This document shows, piece by piece, positions 1-64,000 of a stretch of DNA of 64,000 nt. This DNA comes from Cryomorphaceae bacterium. GTDB lineage: Bacteria > Bacteroidota > Bacteroidia > Flavobacteriales_D > Parvicellaceae. The position numbers and the translations under genes were made by a program. The stretch covers positions 1-64,000 of the forward strand of contig CAJJBV010000005.1 of NCBI GenBank assembly GCA_905182525.1, read 5' to 3'. The notes beneath the pieces were generated by a model. It worked only from the letters and a program-made list of their open reading frames with translations, was not told the origin of the DNA and made no database searches. Each line of letters opens with the position of its first letter. Position 1 is the first letter of the stretch.

Positions 1-245
1 TAAACCTTCAATGTTTGATAGAACATTCAGTCCCATTGATCAGAGTCTAAACACCAAGGTCTAATAATTTCTATAGCCTCATGATCATGAGCCATATAAT
101 CATCTATATCAAGAACGAGGTGAAATTTTATTGCATCTAAATCTAATTTTATTGCATTCTGAATTAGTTCCGTTGCTATTTGAACATCTCCTTGGTGATG
201 GAAAGCAGTTTCTCCAATTATATATGGTTTATTTATATTTTTCAT
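1..245 (-). CDS. N-acetylneuraminate synthase family (NeuB-like) protein, partial
   Basis: N-terminal part of a second NeuB-family protein, cut by the left window edge. It starts at 245 and reads YIIGETAFHHQGD, the opening of the variant NeuB-like proteins that accompany sialic/legionaminic clusters; the family condenses PEP with a hexosamine. After DQW near position 29 a TGA interrupts the frame, but the next frame continues LNVLSNIEGL, so one base is probably missing rather than the protein being short. It is the last gene of the minus-strand sugar operon and overlaps the legF stump by 17 bases. The family is clear; whether it is a true synthase or a sugar-processing relative cannot be told from 80 residues. 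Confidence 0.7.
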
Positions 246-318
246 TCAGCTTTTTAATATTTTTTCCAGGCAAGCCTTTTGAACCTCCTCTTGCAGGGAT
301 AATTACTAAAACTTTCAT
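229..318 (-). pseudogene. CMP-sugar synthetase (LegF/NeuA-like), N-terminal stump
   Basis: A 29-codon reading frame whose ATG overlaps the stop of the CBS-nucleotidyltransferase gene (ATGA). It contains IPARGGSKGLPGKNI, the conserved CTP-binding N-terminus of CMP-N-acetylneuraminate/CMP-legionaminate cytidylyltransferases, then stops. Intact members are about 230 residues, so roughly 200 codons are missing and the NeuB-like gene begins immediately. The junction lies between two A/T-rich AAAAATAT motifs, which could have supported a deletion or an assembly collapse. Without this enzyme the operon could not activate its nonulosonic acid, unless another copy exists elsewhere. Confidence 0.7.
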
Positions 319-1364
319 TCCTGTAAATGCTTTACAAATTCTTGTGCATTTTTATAATCTATTGGGGTGCCTATATCAATCCAATAACCCCTAATAGGAT
401 TGTGCAATAATTTATATCCTTCTTCAATCAAATTATCCATTAAGTCAGTTATGTCATAATGTGTGTTTTTAGGTATTCTAGAAATCAACTCTTTTTTTAA
501 AAGATAAACACCGGCATTAGAATGATAAATATATGTAGGTTTTTCTTTAAATGCCTTAACCTCATTATTATTACTACTTTCTAAAACTGCATAGGGGATA
601 TCAATCTTATATTCAGTAGAAGCAACAATCATTTTTGCCTCTTGATTCCTCAGTAATAAATACATCTCTTCAATGTTTACGTCAGTAAACAGGTCACTAT
701 TTATTAATAAAATATTTTCTGATTCAAATTTATCAACTAAAGATAACGGGCCTGCTGTACCAAGAGCCTCATCTTCCCAAATATATTCTATTTTAATCCC
801 CTTAGAGCTTCCATCACCAAAATAAGATACCAATTGCTCTCCTAAATACTTTACCGATATATATATCTTCTTGATACCAAAAGAAACTAATCTATCTATA
901 TTATATTCTATAATTGGTTTACCTCCTAAAAGTAGCATGGGCTTTGGAGTTGAATCCGTTAACGGACTTAATCGTTTCCCTCTTCCACCAGCCATTATCA
1001 TACATTCCAAAGGCACTATAGAACGAGTTTTGTCTAAATCTATAATCCGACTCAACGTTTTATCTTTATTTAAAAGTGGCAACATTTTAATATTTTGATT
1101 CCTCAAGGAATTAAGTTCAATAAAACCTTTAGATTCTTCTTTATAAACAAAATCTCTAAAGCAAATTTCACCAACTTTCTTATCTAAATCTTTACTTTTA
1201 GCCAAAGACCTTCTAATATCTCCATCGGTTATAGTTCCAATAATTGAACCATTTTTAGATGAAACAAATAAGATTAAGCGACTTACATCTCTTATCTCAT
1301 TTAATCTTTGAAGTGCATCAAAAATTGTTTGATTTTCAGAAATAATTAAATGTTTATAACTCAT
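315..1364 (-). CDS. CBS-domain nucleotidyltransferase (PtmE/GDP-glucosamine pyrophosphorylase type)
   Basis: 349 residues. Residues about 5-115 form a CBS-like pair; from about 120 a sugar-nucleotide transferase domain begins with MAGGRGKRLSPLT and continues with LLGGKPIIEY and LINSDLF. This fusion is the architecture of Campylobacter PtmE, which makes GDP-glucosamine for the legionaminic acid pathway, so a role in supplying an NDP-hexosamine is inferred from family and context. The frame is intact. It overlaps the legF stump by four bases (ATGA), which suggests translational coupling. The alternative is a mannose-1-phosphate guanylyltransferase-like enzyme for another sugar. Confidence 0.85.
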   Translation of the reverse strand: MSYKHLIISENQTIFDALQRLNEIRDVSRLILFVSSKNGSIIGTITDGDIRRSLAKSKDLDKKVGEICFRDFVYKEESKGFIELNSLRNQNIKMLPLLNKDKTLSRIIDLDKTRSIVPLECMIMAGGRGKRLSPLTDSTPKPMLLLGGKPIIEYNIDRLVSFGIKKIYISVKYLGEQLVSYFGDGSSKGIKIEYIWEDEALGTAGPLSLVDKFESENILLINSDLFTDVNIEEMYLLLRNQEAKMIVASTEYKIDIPYAVLESSNNNEVKAFKEKPTYIYHSNAGVYLLKKELISRIPKNTHYDITDLMDNLIEEGYKLLHNPIRGYWIDIGTPIDYKNAQEFVKHLQE

Positions 1365-1467
1365 TTACTTATCAATTATTTTAAGTACATCAAGAACTGA
1401 TGACCCTTGATTCATGGTGCTAAATTATTTTTTTCCATAACTAAGTTTAGTATTAAACTAAATAAAA

Positions 1468-2136
1468 TTATTTATCAATAAATTTTAATAATTGAAATCC
1501 TTCTGCATATTCTACCCCAGCTATAGCTCCTCTAAAAGTTGCTAAAGCTCTAATATTCATTATACTTCTAGGAAATGGATGTTCTCCAATTTCTGATTCA
1601 TAAATTTTCATTATCTCATCTTTCTTATCTACAAAATTAGTAATATCGATAAAATAATTTGGTATAAATGACCTTTCACTCAAAGATGGCGCAAATTCAG
1701 TTTCAGAAATACACTCAAACATCAATACTTGTTTAATAAACGGGTATCTAAAAGATTTCGTGCAAGCCCAAACGGCATCAAATACTATTCTATGATCAGA
1801 GTGCGCATCAGTTCGATTAGGGCAATATATAACCTCGGGATTGAAGGCAAAAAATTCTTTAGATAGTTGCGGTATTAATTTGCATAAACTTTCACTAGAA
1901 AGACTCATAGTAGGAAAACTTAATTGTACAGTTTTAGAAAACCCCATTTCTTTAGCTACTTTATAGACTTCTTTATGTCTAGTATCTACTCTATCTTTAG
2001 TAAAACCATTCTCCACAAAGATGTCTGTTACAATTATCCATAGTATTTCATCCCCATTTTGGGCATGCTTTAAAAGTGTCCCGCCTGCCCCTAATATTTC
2101 ATCATCTGGATGGGCTGATATAATTGCTATCTTCAT
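1468..2136 (-). CDS. PIG-L (LmbE-like) family deacetylase
   Basis: 222 residues beginning MKIAIISAHPDDE, with GAGGTLL following: the metal-binding AHPDDE motif of the PIG-L/LmbE zinc deacetylases. A second metal-binding motif DAHSDH occurs near residue 112. The family removes N-acetyl groups from GlcNAc-type substrates. Its ATG overlaps the neuC stop (TAATG), so it belongs to the sugar operon and probably trims an acetamido group on the nonulosonate or its precursor so that another acyl group can be added. The frame is intact. The exact substrate is unknown. Confidence 0.85.
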   Translation of the reverse strand: MKIAIISAHPDDEILGAGGTLLKHAQNGDEILWIIVTDIFVENGFTKDRVDTRHKEVYKVAKEMGFSKTVQLSFPTMSLSSESLCKLIPQLSKEFFAFNPEVIYCPNRTDAHSDHRIVFDAVWACTKSFRYPFIKQVLMFECISETEFAPSLSERSFIPNYFIDITNFVDKKDEIMKIYESEIGEHPFPRSIMNIRALATFRGAIAGVEYAEGFQLLKFIDK

Positions 2137-3291
2137 TAGTATGTGATATTTTTATAAATAAATCCGTTATCGATTATTAGGTTTTTCAACACTTTAATCA
2201 CTTTTTCTGTTGTGTTTCCATTACCATAAGGCGAAACACATTTATTAACCATTTCAATAAAATTTGTATCGTTTCTTACTTTATCAATTGCTTCAACAAT
2301 ATTTTTTTTGTTATGGTCGATAAAAACAACATTTTCAGCTGAAATTCTACCTCTTTGTCTACTGCCAATATTTATAGCAGGTAAATTAAAAGATGGTGCT
2401 TCCAATTATTCCTGAGCTTGAATTTCCTATTAATGAAGATGCATTTCGCAATAAATTAATATAATTCAATCTATCCAGGTTTTTAAATGTAAATAAGTTA
2501 TCGTGTTTTGAAACATAAGAATCTATTACATTAATAATTTCTCTATTTCCAGCATCTGAGTTTGGATAATTGATTAAGCATTTAATATCGGATTCGACAA
2601 CAGCATCTAAAATAGTTTCCATTTGCTGTTTTTGTTCTTTAAACTCGGTAATAATAGGATGTTTTATTAAAACTAAATAATCATCTTTTTCAATATCAAA
2701 ACCAATGTTTTTGGATAATTCCTTTCGGCTGATATTTGGTGTAGAAATGATATTATCAATAGCGGGATTACCAACTACAAAGATTCTGCTTTCTTCCTCA
2801 CCTAATTTTAAAAGTGTTTGTTTGTGTTCTTCTAATGTAACAAAATGTAAGTGTGCAAATTTACTTGCAGCATAACGTGCAGAGTTATCAATGTTTCCAT
2901 CTTTGGCAATATCACCACCAAAAAAATGCACAACAGGAATATCCATATATGCACCAGTCATTGAAACAGAAATTGCTTCTTCTCGATCTCCAGGTACAAT
3001 TATTAAATCTGGTTTTTCTCTATTAAAAGTTTGAGCAAATGCAGGAATTTGATTTCCTAAAGAAATAAGTCTTCCTATTTTTTCATCTGTATCTATTAAA
3101 TTATAAATTCTATCAGCAATTGGATATTCTTTCGCTTCAATATTAGAAACAGTTTTTCCAAAAGTTTCAGATAAATGTGCGCCTGTTACTACAATCTTGA
3201 AATCAAAAAAATCGTCTTTATGCAATTTATCATAAAGTGTACTTAATAAGTCAAACTCTGAACGAGCTCCTGTAATTGCTAATATTTTCAT
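2136..3291 (-). CDS. neuC: UDP-N-acetylglucosamine 2-epimerase, hydrolysing (NeuC/LegG type), one frameshift
   Basis: The N-terminal 301 residues start MKILAITGARSEFDLL and include GDREE and GNSSSGII; the C-terminal part resumes at EAPSFNLPAINIGSRQRGR. The two halves are joined if one G of GG near 2404-2406 is removed, restoring GNSSSGIIEAPSFNLP, a hallmark of the hydrolysing epimerases. These enzymes release UDP and give the ManNAc-type or 2,4-diacetamido sugar consumed by NeuB. The gene lies between the GNAT and PIG-L genes with 1-3 base spacings. Reconstructed length (about 385 residues) is normal for the family. LegG is more likely than NeuC because legB and legC are upstream. Confidence 0.85.
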
Positions 3292-3294
3292 ATT

Positions 3295-4245
3295 TTAAAA
3301 TATATCTGAGTCAATAAATCTGTAATGCCAATTCTTGTAATCTAAAATAGTTTTGTTTTCTGTAAATGGAATCACTCCAAAATAAGTATTAAATCCAGTC
3401 TCTTGAAACCCTTGTTTTTCTAAATTAATATGTTCGTCTGAATGTAAATTACTCCACAAATTGATTGTAGCGTTTGTTGTAGAAATTAAGTTTGACATAC
3501 AATTACTCAATAAAACAGCATTGTTAATGTCATTATTATAAAAGATTTCCATTACATCAATTTCATCTTTAAATTCTTTAAAAAATAATAAAGAAACAAT
3601 TTTATTATTCTTTTTTCCTACTTGAACTTTATAACTATTACTTGGGTTGTTCTTTAACCTCCATTTAATATTAAAGTTATCTCTTTTTAAGTGAATAGTT
3701 TTTTCATCTGTTGATTGTAGATTTGGAATGTTTTCTAAAATTTTATCTGTAATTTTTTCAATTTTAAAAGTTATATTATTTTCTTTAATTTTTATATTTC
3801 TAAAATCAGACGCTTTTACTTGAAATAAATTTAAAGACGATAAATCTTTCCAATTTAAGTACTTTCTAAATCCATAATGGGAATTGTGGTTTGCAAAACC
3901 AAATACACCAATAAATCCTTCTGCTTTTAAATTATCAAATAAATCTTGAGCTAATTTTTTAAAATATCCTCTTCCTCTAAAATCGGGATGTGTCATTGTC
4001 ATATTGGAAAGGGCTACTTTCTCTTCTTTTCCATCAATAATAATTTTGTGTGCAGTGGAGAAATTAGCTGCTAAAACACCATTTTCAACTATGTAGGAAA
4101 TATATGTTTTTTTACTATTTGGATTGTTTAAAAATCGCCACTGCCAATATTCTTTATCAAAAAGAATATTAAAAGACGCTTCAAAAGTATGTTTAATTAA
4201 ATCAATTGATAAAGACTTATTATGATATATTTCTACTTTACTCAT
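3295..4245 (-). CDS. GNAT family N-acyltransferase of the nonulosonate operon
   Basis: 316 residues, intact. The core reads NMTMTHPDFRGRGYFKKL, where RGRGYF is the acetyl-CoA pyrophosphate-binding loop of GNAT enzymes; a second, more divergent half follows (about 160-316). It fits the large two-domain GNAT proteins found in Bacteroidota glycan loci. The start ATG overlaps the neuB stop (ATGA) and neuC follows after three bases, so it is translated with the pathway. It probably acylates the amino sugar intermediate at the step done by LegH or PseH elsewhere, though its fold differs from the LegH type. Substrate assignment is inference. Confidence 0.7.
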   Translation of the reverse strand: MSKVEIYHNKSLSIDLIKHTFEASFNILFDKEYWQWRFLNNPNSKKTYISYIVENGVLAANFSTAHKIIIDGKEEKVALSNMTMTHPDFRGRGYFKKLAQDLFDNLKAEGFIGVFGFANHNSHYGFRKYLNWKDLSSLNLFQVKASDFRNIKIKENNITFKIEKITDKILENIPNLQSTDEKTIHLKRDNFNIKWRLKNNPSNSYKVQVGKKNNKIVSLLFFKEFKDEIDVMEIFYNNDINNAVLLSNCMSNLISTTNATINLWSNLHSDEHINLEKQGFQETGFNTYFGVIPFTENKTILDYKNWHYRFIDSDIF

Positions 4246-5235
4246 TTTAATTTTATCAATTCATCTTCTTTATAATTCTTATCTGCTTTTGTTCCTAAAA
4301 CATCATGCCATTTCATTGCAGAAATCCCATTTCCTGGCCTTTTTACTGAAATATTTTGTTCTGTAAAAATATCCCCTTTATTTATATCATCAATAGCAAC
4401 AATACTTTTTCTAGCTATCAAAATATTTTTTTGCTCACTTTTGGTTGGCTTCTTAATTCCATCACCTAAAGCTAATTCTGTATTTCTAATAGCAGTAACC
4501 ATTGATTTTAATTCATCCGAAATAAAAGAGCATTTGATGCATTTTTATCAAGAGTAAAATGCTTTTCAATTACTTTTGCACCCATTGCGACTGCTGCTAT
4601 TGGTATTTCAATTCCTAATGTGTGGTCAGAATAACCTATTTTCACACCCAATTCTTTTTTTATACTCAACATTGCGGTTAGATTTACATCTTCCATTGGT
4701 GTCGGATACTCTGTGTTGCAGTGGAGTATCATGACATTTTCTTTTTTAATTCCGCCAGCTAATATTACTTCAAATGCATCTTTTACTTCTTGCATGGCAC
4801 ACATTCCTGTTGATAAAATAACGGGTTTACCAAAAGACGCTACTTTTTCTAGGTAGGGTAGGTTAGTTATTTCACCTGAGGGCACTTTGAAAATGTCAAT
4901 GTTTAAATTGTTTAATAAGTCAAGGCTTTCCAAAAGTCAATTTTCAAAAGAAATTTGATATTTTTTTGTGCGCAATAATCAATTAATAGGTGATGAGATT
5001 CAACATCTAACTCTAGTTTTTTGAGCATATCAAATTGAGACCCAGCTTCGTTGGTGTTTTCAATTTGATATTCTGCTTTTTTAGCATTCTTTGTTACTAA
5101 GTTTTCTGTTTTAAATGTTTGAAACTTAACATAATCTACACCAGCTTCTGCTGCTACATCAATTAATTTCTTAGCAGTATTAATATCACCATTGTGGTTA
5201 ACTCCTGCTTCAGCAATAATTATTACTTTTTTCAT
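4242..5235 (-). CDS. neuB: N-acetylneuraminate/legionaminate synthase, frameshifted
   Basis: Reconstructed from three reading frames. The first (from 5235) reads IIAEAGVNHNGD and VDYVKFQTFKTENLVT; the second carries FKVPSGEITNLPYLEKVA, STGMCAMQEV and IGYSDHTLG; the third carries the SAF antifreeze-like domain ending KDELIKLK-like sequence from ILIARKS onward. These are all canonical NeuB/LegI segments (PEP plus hexosamine condensation). Breaks lie near 4920-4945, where the usual FLSTPFD motif is garbled, and near 4510-4535, where the GPDH-KASL segment is missing about 10-15 bases. The intact surrounding codons argue for sequence error rather than old decay. Length without the breaks is about 330 residues, as expected. 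Confidence 0.85.
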
Positions 5236-6121
5236 TTACCTAATTTATCTCCAACTTTTAATCTACCCTCTATTTCTGAAATTTCAATAAATGAATCTTT
5301 AGTCTTAACTAAAAAACCATTTTCTGTTTTACTTAAAACCTGTCCAACAGTACCTATATATAATAGGTGCATCTTTAATAAAAGTTGATTTATTAATAGT
5401 TATTTCATTAATTCCGTTATTTGTTCTTGCAATTGGACCAGGTTTTGATATTGATCTAATAAAATTAAAAATATTTCTAGAGTTATTATTCCAATTAATT
5501 ATTTCATCTCCTTCACTTCTCATTCCACAATAAAAACCTACTGGATGAATAGTTTTTTGAATTATTCTTTATAATTATTTCTCAGCAATTTGAACTAAGG
5601 ATTCATAAAGAATATTTGCACAAGCAGAATAAGATTTATTTAACAATGTATTGTAACTATCTGAATCAGTTATTGGAAAAGTTTTTTGTAAAATTATATC
5701 TCCTGTATCAATTCCTTCATCTACAAAATGTACGGTTATTCCAAATTCTTTTTCATCATTTATTAAAACCCAATTTAAAATATTTCTTCCTCTATAAAAA
5801 GGTAATTTACCTGCATGACAATTAATTATTCCTATTGGTGTAGATTAATTATTTCTTTTCTAAAAATCTGATTGAAACTCATTGAAACTAATACATCACA
5901 ATCATAATCTATATTTTATTTAAACTACTCTTCTGAATTACATTTTCTAATTTAAAATAATCAATATTATATTTTTTGAAAATTTAAAAGTGTATCATCT
6001 TTTGTATCATTTCTGGTACAATAAATCTTATATCAAATCTATCATCATTTACTATTTTTACAAATGCATTGTGAGACCAAGGTCCATCTGCAAAATAACC
6101 TATTTTTAGTTTTCTTATCAT
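5232..6121 (-). pseudogene. Sugar N-formyltransferase (Fmt-like), multiply frameshifted
   Basis: Starts MIRKLKIGYFADGPWSHNAF at 6121 and ends LKVGDKLGK at 5232, overlapping the neuB start (ATGA). The middle reads IINCHAGKLPFYRGRNIL and FVDEGIDTGDI, the Asn-His-Asp catalytic signature of N10-formyltetrahydrofolate-dependent formyltransferases. A C-terminal OB-like part reads GMRSEGDEIINW and GTVGQVLSK. Breaks occur near 5345, 5550, 5845, 5915-5940 and 5990. Because it sits between legC and neuB, it most likely formylates the C4 amino group made by LegC, giving an N-formyl nonulosonic acid. The role is inferred from context. No long ORF survives, but codon content between the breaks is good. 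Confidence 0.75.
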
Positions 6122-7331
6122 TATATTACACCACTTGGTATGTTAATTATTCTATCTTTAAGTTTTACAGCATTTTTTTGACTATCTCTTTGGCAATGAG
6201 AATACATAGGTAATTAGAACATTAGCTTCCCATATAGGTCTGTCATAACATTGATTACATTAGTTATTTAAGAAAGATCTCGTTCTTTTTATTTTCTAAT
6301 TCTATACACATTAGCCAATAATTTGCTTTAGTCTCTTGTGTCTCAGTTCTAAATTTAATTCCTTTTTCTTTAAAAGAATATTTCATAATCTTTAGCTAAA
6401 CTTCTTTTATTTTCTAAAAAAATTAAGTTGTTCTAATTGTGCACATGCCAAAGCTGCATTAATATTAGGCATTCTAAAATTATAGCCTAGTTCATTATGA
6501 ATATATTCGTATGGATGCGGTTCTTTTGCAGTAGTAGTTAAAAATTTTGCTCTTTCTCCTAATTCAATTATTTTGTAGTATTGCACCACCACCACCTGCA
6601 GTACAATTTTATTTCCATTAAAGAAAAAGCACCAACTTCTCCAAAACTCCCGTTGGCTTACCTTTATACTCACTTCCTAAGAGATTCTGCAGCATCCTCT
6701 ACAATAGGTATTTTCCAAAGATTACAACTTTAATTAACTCATCTAAATGAACTGGAAATCCAAAAGTATGCATTGGCATACAAGCAGAAATTTTTCTACC
6801 TGTACTTTTATTATAACAACCATCTTCTCTTAATTCACCAAATTCATCTAAAAATCACTTAACTGCTTTAGGAGACAACCCATTGTATCAAATCAACATC
6901 TAAAAATATTGGATGAGCATTATTATATGCAATTGCATTTGCAGTTGCTACAAAAGTTAAGAGCTTGTGTAATTACTTCATCATTTTTTTTACTCCAACA
7001 AGTCTTAGTGCTACTTGAAGGCCTGCAGTACCATTTACAACGCTGCAGTTTTCTTTGTTTGTGTAATTTGACTTCATTAAGTCTTCAAATTATCTACAAA
7101 AGGTCCAACACTTGATACAAAAGTTGAATCTATACATTCTTCTAATACTTTTTTTCATTTACCATTAAAGTTGGACATGAAGGGAATGAAATTCATTGTA
7201 TTAAATCTATCTCTAATAAAAGCAATTAATTCTTATCATTACATCTTATTGATCTAAATATTTACCGTTTCTTTATGTCCAAAATCAGGTATCATATAAT
7301 TAAAAAGTTCTTTTATTTCTTTCTTTCCCAT
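6121..7331 (-). pseudogene. DegT/DnrJ/EryC1-type sugar aminotransferase (LegC-like), multiply frameshifted
   Basis: Reading across frames gives VVNGTAGLQVALRLVG, DEVITQAL, NAHPIFLDVD, PMHTFGFPVHLDEL, IPIVEDAAESLGS, GNKIV followed by AGGGGA, NELGYNFRMPNINAA and IINIPSGVI. The Lys in GNKI is the PLP-binding residue and the whole pattern matches LegC, the UDP-4-keto-6-deoxy-GlcNAc aminotransferase. At least ten one-base breaks occur in 1.2 kb. It overlaps the legB end by about 19 bases and its stop overlaps the formyltransferase start (TAATG). Expected length is about 390 residues, which the span allows. Sequence error is more likely than decay because each fragment remains well conserved. Confidence 0.8.
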
Positions 7332-8415
7332 ATTTTATTCTTTTCAATTTTAAATTTCTTTTCAAAAAACAGAAGCTTTTGCTCTTGATAATCTAATTCA
7401 TTCTTTATAACTCCTAATTTATCAAACTTTTAATATCTAAGTTTTCATTTTCAGTAAAAAACTCTTCAAAATCTTTTTCCCCGAGGTATCTGATTTTGTA
7501 AAAAGACAAGGCCAATTATGATCTGTTTTATTTTCATTAAAATAATTTCTAGCTTGCTCCTCTGTGTCACAAATAAATGGTTCTAATCCTTTTTCTTTAA
7601 GATAAGTACAGCAATATCTGAAAACTTAATTAAATTAAGATTTTCATTTAATTTTGGAAAAAAAATATCTCTATTTTCACCAAAAACACAAGACATAAGA
7701 CAAACTCACCAGATTCTTCTGGTGTAACAAAATACCTTCTAATATCATTAGGTGCAACAATGGGTTGTTTCTTTTCAATTCTTTGATTAAACCCATGTAA
7801 TAATGAACCATCTGAAAAGGCAACATTTGCAAATCGAGCCATAGATAGCATATATCTTTACTTCTTCTGATTTAAAACATTTCCATTATTTTTTGAAGCA
7901 CCCATCATATTTACAGGATTTGCAGCTTTATCTGTAGAAACACAAAAATATTTTTTAACTCCTTTTTTTATTGACTGTTAGTGTTTTATCCGTATTAAAG
8001 ATATTTACATCTAATCATTCTCATCAATGTAATAGGATCTTTTTCACTTCTAACATGTTTTAATGCAGAAAGATTTAAAACATAATCATATTTACCATCG
8101 TTTTTAATAAATACATCATATTCAATTGATCCAATATCAATTGCAAAGGTTTTGAATTCTCCATTTATATAACCAAAAGCACTCCTAATATCTCTTACTA
8201 GTTCCACCAAATTATTTTCACTTATATCAACAACATGTAAGCTTTTTTGGAGACCTTTTAAATATTTCTTTTGTAACTGCTTGACCAATTGAACCAGCTC
8301 CACCAAGAACAAGAAAAGAAGATTTGCTAACAATTTCATTTAGTTCTTCATTGTGATTGGAAATGTCATCTACAAACAAATACTTCTCTCTTTTTAATAA
8401 GTTTAGAAAATTCAT
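7313..8415 (-). pseudogene. UDP-GlcNAc 4,6-dehydratase (LegB, FlaA1/PglF-like SDR), frameshifted
   Basis: First gene of the minus-strand sugar operon. It starts MNFLNLLKREKYLFVDD at 8415. Next come FLVLGGAGSIGQ (Rossmann GxGxxG), DIRSAFGYI, YDYVLNLSALKHVRSE, YFCVSTDKAANPVNMMGASK (the Met-x3-Lys form of the SDR catalytic pair used by short FlaA1-type dehydratases), MARFANVAFSDGSLLHGF and a C-terminus ending KIEKNKIWERKK. It converts UDP-GlcNAc to the 4-keto-6-deoxy sugar used by LegC. Breaks lie near 8260-8280, 7985, 7960, 7860, 7690 and several between 7400 and 7640. The 71 bases upstream (8416-8486) should hold the operon promoter, but I see no clear consensus there. Confidence 0.8.
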
Positions 8416-8486
8416 TTCAATTTGAATTACACAAAAAATTTATAGATACAATATTAAACTAATTATCAATATTAAATTTGTTAATA

Positions 8487-10006
8487 TTAGTAAATTACAG
8501 AAAGTCTTTTATTAGAAATCGTATCTTTAGTTATTGAATTTCTGAAAGTTATTTCATGAATTTTATTTGGATAATACAGCTTGTGATTAACTAAACATGT
8601 CGTTATTTGATCATCACTTATACTATATTTTCTTGGTTTTATAACCGTAAATAACTTACTGTTAACAATAACATCAACATTAACATATGAATCTGCAGTA
8701 ATTCTTAATGTATCCGAATCAATATAAGCAGCAAGTTCTGTTATTTTTAAATACTCTTTTATCAAATTAATATTATGCTTTATGTTTTCTCGAAACTGAA
8801 AGTGTTCTTTCTTTAATTTAAAATATCTATAATCATAATTGTAGTAGGTGTTTTTGAAACTTTCAAATAAGCTGTCAAATTTGGTTAGCAAAGAATCTTT
8901 TTTTATAACAAGATCATTAAATAATAAATTCCTAAAATTTCTTATACTGTCGTTTAATAATAATTTTTTATAAGGGATTAAGGAGTTGGTTTTGTAGTAT
9001 GTTTCCCATAAGTAATTATCAAAATTGCCTTTATTACAATTTAAAGCGTCAATATGTCCTTCATTTCTATATATTGGTAATAATCTATCTTTTTAATATA
9101 AGACAAACAAAGATTAGACGTTCTATATTAGTTTTTTACTTTATTATATTCATCACTATGTCAACCTTATATCAATCAGGTACTATTTTCCATTTCTTAT
9201 TTTTAAATTTGTTGTTCTTATCTCTAAATAATGAAAATACTTCACGTTCTATATCAATCAATTCCTAATACTGCCGGTTCAAGTATAAGGTCTAGAGATT
9301 TAATTAATTCTCATCCATTGATTTAAATTTAAAAACATTTTCAATATTATATTTAGTTTTTAAATAATTATTAGAAAACCCTGAAGTTTGTAAATATAAT
9401 TTAGTTCCATTATAGCCTGAGAAAGGTAGTAATGCAATAATATCTTCACATATTAAATCGTATTGATTAGCAAAATCATTAAAAAAAAACGATTTATAAC
9501 TGGACTCATCTGGTTTCTAATCTGAAATTTTTAAAACCATTAATTTTATGTTTTGATTTAATTTTAAAGCTTGCTTTTCCTTGAGAGTAGGGAGTTAGAG
9601 AGGTTCCATGAAATTTATATTTCATATCGAACAATCCTTCTTTTGTAAGTATACTAGCCTTTTTCCAAACTTTTAACTCGTCAGAAAATGTAAGAAATTC
9701 ATTCTTACTCAACGCAAGATTTACAATACTGTCATTCAAAAACTTATCTTTTTTTGAAAACATAAGTTTATAGTCAGATTTATTTGAAAGGAATATAGGG
9801 TTAAAGCTATAGGCTTTGTAGCATATTTCCGCCCCTATATTTCTAATAATATAATTAGAAATTTTATTTTTTAAACCTTCATTAGGAATTCTAGATGTTG
9901 AATGCCAATTAAAAAAGATAAATCCACAAGTTATATAGATTGAAATAATTAAAGTAAAGCATAAATAAAAACACAGTTTAAAAATCTTAATAAGCCTAAT
10001 TTTCAT
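8487..10006 (-). pseudogene. Membrane-anchored CotH-like protein of the glycan locus, frameshifted
   Basis: Starts at 10006 with one N-terminal membrane segment (LCFYLCFTLIISIYITCGF). An extracytoplasmic region contains KYKFHGTSLTPYSQGKASFK, a weak match to the RGNSS-type core of CotH-like proteins. It is followed across breaks by SFFFNDFANQYDLICEDII and NGTKLYLQ, which fit the same fold. The last 134 residues (8487-8891) are a coiled helix followed by a beta-rich tail ending KRLSVIY. Breaks occur near 9515, 9300, 9265, 9165, 9110 and 8990. CotH-like proteins are found in several polysaccharide loci, but no function is established here. The CotH assignment is tentative; the membrane anchor and gene extent are better supported. 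Confidence 0.4.
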
Positions 10007-10093
10007 TTTTTATTACTTTTTATTAAAGGAACTATTCCCCACAAACTGAGCTGACAGAGCTATTGTCATTCAAATTTATCTAAATAATATTAA

Positions 10094-11179
10094 ATAAAGT
10101 TTAAAAACAAACCAAGCTATAATATTCAATGTGATATAAAACAAGTTTACTTTTCTGACTTTAACAGTCCGTACCATCTTTTAAGTACTATAAATCCAGA
10201 TAAAATACTATTCTTTAATATTGAAAGTTATTACCAAATATCCTTAAATCTGGCTGCAAAAAATTTAGGGATAAAGACTTTTATGATGCATCATGGTTTA
10301 TATCAACAAAACGGGATGGAAATAGCAAGTATTAAACAAAAATTTATAAAAGAAAATATCAAGAAAGATAGAATGGATTTTAAAACAATATTATTCTATG
10401 TATTCTCTTTAAGACTAAAAAACATTACTACTTTTTATAACTATATCACTTTTGCAATTAAGAGACGTAAGAATTCTGGTTATCTATTTTTTAAATCTCA
10501 TGACTACGAATTTTTAAAACCAGATATTTTCATACAATTGTCAGAGCATAATGCAACAATAACAAAAGATATATATAATTTATCTTCAAATGAAAGGTTT
10601 AGATTTATTGGACACCCATTTAATGATGAATTTTTTCCAAAACTATCTAATTTCGAGAAGAATGATAAATATTTTTTATTAATTGATAGTCATAACATGA
10701 AAAATGTTTTTCTTATAAATGGGTATTCTTATGAAGACAAAATAAATTTTTATAAAAAGCTTGGGTATTATGCTAATAAAAATGGTGCAAAACTAAAGAT
10801 CAAATTACATCCTGCTTCCTATGACAATATTGAAAATCCACTACCCAAAACTATTGAGTTTGTTCGAGATAGTAAAATTGATGCTTTAATTAGCGGCGCT
10901 TTAGGCTGTTTTGCTTTTTATTCTACACTCATAATACCAATTATTTATCATTCTAGTTGTTGTGTGGTAAAAACTAAAATCAGCTACTCTATTCAGCAAG
11001 AGCTAATTAATCTAAATTTAGTTACAGCAATTAATTTTTTTGAGTTTAATGAAAATGATATTTATTTTTTGAAAAACGAAAAAAAATCAAAGGAAACTAT
11101 TAGTGTTTTTATAAAAAGATATGTCTATATTCCTGATGGAAAAAGCACAGAAAGATTAGGTCAAATTTTAAAGAAATAA
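10094..11179 (+). CDS. GT-B-like glycosyltransferase, candidate nonulosonate (sialyltransferase-like) transferase, 5'-incomplete
   Basis: The first ATG gives 298 residues from 10283, but the same frame is open and clearly coding back to 10094 (KQVYFSDFNSPYHLL, then INPDKILFFNIESYYQ). The true start is therefore upstream and lost to a frame break near 10090. Later motifs are TFMMHHGLY, KLKIKLHPASYDN and ISGALGCFAFYSTLII: a basic-HP motif followed by a small-residue loop ending in Ser-Thr, as in poly- and oligosialyltransferase-like GT-B enzymes. Next to a nonulosonic acid operon, the plausible job is transfer of the CMP-activated acid to the surface glycan. That is inference; the sequence is not close to any family I can name firmly. 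Confidence 0.5.
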   Translation: MKFKNKPSYNIQCDIKQVYFSDFNSPYHLLSTINPDKILFFNIESYYQISLNLAAKNLGIKTFMMHHGLYQQNGMEIASIKQKFIKENIKKDRMDFKTILFYVFSLRLKNITTFYNYITFAIKRRKNSGYLFFKSHDYEFLKPDIFIQLSEHNATITKDIYNLSSNERFRFIGHPFNDEFFPKLSNFEKNDKYFLLIDSHNMKNVFLINGYSYEDKINFYKKLGYYANKNGAKLKIKLHPASYDNIENPLPKTIEFVRDSKIDALISGALGCFAFYSTLIIPIIYHSSCCVVKTKISYSIQQELINLNLVTAINFFEFNENDIYFLKNEKKSKETISVFIKRYVYIPDGKSTERLGQILKK

Positions 11180-11289
11180 AACATTCAATAAAAACTCAAT
11201 TTGCAAACTTTTAATCTTTTATTAAATTTTATTTTCTTTTTATTTGTTTCTGCTATATATTTAATGTGAAGATCATAAATCTCTTACTA

Positions 11290-11315
11290 TTTAAATGGCA
11301 AAAAGTAAATATTTT
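11290..11315 (-). repeat. 26-bp fragment identical to beta-mannosidase 3' coding sequence
   Basis: These 26 bases are identical to 14299-14324 inside the beta-mannosidase gene and are in the same orientation. Read on the minus strand they give ENIYFLPFK followed by two stops. The fragment lies in the 225-base gap (11180-11404) between the glycosyltransferase and methyltransferase genes, which otherwise holds nothing I can identify. Confidence 0.6.
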
Positions 11316-11404
11316 CAGGGACCAGTATTTTCTTAAAGCACAAGTTCTTTTATTAGGAGTGCTAGTTTCTAAAAACCTTTTAATTATCTTTCATAAAAAT
11401 TATA

Positions 11405-12257
11405 ATGGAAGAGGAGTATCATTTATCGTGTTTAATTTGTAATAACCCCAAATTAAACGACTTAGAACTTTACAAACATGCTTTTTTAACAAAATGCCAA
11501 AACTGTAATTTTGTTTTCTCTAGAAAGATACCCTCCCAAAAAGAGCTAAATGAACACTATGATGGCTATGGTAGAAATGGCTATTTATCCCCCATTACAA
11601 TTAAAAGATACAACGAGAGACGAGACTAAGTTTGAAAAATTTAAAAAAACTGGAAAAATTTTAGATGTAGGTTGTGGAGATGGCATATTAATGGAGTAAG
11701 AAAAGAGGATGGGAAGTTCATGGAACTGAATATACTAATGAAGCTATCAAAATATGTAAAACTAAAGGAATTCATATGCAAGAGGGAAAATTAAACCCTA
11801 AAAACTATACCGATGAAGAGTTTGATGTAATTACTTCATTTGAAGTTTTAGAGCACATTAACAATCCAGTTGAGGAAATAAAAATTTTTCATAAACTTCT
11901 TAGGCTAGGGGGATTAGTTTACCTTACAACTCCAAATTTTAATAGTATATCTAGGTATTATTTTAAGCGATCCAAACTTATAAAAATTCGAACTGTTTAA
12001 GTAGTTTAAAAAAGCTATTTAAGTCATCAAAGTTTGCTAATTCTCCAGAAGCATTTTGAATTAGCATAACTAGAATTAAAACTAGCATGGGAATTAGTGA
12101 TCAACCTTTTATTTCCGTTAAGTCTGATGATGAAAGGATAAGAAAACAATTAGAAAGTAATAAAGTTTTAAAGATAATTAAAACTCTAATTAACTATGGT
12201 TTAACAATTTCTGGTAGAGGAAATAGTTTAAAAGGGTGGTTTGTAAAGCATTATTAA
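11405..12257 (+). pseudogene. Zinc-ribbon SAM-dependent methyltransferase of a glycan locus, frameshifted
   Basis: Starts at 11405. The N-terminus holds a four-cysteine zinc-binding element (CLICNNPKLN, then TKCQNCNF). The class I methyltransferase core follows: GKILDVGCGDGILME (SAM motif I), WEVHGTEYTNEA, FDVITSFEVLEHINNPVEEI and LVYLTTPNFNS. The C-terminus reads LTISGRGNSLKGWFVKHY and ends at 12257. Breaks occur near 11627, 11694, 11965 and 12000-12060. The architecture is common among methyltransferases that modify nucleotide sugars or O-antigen chains. Substrate unknown. Confidence 0.7.
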
Positions 12258-12348
12258 AATTATTTAGACCTGCTCTTTTCCCGGATTATATAAATTAAAC
12301 TAAAAAAGATAAAAATTAATTTTTTGTTTTGTTTTCTTGAAACAATAT

Positions 12349-12478
12349 GCAAAATTTTTATAAGTCATTATTAAATCTACTTTATGCTCTTTCTCTTTTG
12401 TTTCTGCTTCATATTCAACTTTAGGATTTACAAGCATTAAGAATTTAAAGGATAAAAAAATATTTTTAAAAAAGTTTG
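12349..12478 (-). pseudogene. Remnant of a second beta-mannosidase 3' region
   Basis: Read on the minus strand this gives NPKVEYEAETKEKEHKVDLI and then MTYKNFA, aligning without gaps to NPEIEYKAIVNKKEHKIDLI and ITCKNFA in the intact beta-mannosidase (about 14203-14324). The nucleotide sequence is visibly related but diverged (for example the shared ATTATTAAATCTA and TTTATGCTCTTTCT stretches). No more of the gene is present on either side. It lies downstream of the methyltransferase in the 12258-12495 gap, whose remainder shows nothing else. Confidence 0.7.
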
Positions 12479-12495
12479 ATTTATGTTTTTATTTT

Positions 12496-13820
12496 TCAAA
12501 TACTGATTTTTTTCTTACCAGGTATATAAAAGAAAAAAAGAAAGGCATTAACGGTATTTTGTATCTGACCAAATGCCCCAAAGTTGGTTCCAGCTATGCC
12601 AACACCAAAGGCAAAAAACAAAGAAAAGACTAAACAATAAACCAAAAAAGGATCATTAAAAGTTATTCTAAAAAATCTAAAGGGACCTATTCGAATAAGG
12701 GAATAAAGAACAAAAAGAATTAAAATAGTATTTTCAATAGCAGAAACAACCATAGTTGGACTTCCAATTTCCCACGGCAAGGGCCTAAAAAGAGCGGTAA
12801 ATATAGCTAATGGAGCAGAGCTCAATAGTCCACTAATAGACCCATCTATTCTATCCAATTTATAATTATTCCCACCATAATGCCATTCGTTTAGTAAATC
12901 ATCTTGTGTAATTTGCGCTTTTTTAATGGCCCCTTCTACACTGCCATACACCCCCATTGAATCAGAAAGACTATTAAAAATTAACGCTCCAGAGCCAATA
13001 AAAATTAAAATAAGCGCAGGGAAAACAAGAACTCTTATAATTGTGTTTTTAATATTTTTTAAATAACTATTATTAACCCAAAATAAAAAACCAGGGATTA
13101 AAGAAATTAATATATAAGGCTTACAATTTAGTATCATAACCACATTTAGTACTAAAAAGAAGCCATTCCAAAACACTTTTTTCCGGGCTATAAAAACATA
13201 GTAAAAACTATATGTGACCCAGCAAGTTGCCCCAAGCATATAGCTATCTTTCATAATTCCCCCTCCCCAAAAAACTAAAGAAGGCATAAACAATATTATA
13301 TATGCCAATGCTTTAGTTTGTCCAGGATACAAAATATTAACTAGACGATAAAACTTCCAAATACCTATATAGGAAAAAACACTAGTTAAAAAGCTAGTAA
13401 TTAAAAAGCTTTTAGACCCTAAAAGATATAAAGGAGCAGATAGCCTACAAACTAAAAAGGTGTTTTTATTAGCAAAGTAATGTGAATGTGGAAATCCAGT
13501 TTCATAATTAAAACTACTGTAAGGAGTTATCATAACTATTTGTATTAAACAAAACAGCCAATCCTTTTGGAAAAATCCTGAACAAGTAAATTTCCAAGAG
13601 CTTTAGCCCCTCTGAAATAAGCAAGAGTATCCCCGCCACCATAGTAAAATAAGTAGATAGAAATAAACGCACTTACACCAATTATTTTAAACCAAAGGCC
13701 TTTTACAAAATATTTGTATTCAGGGTACTTATTAATATTATTTGATTTTATTAAACGGGCTAGGCCGATAATAACAAATAAGTATAATGGAACTAATATT
13801 AAATCTTCAATAGAAATCAT
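12496..13820 (-). CDS. Polytopic membrane protein, candidate Wzy-like polymerase or GT-C protein, one frameshift
   Basis: About 440 residues with roughly ten membrane segments. The N-terminal part (from 13820) reads IYLFYYGGGDTLAYFRGAKA; the second part resumes at IQIVMITPYSSFNYETG after a break in a T run near 13550. Other motifs are FWGGGIMKDSYMLG and RPLPWEIGSP. The pattern of an early GGDT-Y motif, a later GGG/IxKDS motif and a periplasmic loop recurs in uncharacterised membrane proteins of Bacteroidota polysaccharide loci that occupy the position of O-unit polymerases or EpsG-like proteins. Polymerase is a guess from topology and context. Confidence 0.55.
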
Positions 13821-14037
13821 TCTTAGCTTTGTTTTTCAAAGTTCTTTGTGAAGCTAATTTAGAGTATTTTTATTAATTGAGATAATTTTATATTGTATAT
13901 ATTAATCATAAAAGTCATCATCAAGAACTTTAGGGAAACATTAGGAATTGATTTTTCTAATTGGGATTCACAATATACCAAACTATAAATTAACTACAAT
14001 GAGTGTTTTTTGATTCTAATTATAATTGGTAAAGGGC

Positions 14038-16643
14038 TTAAAACCCATCCACCAGGCTCTTAACTTTTACAGAATTTAAGATTTCTTCCGAATTTTCTTT
14101 TTCGTTTAAATAAATACTAACTTTTTTTCGTTGCCCAGCATCTAAATCGAAAAAATTATCAGAAAAATTCTCTTTGCTATTACAGGTGATATGAATCCCT
14201 TTTGCAAAATTTTTACAAGTTATTATTAAATCTATTTTATGCTCTTTCTTGTTTACTATTGCTTTATACTCAATCTCGGGATTAGCTATTTTTAAATCTT
14301 TAAATGGCAAAAAGTAAATATTTTTGGATGAGATTATTTTCCCTTTTTCTTTTAAAACTAATTTTAGATAACTCTGTTTCTTCTTCTCAAATTTTGGAAG
14401 TTCGCTTTTAAATATTGTTAAAATAGCGCCTACTTCAAATGGTTTTAAACTCACTTGCTGTTTCCAGTTTTGTAAAATGGAATCCCCATTAAATGGCATT
14501 AACGAAATTTCAACTTCTCCAATAAAAGCTTCCTTTAAGTCTGATACTACACTTACCTGTAAATTACTATCTATAAATTCATGACTAATAATTACTGGCT
14601 TAAAAGCTTTTTTTACATTATAGTGTAGGGCTTTCCATTTGCCGTAATAATCTATTCCCGACCAAGAAGCCCCTGGCCAACAGTCGTTTAATTGCCAGTA
14701 AAGAGAGCCCATACAAGTAGCTTTATTTCGTCTATGTGCTTCAATTGCTGTTCTTATTCCATCTGCTTGTAGAATTTGACTCACATATAAAAGAGATTCG
14801 AAATTTTTTGGCTTTTTAAATTCTCTACTCATATACTCTTCAATAGTTGCATTCCCAATACTAGATCGTTGGTGGGATTTCATAACTTCAGAATACATAT
14901 TTGTATCTTCAAGACTCGCAAAATTCTGAAAACTAGAGAATTCTGTAAAAGACTGAAAGCCATATTCACTCATAAATGGTGATATTTTAGAGTTGAAATT
15001 TTCAAAAGGCTCTTTACCCCACCAAACTCCCCAATAATGGGTATCTCCTGTTTTATAAGTTTCTGGAATACCTTCTGCTGCACTTGGTGAAGAAGCCCAA
15101 TAATCTGTTCCTATATTGTATTTAATATCTCCATGTTCTGGATGAAAGTCATAAACTACTTTTGGTAAAATATGATGGAAGAGAGTATCATAATCATGCC
15201 ATATTTTATCTGCTATTTCTTGTGATTGTTCTTTTATAGCTGTCTTCTCCCAACCCCAACGTTTCCAAGCTGCTAAGTTCTCGTTATTGCCGCACCAAAG
15301 AGCCATACAAGTATGTTTTTTAAGTCGATTGTAATTGTCTATTGCTTCCAAACGAACGTTTTCTAAAAAATTAGAATCTCCTGGATACATTGCACATGCA
15401 AACATAAAATCTTGCCAAACCATAAGTCCCAAAGAATCACAAATTTCATAAAACCTATCGTCTTCGTAAACTCCACCTCCCCAAACACGAATCATATTCA
15501 TATTGGCATCAGCTGCTGCTGATAGTAATTTTATATAGTCATTATTGGTCACTCTTGGAAGAAAAATATCTTGAGGAATATAATTTACTCCTTTAGCAAA
15601 AACGGGAAGGCCGTTTACTTTAAAAAAGAAGTTGGGGGCTTGAGTAGAATCTTTAACTTCTAAAGCAATTGTCCTAAGCCCTAGTTTTTGATTTGCTAAC
15701 CTTTATTCTTTTTATTTACTAGCTCTACCTTGACATCATATAAATATTGTTCTCCCATTCCGTTGGGCCACCACAGCTTTGGATTGTCAATTTTAAAATG
15801 AGAGACATGCTTTTTTTCTCCCACGACAAGTTTTAGATCAGAACTGTAAGCAATGGAATCATTTAGTTTAATTATAATATTGGCATTGGGGGTTTTTATT
15901 GAAGATTCAATTGTTGTATTTACAGAAATATAAGCAAGGCTATCAAAAGTATATTTAATATTAAAATCTTTAATTCTAAAGTCGTTCCAGCTAATTAAAG
16001 TAACAGGGCGCCAAATTCCAGAAGTTACTAGTCTAGGGCCCCAATCCCAACCATAATGGTAAGCTGCTTTTCTGGTAAATACATTTACTCGCTTTCCTCC
16101 TTCTACTTCTCCCCTTTCTGCTTGATCGTTAGCGGAAACTGGAATAGTATAGTCTAGTGAATTGTATAGTTCTAATCCTTTTTTTATAGGTGATTCTAAA
16201 ACAATTCGAAGTGTGTTTTTTCCTTTTTTTAAAAATGGTTTTACATCTACATTATAAGTTCTGTGCATATTATTAGACTCGAGAATAATACTGTCGTTTA
16301 AATAAACCCTAGCATAAGTATCTAGTCCTTCAAATCTTAATTCATGATTTTGAAGCTCAATTTCATCTTCGCTAGTCTCAAAAATATTTTGATAAATCCA
16401 ATCTTTTTTATCTACCCATTGTACTTTACTTTCGTTTAATCTGTAAAAAGGATCTTCAATAATACCATTGGTCATAAGATCGGTATGTACACAGCCAGGA
16501 ACAGTTGCAGGAAACCATTTATTTGAATTTTTTTCTTGGAAAGTCCAGTTTGTATGAAGTTTTCTTTCTAAAACTGAGGATTGAGAAAATAGTATTGGGG
16601 GGGAGAAAAGAAAAATGAAATAAGTCAACAAAAACTTTTGCAT
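14038..16643 (-). CDS. Secreted GH2 beta-mannosidase, one frameshift
   Basis: About 868 residues with a signal peptide (LLTYFIFLFSPPILFSQ). The GH2 sugar-binding domain contains YGWDWGPRLVTSGIWRPV, diagnostic of beta-mannosidases. The TIM barrel reads MIRVWGGGVYEDDRFYEICD, then ALWCGNNEN with the acid/base Glu, SPFMSEYGFQSF with the nucleophile Glu, and YWQLNDCWPGASW. One break near 15700 (LVNKKNKG against LANQKLGLRT) is probably a base error. The enzyme removes terminal beta-mannose; export suggests action on glycans or glycoproteins in the periplasm or at the surface. It neighbours glycan synthesis genes and has two decayed partial copies at 11290 and 12349. Confidence 0.92.
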
Positions 16644-16790
16644 CTTTAAATATACACAAGCAGATTTAAATTGTTATTGTCTTAACTTGAAAAGTAAAAA
16701 ATAACATTCTTCTGTTAATAAAACCCTTTTTAATTTAAATCAGAATATTTTTATAATTATAATTTTATTTGAAATTTAAAACTAAAAACA

Positions 16791-17405
16791 ATGAAAAATA
16801 AAAATTTATTTAAAATTATGAGCTTATTTCTAGCAATAGCTTTAAGCAATTTCTCTTTTTCTCAAGATGAAAAAGCAACAGAAAGTGAATTTGCAGATTA
16901 TGCTGTAGGAATTACAGGTAGCCCCTTTGGCGGAGCTATTGGGTTTACTCATAATTGGAATGCAAAAACATCATTTCAAGCTGCTCTAGGTGGTTTTTCT
17001 GGAACAGCACCAATTAATCCAACTATTGATGGGGTAAAATATGACGTAGACAATTCAACTTCTTGGATGGGAATGTTTATTAACCATCGACCATTTGAAG
17101 ATAAAGACTGGTTTAGACTTGGAACTGGAATTGGAGTTGGAACAATTAAAAATACTCTTAGTTCTGATGGAAGCACCGATACATATCAAGCAAACTACGT
17201 AGGAAATATAGTTGGGTATGTGGGTGTAGGTTTTGGAGGCCGTCCCAAAAAAGGCTTAGTATATAGCCTTGATCTAGGGTTGCTTTCTACAAGTGGTGCT
17301 AATGTTACTGGACCAAATGCTGAAACTGCGGCTAAAATTGCTGATGATAGTTTCTTTGGAGCACTTCTTCCAAATATTCAATTAGGAATTTCTTGGGGAT
17401 TTTAA
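16791..17405 (+). CDS. Outer-membrane beta-barrel-like protein
   Basis: 204 residues with a signal peptide (LFLAIALSNFSFSQ). The mature part is rich in alternating Gly and aromatic strands (GAIGFTHNWNAKTSF, FRLGTGIGVGTIK, GYVGVGFGG) and ends in ISWGF, a terminal-aromatic ending typical of small eight-strand outer-membrane barrels. It is monocistronic, with a likely hairpin terminator at 17433. I do not recognise a specific family. Confidence 0.6.
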   Translation: MKNKNLFKIMSLFLAIALSNFSFSQDEKATESEFADYAVGITGSPFGGAIGFTHNWNAKTSFQAALGGFSGTAPINPTIDGVKYDVDNSTSWMGMFINHRPFEDKDWFRLGTGIGVGTIKNTLSSDGSTDTYQANYVGNIVGYVGVGFGGRPKKGLVYSLDLGLLSTSGANVTGPNAETAAKIADDSFFGALLPNIQLGISWGF

Positions 17406-17432
17406 ATCATCTACAAAATATTAAATAAAAAA

Positions 17433-17480
17433 AGGATTTTGAGATGTTTATAAAAATCTAAATCCTATTATTGTATTTTT
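17433..17480 (+). terminator. Possible intrinsic terminator
   Basis: AGGATTT at 17433 pairs with AAATCCT at 17460, with partly paired bases between, followed by a T-rich stretch ending in five Ts. It lies just after the stop of the 16791 gene. The stem is A/T-rich, so strength is uncertain. Confidence 0.4.
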
Positions 17481-17508
17481 ACTAATAACATTAAACTAAT
17501 ATATAGAT

Positions 17509-19278
17509 ATGAAATATCTAGTTTCATTTTTAATCCTTTTACAATCCTCTATTTGTTTCTCACAAAATATTCTTTCCAATAAATCTACTTCAAAGGAATT
17601 AACCAAAGAAGCTATTTCTAATTATAAAAATAGTTTTCTTAGTAACTCTAGAAGTGTTATAACTACACAGCCTAATGGGAATTTAAGAACTATGGCCGAG
17701 TGGGAAGAAGTTCAAGCAATTTGCATAACCTGGACAGGATACAAAAGTATTTTAGCTAAAATAGTAGAAGAAGTTCAAACAGAATGTGAAGTAATTGTTT
17801 TGTGTAACAATACAAACTCGGCCCAAAGTGAGTTGTCAAACTATGGGGTTTCATTAACGAATGTCACATTTGTTCCAGCCAATTTTAATTCTATTTGGAT
17901 GAGAGATTATGGTGGAAATACAGTTTATAAAGACTATGTAGATTCTCTAATTCTAGTAGATTGGATTTACAACAGAAGCCGGCCATTTGACAATAATTCA
18001 CCTAATGCAATAGGCTCTTTAAAAGGAATTCCTGTTTATGAAATGTCTCAGTTAGGGACCGATTTAGTACATACTGGAGGGAATTTTATGGCCGATGGCT
18101 TTGGTACTGGATTTTCATCGAAGTTAGTTGATGAAGAAAATGGCAACTTAGGAACTTATAATCTAAGCTATAAAACACCTGCCCAAGTTGATCAATTAAT
18201 GGATGACTGGATGGGAATTGATACTTACATTAAAATGCCTGTTTTACCCTACGATGATATACATCACATTGACATGCATATGAAACTTTTAGATGAAGAA
18301 ACTTTACTAGTTGGTGAATTCCCTTTGAATGTTTCGGATGGCCCTCAAATTGAAATGAACATTCAATACATTCAAGATAATTTTACATCAGTTTATGGCA
18401 CTCCATTTAAAATTGTAAGGATTCCTATGATTCCATCAACATCTGGGGGATATCCTAATGGAAACTGGAATGGAGCTTCCTATAGAACTTACGCCAATAA
18501 TTTAATTGTAAATAAAAAAGTATTGGTTCCAACCTATAGAACACAATACGATACAACAGGACTTAGAATTTTAAGAGAATCAATGCCAGGCTATGAGGTA
18601 ATTGGGATTGATTGTGATAATTCTGGAGCTAATATTATTGGTTCTGGAGGAGCAATTCATTGTATCACAAAAGCCATTGGGGTTAGCGATCCGCTTTTAA
18701 TTTCACATCAACAGCTTTCCAATACAACTGATAATATAAACCCTCAAAATATTGAAGCATTAATAATGCATCGATCAGGTATTTTAAGTGCTACACTATA
18801 TTTTAAAAAAGAAACTGATTCTAGCTTTTCTAGTATTTCAATGACTAATATTTCTGGGAACCAGTGGGCTGGAGATATTCCTGCTCAAGCGGCAGGAAGT
18901 AGCGTAAAATATTATATTTCTGCAATTGCCAACTCCGGTAAAAGTCAAGTTCGTCCATTAACTGCCCCCAACGGTTATTTTAAATATAAAATCTTAAATT
19001 TTGTGGACGTTCCTGAAATGAAAATAGCTTTTGGTAGAGTTTTTCCGAACCCTTCTCATGGACTTACTTGCATAGAAATTAATAATAGTAACGGATTTAA
19101 TGGTGCTCTAGAATTATATGATATTATGGGTAAAAAAGTATCTACAATTCATTCTGGAAAGTTCATAAAGGGGGATAGAAAATATTTTATTGATTTATCT
19201 AACTATGCAAAAGGGGCTTATTTGTTTGTTTTAAAAAACAAAGAGAAAATAAAAACAAACACAATTTTTATAAATTAA
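17509..19278 (+). CDS. Secreted peptidylarginine/agmatine deiminase family protein (PPAD-like) with T9SS type A sorting domain
   Basis: 589 residues with a signal peptide (LVSFLILLQSSICFSQ). The catalytic domain (about 55-390) carries the guanidino-modifying signature: WMRDYGGN (Asp), HHIDMHMK (His-x-Asp), RTYANNLIVN (Asn) and GGAIHCITKAIG (nucleophile Cys). An Ig-like region (about 400-495) follows, then a T9SS C-terminal domain starting FPNPSHG. Signal peptide, deiminase, Ig fold and sorting domain is the architecture of Porphyromonas PPAD, a surface enzyme that citrullinates C-terminal arginines. Cytoplasmic agmatine deiminases lack the last two modules. Whether the substrate is peptide arginine or free agmatine is not settled by sequence. 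The frame is intact. Confidence 0.88.
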   Translation: MKYLVSFLILLQSSICFSQNILSNKSTSKELTKEAISNYKNSFLSNSRSVITTQPNGNLRTMAEWEEVQAICITWTGYKSILAKIVEEVQTECEVIVLCNNTNSAQSELSNYGVSLTNVTFVPANFNSIWMRDYGGNTVYKDYVDSLILVDWIYNRSRPFDNNSPNAIGSLKGIPVYEMSQLGTDLVHTGGNFMADGFGTGFSSKLVDEENGNLGTYNLSYKTPAQVDQLMDDWMGIDTYIKMPVLPYDDIHHIDMHMKLLDEETLLVGEFPLNVSDGPQIEMNIQYIQDNFTSVYGTPFKIVRIPMIPSTSGGYPNGNWNGASYRTYANNLIVNKKVLVPTYRTQYDTTGLRILRESMPGYEVIGIDCDNSGANIIGSGGAIHCITKAIGVSDPLLISHQQLSNTTDNINPQNIEALIMHRSGILSATLYFKKETDSSFSSISMTNISGNQWAGDIPAQAAGSSVKYYISAIANSGKSQVRPLTAPNGYFKYKILNFVDVPEMKIAFGRVFPNPSHGLTCIEINNSNGFNGALELYDIMGKKVSTIHSGKFIKGDRKYFIDLSNYAKGAYLFVLKNKEKIKTNTIFIN

Positions 19279-19279
19279 T

Positions 19280-20011
19280 TTAGGAGGCTGTTTTTGAGGA
19301 GTTTTTTAAAATCAAATTAATCTCTAATAATTCTTTTGTAGTAAATTCTCTCCACTCCCCTACTTTTAAGTTTAGCTTTATGTTCATAATTCTAACTCTC
19401 TTAAGTTGTTTTACCTCATAGCCTAAATATTCACACATCCTTCGTATTTGTCTATTTAGTCCCTGTGTTAATATTATTTTAAATTTTTTATTGCTTATTT
19501 TTTCAGTCTGGCAGTTTTTAGTTACTGTTCCCATTATTGGAATTCCTCTACTCATTTTTCTAATAAAATCGTAGTCTATATTCTTGTCTACAGTTACAAT
19601 ATATTCCTTTTCATGGGCATTGCTTGCTCTCAAAATTTTATTAACTATATCACCATCTGAGGTTAAAAATATTAACCCTTCACTTGGTTTGTCTAATCTA
19701 CCTATTGGAAATATTCTCTTTGGATAATTTATAAAATCTACAATATTATTTTTTTCGCGTTTTGTGTCTGTGGTACAAACAATTCCAGTAGGCTTATTAA
19801 AGGCGATATAAACAAATTTGTTTTTTTCTTTAGAAACAACATTTTCTTCAACAGTTACCTTGTCTCCAGGCGATACTTTTGTTCCTATAGGAGGGACTTT
19901 ACCATTAATTTTTACTAGTCCCTTTTCAATTAATTTATCGGCTTCTCTTCTAGAGCAAAACCCAGCCTCACTCAAGTACTTATTAATTCTTATTCCCTTT
20001 TTATCAATCAT
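19280..20011 (-). CDS. rluF: 23S rRNA pseudouridine synthase RluF
   Basis: 243 residues. An S4 RNA-binding domain (GIRINKYLSEAGFCSRREAD) is followed by the RsuA/RluF-type catalytic domain with FPIGRLDKPSEGLIFLTSDG, where the Asp is the catalytic residue, and the GLNRQIRRMCEYLGYEV motif. Family choice follows the RluF-like C-terminus; RluB/E-type relatives are the alternatives. It ends one base after the convergent deiminase gene. Intact and of normal length. Confidence 0.87.
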   Translation of the reverse strand: MIDKKGIRINKYLSEAGFCSRREADKLIEKGLVKINGKVPPIGTKVSPGDKVTVEENVVSKEKNKFVYIAFNKPTGIVCTTDTKREKNNIVDFINYPKRIFPIGRLDKPSEGLIFLTSDGDIVNKILRASNAHEKEYIVTVDKNIDYDFIRKMSRGIPIMGTVTKNCQTEKISNKKFKIILTQGLNRQIRRMCEYLGYEVKQLKRVRIMNIKLNLKVGEWREFTTKELLEINLILKNSSKTAS

Positions 20012-20271
20012 AATTTAAGCTGATTTTATAAAGTAACTATAAAAATGTTTAAGAATAGTAAATTTGAAAAGCATTATTTATTTTCTCAGGTGATAGTCAA
20101 TAAGTAAGTAGAATATTAAATGTTTTAAATCCGCTTAAAGTTGATTATCGCTGTTTTCAATAGTTATTACTAACAGTTTTTGTTTTGAATAGATAGCGTT
20201 ATTTTTCAATTATTGTTAAACTTTAATCTTTCAAACTATTTATTTACATAAATTTATATATAATATAGTTT

Positions 20272-22864
20272 ATGAAAATATCAAGCTTTGTAATTGTCTT
20301 TATTCTAATAATTCCCTTTTTTGGAGTTACTCAGAAGAATCATTTTGATAAAAAACCTTTTGTTAAAGGGGAGATGCTTATACAGCTCGCTGCCAATAAA
20401 AGTATAAAAGCTCTATTGCTTAAAGCCCCCAGTAGAGTACGATATAAATTTTATAAAAGAGTTGTCACCCCCAATGAGGATTTCGTTGATTTCTTTTGAT
20501 CATAAGGTTGTATCTCACGAAGATTTTCAGTCCTGGCTTTATTCTCAAGATGAAATTACAGTTGCTGACTATAATTATTATGTGAAAATGCGTTCTACAC
20601 TTCCAAGTGATCCCAGCTTCACTTCACAGTGGCACCATAATAATACTGGAAATAATGGAGGAACTCTCGACGCCGACATTGACTCTGACTTAGCATGGGA
20701 TATAACCACTGGTGGAACTACCGCAACCAATGATGATATTGTTGTTTGCATGGTGGAGGGTGGTGGTGGAAACCTAGACCATTTGGATTTGTCGCCAAAT
20801 AGATGGGTTAATACTGGTGAAATCCCTAATGATAATATTGACAACGATGGTAATGGTTATGTAGATGATTATAATGGCTGGAATACTGGTTCTAATAATG
20901 ACGATTATGGAAATGCAAGTCATGGGACTAATTGTTTAGGATTAATAGGTGCAAAAGGAAATAATAATATCGATGTTACCGGTGCAAACTGGGATGTGAA
21001 AATGATGGTTTTAAATATGGGAGGGAATTTAACACAGGCTAGTGTAGTAAGTGCTTATACTTACCCTTTAATCATGCGACAGAAATGGAATAATAGTAAT
21101 GGTACTCAAGGTGCATTTGTGGTTGCTACCAGTTCTTCTTGGGGAATTGATAGGGCGAATTCTGCTAGCTATCCTTTATGGTGTCAATTTTACGATACAC
21201 TTGGCCATTATGGAATTTTAAATGTTTGTGCTACAACCAATTCTAATTTGGATGTTGATGTTATTGGAGATATGCCAACTGGTTGCTCAAGTAATTATAT
21301 GGTTGGGGTTGGTAGGACTGATAATCAAGATCAAACTGCTGGGGGATATGGAAACCAAACAATTCTATTAGGGGCTCCTGGAATAAATGTAGTTACCACA
21401 AATGGTACTGGATTTGGCGCTTCTGGCACAACTTCATCCACAGGAACTTCTTTTGCATGTCCTTTAACTGCTGGCGTAATTGGACTAGCCTATTCTATTC
21501 CTTGTCCTAGTTTTATGACATTTGTAAAGTCCGATGCTCAAGCGGCGGCAGACTTAGTATTGCAAGCTTTGATTAATGGTACAGATCCCAAAACTCAATT
21601 GAGTTCTAGATTTATTACTGGTGGAAGATTAAACTCTAGAAATACATTAGATAGTTTAATGAAAGGTATTTGTTCCCCATGTGGAATGAATGTCGTTAGT
21701 ACAATAACTCATCCTCAATGTTCCGGGATTGACGACGGTGCTATTAGTGTTTCTGTTTCAGGAGGAATTCCTGATTATACCTATAACTGGGTAGGTGGGT
21801 TAGGTACAGATTCAACTATAAATAACTTATCAGAAGGAAATTACTCTTTGATAGTATCTGATTCTTCGCTCTGTGATACTATAATTAACTATGATTTAAA
21901 TTATTTACCAAGTAATATTAACATTACTAGCACAGTCAATGATCCCCAATGTTTGGGAATTGATAATGGAAGTATTAGCGTCTCTGGAATAGGTTCTAGT
22001 GGTTATTCTTTAAATTGGGGAAGTGGGTTAGGTTCCGATTCTGGATTAAGTAATCTATCTGCTACTAGCTATTCTCTTCTAATATCAGATTCACTAATGT
22101 GCGATACAACTATAGTTTACGACTTAAGTTATATTACCACAGTTGGCTTTTCCTCATCATACAGTAATATTACTTGTAACGGGGCAAATGATGGTGTAAT
22201 AGTAGTTAATCCATCAGGAAGCTCTGGTTATAATTTTATATGGTCCGGTTCTTTTGGAAATGTTTCTTCAATAAATGGACTTTCTCCAGGTGTGTATACT
22301 TTAGATTTAAGTGACACTAACGGATGCACTAAAAGTGCAACTTTCACAATTACTGAACCTCAGCCAGCGCAGCCACAATCAAGCTTTACCTACACCGTAA
22401 ATAATTTAACTGTAAGTTTTATTAATACATCCGATAACGGATTGTTTAACTGGGACTTTGGTGATGGAACGTCTAGTTCTTCATTCGGATCTAGACATGA
22501 TTATGATTCTGCTGGAACCTATAATGTCTGCTTAACTTTAATTACAAATTGTGATACAGTAACTTTTTGTGAGACAATTACTATTGAACCCTTAAGCTCA
22601 GTAAATCTTCAAGAGGGGCTTCAAAGTGGTATAAAGGTATATCCAAACCCAGCTGCAAATACAGTGTTTTTCTCAATTAATAATTTAAAAGCGAGAAATT
22701 TACACCTAATTGATCCCAATGGTAAGGTGGTAGAAAGTAGAATAATTAGAGGAAGTTCAGAAGAAATAAATTTAACCCGCTACAGTAGTGGCATTTATAC
22801 TTATCAAATAACCGATAACCTAAATAAATTAATTAAATCATCTAGGCTTAATATTATAAAGTAA
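20272..22864 (+). CDS. Subtilase (S8) protease with SprB repeats, PKD domain and T9SS sorting domain, one frameshift
   Basis: About 860 residues. The signal peptide and propeptide (from 20272) join the rest if one T of the run at 20496-20499 is removed, giving VDFFDHKVVSHEDF. The S8 domain holds the His motif SHGTNCLGLIGAKGN, the oxyanion Asn in CATTNSN and the Ser motif GTSFACPLTAGV. The first triad position reads CMVEGGGGNLDHLDL, so Glu replaces the usual Asp. Three SprB-like repeats follow (for example HPQCSGIDDGAISVSVSGG), then a PKD domain with WDFGDGTSS and a type A sorting domain starting YPNPAAN. It is a surface or secreted protease-adhesin. D-to-E is an unusual active-site change. 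Confidence 0.87.
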
Positions 22865-22917
22865 GCATAAGATTGGGGGCGTGTGATTATAAAATATACT
22901 TTTATTTATTATAGATT

Positions 22918-23100
22918 ATGAAGGAATATTTTTTTACTTGTCCTTACTGTTGGGACAAAATATCTATGCTTATTGATGTTTCTGTTGACTCCCAAATTTA
23001 TATTGAAGATTGTGAAACTTGTTGTAATCCAATTGAAGTAAGTTATTCCACTTTAAATAATGAAATTTCTTATTTTGAAGCAAATTCTATAGAACAATAA
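22918..23100 (+). CDS. CPXCG-motif cysteine-rich small protein
   Basis: 60 residues. Two cysteine pairs (FTCPYCWD near residue 8 and CETCCNPIEV near 33) form a small zinc ribbon, as in the CPXCG cysteine-rich family of Proteobacteria and Bacteroidota. Function unknown; the family is small and cytoplasmic. Its TAA is followed directly by the ATG of the next gene, so the two are very likely co-translated. Confidence 0.7.
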   Translation: MKEYFFTCPYCWDKISMLIDVSVDSQIYIEDCETCCNPIEVSYSTLNNEISYFEANSIEQ

Positions 23101-23775
23101 ATGAAACAAGAAAATTGGGTTGAATCTCAGTGGCTAAAAGGCGTAGAACTCAAAAAAAAGTTGCCCTTTGAGGATGCTGCTTTTGTAGAACTATACAGAG
23201 CCATTCTTTTAAGAAATGTGGAATTCTGCAAAGTTGTAACCCTAGAAGACAAACAATCTTGCGTTAGAATGACTAACAAGTTTATTCATCAAGCTGTAAG
23301 CTCTGCTTTTGGAGTTCAAAATAAAGAAATTAATATTCATGTACTTTTAAAAAAAATTGCAGAAGACTACAGCGAGGAAAAATCTTATTACTTTTTTTAT
23401 ATTATTTTCAAAGAGCTTTACAGAAGAAAAAATTCCGACTACAAAGTGGTTTTAGATGCGTTACGTAAATACAATTTTCCAGAAGAATTTAAAAAAATAT
23501 TTAAAACCTTTGACTGTAAATTAGCTTGGGATTATCTATTAACTTATTTAGCTCATGAGCCGCTAGATAAAAGTATGTTTTCGATAATGTGGCTTAGATA
23601 CAAAAGTTCATTACTTAGATGTAATGTTGAAGATTACAAAAATTTTGTATTCCGTCAATATTTAAAAGATGATAAAAACAAAGCTATCCTAAATATAAAA
23701 AACATAAAAGAAAATATTTACACTCCAATTTTAAAAAGGGCAGAAATAAATTATTCTCTACTAAAAATATTTTAA
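23101..23775 (+). CDS. Hypothetical helical protein co-transcribed with CPXCG protein
   Basis: 224 residues, predominantly alpha-helical, basic, with no signal peptide or membrane segment. I do not recognise it. The repeated pattern of aromatic and lysine-rich helices (YYFFYIIFKELYRRKN, MFSIMWLRYKSSLLRC) suggests a compact cytoplasmic helical bundle. The start codon abuts the stop of the 22918 gene with no spacer, which supports both the start and an operon. Intact frame and neighbour-like codon use mark it as real. Confidence 0.65.
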   Translation: MKQENWVESQWLKGVELKKKLPFEDAAFVELYRAILLRNVEFCKVVTLEDKQSCVRMTNKFIHQAVSSAFGVQNKEINIHVLLKKIAEDYSEEKSYYFFYIIFKELYRRKNSDYKVVLDALRKYNFPEEFKKIFKTFDCKLAWDYLLTYLAHEPLDKSMFSIMWLRYKSSLLRCNVEDYKNFVFRQYLKDDKNKAILNIKNIKENIYTPILKRAEINYSLLKIF

Positions 23776-23852
23776 GATGGGAATTGTCTTATGTAGCAAT
23801 TTTAGGTTTTGGTTATAGCTTAACAAGTTGCCTTTAAACTATCATATTAGTA

Positions 23853-25781
23853 CTATATGTCTTCTACTAAACCATAAATTATTGGGTTGCCAATTCTAGT
23901 TTTAATCTTAAAATCATCAATTAAAAAAGATTCCTGCTCTTTGTTCCAAACATAAATATTTAAATTAATATTATTGTAATTTAAGTATATATCAGAAAGC
24001 TTTATTGAATGATGTACAGTATACCATTTTTTGTTAGTCTCAAAAGGCTTGATAAATTTATTAAATACTGTTCCTTGCCAGTAAATATTTTCGTTGGGAG
24101 TCTCAAGTGTTGCTACTAAAATAGCAGAAGGGTCTATTTTATTTTTATATTTTACTCTTAGAGAAATATCTATAAAATCATTTCTATTTAATGCTAAAGT
24201 GTTGAAGTTTACAGAAAACTTTGGGCCCCATTCGGTTTTTTCATCTAACATATAGGCTCTTTTGCCCATAGAGCTGATGCTTTTAGTTGTTTTGGAGAAG
24301 TCTACATTAGTCCAAAAATCATGGCTCTGATTTTCAAAATCTAAATTGGCTATTATTTTGCTTTCTGTTTTCTCTTTGTTAAAAAGATAAGATGAACCCC
24401 CTACGTAGTTTCTTTGCCATTTAAGTTTGGGATAGTATTCTTGAATTATTGGAATGGTTGATGCTGCGTTAGATGATAAACAACCAAAATAAATATTACT
24501 AAAATGATTATTTTTTTCGAGAAACTCAATGAAATTAGCTTCGCTTTTAAATGAATCAAAATTGATATAATTAGTTGCTATATTAATTCTTTTTGAGAAG
24601 TATTTAGAAATTTTATCGTGGGAATCTACTATGAAAAGTGTGTTTTCTTGGTTCTGATTAGCTTCATTATAATCTACTAATATTTCTTTATAAACGGAAT
24701 GATAAAATAATTTATAATGCTGTCTTTCAAAAATTAATGAGAATATATTGACACCCATAATAATTGTAATTATCAATAAGTTCACTTTTGGACTTTGCAA
24801 TTTAAAATGGCCAAATAATAGGAAGAATAGATACGGCAAACAAAATATTAAAATAGAAAATTGTAATACAGGATTAATATATTTCGAATAGTAAAATCCT
24901 ATTAGAAAAGGCAAAATAAACCATGTAAGAAATAATATATATTTATTTAAATCCTTAAACTTTAAATTGTTTTTTTTTAATCCATATGCTATTATGGATA
25001 AGGTCATGAGAATAGACAATGTTGAAAAGTTCAAAATGTACCATAAATATTTAATTATAAAATAATTTGTCGGTTTGCCTAGCCATCCATCTATTCCTCC
25101 AATTCCACCTATATTTAATTGATAAAAGAAAATACTGAGGTGTGGAATATAAAGTGTGAAAATTGCTATTCCAGAAATAATATATTTTAACATATATTTT
25201 TTTTGGATCATAAATAATCCCGATAAGCCTACGATTCCAGCAAAAAGAAGGCTAAAGTGGTGGTTATAGGCACATAATGTAGAGGCTAAAACAAAAAGAC
25301 AAATATTCTTAAAGAAGTTTTTTTCCGGAGTTTTAATTATTAATGTCCAATAATAAACCATTATTAGAGAAAAGAACATGCCACTAATATATGGACGTGC
25401 AATCTGGCTATAAATCACTGTAAACTGAATACTAGCAATAAACGCTGCTGAAATTAATCCCACAGTTTCGTTAAACCATTTCCTGCCAATAAGGTAAATT
25501 ATCCATATAGAAACTATTCCAAAAATAGTAAAGGGTAACTTAACAATCCATTCGCTTGAACCAAATACTTTGGTCCAGTAATATAAAAAAACATGTACTC
25601 CAGCTGGGTGACCATCTACTTTTACGCCTTTTTCTATTAATTCCGAAAAACTATCAAAATTTAAACGAAACAAAGCGCTGAACTCATCATGTGTAAAAGG
25701 GATTTCAACGTAATTATAAAACCTCAAAATAGAGCCTATAAATAAGATTAATAAAATCGTTAATTGATTAGTGATTTTCAT
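23853..25781 (-). CDS. GT39/ArnT-like integral membrane glycosyltransferase
   Basis: 642 residues. The N-terminal half has about ten membrane segments. The first periplasmic loop contains FTHDEFSALFRL with the Asp-Glu pair typical of GT-C enzymes of the ArnT/PMT group, and a later loop reads YSQIARPYISGMF. The C-terminal 230 residues form a soluble periplasmic domain ending in a beta-rich module (WTNVDFSKTTKSISSMGKRA). Such enzymes move a sugar from a polyprenyl-phosphate carrier to lipid or protein acceptors. Acceptor unknown. It is a single gene on the minus strand, convergent with the 23101 gene. Confidence 0.75.
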   Translation of the reverse strand: MKITNQLTILLILFIGSILRFYNYVEIPFTHDEFSALFRLNFDSFSELIEKGVKVDGHPAGVHVFLYYWTKVFGSSEWIVKLPFTIFGIVSIWIIYLIGRKWFNETVGLISAAFIASIQFTVIYSQIARPYISGMFFSLIMVYYWTLIIKTPEKNFFKNICLFVLASTLCAYNHHFSLLFAGIVGLSGLFMIQKKYMLKYIISGIAIFTLYIPHLSIFFYQLNIGGIGGIDGWLGKPTNYFIIKYLWYILNFSTLSILMTLSIIAYGLKKNNLKFKDLNKYILFLTWFILPFLIGFYYSKYINPVLQFSILIFCLPYLFFLLFGHFKLQSPKVNLLIITIIMGVNIFSLIFERQHYKLFYHSVYKEILVDYNEANQNQENTLFIVDSHDKISKYFSKRINIATNYINFDSFKSEANFIEFLEKNNHFSNIYFGCLSSNAASTIPIIQEYYPKLKWQRNYVGGSSYLFNKEKTESKIIANLDFENQSHDFWTNVDFSKTTKSISSMGKRAYMLDEKTEWGPKFSVNFNTLALNRNDFIDISLRVKYKNKIDPSAILVATLETPNENIYWQGTVFNKFIKPFETNKKWYTVHHSIKLSDIYLNYNNINLNIYVWNKEQESFLIDDFKIKTRIGNPIIYGLVEDI

Positions 25782-26181
25782 GTACTTGACCCGAAAGTTT
25801 GACTAAAATAATTGATTATACCTTTATGTAAAGTTATCATTTTTTATATTTTGATTTCCATCGTTAAGTTAGGTCAGCTTCTAGTTTTTATAATAAACTA
25901 GTCTCTATTTTATCTGTATGTAGATAAATATAACTAACTTTATTAGGCTAAGAACTTAATTGAAAATAAACAATCAGATGACTTTTTCCCACGCTGATTT
26001 GTAGATGAAAAAAACAGTTAAGCTGTTTCAATTATAAATTATTTGGTATCCCGTTACCTAAATATATTTTACATTAAAAAGTTATGGTTTAAAATGCAAA
26101 TATATGAACAGCTAGATAGATAATGTGTATGTATGTTTGATTATGTATATAATCTACAATTCTAAAAAGATCAGAAAGAAA
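25782..26181. other. Intergenic stretch of 400 bases
   Basis: Between two minus-strand genes. It is A/T-rich with no open frame or repeat of note. The only structure I see is the short hairpin at 26012-26028, plus the presumed promoter of the GT39-type gene near 25790-25900, for which I find no clear consensus. Confidence 0.5.
26012..26028 (-). terminator. Possible intrinsic terminator of the lipoprotein gene
   Basis: On the minus strand AAACAG and CTGTTT pair around a five-base loop and run straight into a stretch of seven Ts. It lies 150 bases beyond the 26182 gene's stop. The stem is only six pairs. Confidence 0.45.
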
Positions 26182-26688
26182 TTATAACCTTACAAAGGTA
26201 AATTGACCAGAGCTCAACGAAGGGTCAGTAGAAGATAATAACGAACAAGAAATTGAATTGTTATTAAAACTATTAATGTTCCAAACAGTCTGTTCAGAGA
26301 CAGCTGAAATTCCTGTAGATACTCCATTATTATAATAATCAACACCAGTACTTGTTAATGTTAAAGTGGTTTGTGGTGAATTTAAAGTATATAAACCATA
26401 CACGTCAACCCAATCACCGTTGTTAAGTTGAGGACTTAGGGCTTCAGCATAATATGTTCCCGCAGAATTCATGGTAAGATAATAATAAGTATATGCATTT
26501 GTAATATCAGTTCCGTTAGCAATATAACTTGATATAGTCCATGTTCCTGCGATATTATATAGACAAGAGCCATCATTTTTTTTAGCCTCGCTAGAGTAAT
26601 TAGTTGCACTTTCGTCTGTACAACCTTCTTTTTTACAACTTGAAAATGCTAAAAAAAACAGGCTAATGCAAAGTATATTATATCTCAT
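26182..26688 (-). CDS. Lipocalin-like lipoprotein
   Basis: 168 residues. A lipobox (LAFSSC) makes it a predicted lipoprotein. Residues 23-45 read CTDESATNYSSEAKKNDGSC, the cysteine-flanked DGSC motif widespread in secreted Bacteroidota proteins. The remainder begins IAGTWTISSYI and ends SGQFTFVRL, the general shape of lipocalin-like small barrels. Monocistronic, with a possible hairpin terminator at 26012. Function unknown. Confidence 0.65.
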   Translation of the reverse strand: MRYNILCISLFFLAFSSCKKEGCTDESATNYSSEAKKNDGSCLYNIAGTWTISSYIANGTDITNAYTYYYLTMNSAGTYYAEALSPQLNNGDWVDVYGLYTLNSPQTTLTLTSTGVDYYNNGVSTGISAVSEQTVWNINSFNNNSISCSLLSSTDPSLSSGQFTFVRL

Positions 26689-26834
26689 AATTTTTTTTCA
26701 TTAATTTACTTAAAAATAATCACTCTTTTAAAAATTATTAGGTGGTATTACGTAAATTCACCTATTTATATAAAAAAAATTGCACTTTTTTTTAACCTGT
26801 ATTTCAAAAAAAAGTTGTTTTGATTTACCTATAA

Positions 26835-26864
26835 AAAAGGTCTAAATATCTATTTAGACCTTTT
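26835..26864 (-). terminator. Strong intrinsic terminator
   Basis: A perfect 14-base inverted repeat (arm AAAAGGTCTAAATA) with a two-base loop. On the minus strand it is followed by a run of Ts, placing it 27 bases after the stop of the 26892 gene as the end of that two-gene operon. The symmetry means it could also work on the other strand. Confidence 0.85.
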
Positions 26865-26891
26865 AATAACTTAAAATAAGAAAAGTGGTTT

Positions 26892-27297
26892 CTAAGCAAA
26901 CTTTTTTAAAGACCAAGCGACTACACCTCCGCCTATTGCTCCCATGATAGCAGAAAGAACTGCATCTAATCCAACGTAACTGTAACTGACAAAAGTTGTT
27001 GTTGATACCATTTGAAGATCAACAATTAACCAAATACCTGCACTAAAAACAGCTCCAAAAACTGCCCCGCTAGATAAGGTTGCTATTTTTAGACTGTCCA
27101 TAAGGGCAATTAGACCAATAATTTGGATTAGTGCTACGGGAAATCCAGAAATAAAATCAGGAGTTGCCCTAACAGCTTCTGGATACAATGTATGCCAATT
27201 AGCAAATTCTGGAAGAAAAACAAAATTAGCAAACACTCCTCCTAGTAAAGCGAAAAGTCAAAAAAGATAACAAAAAAGTGACTATATATTTTTTCAT
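26892..27297 (-). CDS. Small polytopic membrane protein, one frameshift
   Basis: About 134 residues after correction. The start at 27297 reads MKKYIVTFLLSFLTF. Removing one T in the run near 27256-27259 joins it to ALLGGVFANFVFLPEF. Four hydrophobic segments follow (PVALIQIIGLIALMD, GAVFGAVFSAGIWLIV, GLDAVLSAIMGAIGGGVVAW). I do not recognise the family; the layout resembles small four-helix integral membrane proteins. It lies 18 bases after the 27316 gene and ends at a strong terminator, so the two form an operon. Confidence 0.55.
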
Positions 27298-27315
27298 GAT
27301 TTTATAATAATGTAA

Positions 27316-28047
27316 TTAATTAGATGGTAGGTTCCAGGCCTTCATAACTGTTCTTAAAATAGTAGACGTATTTTCAGTGTTCCCCATTGCTTTGACAAAA
27401 GCTCCAAAATTAGGATTTGATCCCATGTAGTTCATTGTTTCTAAGTATTGAGCGTAGTCTTTGTGACTAGCTAAAATCCAGAAGTTTGTTCCCCTGTCGT
27501 CTCCGGCTAAATGTTGATGTAATCCCAATTGCATTTTTGACTTATCAAAATAAGGTTGCATTTCTTTTATAAATGTTGTGAAAGCAGTAACGACATCAAC
27601 TTGAGAAGTAAAAGGAACATTTAGTGCCCAAATTACTTGAATACCGTTTTGAGCATCTGGAAACAATTTAGACTCTACTAATGGCAAACCTGAAAAAGCA
27701 CGCTTTGGAGCAATACCCAAGCTGCTAATAGCTTGACCCAGTTCCTGAGCATATAGAGTTGACCAGAACTCTAATGGATTAAGAAATTGAGTCATTACAT
27801 TGGGATCGCTAGTTTGAAATGACATATGATGAGTACACTCATCTTGATTTCCTAATGTGTTTTCTGTAAAAAATCCTGTTGGCATTTTTTTTGCACCTTC
27901 TGATTTATAAAAAACATCGAATGCAGTTGTAAACTTTTCTACATTTTCAGGAGAAATTACTAATTCATAATTTACCCATGAAGCTGACTGTGCAATTGTG
28001 GAAATAACTGTTACGATGGAAAGCAGTAAGAATATATATTTTTTCAT
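27316..28047 (-). CDS. Hypothetical exported protein
   Basis: 243 residues with a signal peptide (YIFLLLSIVTVISTIAQ). The mature part contains two similar alpha/beta halves: ASWVNYELVISPENVEKFTT with a following THHMSFQTSD, then IQVIWALNVPFTSQVDVVTA with LGLHQHLAGDD. This suggests an internal duplication of a dimeric ferredoxin-like (ABM/EthD-type) fold, in which the conserved His residues could be functional. Family not recognised; fold suggestion is tentative. First gene of a two-gene operon, with an inverted repeat 60 bases upstream. Confidence 0.6.
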   Translation of the reverse strand: MKKYIFLLLSIVTVISTIAQSASWVNYELVISPENVEKFTTAFDVFYKSEGAKKMPTGFFTENTLGNQDECTHHMSFQTSDPNVMTQFLNPLEFWSTLYAQELGQAISSLGIAPKRAFSGLPLVESKLFPDAQNGIQVIWALNVPFTSQVDVVTAFTTFIKEMQPYFDKSKMQLGLHQHLAGDDRGTNFWILASHKDYAQYLETMNYMGSNPNFGAFVKAMGNTENTSTILRTVMKAWNLPSN

Positions 28048-28107
28048 TTTAGTTGAATTTAATATTTTTTAGTTTTTTTAAAAATAGTTTAAATTTTAAC
28101 TTTAAAC

Positions 28108-28127
28108 AATACCATAAATATGGTATT
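28108..28127. promoter_or_regulatory. Palindrome upstream of the 27316 gene
   Basis: AATACCAT and ATGGTATT flank AAAT, a perfect 8-base inverted repeat in an otherwise A/T-only spacer. It lies 61 bases from the minus-strand start at 28047 and about 170 from the divergent gene, so it could be an operator for the former. No T run follows, so a terminator is unlikely. Confidence 0.35.
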
Positions 28128-28294
28128 CAGAAATTATTTATAACCACTAATTAATAGCTATAAGTATTATTTTCTTTCAATTTTAGTAAAAAAATTAAAA
28201 TCACAAAAAAAATTTAATTTTAATTATTATTGTAATTAAACAGCGTCAAAGTTTTGCTTTAATCTTTTTAAATTTCATTTTTTAAATGTTATAA

Positions 28295-28480
28295 ATGTCT
28301 AAACGCACTTATGAAAAGGATGGATTGAAAATTGAGATTGCAAGTGATCTTGACGATCTTGTTGTAGATAAGCGTGAAAGTTGGAGAGCAAATTCTTCTA
28401 AAGCTAATCAACGACAACGTAGATATAAAAAACGCTTGACCAAGCAAATCATCCAAAGAGATAAAGATCCGCTTACTTAG
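28295..28480 (+). CDS. Small basic hypothetical protein
   Basis: 61 residues, charged, with a basic C-terminal helix (NQRQRRYKKRLTKQIIQ). No known domain. The codon pattern and the closely following zinc-ribbon gene on the same strand support it being real. The basic helix hints at nucleic-acid or ribosome contact, but that is speculation. Confidence 0.5.
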   Translation: MSKRTYEKDGLKIEIASDLDDLVVDKRESWRANSSKANQRQRRYKKRLTKQIIQRDKDPLT

Positions 28481-28512
28481 TTGCCCTATTATTTTGTTTA
28501 TCTTTATGGCCT

Positions 28513-28707
28513 ATGAAAAATACTTATGCCTGTAAAAAATGCGGAATGTCAGTCAACGCACAATGCGGAAAATGTAATATTCCTTTAGAAAATGATTTTC
28601 TAACTATCAATGGCGGAGAAAAAGTTCAAATTTCAAAATGTCCCTCCTGCGAAGGAAAAATTAAATCTCCTCTTTGCTGTGGTGAGGATATGAGTTGCGC
28701 AGCATAA
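28513..28707 (+). CDS. Small zinc-ribbon protein
   Basis: 64 residues with four cysteine pairs or near pairs: YACKKCGMS, AQCGKCNI, SKCPSCEGK and LCCGEDMSC. This would form two small zinc knuckles. No signal or membrane segment. It follows the 28295 gene by 32 bases. The family is not one I can name; function unknown. Confidence 0.6.
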   Translation: MKNTYACKKCGMSVNAQCGKCNIPLENDFLTINGGEKVQISKCPSCEGKIKSPLCCGEDMSCAA

Positions 28708-28788
28708 TATTTATGTTTTAATTTAAAATTAATAAAACAAAATATTACTTTTAAAATGCTGTAATTGTAAAATCTTAAAATAAATTAA

Positions 28789-29412
28789 ATGAAAAATATT
28801 ACGTTAATAGGGTTATCATTAGTTTTTTCGCTTTTTATGTCGTCTTGTGCTGGCGGTGAAAAAGCAAATAATCAAGAAACTTCCGCTTTAGTTGAATCAA
28901 CTGATTTAGAAGAAAGGTTAATTAATGTTGATCCCTTATTAAGTTCGGTTAATTGGGAAGGAACTATGGTTGGTGTTTATAAGCATACTGGAAAAGTTGG
29001 TTTAAAAAAAGGGCAATTAGTTTGGAAAGGTGATGTAATTGTTAGTGGCTCAGTAACTATTGACATGTCTTCTATGACTCAGTTAGATACGCTCTATAAA
29101 ACTGAAGAAAATAAATTAGTTCAACATTTAGAATCTCCTGATTTTTTCGATGTTTCTAACCACCCGATAGCAACGTTTGAAATTACTGGTTCTGATAGAA
29201 CTGAAAAAACAGTTTCAGGAAATCTTACCATAAGAGGAATCACAAACTCTGAAACAGTAAATGATGTTGTTTTTGATGAAGCTACAGGTGCTGCAAAGGG
29301 ATTACTTAGTTTTGATCGTCAAAAATATAATGTTGCCTACAAAGGTTCTACAAAAGATATGCTAATTAGCGATGTTGTAAAATTATCGATTTCACTAATC
29401 CCCGGAAAATAA
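28789..29412 (+). CDS. YceI-family lipoprotein
   Basis: 207 residues. A lipobox (FMSSC at about 20) is followed by a YceI domain from about residue 45: VNWEGTMVGVYKHTGKVGLK, SVTIDMSSMTQLD, HLESPDFFDVSNHPIATFEI and LTIRGITNSE are standard positions of the fold. YceI proteins are lipocalin-like and bind long-chain isoprenoids. The predicted location is the outer or inner membrane face. Intact. Confidence 0.9.
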   Translation: MKNITLIGLSLVFSLFMSSCAGGEKANNQETSALVESTDLEERLINVDPLLSSVNWEGTMVGVYKHTGKVGLKKGQLVWKGDVIVSGSVTIDMSSMTQLDTLYKTEENKLVQHLESPDFFDVSNHPIATFEITGSDRTEKTVSGNLTIRGITNSETVNDVVFDEATGAAKGLLSFDRQKYNVAYKGSTKDMLISDVVKLSISLIPGK

Positions 29413-29451
29413 TTATCTCTTTATTATTAAACTGTTTTTTAAACTTACAAA

Positions 29452-29916
29452 ATGAAGAAGATACTATTCTTATTGATGTTTCCAATTATTGGTTTTAGTC
29501 AAGAAGCTATTCCTGCATCAGGTGGTGATGCTTCAGGCTTAGGCGGAACATTAAGTTTTACAGTTGGACAATTAGTTTACAGTAGCAATTCTGGAAGTAA
29601 TGGCTCTGTAGCTGAGGGAGTTCAACAACCATATGAGATATCTACAACAGTTGGAATTGAAATAACTAACATTAGTTTAGATTTCATTGCCTATCCAAAT
29701 CCTACAAGCAGTAATATTGTTCTCAGTATTAGAGATTTTAATAATGAAAAATTGAATTATCAACTTTATGATATGAGTGGAAAATTATTAAAAAGTAATA
29801 AAGTGAATGCAATTAATACAACCATTGATATGAGTGAACTACCAGTAAGCAATTATGTTTTAAATATAAATAACGATAGTTCCATAATAAAAAGTTTTAA
29901 AATCATTAAAAGTTAA
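29452..29916 (+). CDS. Small T9SS type A sorting-domain protein
   Basis: 154 residues. After the signal peptide (LFLLMFPIIGFSQ) comes IPASGGDASGLGGTLSFTVG and QQPYEIS, a short conserved module common in secreted Bacteroidota proteins. A type A T9SS sorting domain follows (YPNPTSSN to SFKIIKS). It is therefore exported across the outer membrane and probably anchored. Five bases separate it from the collagen-like protein gene, and this pair is a recurrent arrangement in the phylum. Confidence 0.8.
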   Translation: MKKILFLLMFPIIGFSQEAIPASGGDASGLGGTLSFTVGQLVYSSNSGSNGSVAEGVQQPYEISTTVGIEITNISLDFIAYPNPTSSNIVLSIRDFNNEKLNYQLYDMSGKLLKSNKVNAINTTIDMSELPVSNYVLNINNDSSIIKSFKIIKS

Positions 29917-29921
29917 ACACT

Positions 29922-30964
29922 ATGAAAAAATTATACACCTTATTAGCATCATTCCTTATAACCTTAGCTCTATTTGCTCAAGCTCCTGAAAAAATGAGTT
30001 ATCAAGCTGTTGTTAGAGATGCAAATAATGCACTGATTATGAATCAAGCAGTAGGTATGAGAATCCAAATTCTTCAAGGTTCCGTTTCTGGTACAACAGT
30101 ATATGAAGAAACTCAAACGCCAACATCAAATGATAATGGGTTAGTCACTTTAGAAATAGGTACAGGAACTATAGTATCTGGTATGTTTGGTACTATAGAT
30201 TGGAGTACAGGTCCGTATTTTATCAAAACAGAAACTGACCCAACTGGAGCTACAAATTATACTATTTCTGGAACAAGTCAATTGATGAGTGTTCCTTACG
30301 CATTATACGCAAAAACGTCTGGAAATGGTGCTGGTCCTCAGGGTCCTGCTGGAATTGATGGACAAGACGGAGCTGTAGGTGCAACAGGACCTGCTGGGGC
30401 AGATGGTATTGACGGACAAGACGGAGCTATCAGGTGCACACAGGACCTGCTGGGGCAGATGGAATTGATGGACAAGACGGAGCTATAGGTGCACAAGGAC
30501 CTGCTGGGGCAGATGGTATTGACGGACAAGATGGAGCTGTAGGTGCTCAAGGACTCTCAGGGACGCCATATGTTGAACCTACATATACAATAGGGATAAG
30601 TACAGATTTAGGAGGCTATATTTTCTGGGTGTCAACAGATGGCAAGCATGGGCTTGTTGCCGAAACTCAAGACCAAGGTCTTTCAACATGGTACAATGCA
30701 CAAAATTTAATTTCTGACCCTGCAAACCACTCTACTAACGGTCAAAAATTTAGAGATTGGCGATTGCCTACAAAGCACGAGCTAAATGAAATGTACCTTT
30801 CAAGTTCAGCAATTGGAAATTTTGGAACCAAAACCTACTGGTCCTCATTTCTTGTTGGAAATGGAAGTGCATGGCGACAAAATTTCTTATCTGGCTTCCA
30901 GTTTTTTGGAACTAATTTTTTGTTAACTGATTTTTTATTTGTTCGATCAGTAAGGGAATTTTAA
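29922..30964 (+). CDS. Collagen-like surface protein with DUF1566-type C-terminus, frameshifted
   Basis: About 347 residues. Signal peptide, then an N-terminal module (MSYQAVVRDANNALI to MSVPYALYAKT). A Gly-x-y region follows, built on the repeated ADGIDGQDGAIGAQGP (30350-30550), then a C-terminal domain with GGYIFWVSTDGKHGLV, FRDWRLPTKHELNEMY and FVRSVREF. The last part is the Lcl/DUF1566-like fold seen at adhesin tips. Two extra bases inside the third Gly-x-y repeat (near 30431 and 30442) break the frame; neighbouring repeats show what the correct sequence should be. The N-terminal module is shared with the large fibre at 31087-37313, making the two genes paralogous at that end. Confidence 0.75.
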
Positions 30965-31086
30965 GTACTTATAGCTATTAAAATTACTGTATCTACTCTT
31001 GGTCCTCAGAAGGGCTTACACTAAACAAAAATTTGATATCTGCAATTGATAAGTCTTGTGTTAAGGGCTAGATGAATAATAATTAA

Positions 31087-34000
31087 TTACATTATAAACC
31101 AGTTGGAACCATCACAAACTACTGTGGTTACTTGGTATTGCGAAGTTAGATTTGAAGTAGCGCTGCCATCAATAGTTTCCGAACCGTTGGCGTCAATTAT
31201 TACAGCAAACGAACCTGCACCATCCGTTCTTTTAACAATATAAGTAAGTCCTGTATTTCCTGATGCTGCTGGCAGATTTAGGGTTACATTATTTGAAGAA
31301 GCATCTGCTAAAATTATATGGTTGGTATTGTCTAACACATCTGAAGCGGCAGTTATTGTTTCTACTGCGCTTGTATATACTGCTTTGGTGGTGGTAACAG
31401 CAGCATTTAACTTTATAATTTCATTATCAAACTCACCGTATATTAGCTCACTGGTTTCTGAATTACCAATTACAAGTTGATTACTTCCTGTTTTAGTTTT
31501 CCCTGCCTGGAACCCCATAAAGACATTTGCATCGCCAGTAATATTACTATTTCCAGCCTGATAACCATAGCAAGTATTATTATCCCCTTCAGTATTACTA
31601 AATAAAGACGCGTATCCTGAAGCTGTATTGTTTATGCCTGTAGTATTATTCTCTAAAGAACGACACCCTGTTGCTGTGTTTTCATTTCCAGTATTGAATT
31701 TTAAAGCGTTATATCCAAGGGCTAAATTCCTGTTTCCACCAACGTTAGTAAATAAAGCCTTGTACCCTAATGCTACGTTAAACTTTCCCGTTATAACTGC
31801 CGTCATAGCCTGATATCCAATTGCTATGTTATCAAATCCAGTAGTACTTTGTTTTAAAGCTTCCTGTCCAATTGCTATGTTACCACTTTTCGCTGTGTTG
31901 GTATATAATGCCATATATCCAATTGCTATGTTGCTGCCTCCATTTATATTGTCATGTAAAGCTTCCCGTCCAATTGCTATGTTGCTGCCTCCATTTATAT
32001 TGTCATGTAAAGCTTGATATCCAGTTGCTACATTATTACCTCCCAATGTGTTACTAAATAAAGCCATGCCTCCTAACCCAACATTATAAGTTCCGCTTAT
32101 ATTTGAATTTAAAGACCTAAAACCAATGGCTGTGTTATTACCCCCTATTGTATTGCTTTTTAAAGCCTCATAACCGACAGCTATATTATTATTAGCTGTT
32201 AAATTGCTATACAAAGATTGATATCCAACGGCTACGTTACCATCTCCAGAAGTGTTAGATCCTAAAGAAAGATGTCCAAATGCTGAATTACTGTTTCCAC
32301 CAACATTATTTGTTAAAACTGAAGTTCCTGTTGCTACGTTATTACTTCCAGTTGTGTTGGATTTTAAGGTTTGGTATCCTGTTGCTACGTTATTATTTCC
32401 AGTTGTGTTGGAAGTTAATGCCTCATAACCTACAGCAACATTGTTGTCACCGCCTTCATTTATCCTTTAAAGTTAAGTTACCTATAGCCACATTGAAATC
32501 ACCAACATCAAATGGACTTGCACCACTATTTGATCCCCATAAAGCTTGGTAACCAATGGCGAGATTATCGCTGTTGTAGCGTCCGAAGAGTATTGCTGCA
32601 TGTCCGATAGCAATATTTCTTTCTCCTGTTGTATTTTTAAATAAAGCTGAACTCCCTAACGCAATGTTGTGGTTTCCAGTTGAGTTGTTAATTAAAGTTT
32701 GTGTACCTATTGCCGTATTATAACCCCCACCTAGGTTATTCTGTAAAGCTTGAGACCCAATGCCAAAATTATTAGCCCCTGTGTTGTTTTTCCACAAAGA
32801 TCGAAATCCTATTGCAACATTGTAATTTCCACTAGTGTTGGCATTTAAAGCGTTAACTCCTAGGGCTGTGCTATGAGCTCCATTTCCACTCACATAAGTA
32901 CCAGATCCTTTACCTACCGTAAGTCCATTTATAGAAGCATCCTTATCTATAGTTACCGTAGTACCATTATTAGATAAATTGGAGGTAGCTGTCCAAGCAC
33001 CAGAAGCGTTGTTATAATACTGTGTTTGGTTAGCTGTTCCAGATGGATTAGACAAGCTGCTTAAGTCTACAGTTTCACTAGTTCCACCTTCAATACCAAT
33101 CGTCAAAGTATTTCCTGATAGTCCAGAACCGGTAATGTTTTGATCGTCTGTTCCTGTCCCGTCTTGTAATCCAGCTAAGTCTACTGTGGTTGATGTTCCG
33201 TCCTCAATATCTATCTGTAAAGAAGTTCCCGTTAATGTAGCACCACTTAAATTTTGATTATCTGTTCCGCTATTATTTAGTGAACTTAAGTCTACAGTTT
33301 CACTAGTTCCACCTTCTATACCAATAGTCAAAGTATTTCCTGACAGTCCAGAACCGGTAATATTTTGATCGTCTGTTCCTGTCCCGTCTTGTAATCCTGA
33401 TAAATCTACTGTGGTTGATGTTCCGTCCTCAATATCTATCTGTAAAGAAGTTCCTGTTAATGTAGCACCACTTAAATTTTGATTATCTGTTCCGCTATTA
33501 TTTAGTGAACTTAAGTCTACAGTTTCACTAGTTCCACCTTCTATACCAATAGTCAAAGTATTTCCTGACAGTCCAGAACCGGTAATATTTTGATCGTCTG
33601 TTCCTGTTCCGTCTTGTAATCCTGATAAGTCTACTGTGGTTGATGTTCCGTCCTCAATATCTATCTGTAAAGAAGTTCCCGTTAATGTAGCACCACTTAA
33701 ATTTTGATTATCTGTTCCGCTATTATTTAGTGAACTTAAGTCTACAGTTTCATTAGTTCCACCTTCTATACCAATAGTCAAAGTATTTCCTGACAGTCCA
33801 GAACCGGTAATATTTTGATCGTCTGTTCCTGTTCCGTCTTGTAATCCTGATAAGTCTACTGTGGTTGATGTTCCGTCCTCAATATCTATCTGTAAAGAAG
33901 TTCCTGTTAATGTAGCACCACTTAAATTTTGATTATCTGTTCCGCTATTATTTAGTGAACTTAAGTCTACAGTTTCACTAGTTCCACCTTCTATACCAAT

Positions 34001-37000
34001 AGTCAAAGTATTTCCTGACAGTCCAGAACCGGTAATATTTTGATCGTCTGTTCCTGTTCCGTCTTGTAATCCAGCTAAATCTACTGTGGTTGATGTTCCG
34101 TCCTCAATATCTATCTGTAAAGAAGTTCCTGTTAATGTAGCACCACTTAAATTTTGATTATCTGTTCCGCTATTATTTAGTGAACTTAAGTCTACAGTTT
34201 CACTAGTTCCACCTTCTATACCAATAGTCAAAGTATTTCCTGACAGTCCAGAACCGGTAATATTTTGATCGTCTGTTCCTGTTCCATCTTGTAATCCTGA
34301 TAAATCTACTGTGGTTGATGTTCCGTCCTCAATATCTATCTGTAAAGAAGTTCCCGTTAATGTAGCACCACTTAAATTTTGATTATCTGTTCCGCTATTA
34401 TTTAGTGAACTTAAGTCTACAGTTTCATTAGCTCCCCCTTCTATACCAATAGTCAAAGTATTTCCTGACAGTCCAGAACCGGTAATATTCTGATCGTCTG
34501 TTCCGCTATTATTTAGTGAACTTAAGTCTACAGTTTCATTAGTTCCACCTTCTATACCAATAGTTAAAGTATTTCCTGATAGTCCAGAACCGGTAATATT
34601 TTGATCGTCTGTTCCTGTTCCATCTTGTAATCCTGATAAATCTACTGTGGTTGATGTTCCGTCCTCAATATCTATCTGTAAAGAAGTTCCCGTTAATGTA
34701 GCACCACTTAAATTTTGATTATCTGTTCCGCTATTATTTAGTGAACTTAAGTCTACAGTTTCATTAGTTCCACCTTCTATACCAATAGTCAAAGTATTTC
34801 CTGACAGTCCAGAACCGGTAATATTTTGATCGTCTGTTCCTGTTCCATCTTGTAATCCTGATAAGTCTACTGTGGTTGATGTTCCGTCCTCAATATCTAT
34901 CTGTAAAGAAGTTCCCGTTAATGTAGCACCACTTAAATTTTGATTATCTGTTCCGCTATTATTTAGTGAACTTAAGTCTACAGTTTCATTAGTTCCACCT
35001 TCTATACCAATAGTCAAAGTATTTCCTGACAGTCCAGAACCGGTAATATTTTGATCGTCTGTTCCTGTCCCGTCTTGTAATCCAGCTAAGTCTACTGTGG
35101 TTGATGTTCCGTCCTCAATATCTATCTGTAAAGAAGTTCCTGTTAATGTAGCACCACTTAAATTTTGATTATCTGTTCCGCTATTATTTAGTGAACTTAA
35201 GTCTACAGTTTCATTAGTTCCACCTTCTATACCAATAGTCAAAGTATTTCCTGACAGTCCAGAACCGGTAATATTTTGATCGTCTGTTCCTGTCCCGTCT
35301 TGTAATCCTGATAAATCTACTGTGGTTGATGTTCCGTCCTCAATATCTATCTGTAATGAAGTTCCTGTTAATGTAGCACCACTTAAATTTTGATTATCTG
35401 TTCCGCTATTATTTAGTGAACTTAAGTCTACAGTTTCATTAGCTCCACCTTCTATACCAATAGTCAAAGTGTTTCCTGACAGTCCAGAACCGGTAATGTT
35501 CTGATCGTCTGTTCCTGTTCCAGTTAATGAAGATATAGTCTACTGTTTGTGTTCCTCCTGCATCTGTTATCTCTAAATTAGTTCCCTCGACAATGATGTA
35601 TTATAATCATTAGATGGATCGTTATCTGCTCATCACTCCGTCTTGTAATGTGAAGTCTACAGTTTCACTAGTTCCACCTTCTATACCAATGTAAAGTTTT
35701 CCTGAAGTCCAGAACCGGTAATTTTTGATCGTCTGTTCCTGTTCCATCTTGTAATCCAGCTAAGTCTACTGTGGTTGATGTTCCGTCCTCAATATCTATC
35801 TGTAAAGAAGTTCCCGTTAATGTAGCACCACTTAAATTTTGATTATCTGTTCCGCTATTATTTAGTGAACTTAAGTCTACAGTTTCACTAGTTCCACCTT
35901 CTAATACCAATAGTCAAAGTATTTCCTGCATGTCCACGATAGACGCTGTTCCGTTCCTGTAGATCCAGTACTGTTCCTGTTCCGTCCTGTAAATCACTGT
36001 AAGTAGTTCCATCGTCGTAAGTTAGAAGTAAAGGTTCCGTTCCTCATATGTCTATCGTGTAGAAGCTAAGTTCCAGTTACCTGTAACACCAGTTGGGCCT
36101 GTAGCTCCAGTATTTCTGTTGATCCAGTTCAGTATCACAGTGTAAATGTAAGTCCATCGTCGTAAGTTAACGTAGTTCCATTCCCTTCTCTACCAATGGT
36201 AAAGTCTATTCCTGTACCAGAACTCCAGTTGACCTGTAGCACCAGTATTTCCTGTTGATCCTGTAAGATCGCAGTGGTGAACGTAGTTCCATCATCGTAA
36301 GTTAAAGTAAAGGTTCCGTTTCCATTATCTACCGTAGAAGCTATTCCGTTTCCTGTAGCACCAGTATTTCCTGTTGGTCCTGTAAGATCGGCAGTGGTGA
36401 ACGTAGTTCCATCGTCGTAAGTTAAAGTAAAGGTTCCGTTCCCATTGTCTACGCTAGAAGCTATTCCATTACCAGCAACACCAGTTGGGCCTGTAGCTCC
36501 AGTAATTCCTGTTGGTCCAGTCAGATCAGCAGTAGTAAAAGTAGTACCATCGTCGTAAGTTAAAGTAAAAGTTCCATTCCCATTGTCTACGGTAGAAGCT
36601 ATTCCATTACCAGCAACACCAGTTGGGCCTGTAGCACCAGTATTTCCTGTTGGTCCTGTAAGATCAGCAGTGGTGAACGTAGTTCCATCATCGTAAGTTA
36701 AAGTAAAGGTTCCGTTTCCATTATCTACCGTAGAAGCTATTCCATTTCCATCAGTTCCATTGGTCCCATTGACTCCGTTAGTTCCAGCAACTCCAGTTGA
36801 CCCTGCTGGTCCTGCTGGTCCTGCTAAAGTAGACACATCTACAGTTTGAGTTCCTCCTGCGTCTGTTATCTCTAAATTAGTTCCATTTAATACAAATGAT
36901 GTATTGTACTCATTCGTTGGATCTGCATCAGCATCTTCACCATAAACTGCATACATCGCAATTGGAACTGCCAAAATTTCACTATAATTTAGGACATCTC

Positions 37001-37313
37001 CATCTACTTCCACTTCTAAAAAATATGGAGGATTAGACCAGTCAATTGCATTAAAAGTTATTGAATCAGCTTCTCCAATATTAAGATTTATCAATCCCAG
37101 AAAGTTCGTTTCATATCCAAAGTAATTTTCTTCATATATAGGATTGCCATTTGTGCTGTTTTGATAAATATTAATTACAATGTCTACTTCCATATTGGTT
37201 ATTGGGCTTCCAGTGTTATCTCTTAATATGCTATTAAAACTAAAGCCGTGACTCTGAGACAATGCAACGTTATTAATACAAATAAATAGTATTAGATAAA
37301 TTATTTTTTTCAT
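31087..37313 (-). CDS. Very large repeat-built surface fibre protein, frameshifted
   Basis: About 2,070 codons from the start at 37313. In order: a signal peptide and the N-terminal module shared with the 29922 protein; a Gly-rich collagen-like and GTFTLTYDDGTTF repeat zone; a long array of 75-residue beta repeats; 17-residue YadA/Hia-head-like repeats (NIAIGYEALKSNTIGGN type); and a C-terminal capping domain (YIVKRTDGAGSFAVI to CDGSNWFIM) like those ending phage-tail-fibre-like proteins. There is no YadA membrane anchor and no T9SS sorting domain. The frame breaks at about 32456 and repeatedly between 35500 and 36260. It overlaps the stop of the PorP-OmpA gene (ATGA), so its export may depend on that neighbour. 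Confidence 0.75.
31470..32890 (-). repeat. YadA-head-like 51-bp coding repeats
   Basis: Around two dozen degenerate 17-residue units with consensus NxAIGxxALxxNTTGGN. This is the left-handed beta-roll type of repeat found in trimeric autotransporter heads, here near the C-terminus of the fibre. Two adjacent units at 31940-32020 are nearly identical at DNA level, indicating recent duplication. Confidence 0.8.
33061..35520 (-). repeat. Tandem 225-bp coding repeat array in the fibre gene
   Basis: About eleven near-identical 225-base units, each encoding two related half-units of 37 and 38 residues (one containing LSGNTLTIGIEGG, the other LTGTSLQIDIEDG). Differences are mostly silent or at a few residues (Ser/Asn/Ala before ETVDL). 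At about 34510 one second-half unit is missing, joining two first halves: an internal deletion by unequal exchange. Between 35540 and 35930 the array continues in broken form. Confidence 0.9.
36250..36840 (-). repeat. Collagen-like/beta repeats, 120-138 bp
   Basis: Four units each encoding NGNGTFTLTYDDGTTFTTA followed by a Gly-Pro-Thr-rich linker of variable length (TGPTGNTGATG, sometimes with GPTGVA). They form the N-terminal stalk of the fibre protein. Units differ by a few silent bases. A damaged fifth and sixth unit can be traced to about 35980. Confidence 0.75.
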
Positions 37314-39211
37314 TCTTTTTTCTTTAAATAAATTATGTATATTTCAGTTCTTCTATTTAATGCTCTACCCGTTGGATTAGCATTGGAGGCAATAGGTTTA
37401 ACTTCCCCTATCCCTTTTGCAGTTAATCTTGATTTATCTATTCCTTTTGTTATGAAATAATTTAATACTGTATTTGCCCTTTGTTGAGAAAGAATTAAAT
37501 TGTAATCCTCAGAACCAACATTATCTGTATGACCTTCAATAATTACAGAAATATTTTCTTGTACTTCAATAGACTCTATCAATGAGTCCAGAAAATATTT
37601 ATAGCTTGAACTAATAGAATATTTGTCAAAATAAAATTCAACATTTTTAACTGATTGATATTTATTTTTTTTATCAATATTGAGATTAACTTTTTTAAAG
37701 TATTTCTCAAAAACACTACTATCTAAAATAGTGTTGTTAGTGCTTGTTTTCTGAATCTTAGAAGAGTCTTCTAGTATAAACTCTTCACGCTGTATTTTTC
37801 TGTCCTCTAAAGTTTTTTCTACTTTTATTAAGCTGGCCACTACTTTTTTAGAGACCCCTGCTTCAATTATGTTAATCTCTATAAAATCAACATCTGTCTC
37901 ATCGGGCATATTCTTCAATTTATAATAATATTCTCCGGTGTTTGGTATATTACTAAAGGTGAAATCGTCTTCAATTTTCACGGCTGTAGATAGTATATTT
38001 CCGTCCGCATCAACCATAATTAAATTAACCCTATTTAACTGTTCCGTAGTTAACTTTTCAAATTTAAAAATAGAATTTTCTTGCTCTTTTTCAGAACTAA
38101 GCGAAAGATCACCAAAGTTTACGATAGGAACTAAATCAAGAGAATTCTTAATATTAATAGAGTCTAGTTCCGAGGCTTCTAATACTTTTTCATCTTTTCC
38201 CAAGACATTATCTAATTTGGTATTTTGATAAATAAAATTTATCTTTTCTTCATCTAATGGATGTTGAATATCTAGTTCTATGAATCTGTTTATCTTACGC
38301 TTTTCAAGCCTATACCCAACTGTTAATTCGTGGGTAGGAAATGAAATGTTTTTTGAAATTTCATAATTGTAATATGTACAGAATTTTTTGAATTCATACC
38401 CTAATATAAAGGCTAAGGTCAAGTTTCTGTAATTCGGATGATTTTCACTGGCCTCTAAATTGGTAGCGTAATTTCTATTTGCCAGGCCAAAAGTGAAAGT
38501 TTCGTTGAAATTTGCCAATAAAGCAAATGATCTTAAAAAGAAATCTCGGGTTAGAAAATTAAATAATATGTTAGGAGTTAAAGAAATCTTCTCATTGAGT
38601 TGAAAAGAATAACTAGAAATTAAATAATATTGTCTCCCATTTTTAAAAGATTTTGGGAGTTGATTTTTACTGATTTCTAAGTTTGAGTTATTCAAATACA
38701 AAGATGAAATACCTATTTCAAAGTTCTTGCTAGTATAATTAACCCCAAATGAACCATCTAAAATAATTTCGTTTGAACTTGTACTAAAAATATTATCGTT
38801 AGGGATTGCTGTCCTTACATTGGAAAAATCTGAAGTTTTCTGACTTGCTAAAATTCCAAGGCCAAGAGACAATTTATTTTTCTTATTAAAAACGATTTGT
38901 TTTGAATAATTGAAATTTAATTGATCTTCTTTAAATGCCCCCCCCTGGTTGTTTTGAGCAAATAAAATACTAAATCCATCATTATAGTTAGTAGAAAACT
39001 CAAATCCTGCAGTAATTTTTGTTGGAGAATTTTCAAAACCAGCCCACTGGTCAATGTAGTTGATGTATAGTGGATTATTAGATTCCCCACCAGAGAGGGA
39101 TGGATTATAAAAATAATCAAACAAATAGTATTGATTATTTGTAATAGTTTGTTGTGAAAAACCAATGGTATTAACAAATAAAAATAATATGTGAAGTTTT
39201 ATTTTATTCAT
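37310..39211 (-). CDS. PorP/SprF-family outer-membrane protein fused to a C-terminal OmpA domain
   Basis: 633 residues, intact. After the signal peptide, residues 20-300 match the PorP/SprF family (YYLFDYFYNPSLSGG, YINYIDQWAGFENSPTKI), beta-barrel proteins associated with the T9SS. A middle region (about 330-500) is followed by an OmpA-like peptidoglycan-binding domain with IIEGHTDNVGSEDYN, LSQQRANTVLNYF and NRRTEIYI. SprF-type proteins are paired with type B T9SS cargo, and here two such cargo genes lie directly upstream, one of them overlapping. It would dock cargo at the outer membrane while fixed to the cell wall. Its stop overlaps the start of the giant fibre. Confidence 0.88.
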   Translation of the reverse strand: MNKIKLHILFLFVNTIGFSQQTITNNQYYLFDYFYNPSLSGGESNNPLYINYIDQWAGFENSPTKITAGFEFSTNYNDGFSILFAQNNQGGAFKEDQLNFNYSKQIVFNKKNKLSLGLGILASQKTSDFSNVRTAIPNDNIFSTSSNEIILDGSFGVNYTSKNFEIGISSLYLNNSNLEISKNQLPKSFKNGRQYYLISSYSFQLNEKISLTPNILFNFLTRDFFLRSFALLANFNETFTFGLANRNYATNLEASENHPNYRNLTLAFILGYEFKKFCTYYNYEISKNISFPTHELTVGYRLEKRKINRFIELDIQHPLDEEKINFIYQNTKLDNVLGKDEKVLEASELDSINIKNSLDLVPIVNFGDLSLSSEKEQENSIFKFEKLTTEQLNRVNLIMVDADGNILSTAVKIEDDFTFSNIPNTGEYYYKLKNMPDETDVDFIEINIIEAGVSKKVVASLIKVEKTLEDRKIQREEFILEDSSKIQKTSTNNTILDSSVFEKYFKKVNLNIDKKNKYQSVKNVEFYFDKYSISSSYKYFLDSLIESIEVQENISVIIEGHTDNVGSEDYNLILSQQRANTVLNYFITKGIDKSRLTAKGIGEVKPIASNANPTGRALNRRTEIYIIYLKKKE

Positions 39212-39711
39212 TAATAATTTACAGTTAAAGCTCCTGAGTAAGTTTGATTTCCGGATACAAAGACAAAATAATAATCAGAACGAGGCACCAAGGATCCATT
39301 GAACATTCCATCCCAATTAATGTTATTTGGATATTCTTCAGCATATAAAATACCACCCCATTTATTAAAAACGGTAACCTTATAATTTTGCGTTTTATCC
39401 AGTACATCAATTACCCAACTATCATTTAAATTATCCTCATTTGGTGAAAACCCGTTTGGAATAAACAAAGGCATTTCTACAAACTCTTCTGTTTGAAGAA
39501 TACCTGGGAAAATCTTATTATTAGAACTATTTGTCGTATTAGAGAGAAGAAAGTTTAATCGATAGGTAAAGTTATCCAGTCCGATTTTTTCATCATTGAA
39601 AGTTGAACTAAATGTAGATTGGGTTAATGTATTTTGACATAAAGTAACTTTTTGAAAAAAAACAAAGAATAAAAAAAATGTTGTTATATGTTTAACCAAA
39701 TTTAAATTCAT
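39211..39711 (-). CDS. Minimal T9SS type B sorting-domain protein (paralogue A)
   Basis: 166 residues: signal peptide, about 60 residues of small conserved domain (TLTQSTFSSTFNDEKIG), then a gliding-motility-associated type B C-terminal domain (IPNGFSPNEDNLNDSW, VTVFNKWGGILY, INWDGMFNG). There is almost no other cargo, so it is nearly a bare sorting domain. It is 1-base adjacent to the PorP-OmpA gene. The N-terminal part is shared with the protein at 40032, and the two promoters share a 49-base element. Confidence 0.82.
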   Translation of the reverse strand: MNLNLVKHITTFFLFFVFFQKVTLCQNTLTQSTFSSTFNDEKIGLDNFTYRLNFLLSNTTNSSNNKIFPGILQTEEFVEMPLFIPNGFSPNEDNLNDSWVIDVLDKTQNYKVTVFNKWGGILYAEEYPNNINWDGMFNGSLVPRSDYYFVFVSGNQTYSGALTVNY

Positions 39712-39780
39712 AATAAACTTAAATTAATGAGTTGTTTTATTTATAATAATATCTTACCTCAGTTTTGAATAATACATAAT

Positions 39781-39829
39781 TACAATTATTTATTTGTGCG
39801 GATAAATATTTTTTTTTTTTAAAAACATC
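39781..39829 (-). promoter_or_regulatory. 49-bp element shared with 40602-40650 (copy A)
   Basis: The same length and nearly the same sequence as the element before the paralogous gene. Shared cores are ACAATTATTTATTT and CGGATAAATATTTTTTTT, ending AAAACATC; the two differ at about five positions. It is 70 bases upstream of the start at 39711. A promoter plus regulator site is the natural reading. Confidence 0.65.
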
Positions 39830-40031
39830 AATTTCCAAAAAAAAACATCTTATGATCGGTTATATATCTTAATTTAAAAAGTATAAGTGATATATTTTAA
39901 ATATAAATCATTTAAAATCCGAAAAACAAAGAGTAGTAGATAGAATTTCTTTATTCGCTTTAGTACAAATAGGCATATAAAAATGAAAAACTAATGTAAA
40001 ATAAGAAATACCATAAAAATAGTTAGTTTGT

Positions 40032-40562
40032 TTACCTAACCAAAGCAACGGTGCCGCTCTTAATTAATTTTTTGTCTTCACCATATTTACTTGTTTTAAT
40101 TCTATAAACATAGGTTCCTGTAGGTAAATTTTTGCCCTTAAAAGTCCCGTCCCATCCTTCGTTTAATTGGTAGGATTTATAAACCATTTGCCCCCACCTG
40201 GTATAAATTTCAATTTTAAAATCTGACATACCTTGACCATAAACCTTAAATAAATCATTTACTCCGTCCCCATCAGGACTAAAAGCAGTAGGTGAGTATA
40301 ATGAATAGGAGTTTTCTTCAACAACAGGATTTAAAATGCTTGGTTGAAGTAACCCTGGAAAAATATAATTATTAGAATTAAGATTGGAATAAGTTAAAAG
40401 AAAATTAATTCTATAAGTGTAATTATTCTGACCAATTTGCTCGTCATTATAAGTAGAACTAAAACTAGTTTGAGTTAAAATGTTTTGACCTAAAAAAACT
40501 TTTTTAAAGAAAATTAAAGAGATGAAAACTACTGTTATATATTTAAACCAATTGACTTCCAT
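40032..40562 (-). CDS. Minimal T9SS type B sorting-domain protein (paralogue B)
   Basis: 176 residues from the Met at 40562. This start is chosen over an upstream ATG at 40598 because it aligns with paralogue A (MEVNWFKYITVVF against MNLNLVKHITTFF) and keeps the shared 49-base element outside the gene. After the signal peptide come LTQTSFSSTYNDEQIGQ and a type B sorting domain (YSPTAFSPDGDGVNDLFKVY, IEIYTRWGQMVY, EGWDGTFKGKNLPTGTYVY). Only the C-terminal half differs much from paralogue A. It is monocistronic, with a separate promoter from the A-PorP-fibre operon. Confidence 0.82.
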   Translation of the reverse strand: MEVNWFKYITVVFISLIFFKKVFLGQNILTQTSFSSTYNDEQIGQNNYTYRINFLLTYSNLNSNNYIFPGLLQPSILNPVVEENSYSLYSPTAFSPDGDGVNDLFKVYGQGMSDFKIEIYTRWGQMVYKSYQLNEGWDGTFKGKNLPTGTYVYRIKTSKYGEDKKLIKSGTVALVR

Positions 40563-40601
40563 GAAAAAACTTAAATTCACATTGTATTTATAATGCATAT
40601 A

Positions 40602-40650
40602 TACAATTATTTATTTCTTCGGATAAATATTTTTTTTTAAAAAAAACATC
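40602..40650 (-). promoter_or_regulatory. 49-bp element shared with 39781-39829 (copy B)
   Basis: Copy B ends 40 bases before the start at 40562. Both copies have the same internal order: a T/A-rich box, CGGATAAATAT, a long T run and ACATC. A looser version may exist before the regulator gene at 42325-42383. Equal length and high identity in fast-evolving intergenic DNA suggest conserved function or recent duplication with the gene. Confidence 0.65.
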
Positions 40651-40715
40651 CTTTGTTTAAAGGACCTATCATTAGTTGTGAAATATTTCAATTCAAACCA
40701 TTAAGAACTATCTCT

Positions 40716-42307
40716 TCAATTTAGAAACTTATATTTATTTTTAATGAGATAGGTTTCTGAGTATCCGGTTTTATTTGATATTTCTGATATTAATTTGTTA
40801 TCTAAAAGCATTTTCTTTGTTAACTCTATTCTTTGTTTTTTTATGTACTTAGCAGGTTTGAAATTTCTATCTAAACTATTGATTTCATTGTAATCTAAGC
40901 TAAATTCCATTTCTAACATTTTCAAAGTTACAAGGCTCAAGTTTTTAGTAATGAAATACTTAATTTTATTAACTAATTGGTCATCAGAAATATTTTTCTT
41001 TCTTAAAAATCTAATGATTATTATTAAATAATAATCATTATTAATGCTCCGAAGTATAGATACGATTCATGATTATTAATTTTATAATTTTCGAAAATTA
41101 GATTTCTTTGAAAATCATTTACATTATTAATCGTATAAACTCCATGAATGCTACCAAAACTTATAAGTTTATCTGTCTTATAAACTGCATTACTATTAAA
41201 CTCATCTGTAATGTAATTATAGGATATCTTTTTTTTTGTTTTATCGAAAATACTTAACCCATTATTTCCAGATAAAAATATCAATTCATCATAATCTGAA
41301 ATTGTATGTGCAGTTGTTTTAAGTGATATTTGATCTATTAATTTTAACCCATTTGCTGTTCTTTTTAAGGTCAACAATGATTTATTTTCAGAAATAGCAT
41401 AAAAATAATTACCATTAATTTCACTTTCTAAAATATCACTAATTTTATTATTAAGATTATTGTCTATAATATCAACTTCAAAATTGTTTGTATTAATTGA
41501 AATATATCTTTTATTGTCAATAAAGTGAAATTCTCCTCTGTCTTTTATACGGTTATCTATCTTATTTTTTATGGGTATAATTTTATTTTGACATGTATAA
41601 ATTAGTTTAAAAATATTAGACTCATAATCGTAGTTAAAAATTCCTTTGTTTGAAATGGCTAAATAATTAGACTTATCTATCAAAATAATATCTGATATAT
41701 TTCCATATTTACTATTGGTCCTTATTGAGTTATCGTTGTCATATATAATAGTTTCTGTATTATTTTCATAAGTTAGTAGACCATTATAACATACAAAAAT
41801 TATACTGTCAAATTCTTTTATTTGACCATCTGTATAGGTTATTTTATTTAACTTATTACCATTGATATATACACCGTTATAAGACCCAATAGCATTTTTA
41901 TTGATTGCTCTCACACTTCCGTATGGTGAAAAGGTATATGAAAGATCGTCGTAAACTAACAATTTTCCTCTTGCGATAACAAAGAGCATGTTTTCTAGAT
42001 ATGCAAAATCCGTTACTGATTTTGAGTAAAAATCAGGATATATTTTAGGCGGATTTATGAATTTAATTTTAAAATCATCATCTTTTGAAAAATCAGATTT
42101 TATAGGCCCAAAAATAGATTTATTATAATGAATTAAATTATTGTCTTTTGATGAATTAACTTTATATATTCCACAATTGGAACTTACATACAATTCATTT
42201 TCGTAGTTAACAAAATTATAGAATATTTTTTCATCATAAATTTTGTGAATTGTAAAAGCATTATTAAATAACAAAATAAAATTTAAAATATATAGGCTAT
42301 TTATCAT
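40716..42307 (-). CDS. Membrane beta-propeller sensor with AraC-type DNA-binding domain, one frameshift
   Basis: About 530 residues. From 42307: a signal-like helix, then about 400 residues of propeller-type repeats (ENELYVSSNCGIYKV, SNYLAISNKGIFNYD, DELIFLSGNNGLSIFDK). A membrane segment (YLYFGALIMIII) follows, then a break, then LIIIIRFLRKKNISDDQ and an AraC-type HTH (RIELTKKMLLDNKLISEI, KTGYSETYLIKNKYKF). Periplasmic propeller, membrane helix and cytoplasmic HTH is a one-component version of the Bacteroidota hybrid sensors. The break sits exactly inside a perfect palindrome (41012-41040). The downstream T9SS genes are natural targets. Confidence 0.65.
41012..41040. repeat. Perfect 14-bp inverted repeat inside the regulator gene
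   Basis: Arms TAATGATTATTATT and its exact complement around a single A. It covers the end of the membrane helix and the frame break between propeller and HTH halves. A hairpin here could cause replication, sequencing or ribosome slippage; it lacks G/C and so is a weak RNA structure. Confidence 0.85.
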
Positions 42308-42436
42308 GTGTTTTTAAATTTTGATAATTCAATTATAGCGTTTATTTTTTGTTGTGACAATTTTTTTTTTTTAATAAAATGTCTTTTTGAGATGTAATTA
42401 TTTTTAATCTGAAATATTCTTATATTTAAGACACTT

Positions 42437-42633
42437 ATGAATAATCTAAATAAAATGTATTTTAATAAGTTGTTAGATAATAATGACTATGAAATCTCAT
42501 CTTATGTAAAGAAATATTTTTAGATAATTCTAATTTCTCAATAAAACTACATGTAGGTTACGATAGTAAAAATATTACTAATCGCACTAATTATGCAACC
42601 TCACGCAATCCCCATTTTTTTTATTATATGTAG
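42437..42633 (+). pseudogene. Possible remnant of a YkuK-like RNase H-fold gene
   Basis: Reads ISSYVKKYF then, after one break near 42520, LDNSNFSIKLHVGYDSKN and TNYAT, then degenerates to a stop at 42633. The VGxDS element followed by a YAT/FAT motif resembles the start of YkuK-like RNase H-fold proteins of Bacteroidota. Only 65 codons exist. The rest of the gap from 42308 to 42808 holds the regulator promoter region, this remnant and the tRNA terminator. Confidence 0.3.
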
Positions 42634-42755
42634 GAGATTAGTCATATTAGCAAAAACCCGAATACCCCCTTTTATAAAAAACAATGGATAAAAAAGGCGA
42701 ATTAATGGAAACGCTGTAAATTAACGGTAAAATGTTCCGAATACGTTACCGAACT

Positions 42756-42800
42756 AAAAAACAAAACCCATAACTATCTATAGATTCAACAGTTATGGGC
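42756..42800 (-). terminator. Intrinsic terminator of tRNA-Gln
   Basis: On the minus strand CCCATAACT and AGTTATGGG pair (nine bases) around a 15-base loop and are followed by TTTTGTTTTTT. It begins 9 bases after the tRNA 3' end. Confidence 0.85.
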
Positions 42801-42808
42801 TACAGTTG

Positions 42809-42881
42809 TTGTCCCACTAGGGCTCGAACCTAGACTCTTCTGTACCAAAAACAGACGTGTTGCCAGTTACACCATGGGACA
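42809..42881 (-). tRNA. tRNA-Gln (anticodon TTG)
   Basis: 73 bases. The acceptor TGTCCCA pairs with TGGGACA. The anticodon stem TCTGT/ACAGA carries loop TTTTGGT with anticodon TTG, and the T arm is CTAGG-TTCGAGC-CCTAG. The discriminator is A and CCA is not encoded. A strong terminator follows. Confidence 0.95.
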
Positions 42882-43032
42882 ATTTTGGATGCGAATTTAC
42901 TTTCTATTTTTTATCCTACCAAATTTTTTTCTTATGTATTAGTACTGTTTTTTAGCTTCTAAGGGTATAAATATATATTTTAACGTTTATTATAGATGTA
43001 TTTTTCTATTTTCGCTATACATATTTTATTAA

Positions 43033-46000
43033 ATGAGCTACAAAAAATTAAATAATATAACTGGCTGGGTTGTTTTTGCAATAGCAACCTTTGTATATCT
43101 CTCTACTATGGAGCAAACCACAAGCCTTTGGGATTGTGGGGAATATATTACCACAGCAAATAAGCTTGAGGTTGGTCATCCTCCCGGAGCTCCATTTTTT
43201 ATGATGTTAGGTAGGTTGTTTTCTGCTTTTGCAAGTCCAGAAAATGCAGCAATGATGATTAATTCTATGTCGGCATTAAGCAGTTCTTTTAGTATCTTAT
43301 TTTTATTTTGGAGTATAACTATGTTGGCTAGAAAAATGGCAATGCTAAATGGTGAAATTGATAGAAATTCTTCATTTGCCATTATCGGAGCTGGTTTAAT
43401 TGGTGCACTTTCCTATACATTTACCGATTCTTTTTGGTTTTCGGCAGTTGAAGGGGAGGTTTATGCCATGTCATCTTTCTTTACAGCAATTGTCTTTTGG
43501 GCCATTTTAAAGTGGGATATTGAAGACGACCAGTATAGCGAATCGAAAGAGAAATCCAACGCTACTCACCCAAATAGATGGATTTTATTTATATGTTATA
43601 TGATAGGGCTATCAATAGGAGTTCATTTACTTAACTTATTGGCGATTCCAGCAATTGTTTTTGTTATTTACTTTAAAAAGTATGAGTTTAGTTGGAAATC
43701 ATTTTTCTTAGCTGGCTTAGCCTCTTTGGTGGTTTTGGGAACTATACAAAGTATTATTATCCCAAGTACAGTTTCACTTGCTGATTGGGTAGAAAGGCTA
43801 TTCACCGATAGTTTTGGACTCCCTTTTAACAGTGGCGCATTTTTCTTTTTAGGATTAATTATTTTTGTAATTTTTGCTGGATTAAGGTGGACTAATAAAA
43901 CTGGAAGGGCTTTACTAAATACTGCTATTTTATCCCTTGCCTTGGTCTTAATGGGTTATTCTTCATTTGTAATGATCTTGGTAAGGTCTAACGCAAACCC
44001 TCCGTTAGATGAAAACAACCCAGAAACTTTATCTCAACTGCATTCATATTTAAAAAGAGAGCAGTATGGAACTTGGCCTATTCTTTCTGGAAGATTTTGG
44101 AACTCCCCAGCTTATTCAGACTGTAGTGAAGACCATTTAGGACCTGACAAAAGTAGTTTTATGAAAGTTTTTTCATTAACATGTAAGGGTAATACTCAAG
44201 AAGTTCTAAGTAATGATACTAGCGATATTAAAAAATTAATTAAGCCACTAAATCTCCACATTAGGTTTTTTAAGGGCAGAGAGTCTAACAAGTTTAGATA
44301 TTCATTGGTAGAGAAAAAACTATCCTTTATGAATGAATGGGCTTTATATCAATTTAAAGGTCAATGTGATACAATTAATTTAGAACTATTAAATAAAAAT
44401 CTTCCTAAAGTACTTTCTTTCCAAGACGAGATAACAAAAGGATATATAGATAATCTTAAAGGAAAAAGAGGTGACAAATTATACTTACCAGAGTATACAA
44501 CGCTTTTTCCTAGAATGTATAGACAAGGTGAAGGTTCAAAATATAAAGTTTGGTGTGGTTATGAAGGAAATACTAACAAACCTCTCCCAGCTTTAGGGCA
44601 AATAAATAAAATGCTTCAGCAAAGTTATACTGATAGATACCAGCAATATAAGGCTTTGATGTCTTATGCTAATAATACTAGTGCGCCAGATAATAACAGG
44701 CAGTATTTAAGAGATATTGCTACTGATCTTTCTAAAGACGGTTTGTTTTTGCCATCATTTACAGAAAACTTACAGTTTTTATTTCAATACCAGCTCAATT
44801 GGATGTATTTACGTTATTTTCTGTGGAATTTTTCAGGTCGTCAAAATGATATTCAAGGATATGGTTTAACTGGTGGAAGTGGAAAAATATTGGAGGGAAA
44901 CTGGCTAACTGGATTAGACTTTATTGACGATCAAAGATTGGGGCCGCAAGAAGGTTTATCTGATGATATAAGGCTCAACAAAGGATATAATAGATACTTT
45001 ATGTTGCCTTTAATTTTAGGTTTAATTGGATTTCTCTACCAACTTTTTAAACATCCTAAGGGTTGGTTTGTAGTGTTCTTGCTATTCCTGCTTACCGGAA
45101 TTGCAATTGTTATTTACCTAAATCAGAAGCCTGGAGAGCCTAGAGAAAGAGATTATGCATACGCTGCCTCATTCTATGCTTTTGCCGTCTGGATAGGTCT
45201 TGGAATATGGTCATTATTCGATTTTGCAAAAAATGCAAACTTTGGATCATTTAAAAAAGTTAGCAATGTATATTCTTGGAGGAAGTGGCCTTATTTTATT
45301 AGCTCAATATGTTTCTGGAAATGGAATGACTTTTGGTTTAAGTATGGCTTACATGAGTGTTGTTTCAATATTACTTTTTGGATTGATGTACTTTTTAGGA
45401 AAAAAATATCCTTCTCACATTATGATTCCTATTATTCCTATTGCATTAGGATTATTTGTGCCTAGTGTTTTGGCGTATAACAATTGGGATGATCACAACC
45501 GATCAAACAGGTCTACAGCTAGAGATTTTGCGGCCAATTATTTAAATTCTTGTGACTATAATGCAATTCTTTTTACAAATGGAGATAACGATACTTTCCC
45601 GCTTTGGTATATTCAAGAAGTAGAAGGTGTAAGAACAGATGTAAGGGTTGCAAACATGTCTTTATTAAGCACTGATTGGCATATTAATCAAATGAAAAAA
45701 AGAGCTTATGATTCAGATCCACTTCCAATAAATATGAGAGAATCTGTTTACAGAAGCGGCAATAGAGACTATGTTTTAATTAGCCCTAACGATAACACAA
45801 AATATAAATCGAATTCTAAAAGGTTAAAAATTCAAAAGACACTTAGCAATTTGAAAAATTCACTAGTTCAAAATGGGCTAAATGAAAAAGCTGTAATTGA
45901 ACTATTTAAACAGGTTTATTGGCTGAAAGATATTGCAGATTCTCTTAAAAAAGATGATTTAGATTATAAAAGTAATGCGTTAAGTACTAGAACACTGAGT

Positions 46001-47233
46001 ATAATTAACTCCGGGTACAAAAATTTAAAATACACAAGTAAAGTGAAAGGATTTTTGTCCTTAGCGGGGATTAATAATGCAAGCGCCCAAATTAATCAAA
46101 TTCTAAGTCAAGCTGAGAAAACTATAAACAAGTGGCCTGAAAGATGGTATTCGGCACAAGAAGCAATAGATTTTATAAGCGATGACAGAAATAAAAAATT
46201 TCAAAATTTTTCATGTAATAATGAGTCTTATTTAAACTTCAGTAATTTGTATTTAGAGGTAAATGAAAAAAATGCTATTAAATATGGAATAATGGATAGT
46301 TCAGACTTAAAAAGGACAAATTATAGACCAGTAATAAAATGGGCACTTAAAGGAAGTATGCTTTATAAGGCAGATATTGCTGTTTTAAGTCTTTTAGCAA
46401 ACTATCAATGGGAAAGGCCTATTTACTTTGCTAGTGTTATGGGAATGCAGGCTAATAGAAATTTACAAAAGCACATGTACTGTGAAGGACTAACTTATAA
46501 ATTATCTCCAATAGAGTTTGGTGGAAACGGAGGAACCAATATCAATAAAATGGTTCAGCTTTTTAACGGAGGGTATGCTCTGAATAAACGCAATAACGAA
46601 GTTGATAGCGTCAATTTTTTGTGGGGAAACATGAAAGGACAAGGTGTATTGGTTGATTATTACACCATGAGAATGGTTCAAAATATTCGATTACAAATGA
46701 TGAAATTAAGTGATCAACTTATTGCAAAGAACAGATATGATGAAGCAATAGATATTTTAAACTTGTGTTTCGAAGAGATGCCTATTGAAAATGAGCAAGT
46801 TCCTGCCGATGATATATGCTACTATTTGTGTGCAAATTATTTTGAAGCTGGAGATACCACAAATGGAAATATTATAGGTAAGCAATTGGCAGAACTACAA
46901 CTACAAAGGCTTAAATATTTTGCATCTATGGAAAAGCCGCAATTACGTTTTGTTTGGACAGCTTTAGGAAAAGCTATGTTTAATGTCGAAATGCTTAGGG
47001 AGGCTTCATTAACTGGTATGGATAGAAATAAAATGTTCGAGCCAGACCAAACAAACATGAATGGAAGTGTTTCATTTGCTAATAAAGGAGTCCTTAAAGA
47101 CACGCCTTACGATGAGGTTTGTGCTGATATTAAAAATGTTTTCGTCGATAACTTTAGAGAAAAAAGTGCGTTTTTTGGAAATCAGCAAAAATTCCCAATT
47201 TACTATACTCAGCTCTGGGGTGGAAATAAATAA
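43033..47233 (+). CDS. DUF2723 family membrane protein, one frameshift
   Basis: About 1,400 residues. It opens with GWVVFAIATFVYLSTMEQT and SLWDCGEYITTANKLEVGHP, the defining start of DUF2723, a Bacteroidota family with a GT-C-like membrane half. About ten membrane segments precede a long soluble C-terminal half with FTNGDNDTFPLWYIQEVEG. One base too many in the A run at 45253-45258 splits the frame; the second frame resumes LAMYILGGSGLILLAQ. GT-C topology and the acidic first loop suggest a polyprenyl-sugar-dependent transferase, but the reaction is not established. It overlaps the deacetylase start (TAATG). Confidence 0.88.
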
Positions 47234-47863
47234 TGAAATATTGGATTAAAACACCATGGTTAATCCAAATTGTTTTTTCAAAGATTATATGGAGGTTCCA
47301 GTCTAATAAAAAAGAAATATATCTAACATTTGACGATGGCCCATCTTCAATTACACTAGAAATTCTACACTGTTCTAGAAAAAGAGAATATTAAAGGCAA
47401 CTTTTTTTTGTACAGGTAATAATGTTAAAAAACAACCTGAATTATATGATAAAGATTATTTCTGCTGGACACAGTGTTGGAAATCATTCTATGACTCATT
47501 TAAACGGTTGGAAAGTTGACAAAAAAAAATATCTGTCTTGATGTGAAAAAAGGTTCTGAACTAATTAACAGCAATCTCTTTAGGCCACCTTATGGCAAAA
47601 TAAACTTACGAAGTATTTTTTCATTAAAAAAAACATATGAAATTATAATGTGGGATATTAATAGTGGTGATTTTGACCGTGGTATATCTTCAAAAGAAGT
47701 GATTAATAATGTAGTAGCAAATTCTCGAAATGGGAGCATTGTTGTCCTTCACGATAATGAAAATTTTAAATCCTTAATACTTCCTTCCCTTTTGCCAATT
47801 ATAAAAGGACTAAAAGAAAAGGGGTTCTCATTTAGAGCTATTCCTTATCATCCTTTAAAGTAA
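47233..47863 (+). pseudogene. Polysaccharide deacetylase (NodB-like), frameshifted
   Basis: Starts MKYWIKTPWLIQIVF at 47233. Reading across breaks at about 47370, 47400, 47450 and 47518 gives YLTFDDGPSS, GNFFCTGNNV, GHSVGNHSMTHLNGW, FRPPYGKINLRSIF and IVVLHDNENF. These are the five NodB motifs, with the metal-binding Asp and two His residues present. Substrate is probably an N-acetylated cell-surface polysaccharide. It overlaps the 3' end of the convergent TonB receptor by 26 bases. A single N-terminal hydrophobic stretch suggests membrane association or export. Confidence 0.8.
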
Positions 47864-50135
47864 ATCTAAATCCTAAGTATATCATTCTTCCAAAAATTGG
47901 AGCCCATATTAATGAACTGTCAAAGTGCTTGTTATAAGGATCTTCTGAAGATAGTATTGGGTTTTTTTGCGTGTAATTTAAAGCGTTTTCTATGCCCAAA
48001 TAAGCTTCGATTCTATTACTAAATATTCTTGTTATCTGTCCATTAATCAATAAATAATCTTCACTTCTTTCGGGCAATTGAAATTCTTGCTCATTATCTC
48101 CTGTAAAAGGGATTCTTTGGCTTCCAATCCACTGAGTTGTAAGATCTGCTTTCCATTGCCTGTTTTTTGTTTTTCTTGACGAATAAGCAATGTTAAGAAA
48201 CCCTCTATGTTTTGACAAAAGTGGCTTTTCTTTTATTCCGCTTTGGTACTTCTTTTTAACATCTAAAAATCTGTAGGCAGCTCTTATTTCCCATCGTCTA
48301 CTAATGGTGTAATTAATCTCAGTTTGAAAAGAGTTTGAATAAGATTTTCCATTAAGGGCATAAAAATCTACTTGTCTTGCAGACTCATCTAAATCTACTA
48401 CTAATTGATTTTCAAAAAAAGTGTGGTATCCATCAATGGTTAAAGTTCCGTCTCTACTGAACAATGTAAACTCTTTTAAAATAGCTAGCCCAAAGTTCCA
48501 AGAGTATTCCTGTCCTAAGTCTTGTAATCCGTAAGAATTCAAGTTCCACTTTCTAGAAGAGGCCATAAATCCAATATTTTCCATAATCATAAAGGGTGTT
48601 CTCCTTCCACTGCCTGCCATAAACTTAAATGCTAAATCAACATTTGGTGAAACCCTTAAATGAAGCCGAGGAGTGATAAAATATTTATTGTAAAATGAAG
48701 TGTAATCTCCTCTTAAGCCCGCAATTAATCCAAATTTTTCGCTGTTGTGATTAAACTCTCCAAAAATACCAGGAACGACTTCAAGCCATTTAAAATTATG
48801 TCCTATAGAACTAGTGTCGTAGTCATATTTAAGAGTTAACTGTTCGTTAACACTGTCCAACTGGCAACTTGAGCCAATTTTAAACGAGTTTTCTTCCTTG
48901 TTATTTCCTGTTTCTTGTTGGTAAATTAAATTTAAGTATCCGCTTAACTGAGTACCATTGTAGTTAGTTTTACCAATCTTCGTTTCTTGTCGATTATAAG
49001 TGCTACTAACCTGTAAAGCAAGGCTTTTAAAGTCGTCGTTTGGAAAAAGGTAACCAATTTTAGCAAACCCATTAAATTGTGCATTTTCTATGTCCACACC
49101 ATAATTCGCTTGAGGAATTCCAATTGCGGGAACTTCATTCCATTCATTTCTTTTCCCAGATTCCATATTGCTAAAAACAGCATTCCCTCCAATTTCCATA
49201 TGAACTAATCTGGATCTGTAATTCCACTGATTATAAAAAATGTAGTCGTTGTGTAGAGGATTATCCAGAAATCCATCGTTATTTCTATCGTTAATTCTTG
49301 ACTGATCTTCAAAATGAGCTAAAAAAGTAGTTGACCAGTGCCTGCCAAAACTTTTGGAGGCAAAAGCATTGTACTCAGTTCTTCCGGCCTGATTTAAATA
49401 AAAGTTAAGATGAAATTTTTCTGCATTTTCAGGTTGTTTTAGATTCATATTTATTTGGCCAACCATACTTTCGTAGCCATTAAGAACTGACCCAGAACCT
49501 TTGGAGACAGCAATTTGATGAATAAATGATCCGGGTATTTGTTTTAAGCCGTACAATGTTGAAAGTCCTCTTATAACGGGAATATTTCCTGAAAGCATTT
49601 GAACATATTTACCAGATAATCCCATCATTTGAATTTGTTTTGTTCCAGTCACAGCATCTGTAAATGTTGCATCAATTGATGGGTTGGTTTCAAAACTTTC
49701 TGCCAGATTGCAACAAGCTGCTTTTCTTAATTCATCTTGTCCTATAATGTGGGCATTTCTGGGGTTTAATTTTGAAAAAGTATAACTGCCTTTTTTGAAT
49801 TCAACAACTAGATCCCTAAGAATTTTTCCCTCGCTCATTACAACATTAATTTCTCTATCGGGTTGAATTTCAAGAGTATCGGTATTGTAACCTATGTAGC
49901 TAAATATTAAATACTTTTTCTTAGGATTGTTTGAAAGACTAAAAAATCCATTTGCATCAGATGATGTGCCAGTATTAACCCCTAAATAATAAATATTCAC
50001 ACCAATTAATGGCACCATAGAGCCTTTTTCGTTAAGCTCAAAGACATGTCCGGAAATATTTTCTAATTTATTTTCTTGTTGGGAAAAAAGAGTTACCCAT
50101 AAAAAAAAAAAACTTAATAATGAAATTAATTTCAT
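47838..50135 (-). CDS. TonB-dependent receptor, likely metal-related
   Basis: 765 residues from the Met at 50135, chosen because it overlaps the HMA gene stop (ATGA) and starts the signal peptide MKLISLLSFFFLWVTLFSQ. A carboxypeptidase-D-like regulatory domain (about 25-105) precedes the plug (NPRNAHIIGQDELRKAACCN, GTKQIQMMGLSGKYVQML, AVSKGSGSVLNGYESMVGQI) and a 22-strand-type barrel ending MIYLGFRFTLK. The two adjacent Cys residues in the early plug are unusual, and pairing with an HMA protein suggests copper or another soft metal. Ligand is inferred only from context. Intact. Confidence 0.88.
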   Translation of the reverse strand: MKLISLLSFFFLWVTLFSQQENKLENISGHVFELNEKGSMVPLIGVNIYYLGVNTGTSSDANGFFSLSNNPKKKYLIFSYIGYNTDTLEIQPDREINVVMSEGKILRDLVVEFKKGSYTFSKLNPRNAHIIGQDELRKAACCNLAESFETNPSIDATFTDAVTGTKQIQMMGLSGKYVQMLSGNIPVIRGLSTLYGLKQIPGSFIHQIAVSKGSGSVLNGYESMVGQINMNLKQPENAEKFHLNFYLNQAGRTEYNAFASKSFGRHWSTTFLAHFEDQSRINDRNNDGFLDNPLHNDYIFYNQWNYRSRLVHMEIGGNAVFSNMESGKRNEWNEVPAIGIPQANYGVDIENAQFNGFAKIGYLFPNDDFKSLALQVSSTYNRQETKIGKTNYNGTQLSGYLNLIYQQETGNNKEENSFKIGSSCQLDSVNEQLTLKYDYDTSSIGHNFKWLEVVPGIFGEFNHNSEKFGLIAGLRGDYTSFYNKYFITPRLHLRVSPNVDLAFKFMAGSGRRTPFMIMENIGFMASSRKWNLNSYGLQDLGQEYSWNFGLAILKEFTLFSRDGTLTIDGYHTFFENQLVVDLDESARQVDFYALNGKSYSNSFQTEINYTISRRWEIRAAYRFLDVKKKYQSGIKEKPLLSKHRGFLNIAYSSRKTKNRQWKADLTTQWIGSQRIPFTGDNEQEFQLPERSEDYLLINGQITRIFSNRIEAYLGIENALNYTQKNPILSSEDPYNKHFDSSLIWAPIFGRMIYLGFRFTLKDDKE

Positions 50136-50473
50136 TTTAAAGTGTCTTTCCTTTCGTAATGACAACATGGGTGTAGTTTATCGTAGGCTTCGTCAGATGC
50201 TCTACATAATGGCGTGTCGTGCCCTTTGAAAGCTAATAATTCATGTATCTCTTTCTCTGAAATTTTGTTAGTTTTAAAAGTGACATCACACAATAGAGTT
50301 GTCTCGGACCAAGAAGCAAAAATAACCCCTTTTACGTCAAGTGCGTTCTCAATCCTGTCTTTACACATGCCGCATTTTCCACTGACCAAAAATGAAGTTT
50401 TTTTAGTTTGTGCATTAAAAGAAAATACATAAAAAAATAGCAGAAAAAGTAAAAATAATTTTTGTTTATTCAT
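50132..50473 (-). CDS. Heavy-metal-associated (HMA) domain protein, exported
   Basis: 113 residues: signal peptide (LFLLFLLFFYVFSFNAQ) followed by an HMA-like domain with SGKCGMCKDRIENAL, the CxxC metal-binding motif, and a C-terminal DKLHPCCHYER tail that adds two Cys and two His. Exported HMA proteins of this kind accompany TonB receptors in Bacteroidota and probably bind copper or a similar metal in the periplasm. A promoter-like region with a TATATTTG box lies 48 bases upstream. Confidence 0.82.
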   Translation of the reverse strand: MNKQKLFLLFLLFFYVFSFNAQTKKTSFLVSGKCGMCKDRIENALDVKGVIFASWSETTLLCDVTFKTNKISEKEIHELLAFKGHDTPLCRASDEAYDKLHPCCHYERKDTLK

Positions 50474-50520
50474 GATTTTGCTTTTTTATAACATTACTAA
50501 TGTCATTTGTTTATGATGAA

Positions 50521-50544
50521 CAAATATAGTTTGTTTAAAACAAA
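50521..50544 (-). promoter_or_regulatory. Promoter -7 box with adjacent palindrome
   Basis: On the minus strand TATATTTG (50521-50528) fits the Bacteroidota -7 consensus TAnnTTTG. Next to it TTTGTTT-A-AAACAAA (50530-50544) is a perfect inverted repeat that could be an operator. It lies about 48 bases from the HMA start. The -33 TTTG is not at the expected distance. Confidence 0.4.
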
Positions 50545-50612
50545 AGTGTAGTTGTTAAAAAAAAAAACTTAAAGATGATTGGAATTTATGTTCATTTGTT
50601 AAAAACAATTCT

Positions 50613-51893
50613 ATGAAATTATTACTGTTGGGTGCTGGAGGAAGAGAACATGCTTTGGCTTGGAAAATATGTAAAAGTTCTCAGCTAGAGAAACTTTATG
50701 TTTCTCCAGGTAATGCTGGAACTTCAGAAATTGCAGAAAATATCGCAATGGATATTAATGACTTTGATGCGGTAGGTAATTTTTGTGTTCAAAAAAAAAT
50801 AGATGTCTTAGTTGTTGGTCCCGAGCAGCCACTAGTAAACGGTATTCACGATTATTTTGAAAACAATCCAAGACTCAAGAATGTAACAGTTATAGGGCCT
50901 AAAAAAGAAGGCGCGATATTAGAAGGAAGTAAAGATTTTGCAAAAAAATTCATGAAAAAACATAGAATTCCTACTGCAAAATCAAAGTCTTTTAATAAAC
51001 AACAAGTAATAGAAGCGTTGGAATATTTAGAACAAAAAGAAGGTCCTTATGTTCTGAAAGCAGATGGGCTTGCTGCTGGAAAGGGTGTGGTTATTGAGTC
51101 TGATTTGAATAAAGCAAAAAAAGCTGTAAAAATATTACTTGAAGGACAATTTGGAAAGTCTAGCGAAACTGTAGTTATTGAAGATTTTCTAGTGGGTGTA
51201 GAAGTAAGTATGTTTATAATAACAGATGGTGTGAATTATAAACTTTTGCCCACTGCGAAGGATTATAAAAGAGTTGGAGAAGGAGATACTGGATTAAACA
51301 CTGGTGGAATGGGAGCGGTTTCTCCGGTCCCTTTTGCAAATAGAGAGTTTATTGATAAAGTAGAAAATCAAATAATCATCCCTACAGTTAAAGGATTAAG
51401 AAAAGAAGGGATAGATTATTCAGGATTTATCTTTTTTGGATTAATTTCTGTGAAAGGAGACCCGTATGTTATTGAATATAATTGTAGGCTAGGAGATCCA
51501 GAGACTGAAGTGATTATGCCTCGTTTAAAGTCAGATATATTAGAGCTATTTGATGGTATTGCCACCAATACTCTTTCCGAAAGAGATGTAGAAATTGATT
51601 TAAGGACGGCAAGTACAGTAATGTTAGTTTCAGGAGGTTATCCAGAAAAATACGAAAAATATAAGGAAATAAACATTGGAGATTTGGACGAGAAATCAGT
51701 TGCTTTTCACGCTGGCACAATAATAAAAAACAATAAAATAGTTTCAAATGGCGGTCGCGTTATGGCCGTGACTTCGTATGGTAAAAATATAGAAACATCA
51801 TTAAAAGTATGCTATGCAAATGTTGAAAAAATAACATTTGAAAAAAAGCAATTTAGAAAAGATATTGGTAAAGATTTAATTACAAAAAAGTAA
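50613..51893 (+). CDS. purD: Phosphoribosylamine-glycine ligase
   Basis: 426 residues, intact. It starts MKLLLLGAGGREHALAWKI and contains VVGPEQPLVNGI, VLKADGLAAGKGVVI, GLNTGGMGAVSPVP and YNCRLGDPETEVIMPRL, the ATP-grasp and substrate motifs of PurD. It makes GAR in the second step of purine synthesis. A convergent small gene follows directly. purQ lies 1.3 kb downstream, so two purine genes cluster here. Confidence 0.97.
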   Translation: MKLLLLGAGGREHALAWKICKSSQLEKLYVSPGNAGTSEIAENIAMDINDFDAVGNFCVQKKIDVLVVGPEQPLVNGIHDYFENNPRLKNVTVIGPKKEGAILEGSKDFAKKFMKKHRIPTAKSKSFNKQQVIEALEYLEQKEGPYVLKADGLAAGKGVVIESDLNKAKKAVKILLEGQFGKSSETVVIEDFLVGVEVSMFIITDGVNYKLLPTAKDYKRVGEGDTGLNTGGMGAVSPVPFANREFIDKVENQIIIPTVKGLRKEGIDYSGFIFFGLISVKGDPYVIEYNCRLGDPETEVIMPRLKSDILELFDGIATNTLSERDVEIDLRTASTVMLVSGGYPEKYEKYKEINIGDLDEKSVAFHAGTIIKNNKIVSNGGRVMAVTSYGKNIETSLKVCYANVEKITFEKKQFRKDIGKDLITKK

Positions 51894-52079
51894 TTACTTG
51901 ATTTGGTTAGGGTCCTGGTCCGCTTTTTTGTTTAGCTTATTTTGGACAAACATCCAATATACTAATCCTCCAAATATGATAAAGAAAAATATAATGTTAG
52001 GTGAATTTCCTAATGGTTCTAGGGTGTTTTCAAACATCCAAATTAAAAAATCTCTTATAGGATGTAAAAGCCAGTTCAT
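51894..52079 (-). CDS. Small membrane protein (DUF6341-like)
   Basis: 61 residues with one central membrane helix (IIFFFIIFGGLVYWMFV) and a basic-acidic C-terminal tail. It begins with a WLLHPIRDFLIWMFENTLEP amphipathic helix. It resembles the small DUF6341 proteins of flavobacteria, found near purD. Convergent with purD and abutting its stop. Confidence 0.6.
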   Translation of the reverse strand: MNWLLHPIRDFLIWMFENTLEPLGNSPNIIFFFIIFGGLVYWMFVQNKLNKKADQDPNQIK

Positions 52080-52155
52080 AGTTTTTTGTTCAAAAATATA
52101 AAATAATTGATTCGGACAATTATTTTTTAACTCCTTTAATCATTAATTTGTAACA

Positions 52156-53115
52156 ATGTTAAATTTTCTTAGATCGAATAGCCCTGTTTATTACTTTGTT
52201 TTAAGTGGTACTCTAATCCCATTATTTATTTTTAACCACTACTACTCTAATACTGAAAGTGAATTAATCTGGCCAATATTAAATTTGATTAAAACTAATA
52301 AAATTGCACTTTACTTAATTTATTCATGTATTATTTTCATTACCTCATTAAGAATAAATTTAATTATAAATAAAAGTGTCTTTTTTGAAAAATCTAATTA
52401 TTCTTCCGGTATTTTATACCTTTTTTTTATGGGGCTTTCTGGAATGGTACATCTTGCAATACTTCCCGCTATAGGTAATTTATTCGTCGTTTTTTCTCTT
52501 GAGAATTTTTTTAAAATTTTTAGAAATAAACCTTGTAAAATAGAAATTTTTAACGCTAGTTGTTTTTTGATTTTAAGTTGTTTTTTTTATGCTTATAATA
52601 TTTTTTTATTCCCTATTTTATGGCTTGTGCTCTACTTTATAAGGCCTTTTAATTGGCGCGAATACGTAATGCCCATCATAGCCTTAATTTTTATAAGTGT
52701 TTATCTTTTGCCTTTTGGATATTTTAATAAGTCCTTGAATAACTGGAGCACAATTTGGTGGAATTATTCAAAAATTAATAATCTTAATAATTTTATTGAA
52801 TGGGGGTTTTTATTCTTTAGTATTTGTCTTGGATTACTAATTGGGCTAAGTACACTAATATTTACTTTTATAAAGTCAAATAATCGTTATAAAAAAATAG
52901 CCTGGGTAATTCTGTCATTATTTTTTTTATGTTTAATACAATTAATCCTTAGTAAGCTATATTTAAATATCCAATATCCTTTACTTTTCACACTTCTTTT
53001 ACCGCTTTCTATTTTACTTGCTAATTCTATTTTAAATTCTAAATATTCATGGCTAGTTGGCTCCTATTTAGTCATTTTAGTAATTGTAAAGCTCATTATT
53101 TCATTTGTACTTTAA
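52156..53115 (+). CDS. Integral membrane protein (DUF6427-like)
   Basis: 319 residues, about nine membrane helices, starting MLNFLRSNSPVYYFVLSG. The combination with purD and the small DUF6341-like gene is that of the flavobacterial DUF6427 family. Conserved polar spots such as HLAILPAIGN and RPFNWREYVMPI lie near membrane ends. Function unknown; a GT-C or transporter-like role is possible. Confidence 0.65.
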   Translation: MLNFLRSNSPVYYFVLSGTLIPLFIFNHYYSNTESELIWPILNLIKTNKIALYLIYSCIIFITSLRINLIINKSVFFEKSNYSSGILYLFFMGLSGMVHLAILPAIGNLFVVFSLENFFKIFRNKPCKIEIFNASCFLILSCFFYAYNIFLFPILWLVLYFIRPFNWREYVMPIIALIFISVYLLPFGYFNKSLNNWSTIWWNYSKINNLNNFIEWGFLFFSICLGLLIGLSTLIFTFIKSNNRYKKIAWVILSLFFLCLIQLILSKLYLNIQYPLLFTLLLPLSILLANSILNSKYSWLVGSYLVILVIVKLIISFVL

Positions 53116-53170
53116 AAGAGATTGAATATTTATTACTTTCTTCTATATTTGAGATAAAATTATTCAATCT

Positions 53171-53863
53171 ATGAAGTGTGGTGTTGTAACATTCCCAGGA
53201 TCTAATTGTAACCACGATATGATGTATGCATTAGGCAATATACTTGGTCAAGAGGTTATAGAGTTATGGCATAAAGACCAAGACACTAAAAATTGTGACC
53301 TGATAGTTCTTCCAGGTGGGTTTTCTTACGGGGATTATCTAAGGTCTGGGGCAATAGCTAGTTTATCACCTATAATGAAAGAAATTATTAGATATGCAAA
53401 TAATGGTGGATTATTATTAGGAATTTGTAATGGGTTTCAGATATTGTGTGAAGCAGGGCTACTTCCTGGAGCGCTACTACATAACAATCAACAAAAATTT
53501 ATATGTAAAAATACATTCTTAAAGCCTTGCTCTGAAACTGCGTTAATCACAAAAAATATAGATAAAAATTCTGCCTTTAAAATTCCTATTGCCCACGGAG
53601 AAGGCAGGTATTATGCTAATGATTCTGTAGTTGATGATTTGTTTTCAAGTGACCAAGTTCTTTTTCAATATTGTGATTCGAATGGAATAATTTCTGAAAA
53701 AGAAAACCCTAACGGTTCAGTAAAAAATATTGCAGGTATAGCTAATAAATCTAAAAATGTAATGGGAATGATGCCCCACCCCGAAAGAGCAATTGATCCA
53801 CTGCTTGGGAATATTGATGGTGCTAAATTGTTTAATTCTCTACTAAGCTTAACAAAAATTTAA
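53171..53863 (+). CDS. purQ: Phosphoribosylformylglycinamidine synthase subunit PurQ
   Basis: 230 residues, intact: class I glutamine amidotransferase with VTFPGSNCNHD at the start, GGFSYGDYLRSGAIAS, the nucleophile in LGICNGFQIL, and the His-Glu pair in MMPHPERA. It supplies ammonia to PurL in FGAM formation. No purL or purS is in the window. Confidence 0.95.
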   Translation: MKCGVVTFPGSNCNHDMMYALGNILGQEVIELWHKDQDTKNCDLIVLPGGFSYGDYLRSGAIASLSPIMKEIIRYANNGGLLLGICNGFQILCEAGLLPGALLHNNQQKFICKNTFLKPCSETALITKNIDKNSAFKIPIAHGEGRYYANDSVVDDLFSSDQVLFQYCDSNGIISEKENPNGSVKNIAGIANKSKNVMGMMPHPERAIDPLLGNIDGAKLFNSLLSLTKI

Positions 53864-53958
53864 AAACATTTTTATACTTTAACAGTTGACAACAATACAT
53901 ATTTATATGTTACTCTTTAATCACGTTAAAATTATTGATTTAGTTAATTCTTTTTAAT

Positions 53959-56361
53959 ATGAAATTAAAAGTTTTATTTCTCTGTTTAATAACCTTATGT
54001 TTATTCTCTCATTATTCTCAACAGACTGTCAAAGGAAAAGTGGTAGATCTTGAGTCACAATTCGCTTTGCCTGGTGTTAATGTCCAGTTTGTTGATGCCG
54101 ATCTTAAGCTCGGTGTAGCAACAGATATAAATGGTGGATTTAAGATTGAAGAAGTCCCTCTAGGAAGACATCAAATTAGATTTACTTTTATTGGGTATAA
54201 ACCTCTTATTCAAACTATAGTTGTTAATTCTGGTAAAGAAGTTGTTTTAAGTATCGCCATCGAAGAATCAACAGAATTATTAGAAGCTTTTGAATTTTCT
54301 GCAAATGAAGATAGAGCTGTTAATAATGAAATGGCTTTAATTAGTGCTCAAGAATTTTCAGTAGAAGAAACCGAAAGATACGCAGGGAGCAGAGGGGATC
54401 CAGCAAGAATGGCATCAAACTTAGCGGGTGTTCAGGGGGCAGATGATAGTAGAAATGATATTATTGTAAGAGGAAATTCTCCATTAGGTGTTATTTACCG
54501 TGTTGAAGGAATAACAATTCCTAATCCAAACCACTTTGCAATTTCTGGATCATCCGGAGGACCTTTAAGTATCTTGAACAATAAATTTTTAGGTAATAGT
54601 GATTTTTTTTCTGGTGCTTTTCCTGCTGAATATGGAAATAGTACTGCGGGAGTATTCGATTTAAAAATTCGAAATGGAAACAATGAAAAAACAGAGTTTA
54701 CTGCTCAAGTTGGGCTCTTTGGTGCAGAATTGTTAATGGAAGGGCCTTTGTCAAAAAAAAGCCCTGCTTCTTTTTTATTAATGTATAGAAAAGCTACCCT
54801 TAAAGCGTTTAATATATTAGGTGTAGACTTGGGGACTTCTGCTATTCCAAATTATCAAGATTTTGCTGCGAAATTTAATCTCCCTCTTAAAAAAGGTGGG
54901 AATTTAGCTTTTTGGGCAATGGGAGGAAATAGTAATATTAATATTATGGTTAGTAAGCAAGATAGTACAGATACCGAACTTTATGGAGAAAACACAAAAG
55001 ATCAAAGGTTTAGAACTGCAATGATGGTTGGGGGGTTAACCTATACTAAGCCAATAAATGAAACTACTTTTATGAAATCTACTACTTGTGTTAATTTGGA
55101 ACAACAAAAATCTAATCATGACACAGTTTCAAGGATAGGATTGTGGAATAATATTGATTTAAACCCTTACATGGCTTATAATTTTAAAACTACTAGGTAT
55201 TCTAATGCTAGTTCTTTAAATAAAAAATTAAATAAAAAGAACACTCTTAAAATAGGTTGGGTAGCTGATATAACCAATTTTAATTTTATTGATAGTGTTA
55301 CTACAAACTCTGCTCTTCAAACCTATAGAAATCGATTCAAAAAGAATGGTAATTATTTAATGATTCAGCCATATATAAGCTGGAAGCATAAATTTTCTGA
55401 TGATTTTGTTATCAGTGCAGGAATGACAAGTATCTATCTTGCAATATTTAATGACAATGCAAACGGTGGCAATGTCAGAAATTATTCTCCCTTAGAGCCT
55501 AGAGTTGGAATGAAGTGGAGTGTCAATGAAAAAAGTGCATTTTCTTTTGGGCTTGGCTATCATTCGCAAACACAACCTTTATATACAAGGTATTATCTGA
55601 ACCCTGGAAATAGCACTTCCAGTAATGAAGCTCTAGGCTTGTCTTACAGTAAGCATATTGTTTTGGGTTATTCACTCCGGTTAAGCAAAAACTTTGGTAT
55701 AAAAACAGAAGCTTATTATCAAGGACTAACCGGAATACCTGTTGAAACAGATTCATCTGCTTTTTCTTTAATCAATGCAGGAAGTGGTTTTGCAAGAGTT
55801 TTTCCAAATGCGTTAGTAAATAATGGAACAGGCTATAATTACGGATTAGAGATTACAATTCAAAGATATTTTAATAAAAACTGGCATGCGCTATTTTCTG
55901 GTTGTTTATATAATTCTCGTTACACACCAAGTGATGGAATAGAAAGAAACACTAGTTACAACGGTTTATACGCGGCTAATTTTTTAGCAGGTAAAGAGTT
56001 TAGGGTAGGTGAAAATAAGGTTCTTGGGTTGGGTATTAAAATAACTGGGGCTGGAGGAAAAAGAAAAGGTGTCTTAGACCCTATATTATCAGAACAACAA
56101 GGAGAAGTGATTTTTAAAGATGAGGGATTTAACGAAAGTCAATTTAAAGATTACTTCAGGTTTGATATTAAAACTACTTACAAAATAAATAAGAAAAAGA
56201 TTACTCATGAAATTGGTCTAGATTTAGTAAATATTTCAGGAGCAGAAAATATATTAAATTACTCTTATGCCCCAAATAACAATGGCAATTCTGAGGATGA
56301 CATAGTGTTAAATTACCAACTTGGATTTTTGCCTATTTTTTATTATAAAATAGACTTCTAA
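53959..56361 (+). CDS. TonB-dependent receptor with carboxypeptidase-like N-terminal domain
   Basis: 800 residues, intact. Signal peptide, then a carboxypeptidase-regulatory-like domain (VKGKVVDLESQFALPGVNV, FKIEEVPLGRHQIRFTFIGY), a plug (DPARMASNLAGVQGADDSRN, DIIVRGNSPLGVIYRVEGI) and a large barrel ending YQLGFLPIFYYKIDF. The plug's NDIIVRGNSP and GGPLSILNNKFL pattern is that of receptors for siderophores or larger ligands. No SusD partner is adjacent. Ligand unknown. Confidence 0.88.
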   Translation: MKLKVLFLCLITLCLFSHYSQQTVKGKVVDLESQFALPGVNVQFVDADLKLGVATDINGGFKIEEVPLGRHQIRFTFIGYKPLIQTIVVNSGKEVVLSIAIEESTELLEAFEFSANEDRAVNNEMALISAQEFSVEETERYAGSRGDPARMASNLAGVQGADDSRNDIIVRGNSPLGVIYRVEGITIPNPNHFAISGSSGGPLSILNNKFLGNSDFFSGAFPAEYGNSTAGVFDLKIRNGNNEKTEFTAQVGLFGAELLMEGPLSKKSPASFLLMYRKATLKAFNILGVDLGTSAIPNYQDFAAKFNLPLKKGGNLAFWAMGGNSNINIMVSKQDSTDTELYGENTKDQRFRTAMMVGGLTYTKPINETTFMKSTTCVNLEQQKSNHDTVSRIGLWNNIDLNPYMAYNFKTTRYSNASSLNKKLNKKNTLKIGWVADITNFNFIDSVTTNSALQTYRNRFKKNGNYLMIQPYISWKHKFSDDFVISAGMTSIYLAIFNDNANGGNVRNYSPLEPRVGMKWSVNEKSAFSFGLGYHSQTQPLYTRYYLNPGNSTSSNEALGLSYSKHIVLGYSLRLSKNFGIKTEAYYQGLTGIPVETDSSAFSLINAGSGFARVFPNALVNNGTGYNYGLEITIQRYFNKNWHALFSGCLYNSRYTPSDGIERNTSYNGLYAANFLAGKEFRVGENKVLGLGIKITGAGGKRKGVLDPILSEQQGEVIFKDEGFNESQFKDYFRFDIKTTYKINKKKITHEIGLDLVNISGAENILNYSYAPNNNGNSEDDIVLNYQLGFLPIFYYKIDF

Positions 56362-56372
56362 ATTTAATTAAA

Positions 56373-57395
56373 ATGAAAATTCTTCTAACTGGTGGAGCTG
56401 GGTTTATTGGGTCTCATACAGCCGTAGAGCTAGTTAATAACGGATATAGTCCTATTATTCTTGATGACTTTAGAAATTCTAATGCATTGATAATAAAGAA
56501 TATTGAAAAAATTATTGGTAAAAAAGTTGGCTTTTATTCTGTAGATATTGGAAATAAAATTAAGCTACGTGAAATAATAAAGAAAGAAAACCCAATTGGT
56601 ATTATTCATTTTGCAGCGGACAAATCTGTAAATGAATCTGTCTTAAACCCGTTAAAATATTATAAAAACAATATTTCTAATCTAGTTTCTCTACTTGAGC
56701 TAGTTTCTGAATTTAATATTAATTCATTTGTCTTTTCTTCCTCTTGTACTGTATATGGTAATCCAATAAAAATTCCGGTAAAAGAAACAAACGAAACCCA
56801 ACCAGCTTTTTCCCCCTATGGATATACTAAAAAAGTTGGAGAAAGAATACTAACAGACTTTTATGCAACTAGAGAAAAATCATCTTTAACACTTTTGAGA
56901 TATTTCAACCCAATAGGGGCACACCCTTCAGGATTAATTGGTGAGCTCCCTATTGGCGTCCCTAGTAATCTTTTACCTTTCATAACTCAAACTGCCATTG
57001 GAAAAAGAAAAAAATTAACAATCTATGGGAACGACTATGAAACCCCAGATGGAACTTGCATTAGAGATTACATTCATGTTGTTGATTTAGCCAATGCCCA
57101 TGTTTTATCGCTAAAGTTTAGTCTTGAGAAAAAAAATTACATTAAAACCTACAATGTGGGAATGGGAAAGGGTTCTTCTGTGTTAGAAGTAATAAATAGT
57201 TTTGAAAATGTAAATAAAGTAGCTATAAATTATGATTTTGGAGCCCGTAGAATTGGAGATATTCCCAAAATATTTGCAGATATTGATCTTATAAAAGATG
57301 AAATGAACTGGTTTCCAAAATTTAACTTAGAAAACTCTGTTGAACACGCGTGGAATTGGGAAAAAAAATTAATGGATTTTAAATATATATCTTAA
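56373..57395 (+). CDS. galE: UDP-glucose 4-epimerase
   Basis: 340 residues, intact. NAD-binding MKILLTGGAGFIGSHTAVEL; catalytic SSSCTVYG and YGYTKKVGE (Tyr-x3-Lys); RYFNPIGAHPSGLIGE and DGTCIRDYIHVVDLANAH are GalE hallmarks. It interconverts UDP-glucose and UDP-galactose, feeding surface glycan synthesis. It overlaps the convergent PAP2-like gene by 17 bases. Confidence 0.95.
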   Translation: MKILLTGGAGFIGSHTAVELVNNGYSPIILDDFRNSNALIIKNIEKIIGKKVGFYSVDIGNKIKLREIIKKENPIGIIHFAADKSVNESVLNPLKYYKNNISNLVSLLELVSEFNINSFVFSSSCTVYGNPIKIPVKETNETQPAFSPYGYTKKVGERILTDFYATREKSSLTLLRYFNPIGAHPSGLIGELPIGVPSNLLPFITQTAIGKRKKLTIYGNDYETPDGTCIRDYIHVVDLANAHVLSLKFSLEKKNYIKTYNVGMGKGSSVLEVINSFENVNKVAINYDFGARRIGDIPKIFADIDLIKDEMNWFPKFNLENSVEHAWNWEKKLMDFKYIS

Positions 57396-58035
57396 AAAAA
57401 ACAAGAGAAAAAACTAAAGAAAACCCTAAAATCATCCCAGCAATGGTTTGGTATAAAGTATGTGCTTTTAGATAAATTCTTGAAAAACAAACAATACCAA
57501 TTAATATTAATAAAATAATATTAATGAAAATAACTTCCTGCTGGCCGGAAACAGCTTGAGCTATTAATGATTCCGCCATCATTCCCCCGCATAACCCTGA
57601 AATAGAGGCAGCATGAATGCTTATTTTCCAAAAAAAGGTAATTATTATTAAAAAAAGTAAAAGGACTACGCCCGAAAATAAAAATGATAAATAAGGGTGA
57701 AATAGGTTTAGCATAGCTGCATTCCAGTATTGGAAAATATAATAGGTCATTAAGTAATAGATCCCTATTAATACCAGAACTGGTAATCTTTCTTTTCTCT
57801 TCGGCATAGATATACTACTTATCGTTTTATTTTTGTACATAACAAAAACAGTAACAAGTGGAAAAATAACAGCCATGAGAAATAAAAAACACAATAATGC
57901 CCAATAAATATCTGGTGCAGCCAGGAATAACATCTGATTATAAATATTTTGAATGTTAAAATAAATTATATATGAATATATAACTGTGAATACTGGATGA
58001 AAAATTAACGAAATCAAATTTGAAAATATACGCAT
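57379..58035 (-). CDS. PAP2-like membrane phosphatase-related protein
   Basis: 218 residues, six membrane helices. The region KISIHAASISGLCGG followed by SRIYLKAHTLYQTIAGMILG resembles motifs 2 and 3 of the PAP2 superfamily (S-x-H and SR-x5-H). Motif 1 (KRKERLP here, in place of KxxxxxxRP) is only partly conserved, so activity is uncertain. It is two bases after rpoN and so is co-transcribed with it. Confidence 0.65.
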   Translation of the reverse strand: MRIFSNLISLIFHPVFTVIYSYIIYFNIQNIYNQMLFLAAPDIYWALLCFLFLMAVIFPLVTVFVMYKNKTISSISMPKRKERLPVLVLIGIYYLMTYYIFQYWNAAMLNLFHPYLSFLFSGVVLLLFLIIITFFWKISIHAASISGLCGGMMAESLIAQAVSGQQEVIFINIILLILIGIVCFSRIYLKAHTLYQTIAGMILGFSLVFSLVFFKIYI

Positions 58036-58037
58036 AA

Positions 58038-59474
58038 CTAAATCAATTGTTTCCTCAATCTTGCAACAGGAATATTAAGCTGCTCTCTGTATTTTGCTAC
58101 TGTTCTTCTTGCTATTAAGTAGCCTTCCGTCTTAAGTAATGCTGCTAGTTTTTCATCTGTTAATGGCCTAGACTTATCCTCATTAGAAATTGCTTCGTTT
58201 AAAATTGTTTTAACCTCACGTGTAGAAACTTCTTCACCAGACTCTTTGGTCAATGATTCGCTAAAAAAATATTTTAACAAAAATATCCCGTAAGGCGTAG
58301 CTACATGTTTAGAGTTTGCCACTCGAGATATTGTAGAAATGTCCATGTCCACCATCATAGCTATATCTTTTAAAATCATTGGTTTTAAATTTTTTTCATC
58401 ACCAGTAAGAAAAAACTTTTTTTGAAATTTTATAATCGCGTTAATCGTTACTAAAAGTGTATTTTGTCTTTGTTTTACTGCCTCAATAAACCATTTGGCT
58501 GCATCCACTTTTTGTTTAATAAATAAAACTGCTTCTTTGTTTCTTTTGTTTTTTGGTGTCTGATCGTAGCCTTTAATCATTTCTACATAGTCTCTACTAA
58601 CTCTTAATTGAGGAGCATTTCGTTGATTTAATTCTACTGATATTTCTCCGTCATTTTCAAATATTGTAAAGTCTGGAGTTATCTGATGAATGGATTTAGA
58701 TGTGTCTATTAATGAATTTCCTGGTTTAGGGTTAAGTTTAACTATTTCAGACATAGCTTGCTTAATAGCAATTGTGTCAATATCTAGTTTTTTTTCAATT
58801 TTATTAAAGTGTTTTTTTAAGAACGAATCAAAACACTTTTCAAGTATAACCTCAGCGGTTTTAGTAGAAATTGTTTTCTTTTTTTTCCTTAGCTGAATTA
58901 ATAAGCATTCTTTTAAATTCCGAGCTCCAATACCTGGCGGATCCAATTCTTGAACCTCTAAAAGCACTACCAGCAACTCTTCTTCCGTTGTAAAAATATT
59001 TTGTGAAAATGCTAAATCGTCAACAATATTAAAAAGGTCCCTTCTTAAGTACCCAGACTCATCCAAATTACCTATTATATGCTCTGCAATAACTTGGTGC
59101 TTTTCATTCTTTATTTTTAGTGAAATTTGACTGACTAATTTTTCGCTAAATGAATCTCCTACTGAAAGCGGAGTTTGGTTTTCATCAAAATCTTTATTCG
59201 AATTGTTAGATTGTGTTTTGTAATATGGTGTTTCATCATTTATATAGTCTTGATAATTAAACTCCTCTCTTTTTTCATTTACGGCTTCAGAGTTTTCATC
59301 TGAAATTTCAAGATTTTGTTCTTCTCCCTCATCTAAAGCTGGATTTAACTCTAGTTCTTCTTTTATTCTTTTTTCTAGCTCTAATGTTGGCAACTGCAAC
59401 ATTTTCATTAGTTGAATCTGCTGAGGAGACAACTTCTGTAAAAGTCTTTGTTGTAATGATTGTTTTAAAGCCAT
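58038..59474 (-). CDS. rpoN: RNA polymerase sigma-54 factor
   Basis: 478 residues, intact. Region I starts MALKQSLQQRLLQKLSPQQI with MLQLPTLELEKRIKEELELN. The core-binding region contains VQELDPPGIGARNLKECLL. The C-terminal RpoN box reads ARRTVAKYREQLNIPVAR. Sigma-54 needs an AAA+ activator; none is in this window. Confidence 0.96.
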   Translation of the reverse strand: MALKQSLQQRLLQKLSPQQIQLMKMLQLPTLELEKRIKEELELNPALDEGEEQNLEISDENSEAVNEKREEFNYQDYINDETPYYKTQSNNSNKDFDENQTPLSVGDSFSEKLVSQISLKIKNEKHQVIAEHIIGNLDESGYLRRDLFNIVDDLAFSQNIFTTEEELLVVLLEVQELDPPGIGARNLKECLLIQLRKKKKTISTKTAEVILEKCFDSFLKKHFNKIEKKLDIDTIAIKQAMSEIVKLNPKPGNSLIDTSKSIHQITPDFTIFENDGEISVELNQRNAPQLRVSRDYVEMIKGYDQTPKNKRNKEAVLFIKQKVDAAKWFIEAVKQRQNTLLVTINAIIKFQKKFFLTGDEKNLKPMILKDIAMMVDMDISTISRVANSKHVATPYGIFLLKYFFSESLTKESGEEVSTREVKTILNEAISNEDKSRPLTDEKLAALLKTEGYLIARRTVAKYREQLNIPVARLRKQLI

Positions 59475-59534
59475 TTTATTCGCTTTTTAGGAAACTGTAT
59501 AATTTAAAAATCGATTTTTTACAATTCATAAGCA

Positions 59535-60951
59535 TTAAAATTCTGCATTATTGGGCGTTCTTGGAAAAGGAATAACATCTCTTATATTTGTCATTCCTGT
59601 TACAAACATTAATAACCTTTCAAAGCCCAATCCAAATCCTGCATGAGGAACAGTTCCAAATTTCCTTGTTTCTAAATACCACCATATAGCTTCTTTTGGA
59701 ATATTAAATTCTTCACACTTTTCTTCTAAAATGTCATGTCGTTCCTCTCTTTGAGATCCTCCTACTATTTCGCCAATTCCAGGAAATAAAATATCCATCG
59801 CAGCAACTGTTTTTCCATCGTCATTTCTTCTCATATAAAATGCCTTGATAGATGCTGGGTAATCAACAATTACAACAGGCTTCTTAAAGTGCTTTTCAAC
59901 TAAAAATTTCTCATGTTCGCTTTGCAAGTCAATCCCCCACTCTATTGGAAATTTAAACTGCTTTTTTTTGTTGGGTTTTGATTTTAAAAGTATGTCAATC
60001 GCTTCGGTATAGGTAATTCTTTCAAATTTATTTTCTGAAACTGTTTTAATTCTTTCTAATGAGAGAGAGTTCGTTTCTTTTGTCTTTAGGAAGTTGTTGT
60101 TGTTCTTTTTTCTCTCTTTGGTTTAAAAAATTTAAATCTTCCTCACAATTATTTAAAGCATAATCGATTAAATATTTTAAAAAATCTTCTCCTAGGTCTA
60201 TGTCGTCATTAATATCTGCAAAAGCAATTTCGGGTTCAACCATCCAAAATTCTGCTAAGTGCCTAGTAGTATTTGAATTTTCTGCTCTAAAAGTTGGGCC
60301 GAAAGTATATGCTTTTCCAAGGGCTAATGCAGCAAGTTCTGCCTCTAATTGACCAGAAACTGTAAGGTGAGTTGGTTTCCCAAAAAAATCATTTTGATCA
60401 TCTTTATTATTTTCCCCTAATGGAAGTGTAGTAACTCTAAAAGTTTCTCCTGCTCCCTCAGCATCTGTTCCGGTAATAATAGGGGTGTGCATATAAAAAA
60501 AACCATTGTCATTGAAGTATTTATGAATAGCAAATGCCATATGGTGTCTAATTCTAAATACCGCTCCAAATAAATTGGTTCTCATTCTTAAGTGGCCTTG
60601 TTCTCTTAGTTTTTCTAAGGAATGGTTTTTTGGTTGAAGAATGGTTTTTTGTACTTCTTCGGGGTTTGCCTTCCCAATTAATATAATTTCAATTGCTGAT
60701 ATTTCTGTTTTTTGACCATCTCCTTGTGATTCTATCAAATTCCCTTTTACTTCAATAGATGCTCCTGTATTTAAAGAGCTTATAATTTCTTTGTCAAAAA
60801 GATCTGGATCAATTACAATCTGTAGACTAGACATACAAGAGCCGTCATTAAGAGCAATAAATCTGTTGGCTCTAAAAGATCTAATCCAGCCTTTTACAAC
60901 TAAATCCTTAGTTGGCTCCATTTTAAATATGTCTACAATTCTGTTGTTCAT
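59535..60951 (-). CDS. asnS: Asparagine-tRNA ligase, one frameshift
   Basis: About 470 residues. The N-terminal OB fold is followed by class II motif 2 ([20 protein letters not shown]) and, in the second frame, motif 3 ([16 protein letters not shown]) with [10 protein letters not shown] at the end. The break at about 60055, in a CTCTCTC stretch, is followed by [20 protein letters not shown] in the next frame. The enzyme is normally essential, so the break is almost certainly a sequence error. It is a useful marker for the quality of the window. Confidence 0.92.
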
Positions 60952-61029
60952 TTATTTAATTTATAAAATTATTACTGGAAACTTTCTGTATTAAATTAGT
61001 TTCCTTAGTTTCGTCGCTCATTTATCCGA

Positions 61030-61641
61030 TTGACAAAAATAATAGAAATATGTGACCGCATTCAGCTTTTGTTTCAAGAATATGGAATTAAAAGTCTAAC
61101 CATGGATGATATTGCCGAAAAGTTGGGGTGTTCAAAAAAAACTCTATACGTTCATTTTAGCAGTAGGAAAGACCTTGTTTTAAAAGTTATTTCATTTGAC
61201 ATGAAAAAGCATGAGGAGGATATAAACAAGGTTGTTAATCAAGGCCTACACCCAATAGATGAGATTTTTATGCTAAACGAAATTGCTTCTAACAAAATAA
61301 AATCTATTCACCCGTCTTGTCAATACGATTTGAGAAAATATTATCCTCGGTCTTGGAAAGTTTTTGATAAAAAAAACAAACAACTAACATTTGAAATATC
61401 GTTGAAAAACCTGAAAAATGGAATTAAAAAGGGTTGTTACAGAAAAAGTATAAATCCAGATATTATGTCTAGAATATTTTCAGAAAAAATTGATTTAACG
61501 TTTAACGGAATGATTTTTAAATCTAATAAGGTGTCTTTTACAGATGTGTTTAATGAAATGATTAATCACTATATATTGGGAATTGTAAATGAAGATGGTA
61601 GGAAATACTATACAAACCTTCAAAAAAAACTACAAAAATGA
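61030..61641 (+). CDS. TetR/AcrR-family regulator
   Basis: 203 residues from a TTG start; no ATG lies upstream in frame and an internal Met would remove the first helix. The N-terminal HTH reads SLTMDDIAEKLGCSKKTLYV then HFSSRKDLVLKV. The C-terminal ligand domain is weakly conserved. It overlaps the TolC-like gene by four bases (ATGA), so it is the first gene of an efflux operon and probably represses it. Confidence 0.88.
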   Translation: MTKIIEICDRIQLLFQEYGIKSLTMDDIAEKLGCSKKTLYVHFSSRKDLVLKVISFDMKKHEEDINKVVNQGLHPIDEIFMLNEIASNKIKSIHPSCQYDLRKYYPRSWKVFDKKNKQLTFEISLKNLKNGIKKGCYRKSINPDIMSRIFSEKIDLTFNGMIFKSNKVSFTDVFNEMINHYILGIVNEDGRKYYTNLQKKLQK

Positions 61642-62961
61642 AGTATTTAATAATCTTTCTAAGTTTTTTAATCTCCGCTGGAAACTATTGTTGTCAAGAA
61701 TTTAATAGTGCCTCTTTATTTGAGTATGCAAAAAAAAATAGCCCTCAGCTTTTAAATTCTGCAGTTGATGTTTTTATTTCCGATGAAAAAATTAAAGAAG
61801 TTCGCGCCTCTGGGTTGCCCAAGATAAACGGTGAGTTTAGTTTTCAAAATTTTATAAATGTTCCAACCACTGTTATTCCAGCATCATCTTTTAATCCTGG
61901 AGCCCCAAAAGATGAGCTTTTAGGAGTCGCTTTTGGAACGCCATTCAATGCCAATTATAATCTTAAAATAAGTCAATTAATCTTTAGTTTTAGCTATCAT
62001 ATATGGTCTGAAAGCGGCACGCAATTTTAGTGAGTTATCGAGGTTGGCAAATCTTCAAAAAAACGAAACTGTTTATGAAAATATTAGAATATCTCTTGGG
62101 CAAGTAATTATGCTTGAGAAAATGCAAGAGATAATGAAGCAGAATCTTAGTGAAATTAAAATATTAAAAAAGAAAACTAATAAACTCATTCAAGCTGGAG
62201 TAATAGATAAAAACTCTATTAATGATATTTTAATTTTAGAATTAGATATTAATTCGGGACTGGAAGAAATTCAGTCAAACAAAAAATTAGCCGTTTTGTC
62301 GTTAAAGTCAATTATTGGGTTCCCCGTAGACAGCACCCTTAATTTAATTAACGATTTTGAAGTTAGTGGTGAGGATAGTTTTAATAATGCAATGAACACA
62401 AAAAATAATAATGCTTTTAAAATTGGAGAGCAAAATGTTATTTTAAATGATCTTAATTTTAAAACTACTAAAAGCGAAGGCTACCCATCCGTTTTTGGGT
62501 TTTTTAATCAACAACATATGGCTATGAGAAATGATTTTAACTTTTTTGATTCTAGAAAAGATTGGTACCCTTCTACTGTTTGGGGGATAAACATTTCTAT
62601 TCCTATTTACAATAGCGGCGAAGGAAAATCTAAAACCAATCAAAAAAGACTAGCTCTAATCCAATCTGAAAATGAATTAAAACAAATAGAAAGTCAGATT
62701 TTTAACTTATACGAAATGCTGAAAAGTAATTACAATAGTGCCTATTTGAATTACAAAAATCAAAAATCAAAACTTGTTTTAATAAAGGGCGTTTATAAAA
62801 ATGAGGAAAGAAAACTATCTCTCGGGGCTTCTAACTCGCTTTCCCTTTCTCAAAGAAAAATGCAGTTTTTACAAGCGCAACAGCAACTAATTCTTAAAGA
62901 ATTTGAGCTTTATAAAGCTGAGATTCAAATAAAAACTCACACCAATCCTATAAAATTATGA
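61638..62961 (+). CDS. TolC-like outer-membrane efflux protein, one frameshift
   Basis: About 440 residues. Signal peptide then SASLFEYAKKNSPQLLNSAV and VRASGLPKINGEFSFQNF, the usual start of the TolC fold. After a break near 61995-62005 the frame resumes IYGLKAARNFSELSRLANL and continues with two long coiled helices and WGINISIPIYNSGEGKSK. Co-translated with the regulator upstream and the fusion protein downstream (ATGA overlaps on both sides). Confidence 0.85.
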
Positions 62962-64000
62962 AAAACATACTTTGGTTTTCCTTTTTAATTATTGTTGCCT
63001 GTCAAAGCAATGATGAAATAATTATAACAGCAACGGATAATGGCGATAATTTAATTGCTAAACCTTTAGTTTCAGTTGTAACTGTTCAAAAAAAGAAGTT
63101 TAAACATTATTTTAAGACCCAAGGCAGTGTAATAAGTAAAGAAATGGCTTTTATAAGGCCCGAGTTAAGTGGTGTAGTTCATACACTTAATGTTGAAGAA
63201 GGAGACTATGTGAAAAAAGAGCAACTAATAATAACCGTTTCTACAGATATTTTAATCGCTCAGCTTGCAGAAATAAATGAGCAAGTTTTATTCACGGAAT
63301 ATCTATTTGAAAAACAAAAAAATCTTTATAATGAGGGATTAAGTACAGAAATTCAACTTAAAGAGGTTGAAAATAATTTTAACAGAATAAAAAAATCAAA
63401 AAACACTCTTTTAACTCAACTTGAAAAGGCTAAAGTTGTAGCGCCTTTTAGTGGTTTCATCGAGAAAGTTTTGGTTCAAGTTGGCGAATCTGTAAGCCCA
63501 ATGGTTTCCATTTGCCATTTGGTAAGTACCGATAATCTATATGTTGTGGCTGATGTTTCAGAAACCCTTCTTTCAAAGATTTCAAAAAACAATCCTTTAG
63601 AAGTTTATTTTCCTTCATTAAAATTAAAATTAGAAGCTCTCAAAATTAATAGAATTGGAAAAATTGTAAACCCAATAAATAGGACTGTTAAAATAGAAAC
63701 AAGGTTGCCTAATTCAAAAAAATTAATTCCAAACTTAATGGCGGAACTAAAAATCAATCATTACTCCAAAGACAGTGCAATATGTTTGCCCTCAAGATTA
63801 ATTTTAAAAGATTCTGATGGAAATACTTATGTGAAACTTCTTGATAATAAAAATAAGGTGCTCATCTGCCCAATAATTCTAGGAAATAGTGAAAAATCCG
63901 AAGTTGAAATAATTAGCGGCCTCAAGGAAGGTGCTAAAGTAATTGACAATGGGAAAAGTACCGTTCTAGAGGGTCAAGAAGTTGAAATAATTAGTGGTGT
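62958..64000 (+). CDS. RND efflux periplasmic adaptor (membrane fusion) lipoprotein, partial
   Basis: 347 residues visible, running off the right edge. The lipobox (FLIIVACQ) is followed by a split lipoyl domain (RPELSGVVHTLNVEEGDYVK and GFIEKVLVQVGESVSP) around a helical hairpin and then the beta-barrel part. Follows the TolC-like gene with ATGA overlap. An RND pump gene is expected next. Confidence 0.88.
   Translation, partial: MKNILWFSFLIIVACQSNDEIIITATDNGDNLIAKPLVSVVTVQKKKFKHYFKTQGSVISKEMAFIRPELSGVVHTLNVEEGDYVKKEQLIITVSTDILIAQLAEINEQVLFTEYLFEKQKNLYNEGLSTEIQLKEVENNFNRIKKSKNTLLTQLEKAKVVAPFSGFIEKVLVQVGESVSPMVSICHLVSTDNLYVVADVSETLLSKISKNNPLEVYFPSLKLKLEALKINRIGKIVNPINRTVKIETRLPNSKKLIPNLMAELKINHYSKDSAICLPSRLILKDSDGNTYVKLLDNKNKVLICPIILGNSEKSEVEIISGLKEGAKVIDNGKSTVLEGQEVEIISG

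Follow-up and report, generated by a model that had tools for sequence, protein, structure and literature searches.

The DNA element that stands before two paralogous T9SS genes of a Cryomorphaceae bacterium is, most probably, an activator-dependent promoter combined with the operator of the adjoining membrane regulator, which would switch on surface genes and also control its own gene. The sequence-only reading had guessed that the propeller-HTH regulator encoded next door binds to a 49-bp repeat before the two genes. Our comparative analysis supports this guess, as the same spacing of half-sites is common to the target promoters and the regulators' own promoters. Furthermore, in five other genomes the element accompanies homologues of the regulator before an unrelated target, polysaccharide export.

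A conserved element before paralogous T9SS genes

The window, i.e., the whole stretch of 64,000 nucleotides analysed here, belongs to assembly GCA_905182525.1 (2.19 Mb, 6 contigs; genome G000) and holds the following features, all on the minus strand:

36135..37313, minus: collagen-like repeat protein, probably in the same operon as target gene 2 (reading frames)
37310..39211, minus: protein with a PorP/SprF and an OmpA domain, probable operon with target gene 2 (touching reading frames)
39211..39711, minus: target gene 2, paralogue of target gene 1, with a CHU_C / T9SS type B sorting domain (domain match)
39775..39782, minus: proposed -7 box TAATTATG of copy 1, 18 bp past the operator (-7 consensus from the partial text of PMC9723704)
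39801..39849, minus: proposed operator of copy 1, GAT-N17-GAT-N23-ATC, 49 bp (sequence comparison)
40032..40562, minus: target gene 1, small secreted protein with a CHU_C / T9SS type B sorting domain (inner ATG taken as the start)
40596..40603, minus: proposed -7 box TATATATG of copy 2, 18 bp past the operator (sequence comparison)
40622..40670, minus: proposed operator of copy 2, GAT-N17-GAT-N23-ATC, 49 bp (sequence comparison)
40716..41030, minus: C-terminal part of the regulator in another frame, helix-turn-helix domain (HTH_18 the best Pfam match, below its cut-off)
41024..42307, minus: N-terminal part of the regulator with signal/anchor, beta-rich propeller-like domain and start of the transmembrane helix (intact homologue in G003)
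42330..42337, minus: proposed -7 box TATAATTG of the regulator gene, 18 bp past GTC (sequence comparison)
42356..42383, minus: 28-bp GAC..GTC, a reduced operator-like site within the promoter of the regulator gene (sequence comparison)

The 49-bp stretches first noticed at 39781-39829 and 40602-40650 are identical at exactly 44 of 49 positions, compared to a best score of 34 (mean 29.1) in 1000 dinucleotide-shuffled intergenic pairs aligned as ungapped 49-mers. Their boundaries had been drawn too short. The conserved unit extends over about 39765-39853 and 40586-40674 on the minus strand, and the pair is not the whole element, as the fuller one includes the promoter itself. The distances of about 70 and 40 bases to the gene starts are correct provided that the ATG at 40562 is the start of the second gene; the longer open reading frame has its ATG at 40598, within the proposed -7 box of copy 2, and is an improbable start. 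A looser version had been suspected ahead of the regulator (42325-42383) and proved real: positions 42356-42383, together with a -7-like box at 42330-42337, can be aligned to the promoter regions of homologous regulator genes, this copy being the weakest of those compared. The genome-wide motif search that had been proposed as a check returned three strong sites in the 2.19-Mb genome, including a third copy elsewhere, which rules out a widespread repeat.

Copy 2 (40586-40674) is nearer to copy 1 than to its orthologue in the congener G003 (L017:686-773), which would fit a re-homogenisation of copies 1 and 2 or a decay of the G003 site. The two CHU_C paralogues lie side by side and share 71% identity over 228 nt. 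CHU_C orthologues in other congeners lie in a different operon (adhesin, CHU_C, PorP/SprF), and the regulator was not found in the congeners having that operon. The collagen-like gene (36135-37313) contains repeats of 120 and 138 bp whose frame is apparently lost near the C-terminus, which suggests a second frameshift in addition to that in the regulator. ARAGORN placed a tRNA-Gln upstream of the regulator (42808-42881) and a tRNA-Phe with the unusual anticodon AAA at 1437-1523, which is possibly false.

Distribution of the element and co-occurrence with the regulator

Altogether, ten strong copies were found in seven genomes: three in G000, two in G003, a congener of the same genus, and one each in five Flavobacteriaceae-type genomes. 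These sites come from about four lineages and the site counts are therefore not independent. A sequence-only model of five sites (R1; three of G000, two of G003) found no further strong site in G000 and ten congeners, the next matches having E-values of 0.002 and above. Among 99 relatives searched, only G003 gave a strong match, and nine others gave weak ones (E 2.0e-4 to 8.4e-4). G003 retains the locus from the regulator to the PorP/SprF-OmpA gene, with one site before each paralogue.

When public genome contigs were searched with a pattern for the 3' core, 28 stretches matched, five of which (L125, L129, L132, L133, L135) hold the element at full length, with the upstream GATGTT and the A/T tract. 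L132 agrees with the G003 locus in length and sites, and its second site is the degenerate one. The regulator is present in all five long-element stretches, whole in four and as a remnant in one, and was absent in the other 23 (tblastn, E 1e-3). As the core pattern had been built from the first five sites and was used to fetch L125, L129, L133 and L135 (four of the ten sites), agreement in their 3' half is built in; the new evidence from these loci is only their upstream half and their regulators. L182, which was fetched through the regulator protein and not through DNA, is also new evidence. Five Bacteroidales-type stretches (L122, L124, L136, L137, L139) share a near-identical sequence (about 90 bp viewed) where a small gene begins, perhaps a single mobile element present in many gut genomes.

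The regulators of L129, L133 and L135 are 62-64% identical to that of G003 and end just upstream of the element, and in L125 a 22-residue remnant of the regulator's C-terminus is left. Downstream in L129 lies a gene with the Pfam domains Poly_export and SLBB. The downstream proteins of L133, L135, L125 and L182 are 54-74% identical to it (tblastn; that of L125 is cut by the locus end), Pfam also places an export gene downstream in L182, and a Wzz-type gene comes next in L129, L133 and L135. Since an export gene is downstream in the relatives and a CHU_C gene in G000 and G003, the element tracks the regulator rather than the target.

A profile of four regulators, run against 397 genomes of the Flavobacteriaceae, the family of G102 (genome of L133), gave six matches, two of them close (G102 and G291) and four distant. 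In G291, locus L182 carries the element before the same kind of export gene, scoring E 1.3e-5 with R1 and E 2.4e-13 with R2, a model of nine sites including that of L125, which is congeneric with G291. Strong R2 matches occurred only in G102 and G291 when the 397 family genomes (the same set, judged from equal numbers and labels) were scanned. Four weaker matches (E 2e-5 to 8e-4) comprised two in coding frames and two before genes, one of which we take to be rpsT (S20) while the other looks secreted; none of these four genomes was among those of the 397 with a regulator match. The weak R1 and R2 matches examined (L071-L075, L082, L083, L092, L188-L191) were read as chance, and the relatives' other matches L018-L026 looked unrelated by sequence and, for L022, L025 and L026, by reading frames.

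Within the genus of G291, two of 19 genomes have the regulator, G291 itself and G100, the genome of L125. G100 holds the regulator remnant and the element on one contig (L125:7378-7443) and an intact regulator on another (L192), which ends inside the same element; this duplicate arrangement reflects either strain variation or a split assembly. Overall, every genome with a strong element (7/7) has a close homologue of the regulator, frameshifted in G000, which has a broken regulator gene yet the most copies. A larger regulon defined by the short core TTATC-N16-18-TAWWTATG was rejected, with nine matches in G000 compared to ten for the reversed control; the corresponding numbers in G003 were five and three.

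Anatomy and spacing of the element

On the coding strand, the element reads GAY-N17-GAY-N23-RTC over 49 bp with A/T tracts between the half-sites. Seven of the ten targets match this exactly, with GAY repeats 20 bp apart. L133 and L135 have a 16/24 spacing of equal total length with GAY repeats 19 bp apart, and the G003 orthologue of copy 2 is degenerate, being 6 bp shorter and giving no 49-bp match. GAY-N17-GAY-N23-GTC is likewise present in the own promoters of four out of five regulators. The exception is the regulator in the window, whose promoter has a 28-bp GAC..GTC but lacks the upstream GAY 20 bp away. The own promoter of the G003 regulator was excluded from the five because it is cut off by a contig end; that of L192, examined afterwards and outside the five scored, is also an exact match and nearly identical to that of L182.

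The (17,23) pattern was initially picked by eye from the targets and had also been spotted in several own promoters before scoring. For this reason, a ranking of all 930 spacing pairs in 200-bp promoters (10 targets, 5 own promoters) is the fairer measure. In this ranking (17,23) was the only spacing to reach at least four promoters (targets 7/10, own promoters 4/5), and as it ranks first in both sets, the ranking supports an operator-promoter. Dinucleotide shuffles yielded the spacing in at most 0.2% (0.002) per promoter. Background sequence of 417,690 base-strands contained six matches to the 49-bp pattern, two of which are copies 1 and 2.

The distance from RTC to the -7 box is 18 bp in eight of the ten targets and 17 bp in copy 3 and the G003 orthologue of copy 2; from GTC it is exactly 18 bp in 5/5 own promoters. 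The box reads TAnnTATG in 9/10 targets, one base off TAnnTTTG, and the remaining one, TAATTTGC of L182, fits the SM5 form. All five own promoters have TAnnATTG, again one base off the consensus. Four of these five read TTTTTGTC and therefore have TTTG near -33. The own promoters may have a basal activity that the same protein tunes. The sigma-A -7 box of Flavobacterium psychrophilum, TAnnTTTG, occupies positions -12 to -5 (partial text of PMC9723704). By analogy, if TAnnTATG has this position here, RTC would fall near -33 to -31 and the two GAY half-sites near -59 and -79.

In all seven pairs compared, conservation is higher in the element than in the flanking DNA, clearly so in five: 83 vs 65% between the window and G003, and 71 vs 52, 75 vs 58, 78 vs 55 and 82 vs 59% in the other clear pairs. 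Two close pairs were nearly even (92 vs 86 and 99 vs 98%).

The regulator

The reading frame of the regulator in the window is broken within the transmembrane helix (41024-41030, minus), which leaves the sensor and HTH parts in separate frames. All six close homologues examined (L027, L129, L133, L135, L182, L192) are intact. The break is either real or an assembly error, and assembly indels are a fair suspicion given the regulator frameshift, the lost frame of the collagen-like gene and an adhesin-like gene at copy 3 that is split over several frames. The intact G003 orthologue has 538 aa, with a hydrophobic stretch at 417-435 directly followed by the HTH region. Pfam matched only HTH_18 in this protein (E up to 0.01), with no match to a histidine kinase, a receiver domain or a propeller domain.

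HTH_18 was the best Pfam match in each of three close domains (E 0.0014, 3.4e-5 and 7.9e-5, below its cut-off), while among three distant homologues it was best in one, second in one and absent in one. An AF2 model of the HTH domain is all-helical with seven helices (pLDDT 76.7). A fold search with this model retrieved the AraC-type chains of Rns, YesN, AraC and AraT at Z 3.3-5.3, scores that unrelated HTH proteins equalled or exceeded; Foldseek returned nothing at E 0.001 or better. The model of the whole protein is poor (pLDDT 48.3, beta-rich) and usable for the HTH part only, with many propeller proteins among the fold matches listed (Z below 7); the sensor would thus be beta-propeller-like. 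A PDB sequence search with the regulator profile gave none up to E 1, and the two regulators submitted to NCBIfam had no match. Between lineages, the HTH parts are better conserved than the sensors (71-83% vs 59-71%). The four distant homologues L183-L186 are divergently oriented to the neighbouring genes, which look secreted or lipoprotein-like. The 49-bp pattern was absent at these four, which perhaps belong to a wider regulator family with other sites.

Copy 3 and alternative explanations

The third copy in the genome lies apart from the window:

G000:C4:413796-413853: copy 3, 85% identical over 58 bp

It precedes a large, repeat-rich, secreted-looking adhesin-like protein, split over several open frames, and adjoins a regulator with TPR and a LuxR/sigma4-like HTH. 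The adhesin-like gene and the TPR regulator are also found in G003 and G008 without the element. In these two genomes, the ATG comes 17 bp after a -7-like box, which reads TAAGTTTG in G003 and has diverged in G008. In G000, 112 bp follow the same TAAGTTTG up to the adhesin ATG (L011:5774-5885), with copy 3 inside, and the stretch is 95 bp longer than in the two orthologues. This suggests that copy 3 was inserted in the G000 lineage and recruited another surface gene; its tie to the propeller-HTH regulator would be by sequence only.

Such an insertion is what a small mobile repeat would leave, with 112 bp against 17 in two orthologues. We nevertheless consider this explanation very improbable: elsewhere the copies hold their place between regulator and target, a single full copy is present in five of the seven genomes (with a further part-copy at a contig end in G100), and no target-site duplication was noticed on inspection by eye. 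No more credible is a leftover of gene duplication, in which the promoters would be alike merely because the CHU_C genes are paralogues. These genes are indeed adjacent and related, but the element is more alike (44/49) than they are, and copies precede a non-homologous gene in G000 and export genes elsewhere. Because the element precedes unrelated genes, a duplication relic was rejected as the full explanation.

Two further explanations, both unlikely, deserve somewhat more weight. The element could be a shared strong promoter for polymerase alone, with a UP-like A-tract and a variant sigma box, in which the regulator takes no part. Its 3' half is promoter-like, the weak R2 match before the probable rpsT reads TTGTATTTTTGCA, and every copy has long A/T tracts. 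However, the genome has only three strong copies and the short core is no commoner in G000 than its reversed control, and polymerase alone leaves the 20-bp GAY pair and the co-occurrence with the regulator unexplained. Alternatively, another, unlinked factor might act through this operator on the regulator gene as well as on the surface operons; co-location by itself is no proof of binding, and copy 3 stands beside a different regulator. Against such a factor, every genome in which a strong element was found also has a close homologue of the propeller-HTH regulator, and the locus of the TPR regulator and adhesin occurs in G003 and G008 without the element.

Proposed mechanism and implications

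We favour the adjoining regulator as the protein that acts on the element. A membrane-anchored activator is proposed because of the positions of the -7 box and half-sites, the HTCS-like repeats, the HTH_18 match and the all-helical model. The regulator would be a one-component protein with a propeller-like sensor outside the inner membrane, where we infer that it receives its signal, a single transmembrane helix and a cytoplasmic AraC-like HTH. Its predicted binding site consists of three GAY/RTC half-sites, of which two form a direct repeat with 20-bp spacing and the third is inverted; together they cover 49 bp, from about -79 to about -31 relative to the inferred start site. Binding would set the regulator against polymerase at the variant sigma-A -7 box TAnnTATG, where it would activate rather than repress. 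In this way it may switch on the small T9SS-sorted proteins and the operon of PorP/SprF-OmpA and collagen-like proteins, and through the related site in its own promoter it probably regulates itself.

In relatives, the same pair would drive polysaccharide export, and in G000 the adhesin-like gene seems to have acquired a third copy in front of it. As the relatives carry the pair before polysaccharide-export genes, the switch has apparently been rewired to different surface genes. Whether the transmembrane regulator makes up a portable switch with its 49-bp operator-promoter of three half-sites, used for export in several Flavobacteriaceae, for T9SS-sorted proteins in the present lineage and, through an inserted copy, for an unlinked adhesin, is a broader proposition on which we judge the case evenly balanced. 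If true, regulator, operator and a small regulon for surface proteins and surface polysaccharide of Flavobacteriales would come in one unit, a membrane regulator would have kept its DNA site while target genes were exchanged, and a promoter copy would have recruited a new gene. As far as we are aware, the DNA site is known for few regulators of T9SS-linked genes in this order. Among the matches listed in a search of the open-licence literature (titles and abstract openings), we found no description of the element-regulator pair.

Comparison with known systems

Transcription of T9SS-linked genes is controlled by SigP/PorXY or ECF systems. The present case resembles these in that T9SS-linked genes are under transcriptional control, and differs in the regulator, in the promoter and in the genes, which here are sorted cargo and a PorP/SprF-like partner. 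Control of T9SS genes by SigP/PorXY or ECF is mentioned in the partial text of PMC9723704. The same text gives the flavobacterial promoter forms as TAnnTTTG for sigma-A and TAnnTTGY for SM5, the targets of SM5 including surface and gliding genes. The -7 boxes described here share with these forms the TA and the TG end, and TAATTTGC of L182 fits SM5; in contrast, TAnnTATG (nine targets) and TAnnATTG (own promoters) are one base off.

The partial text of PMC3878776 offers two further comparisons. SusR-like regulators of Bacteroides are also one-component proteins with a C-terminal HTH, SusR having maltose as periplasmic ligand, but the predicted SusR repeats are 67 or 77 bp apart, compared to 20 here. 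Bacteroides HTCS likewise combine a periplasmic sensor, a membrane passage and a C-terminal AraC-type HTH, and are encoded beside their surface operon. Their AraC-type sites are predicted direct repeats averaging 21 bp, i.e., two helical turns, and the direct half-sites here, at 20 bp, are also two helical turns apart. In contrast to HTCS, the regulator described here has about 530 aa in all with kinase and receiver unmatched, its site includes a third, inverted half-site and also stands in the regulator's own promoter, and its targets would be polysaccharide export or T9SS-sorted proteins rather than glycan-use loci.
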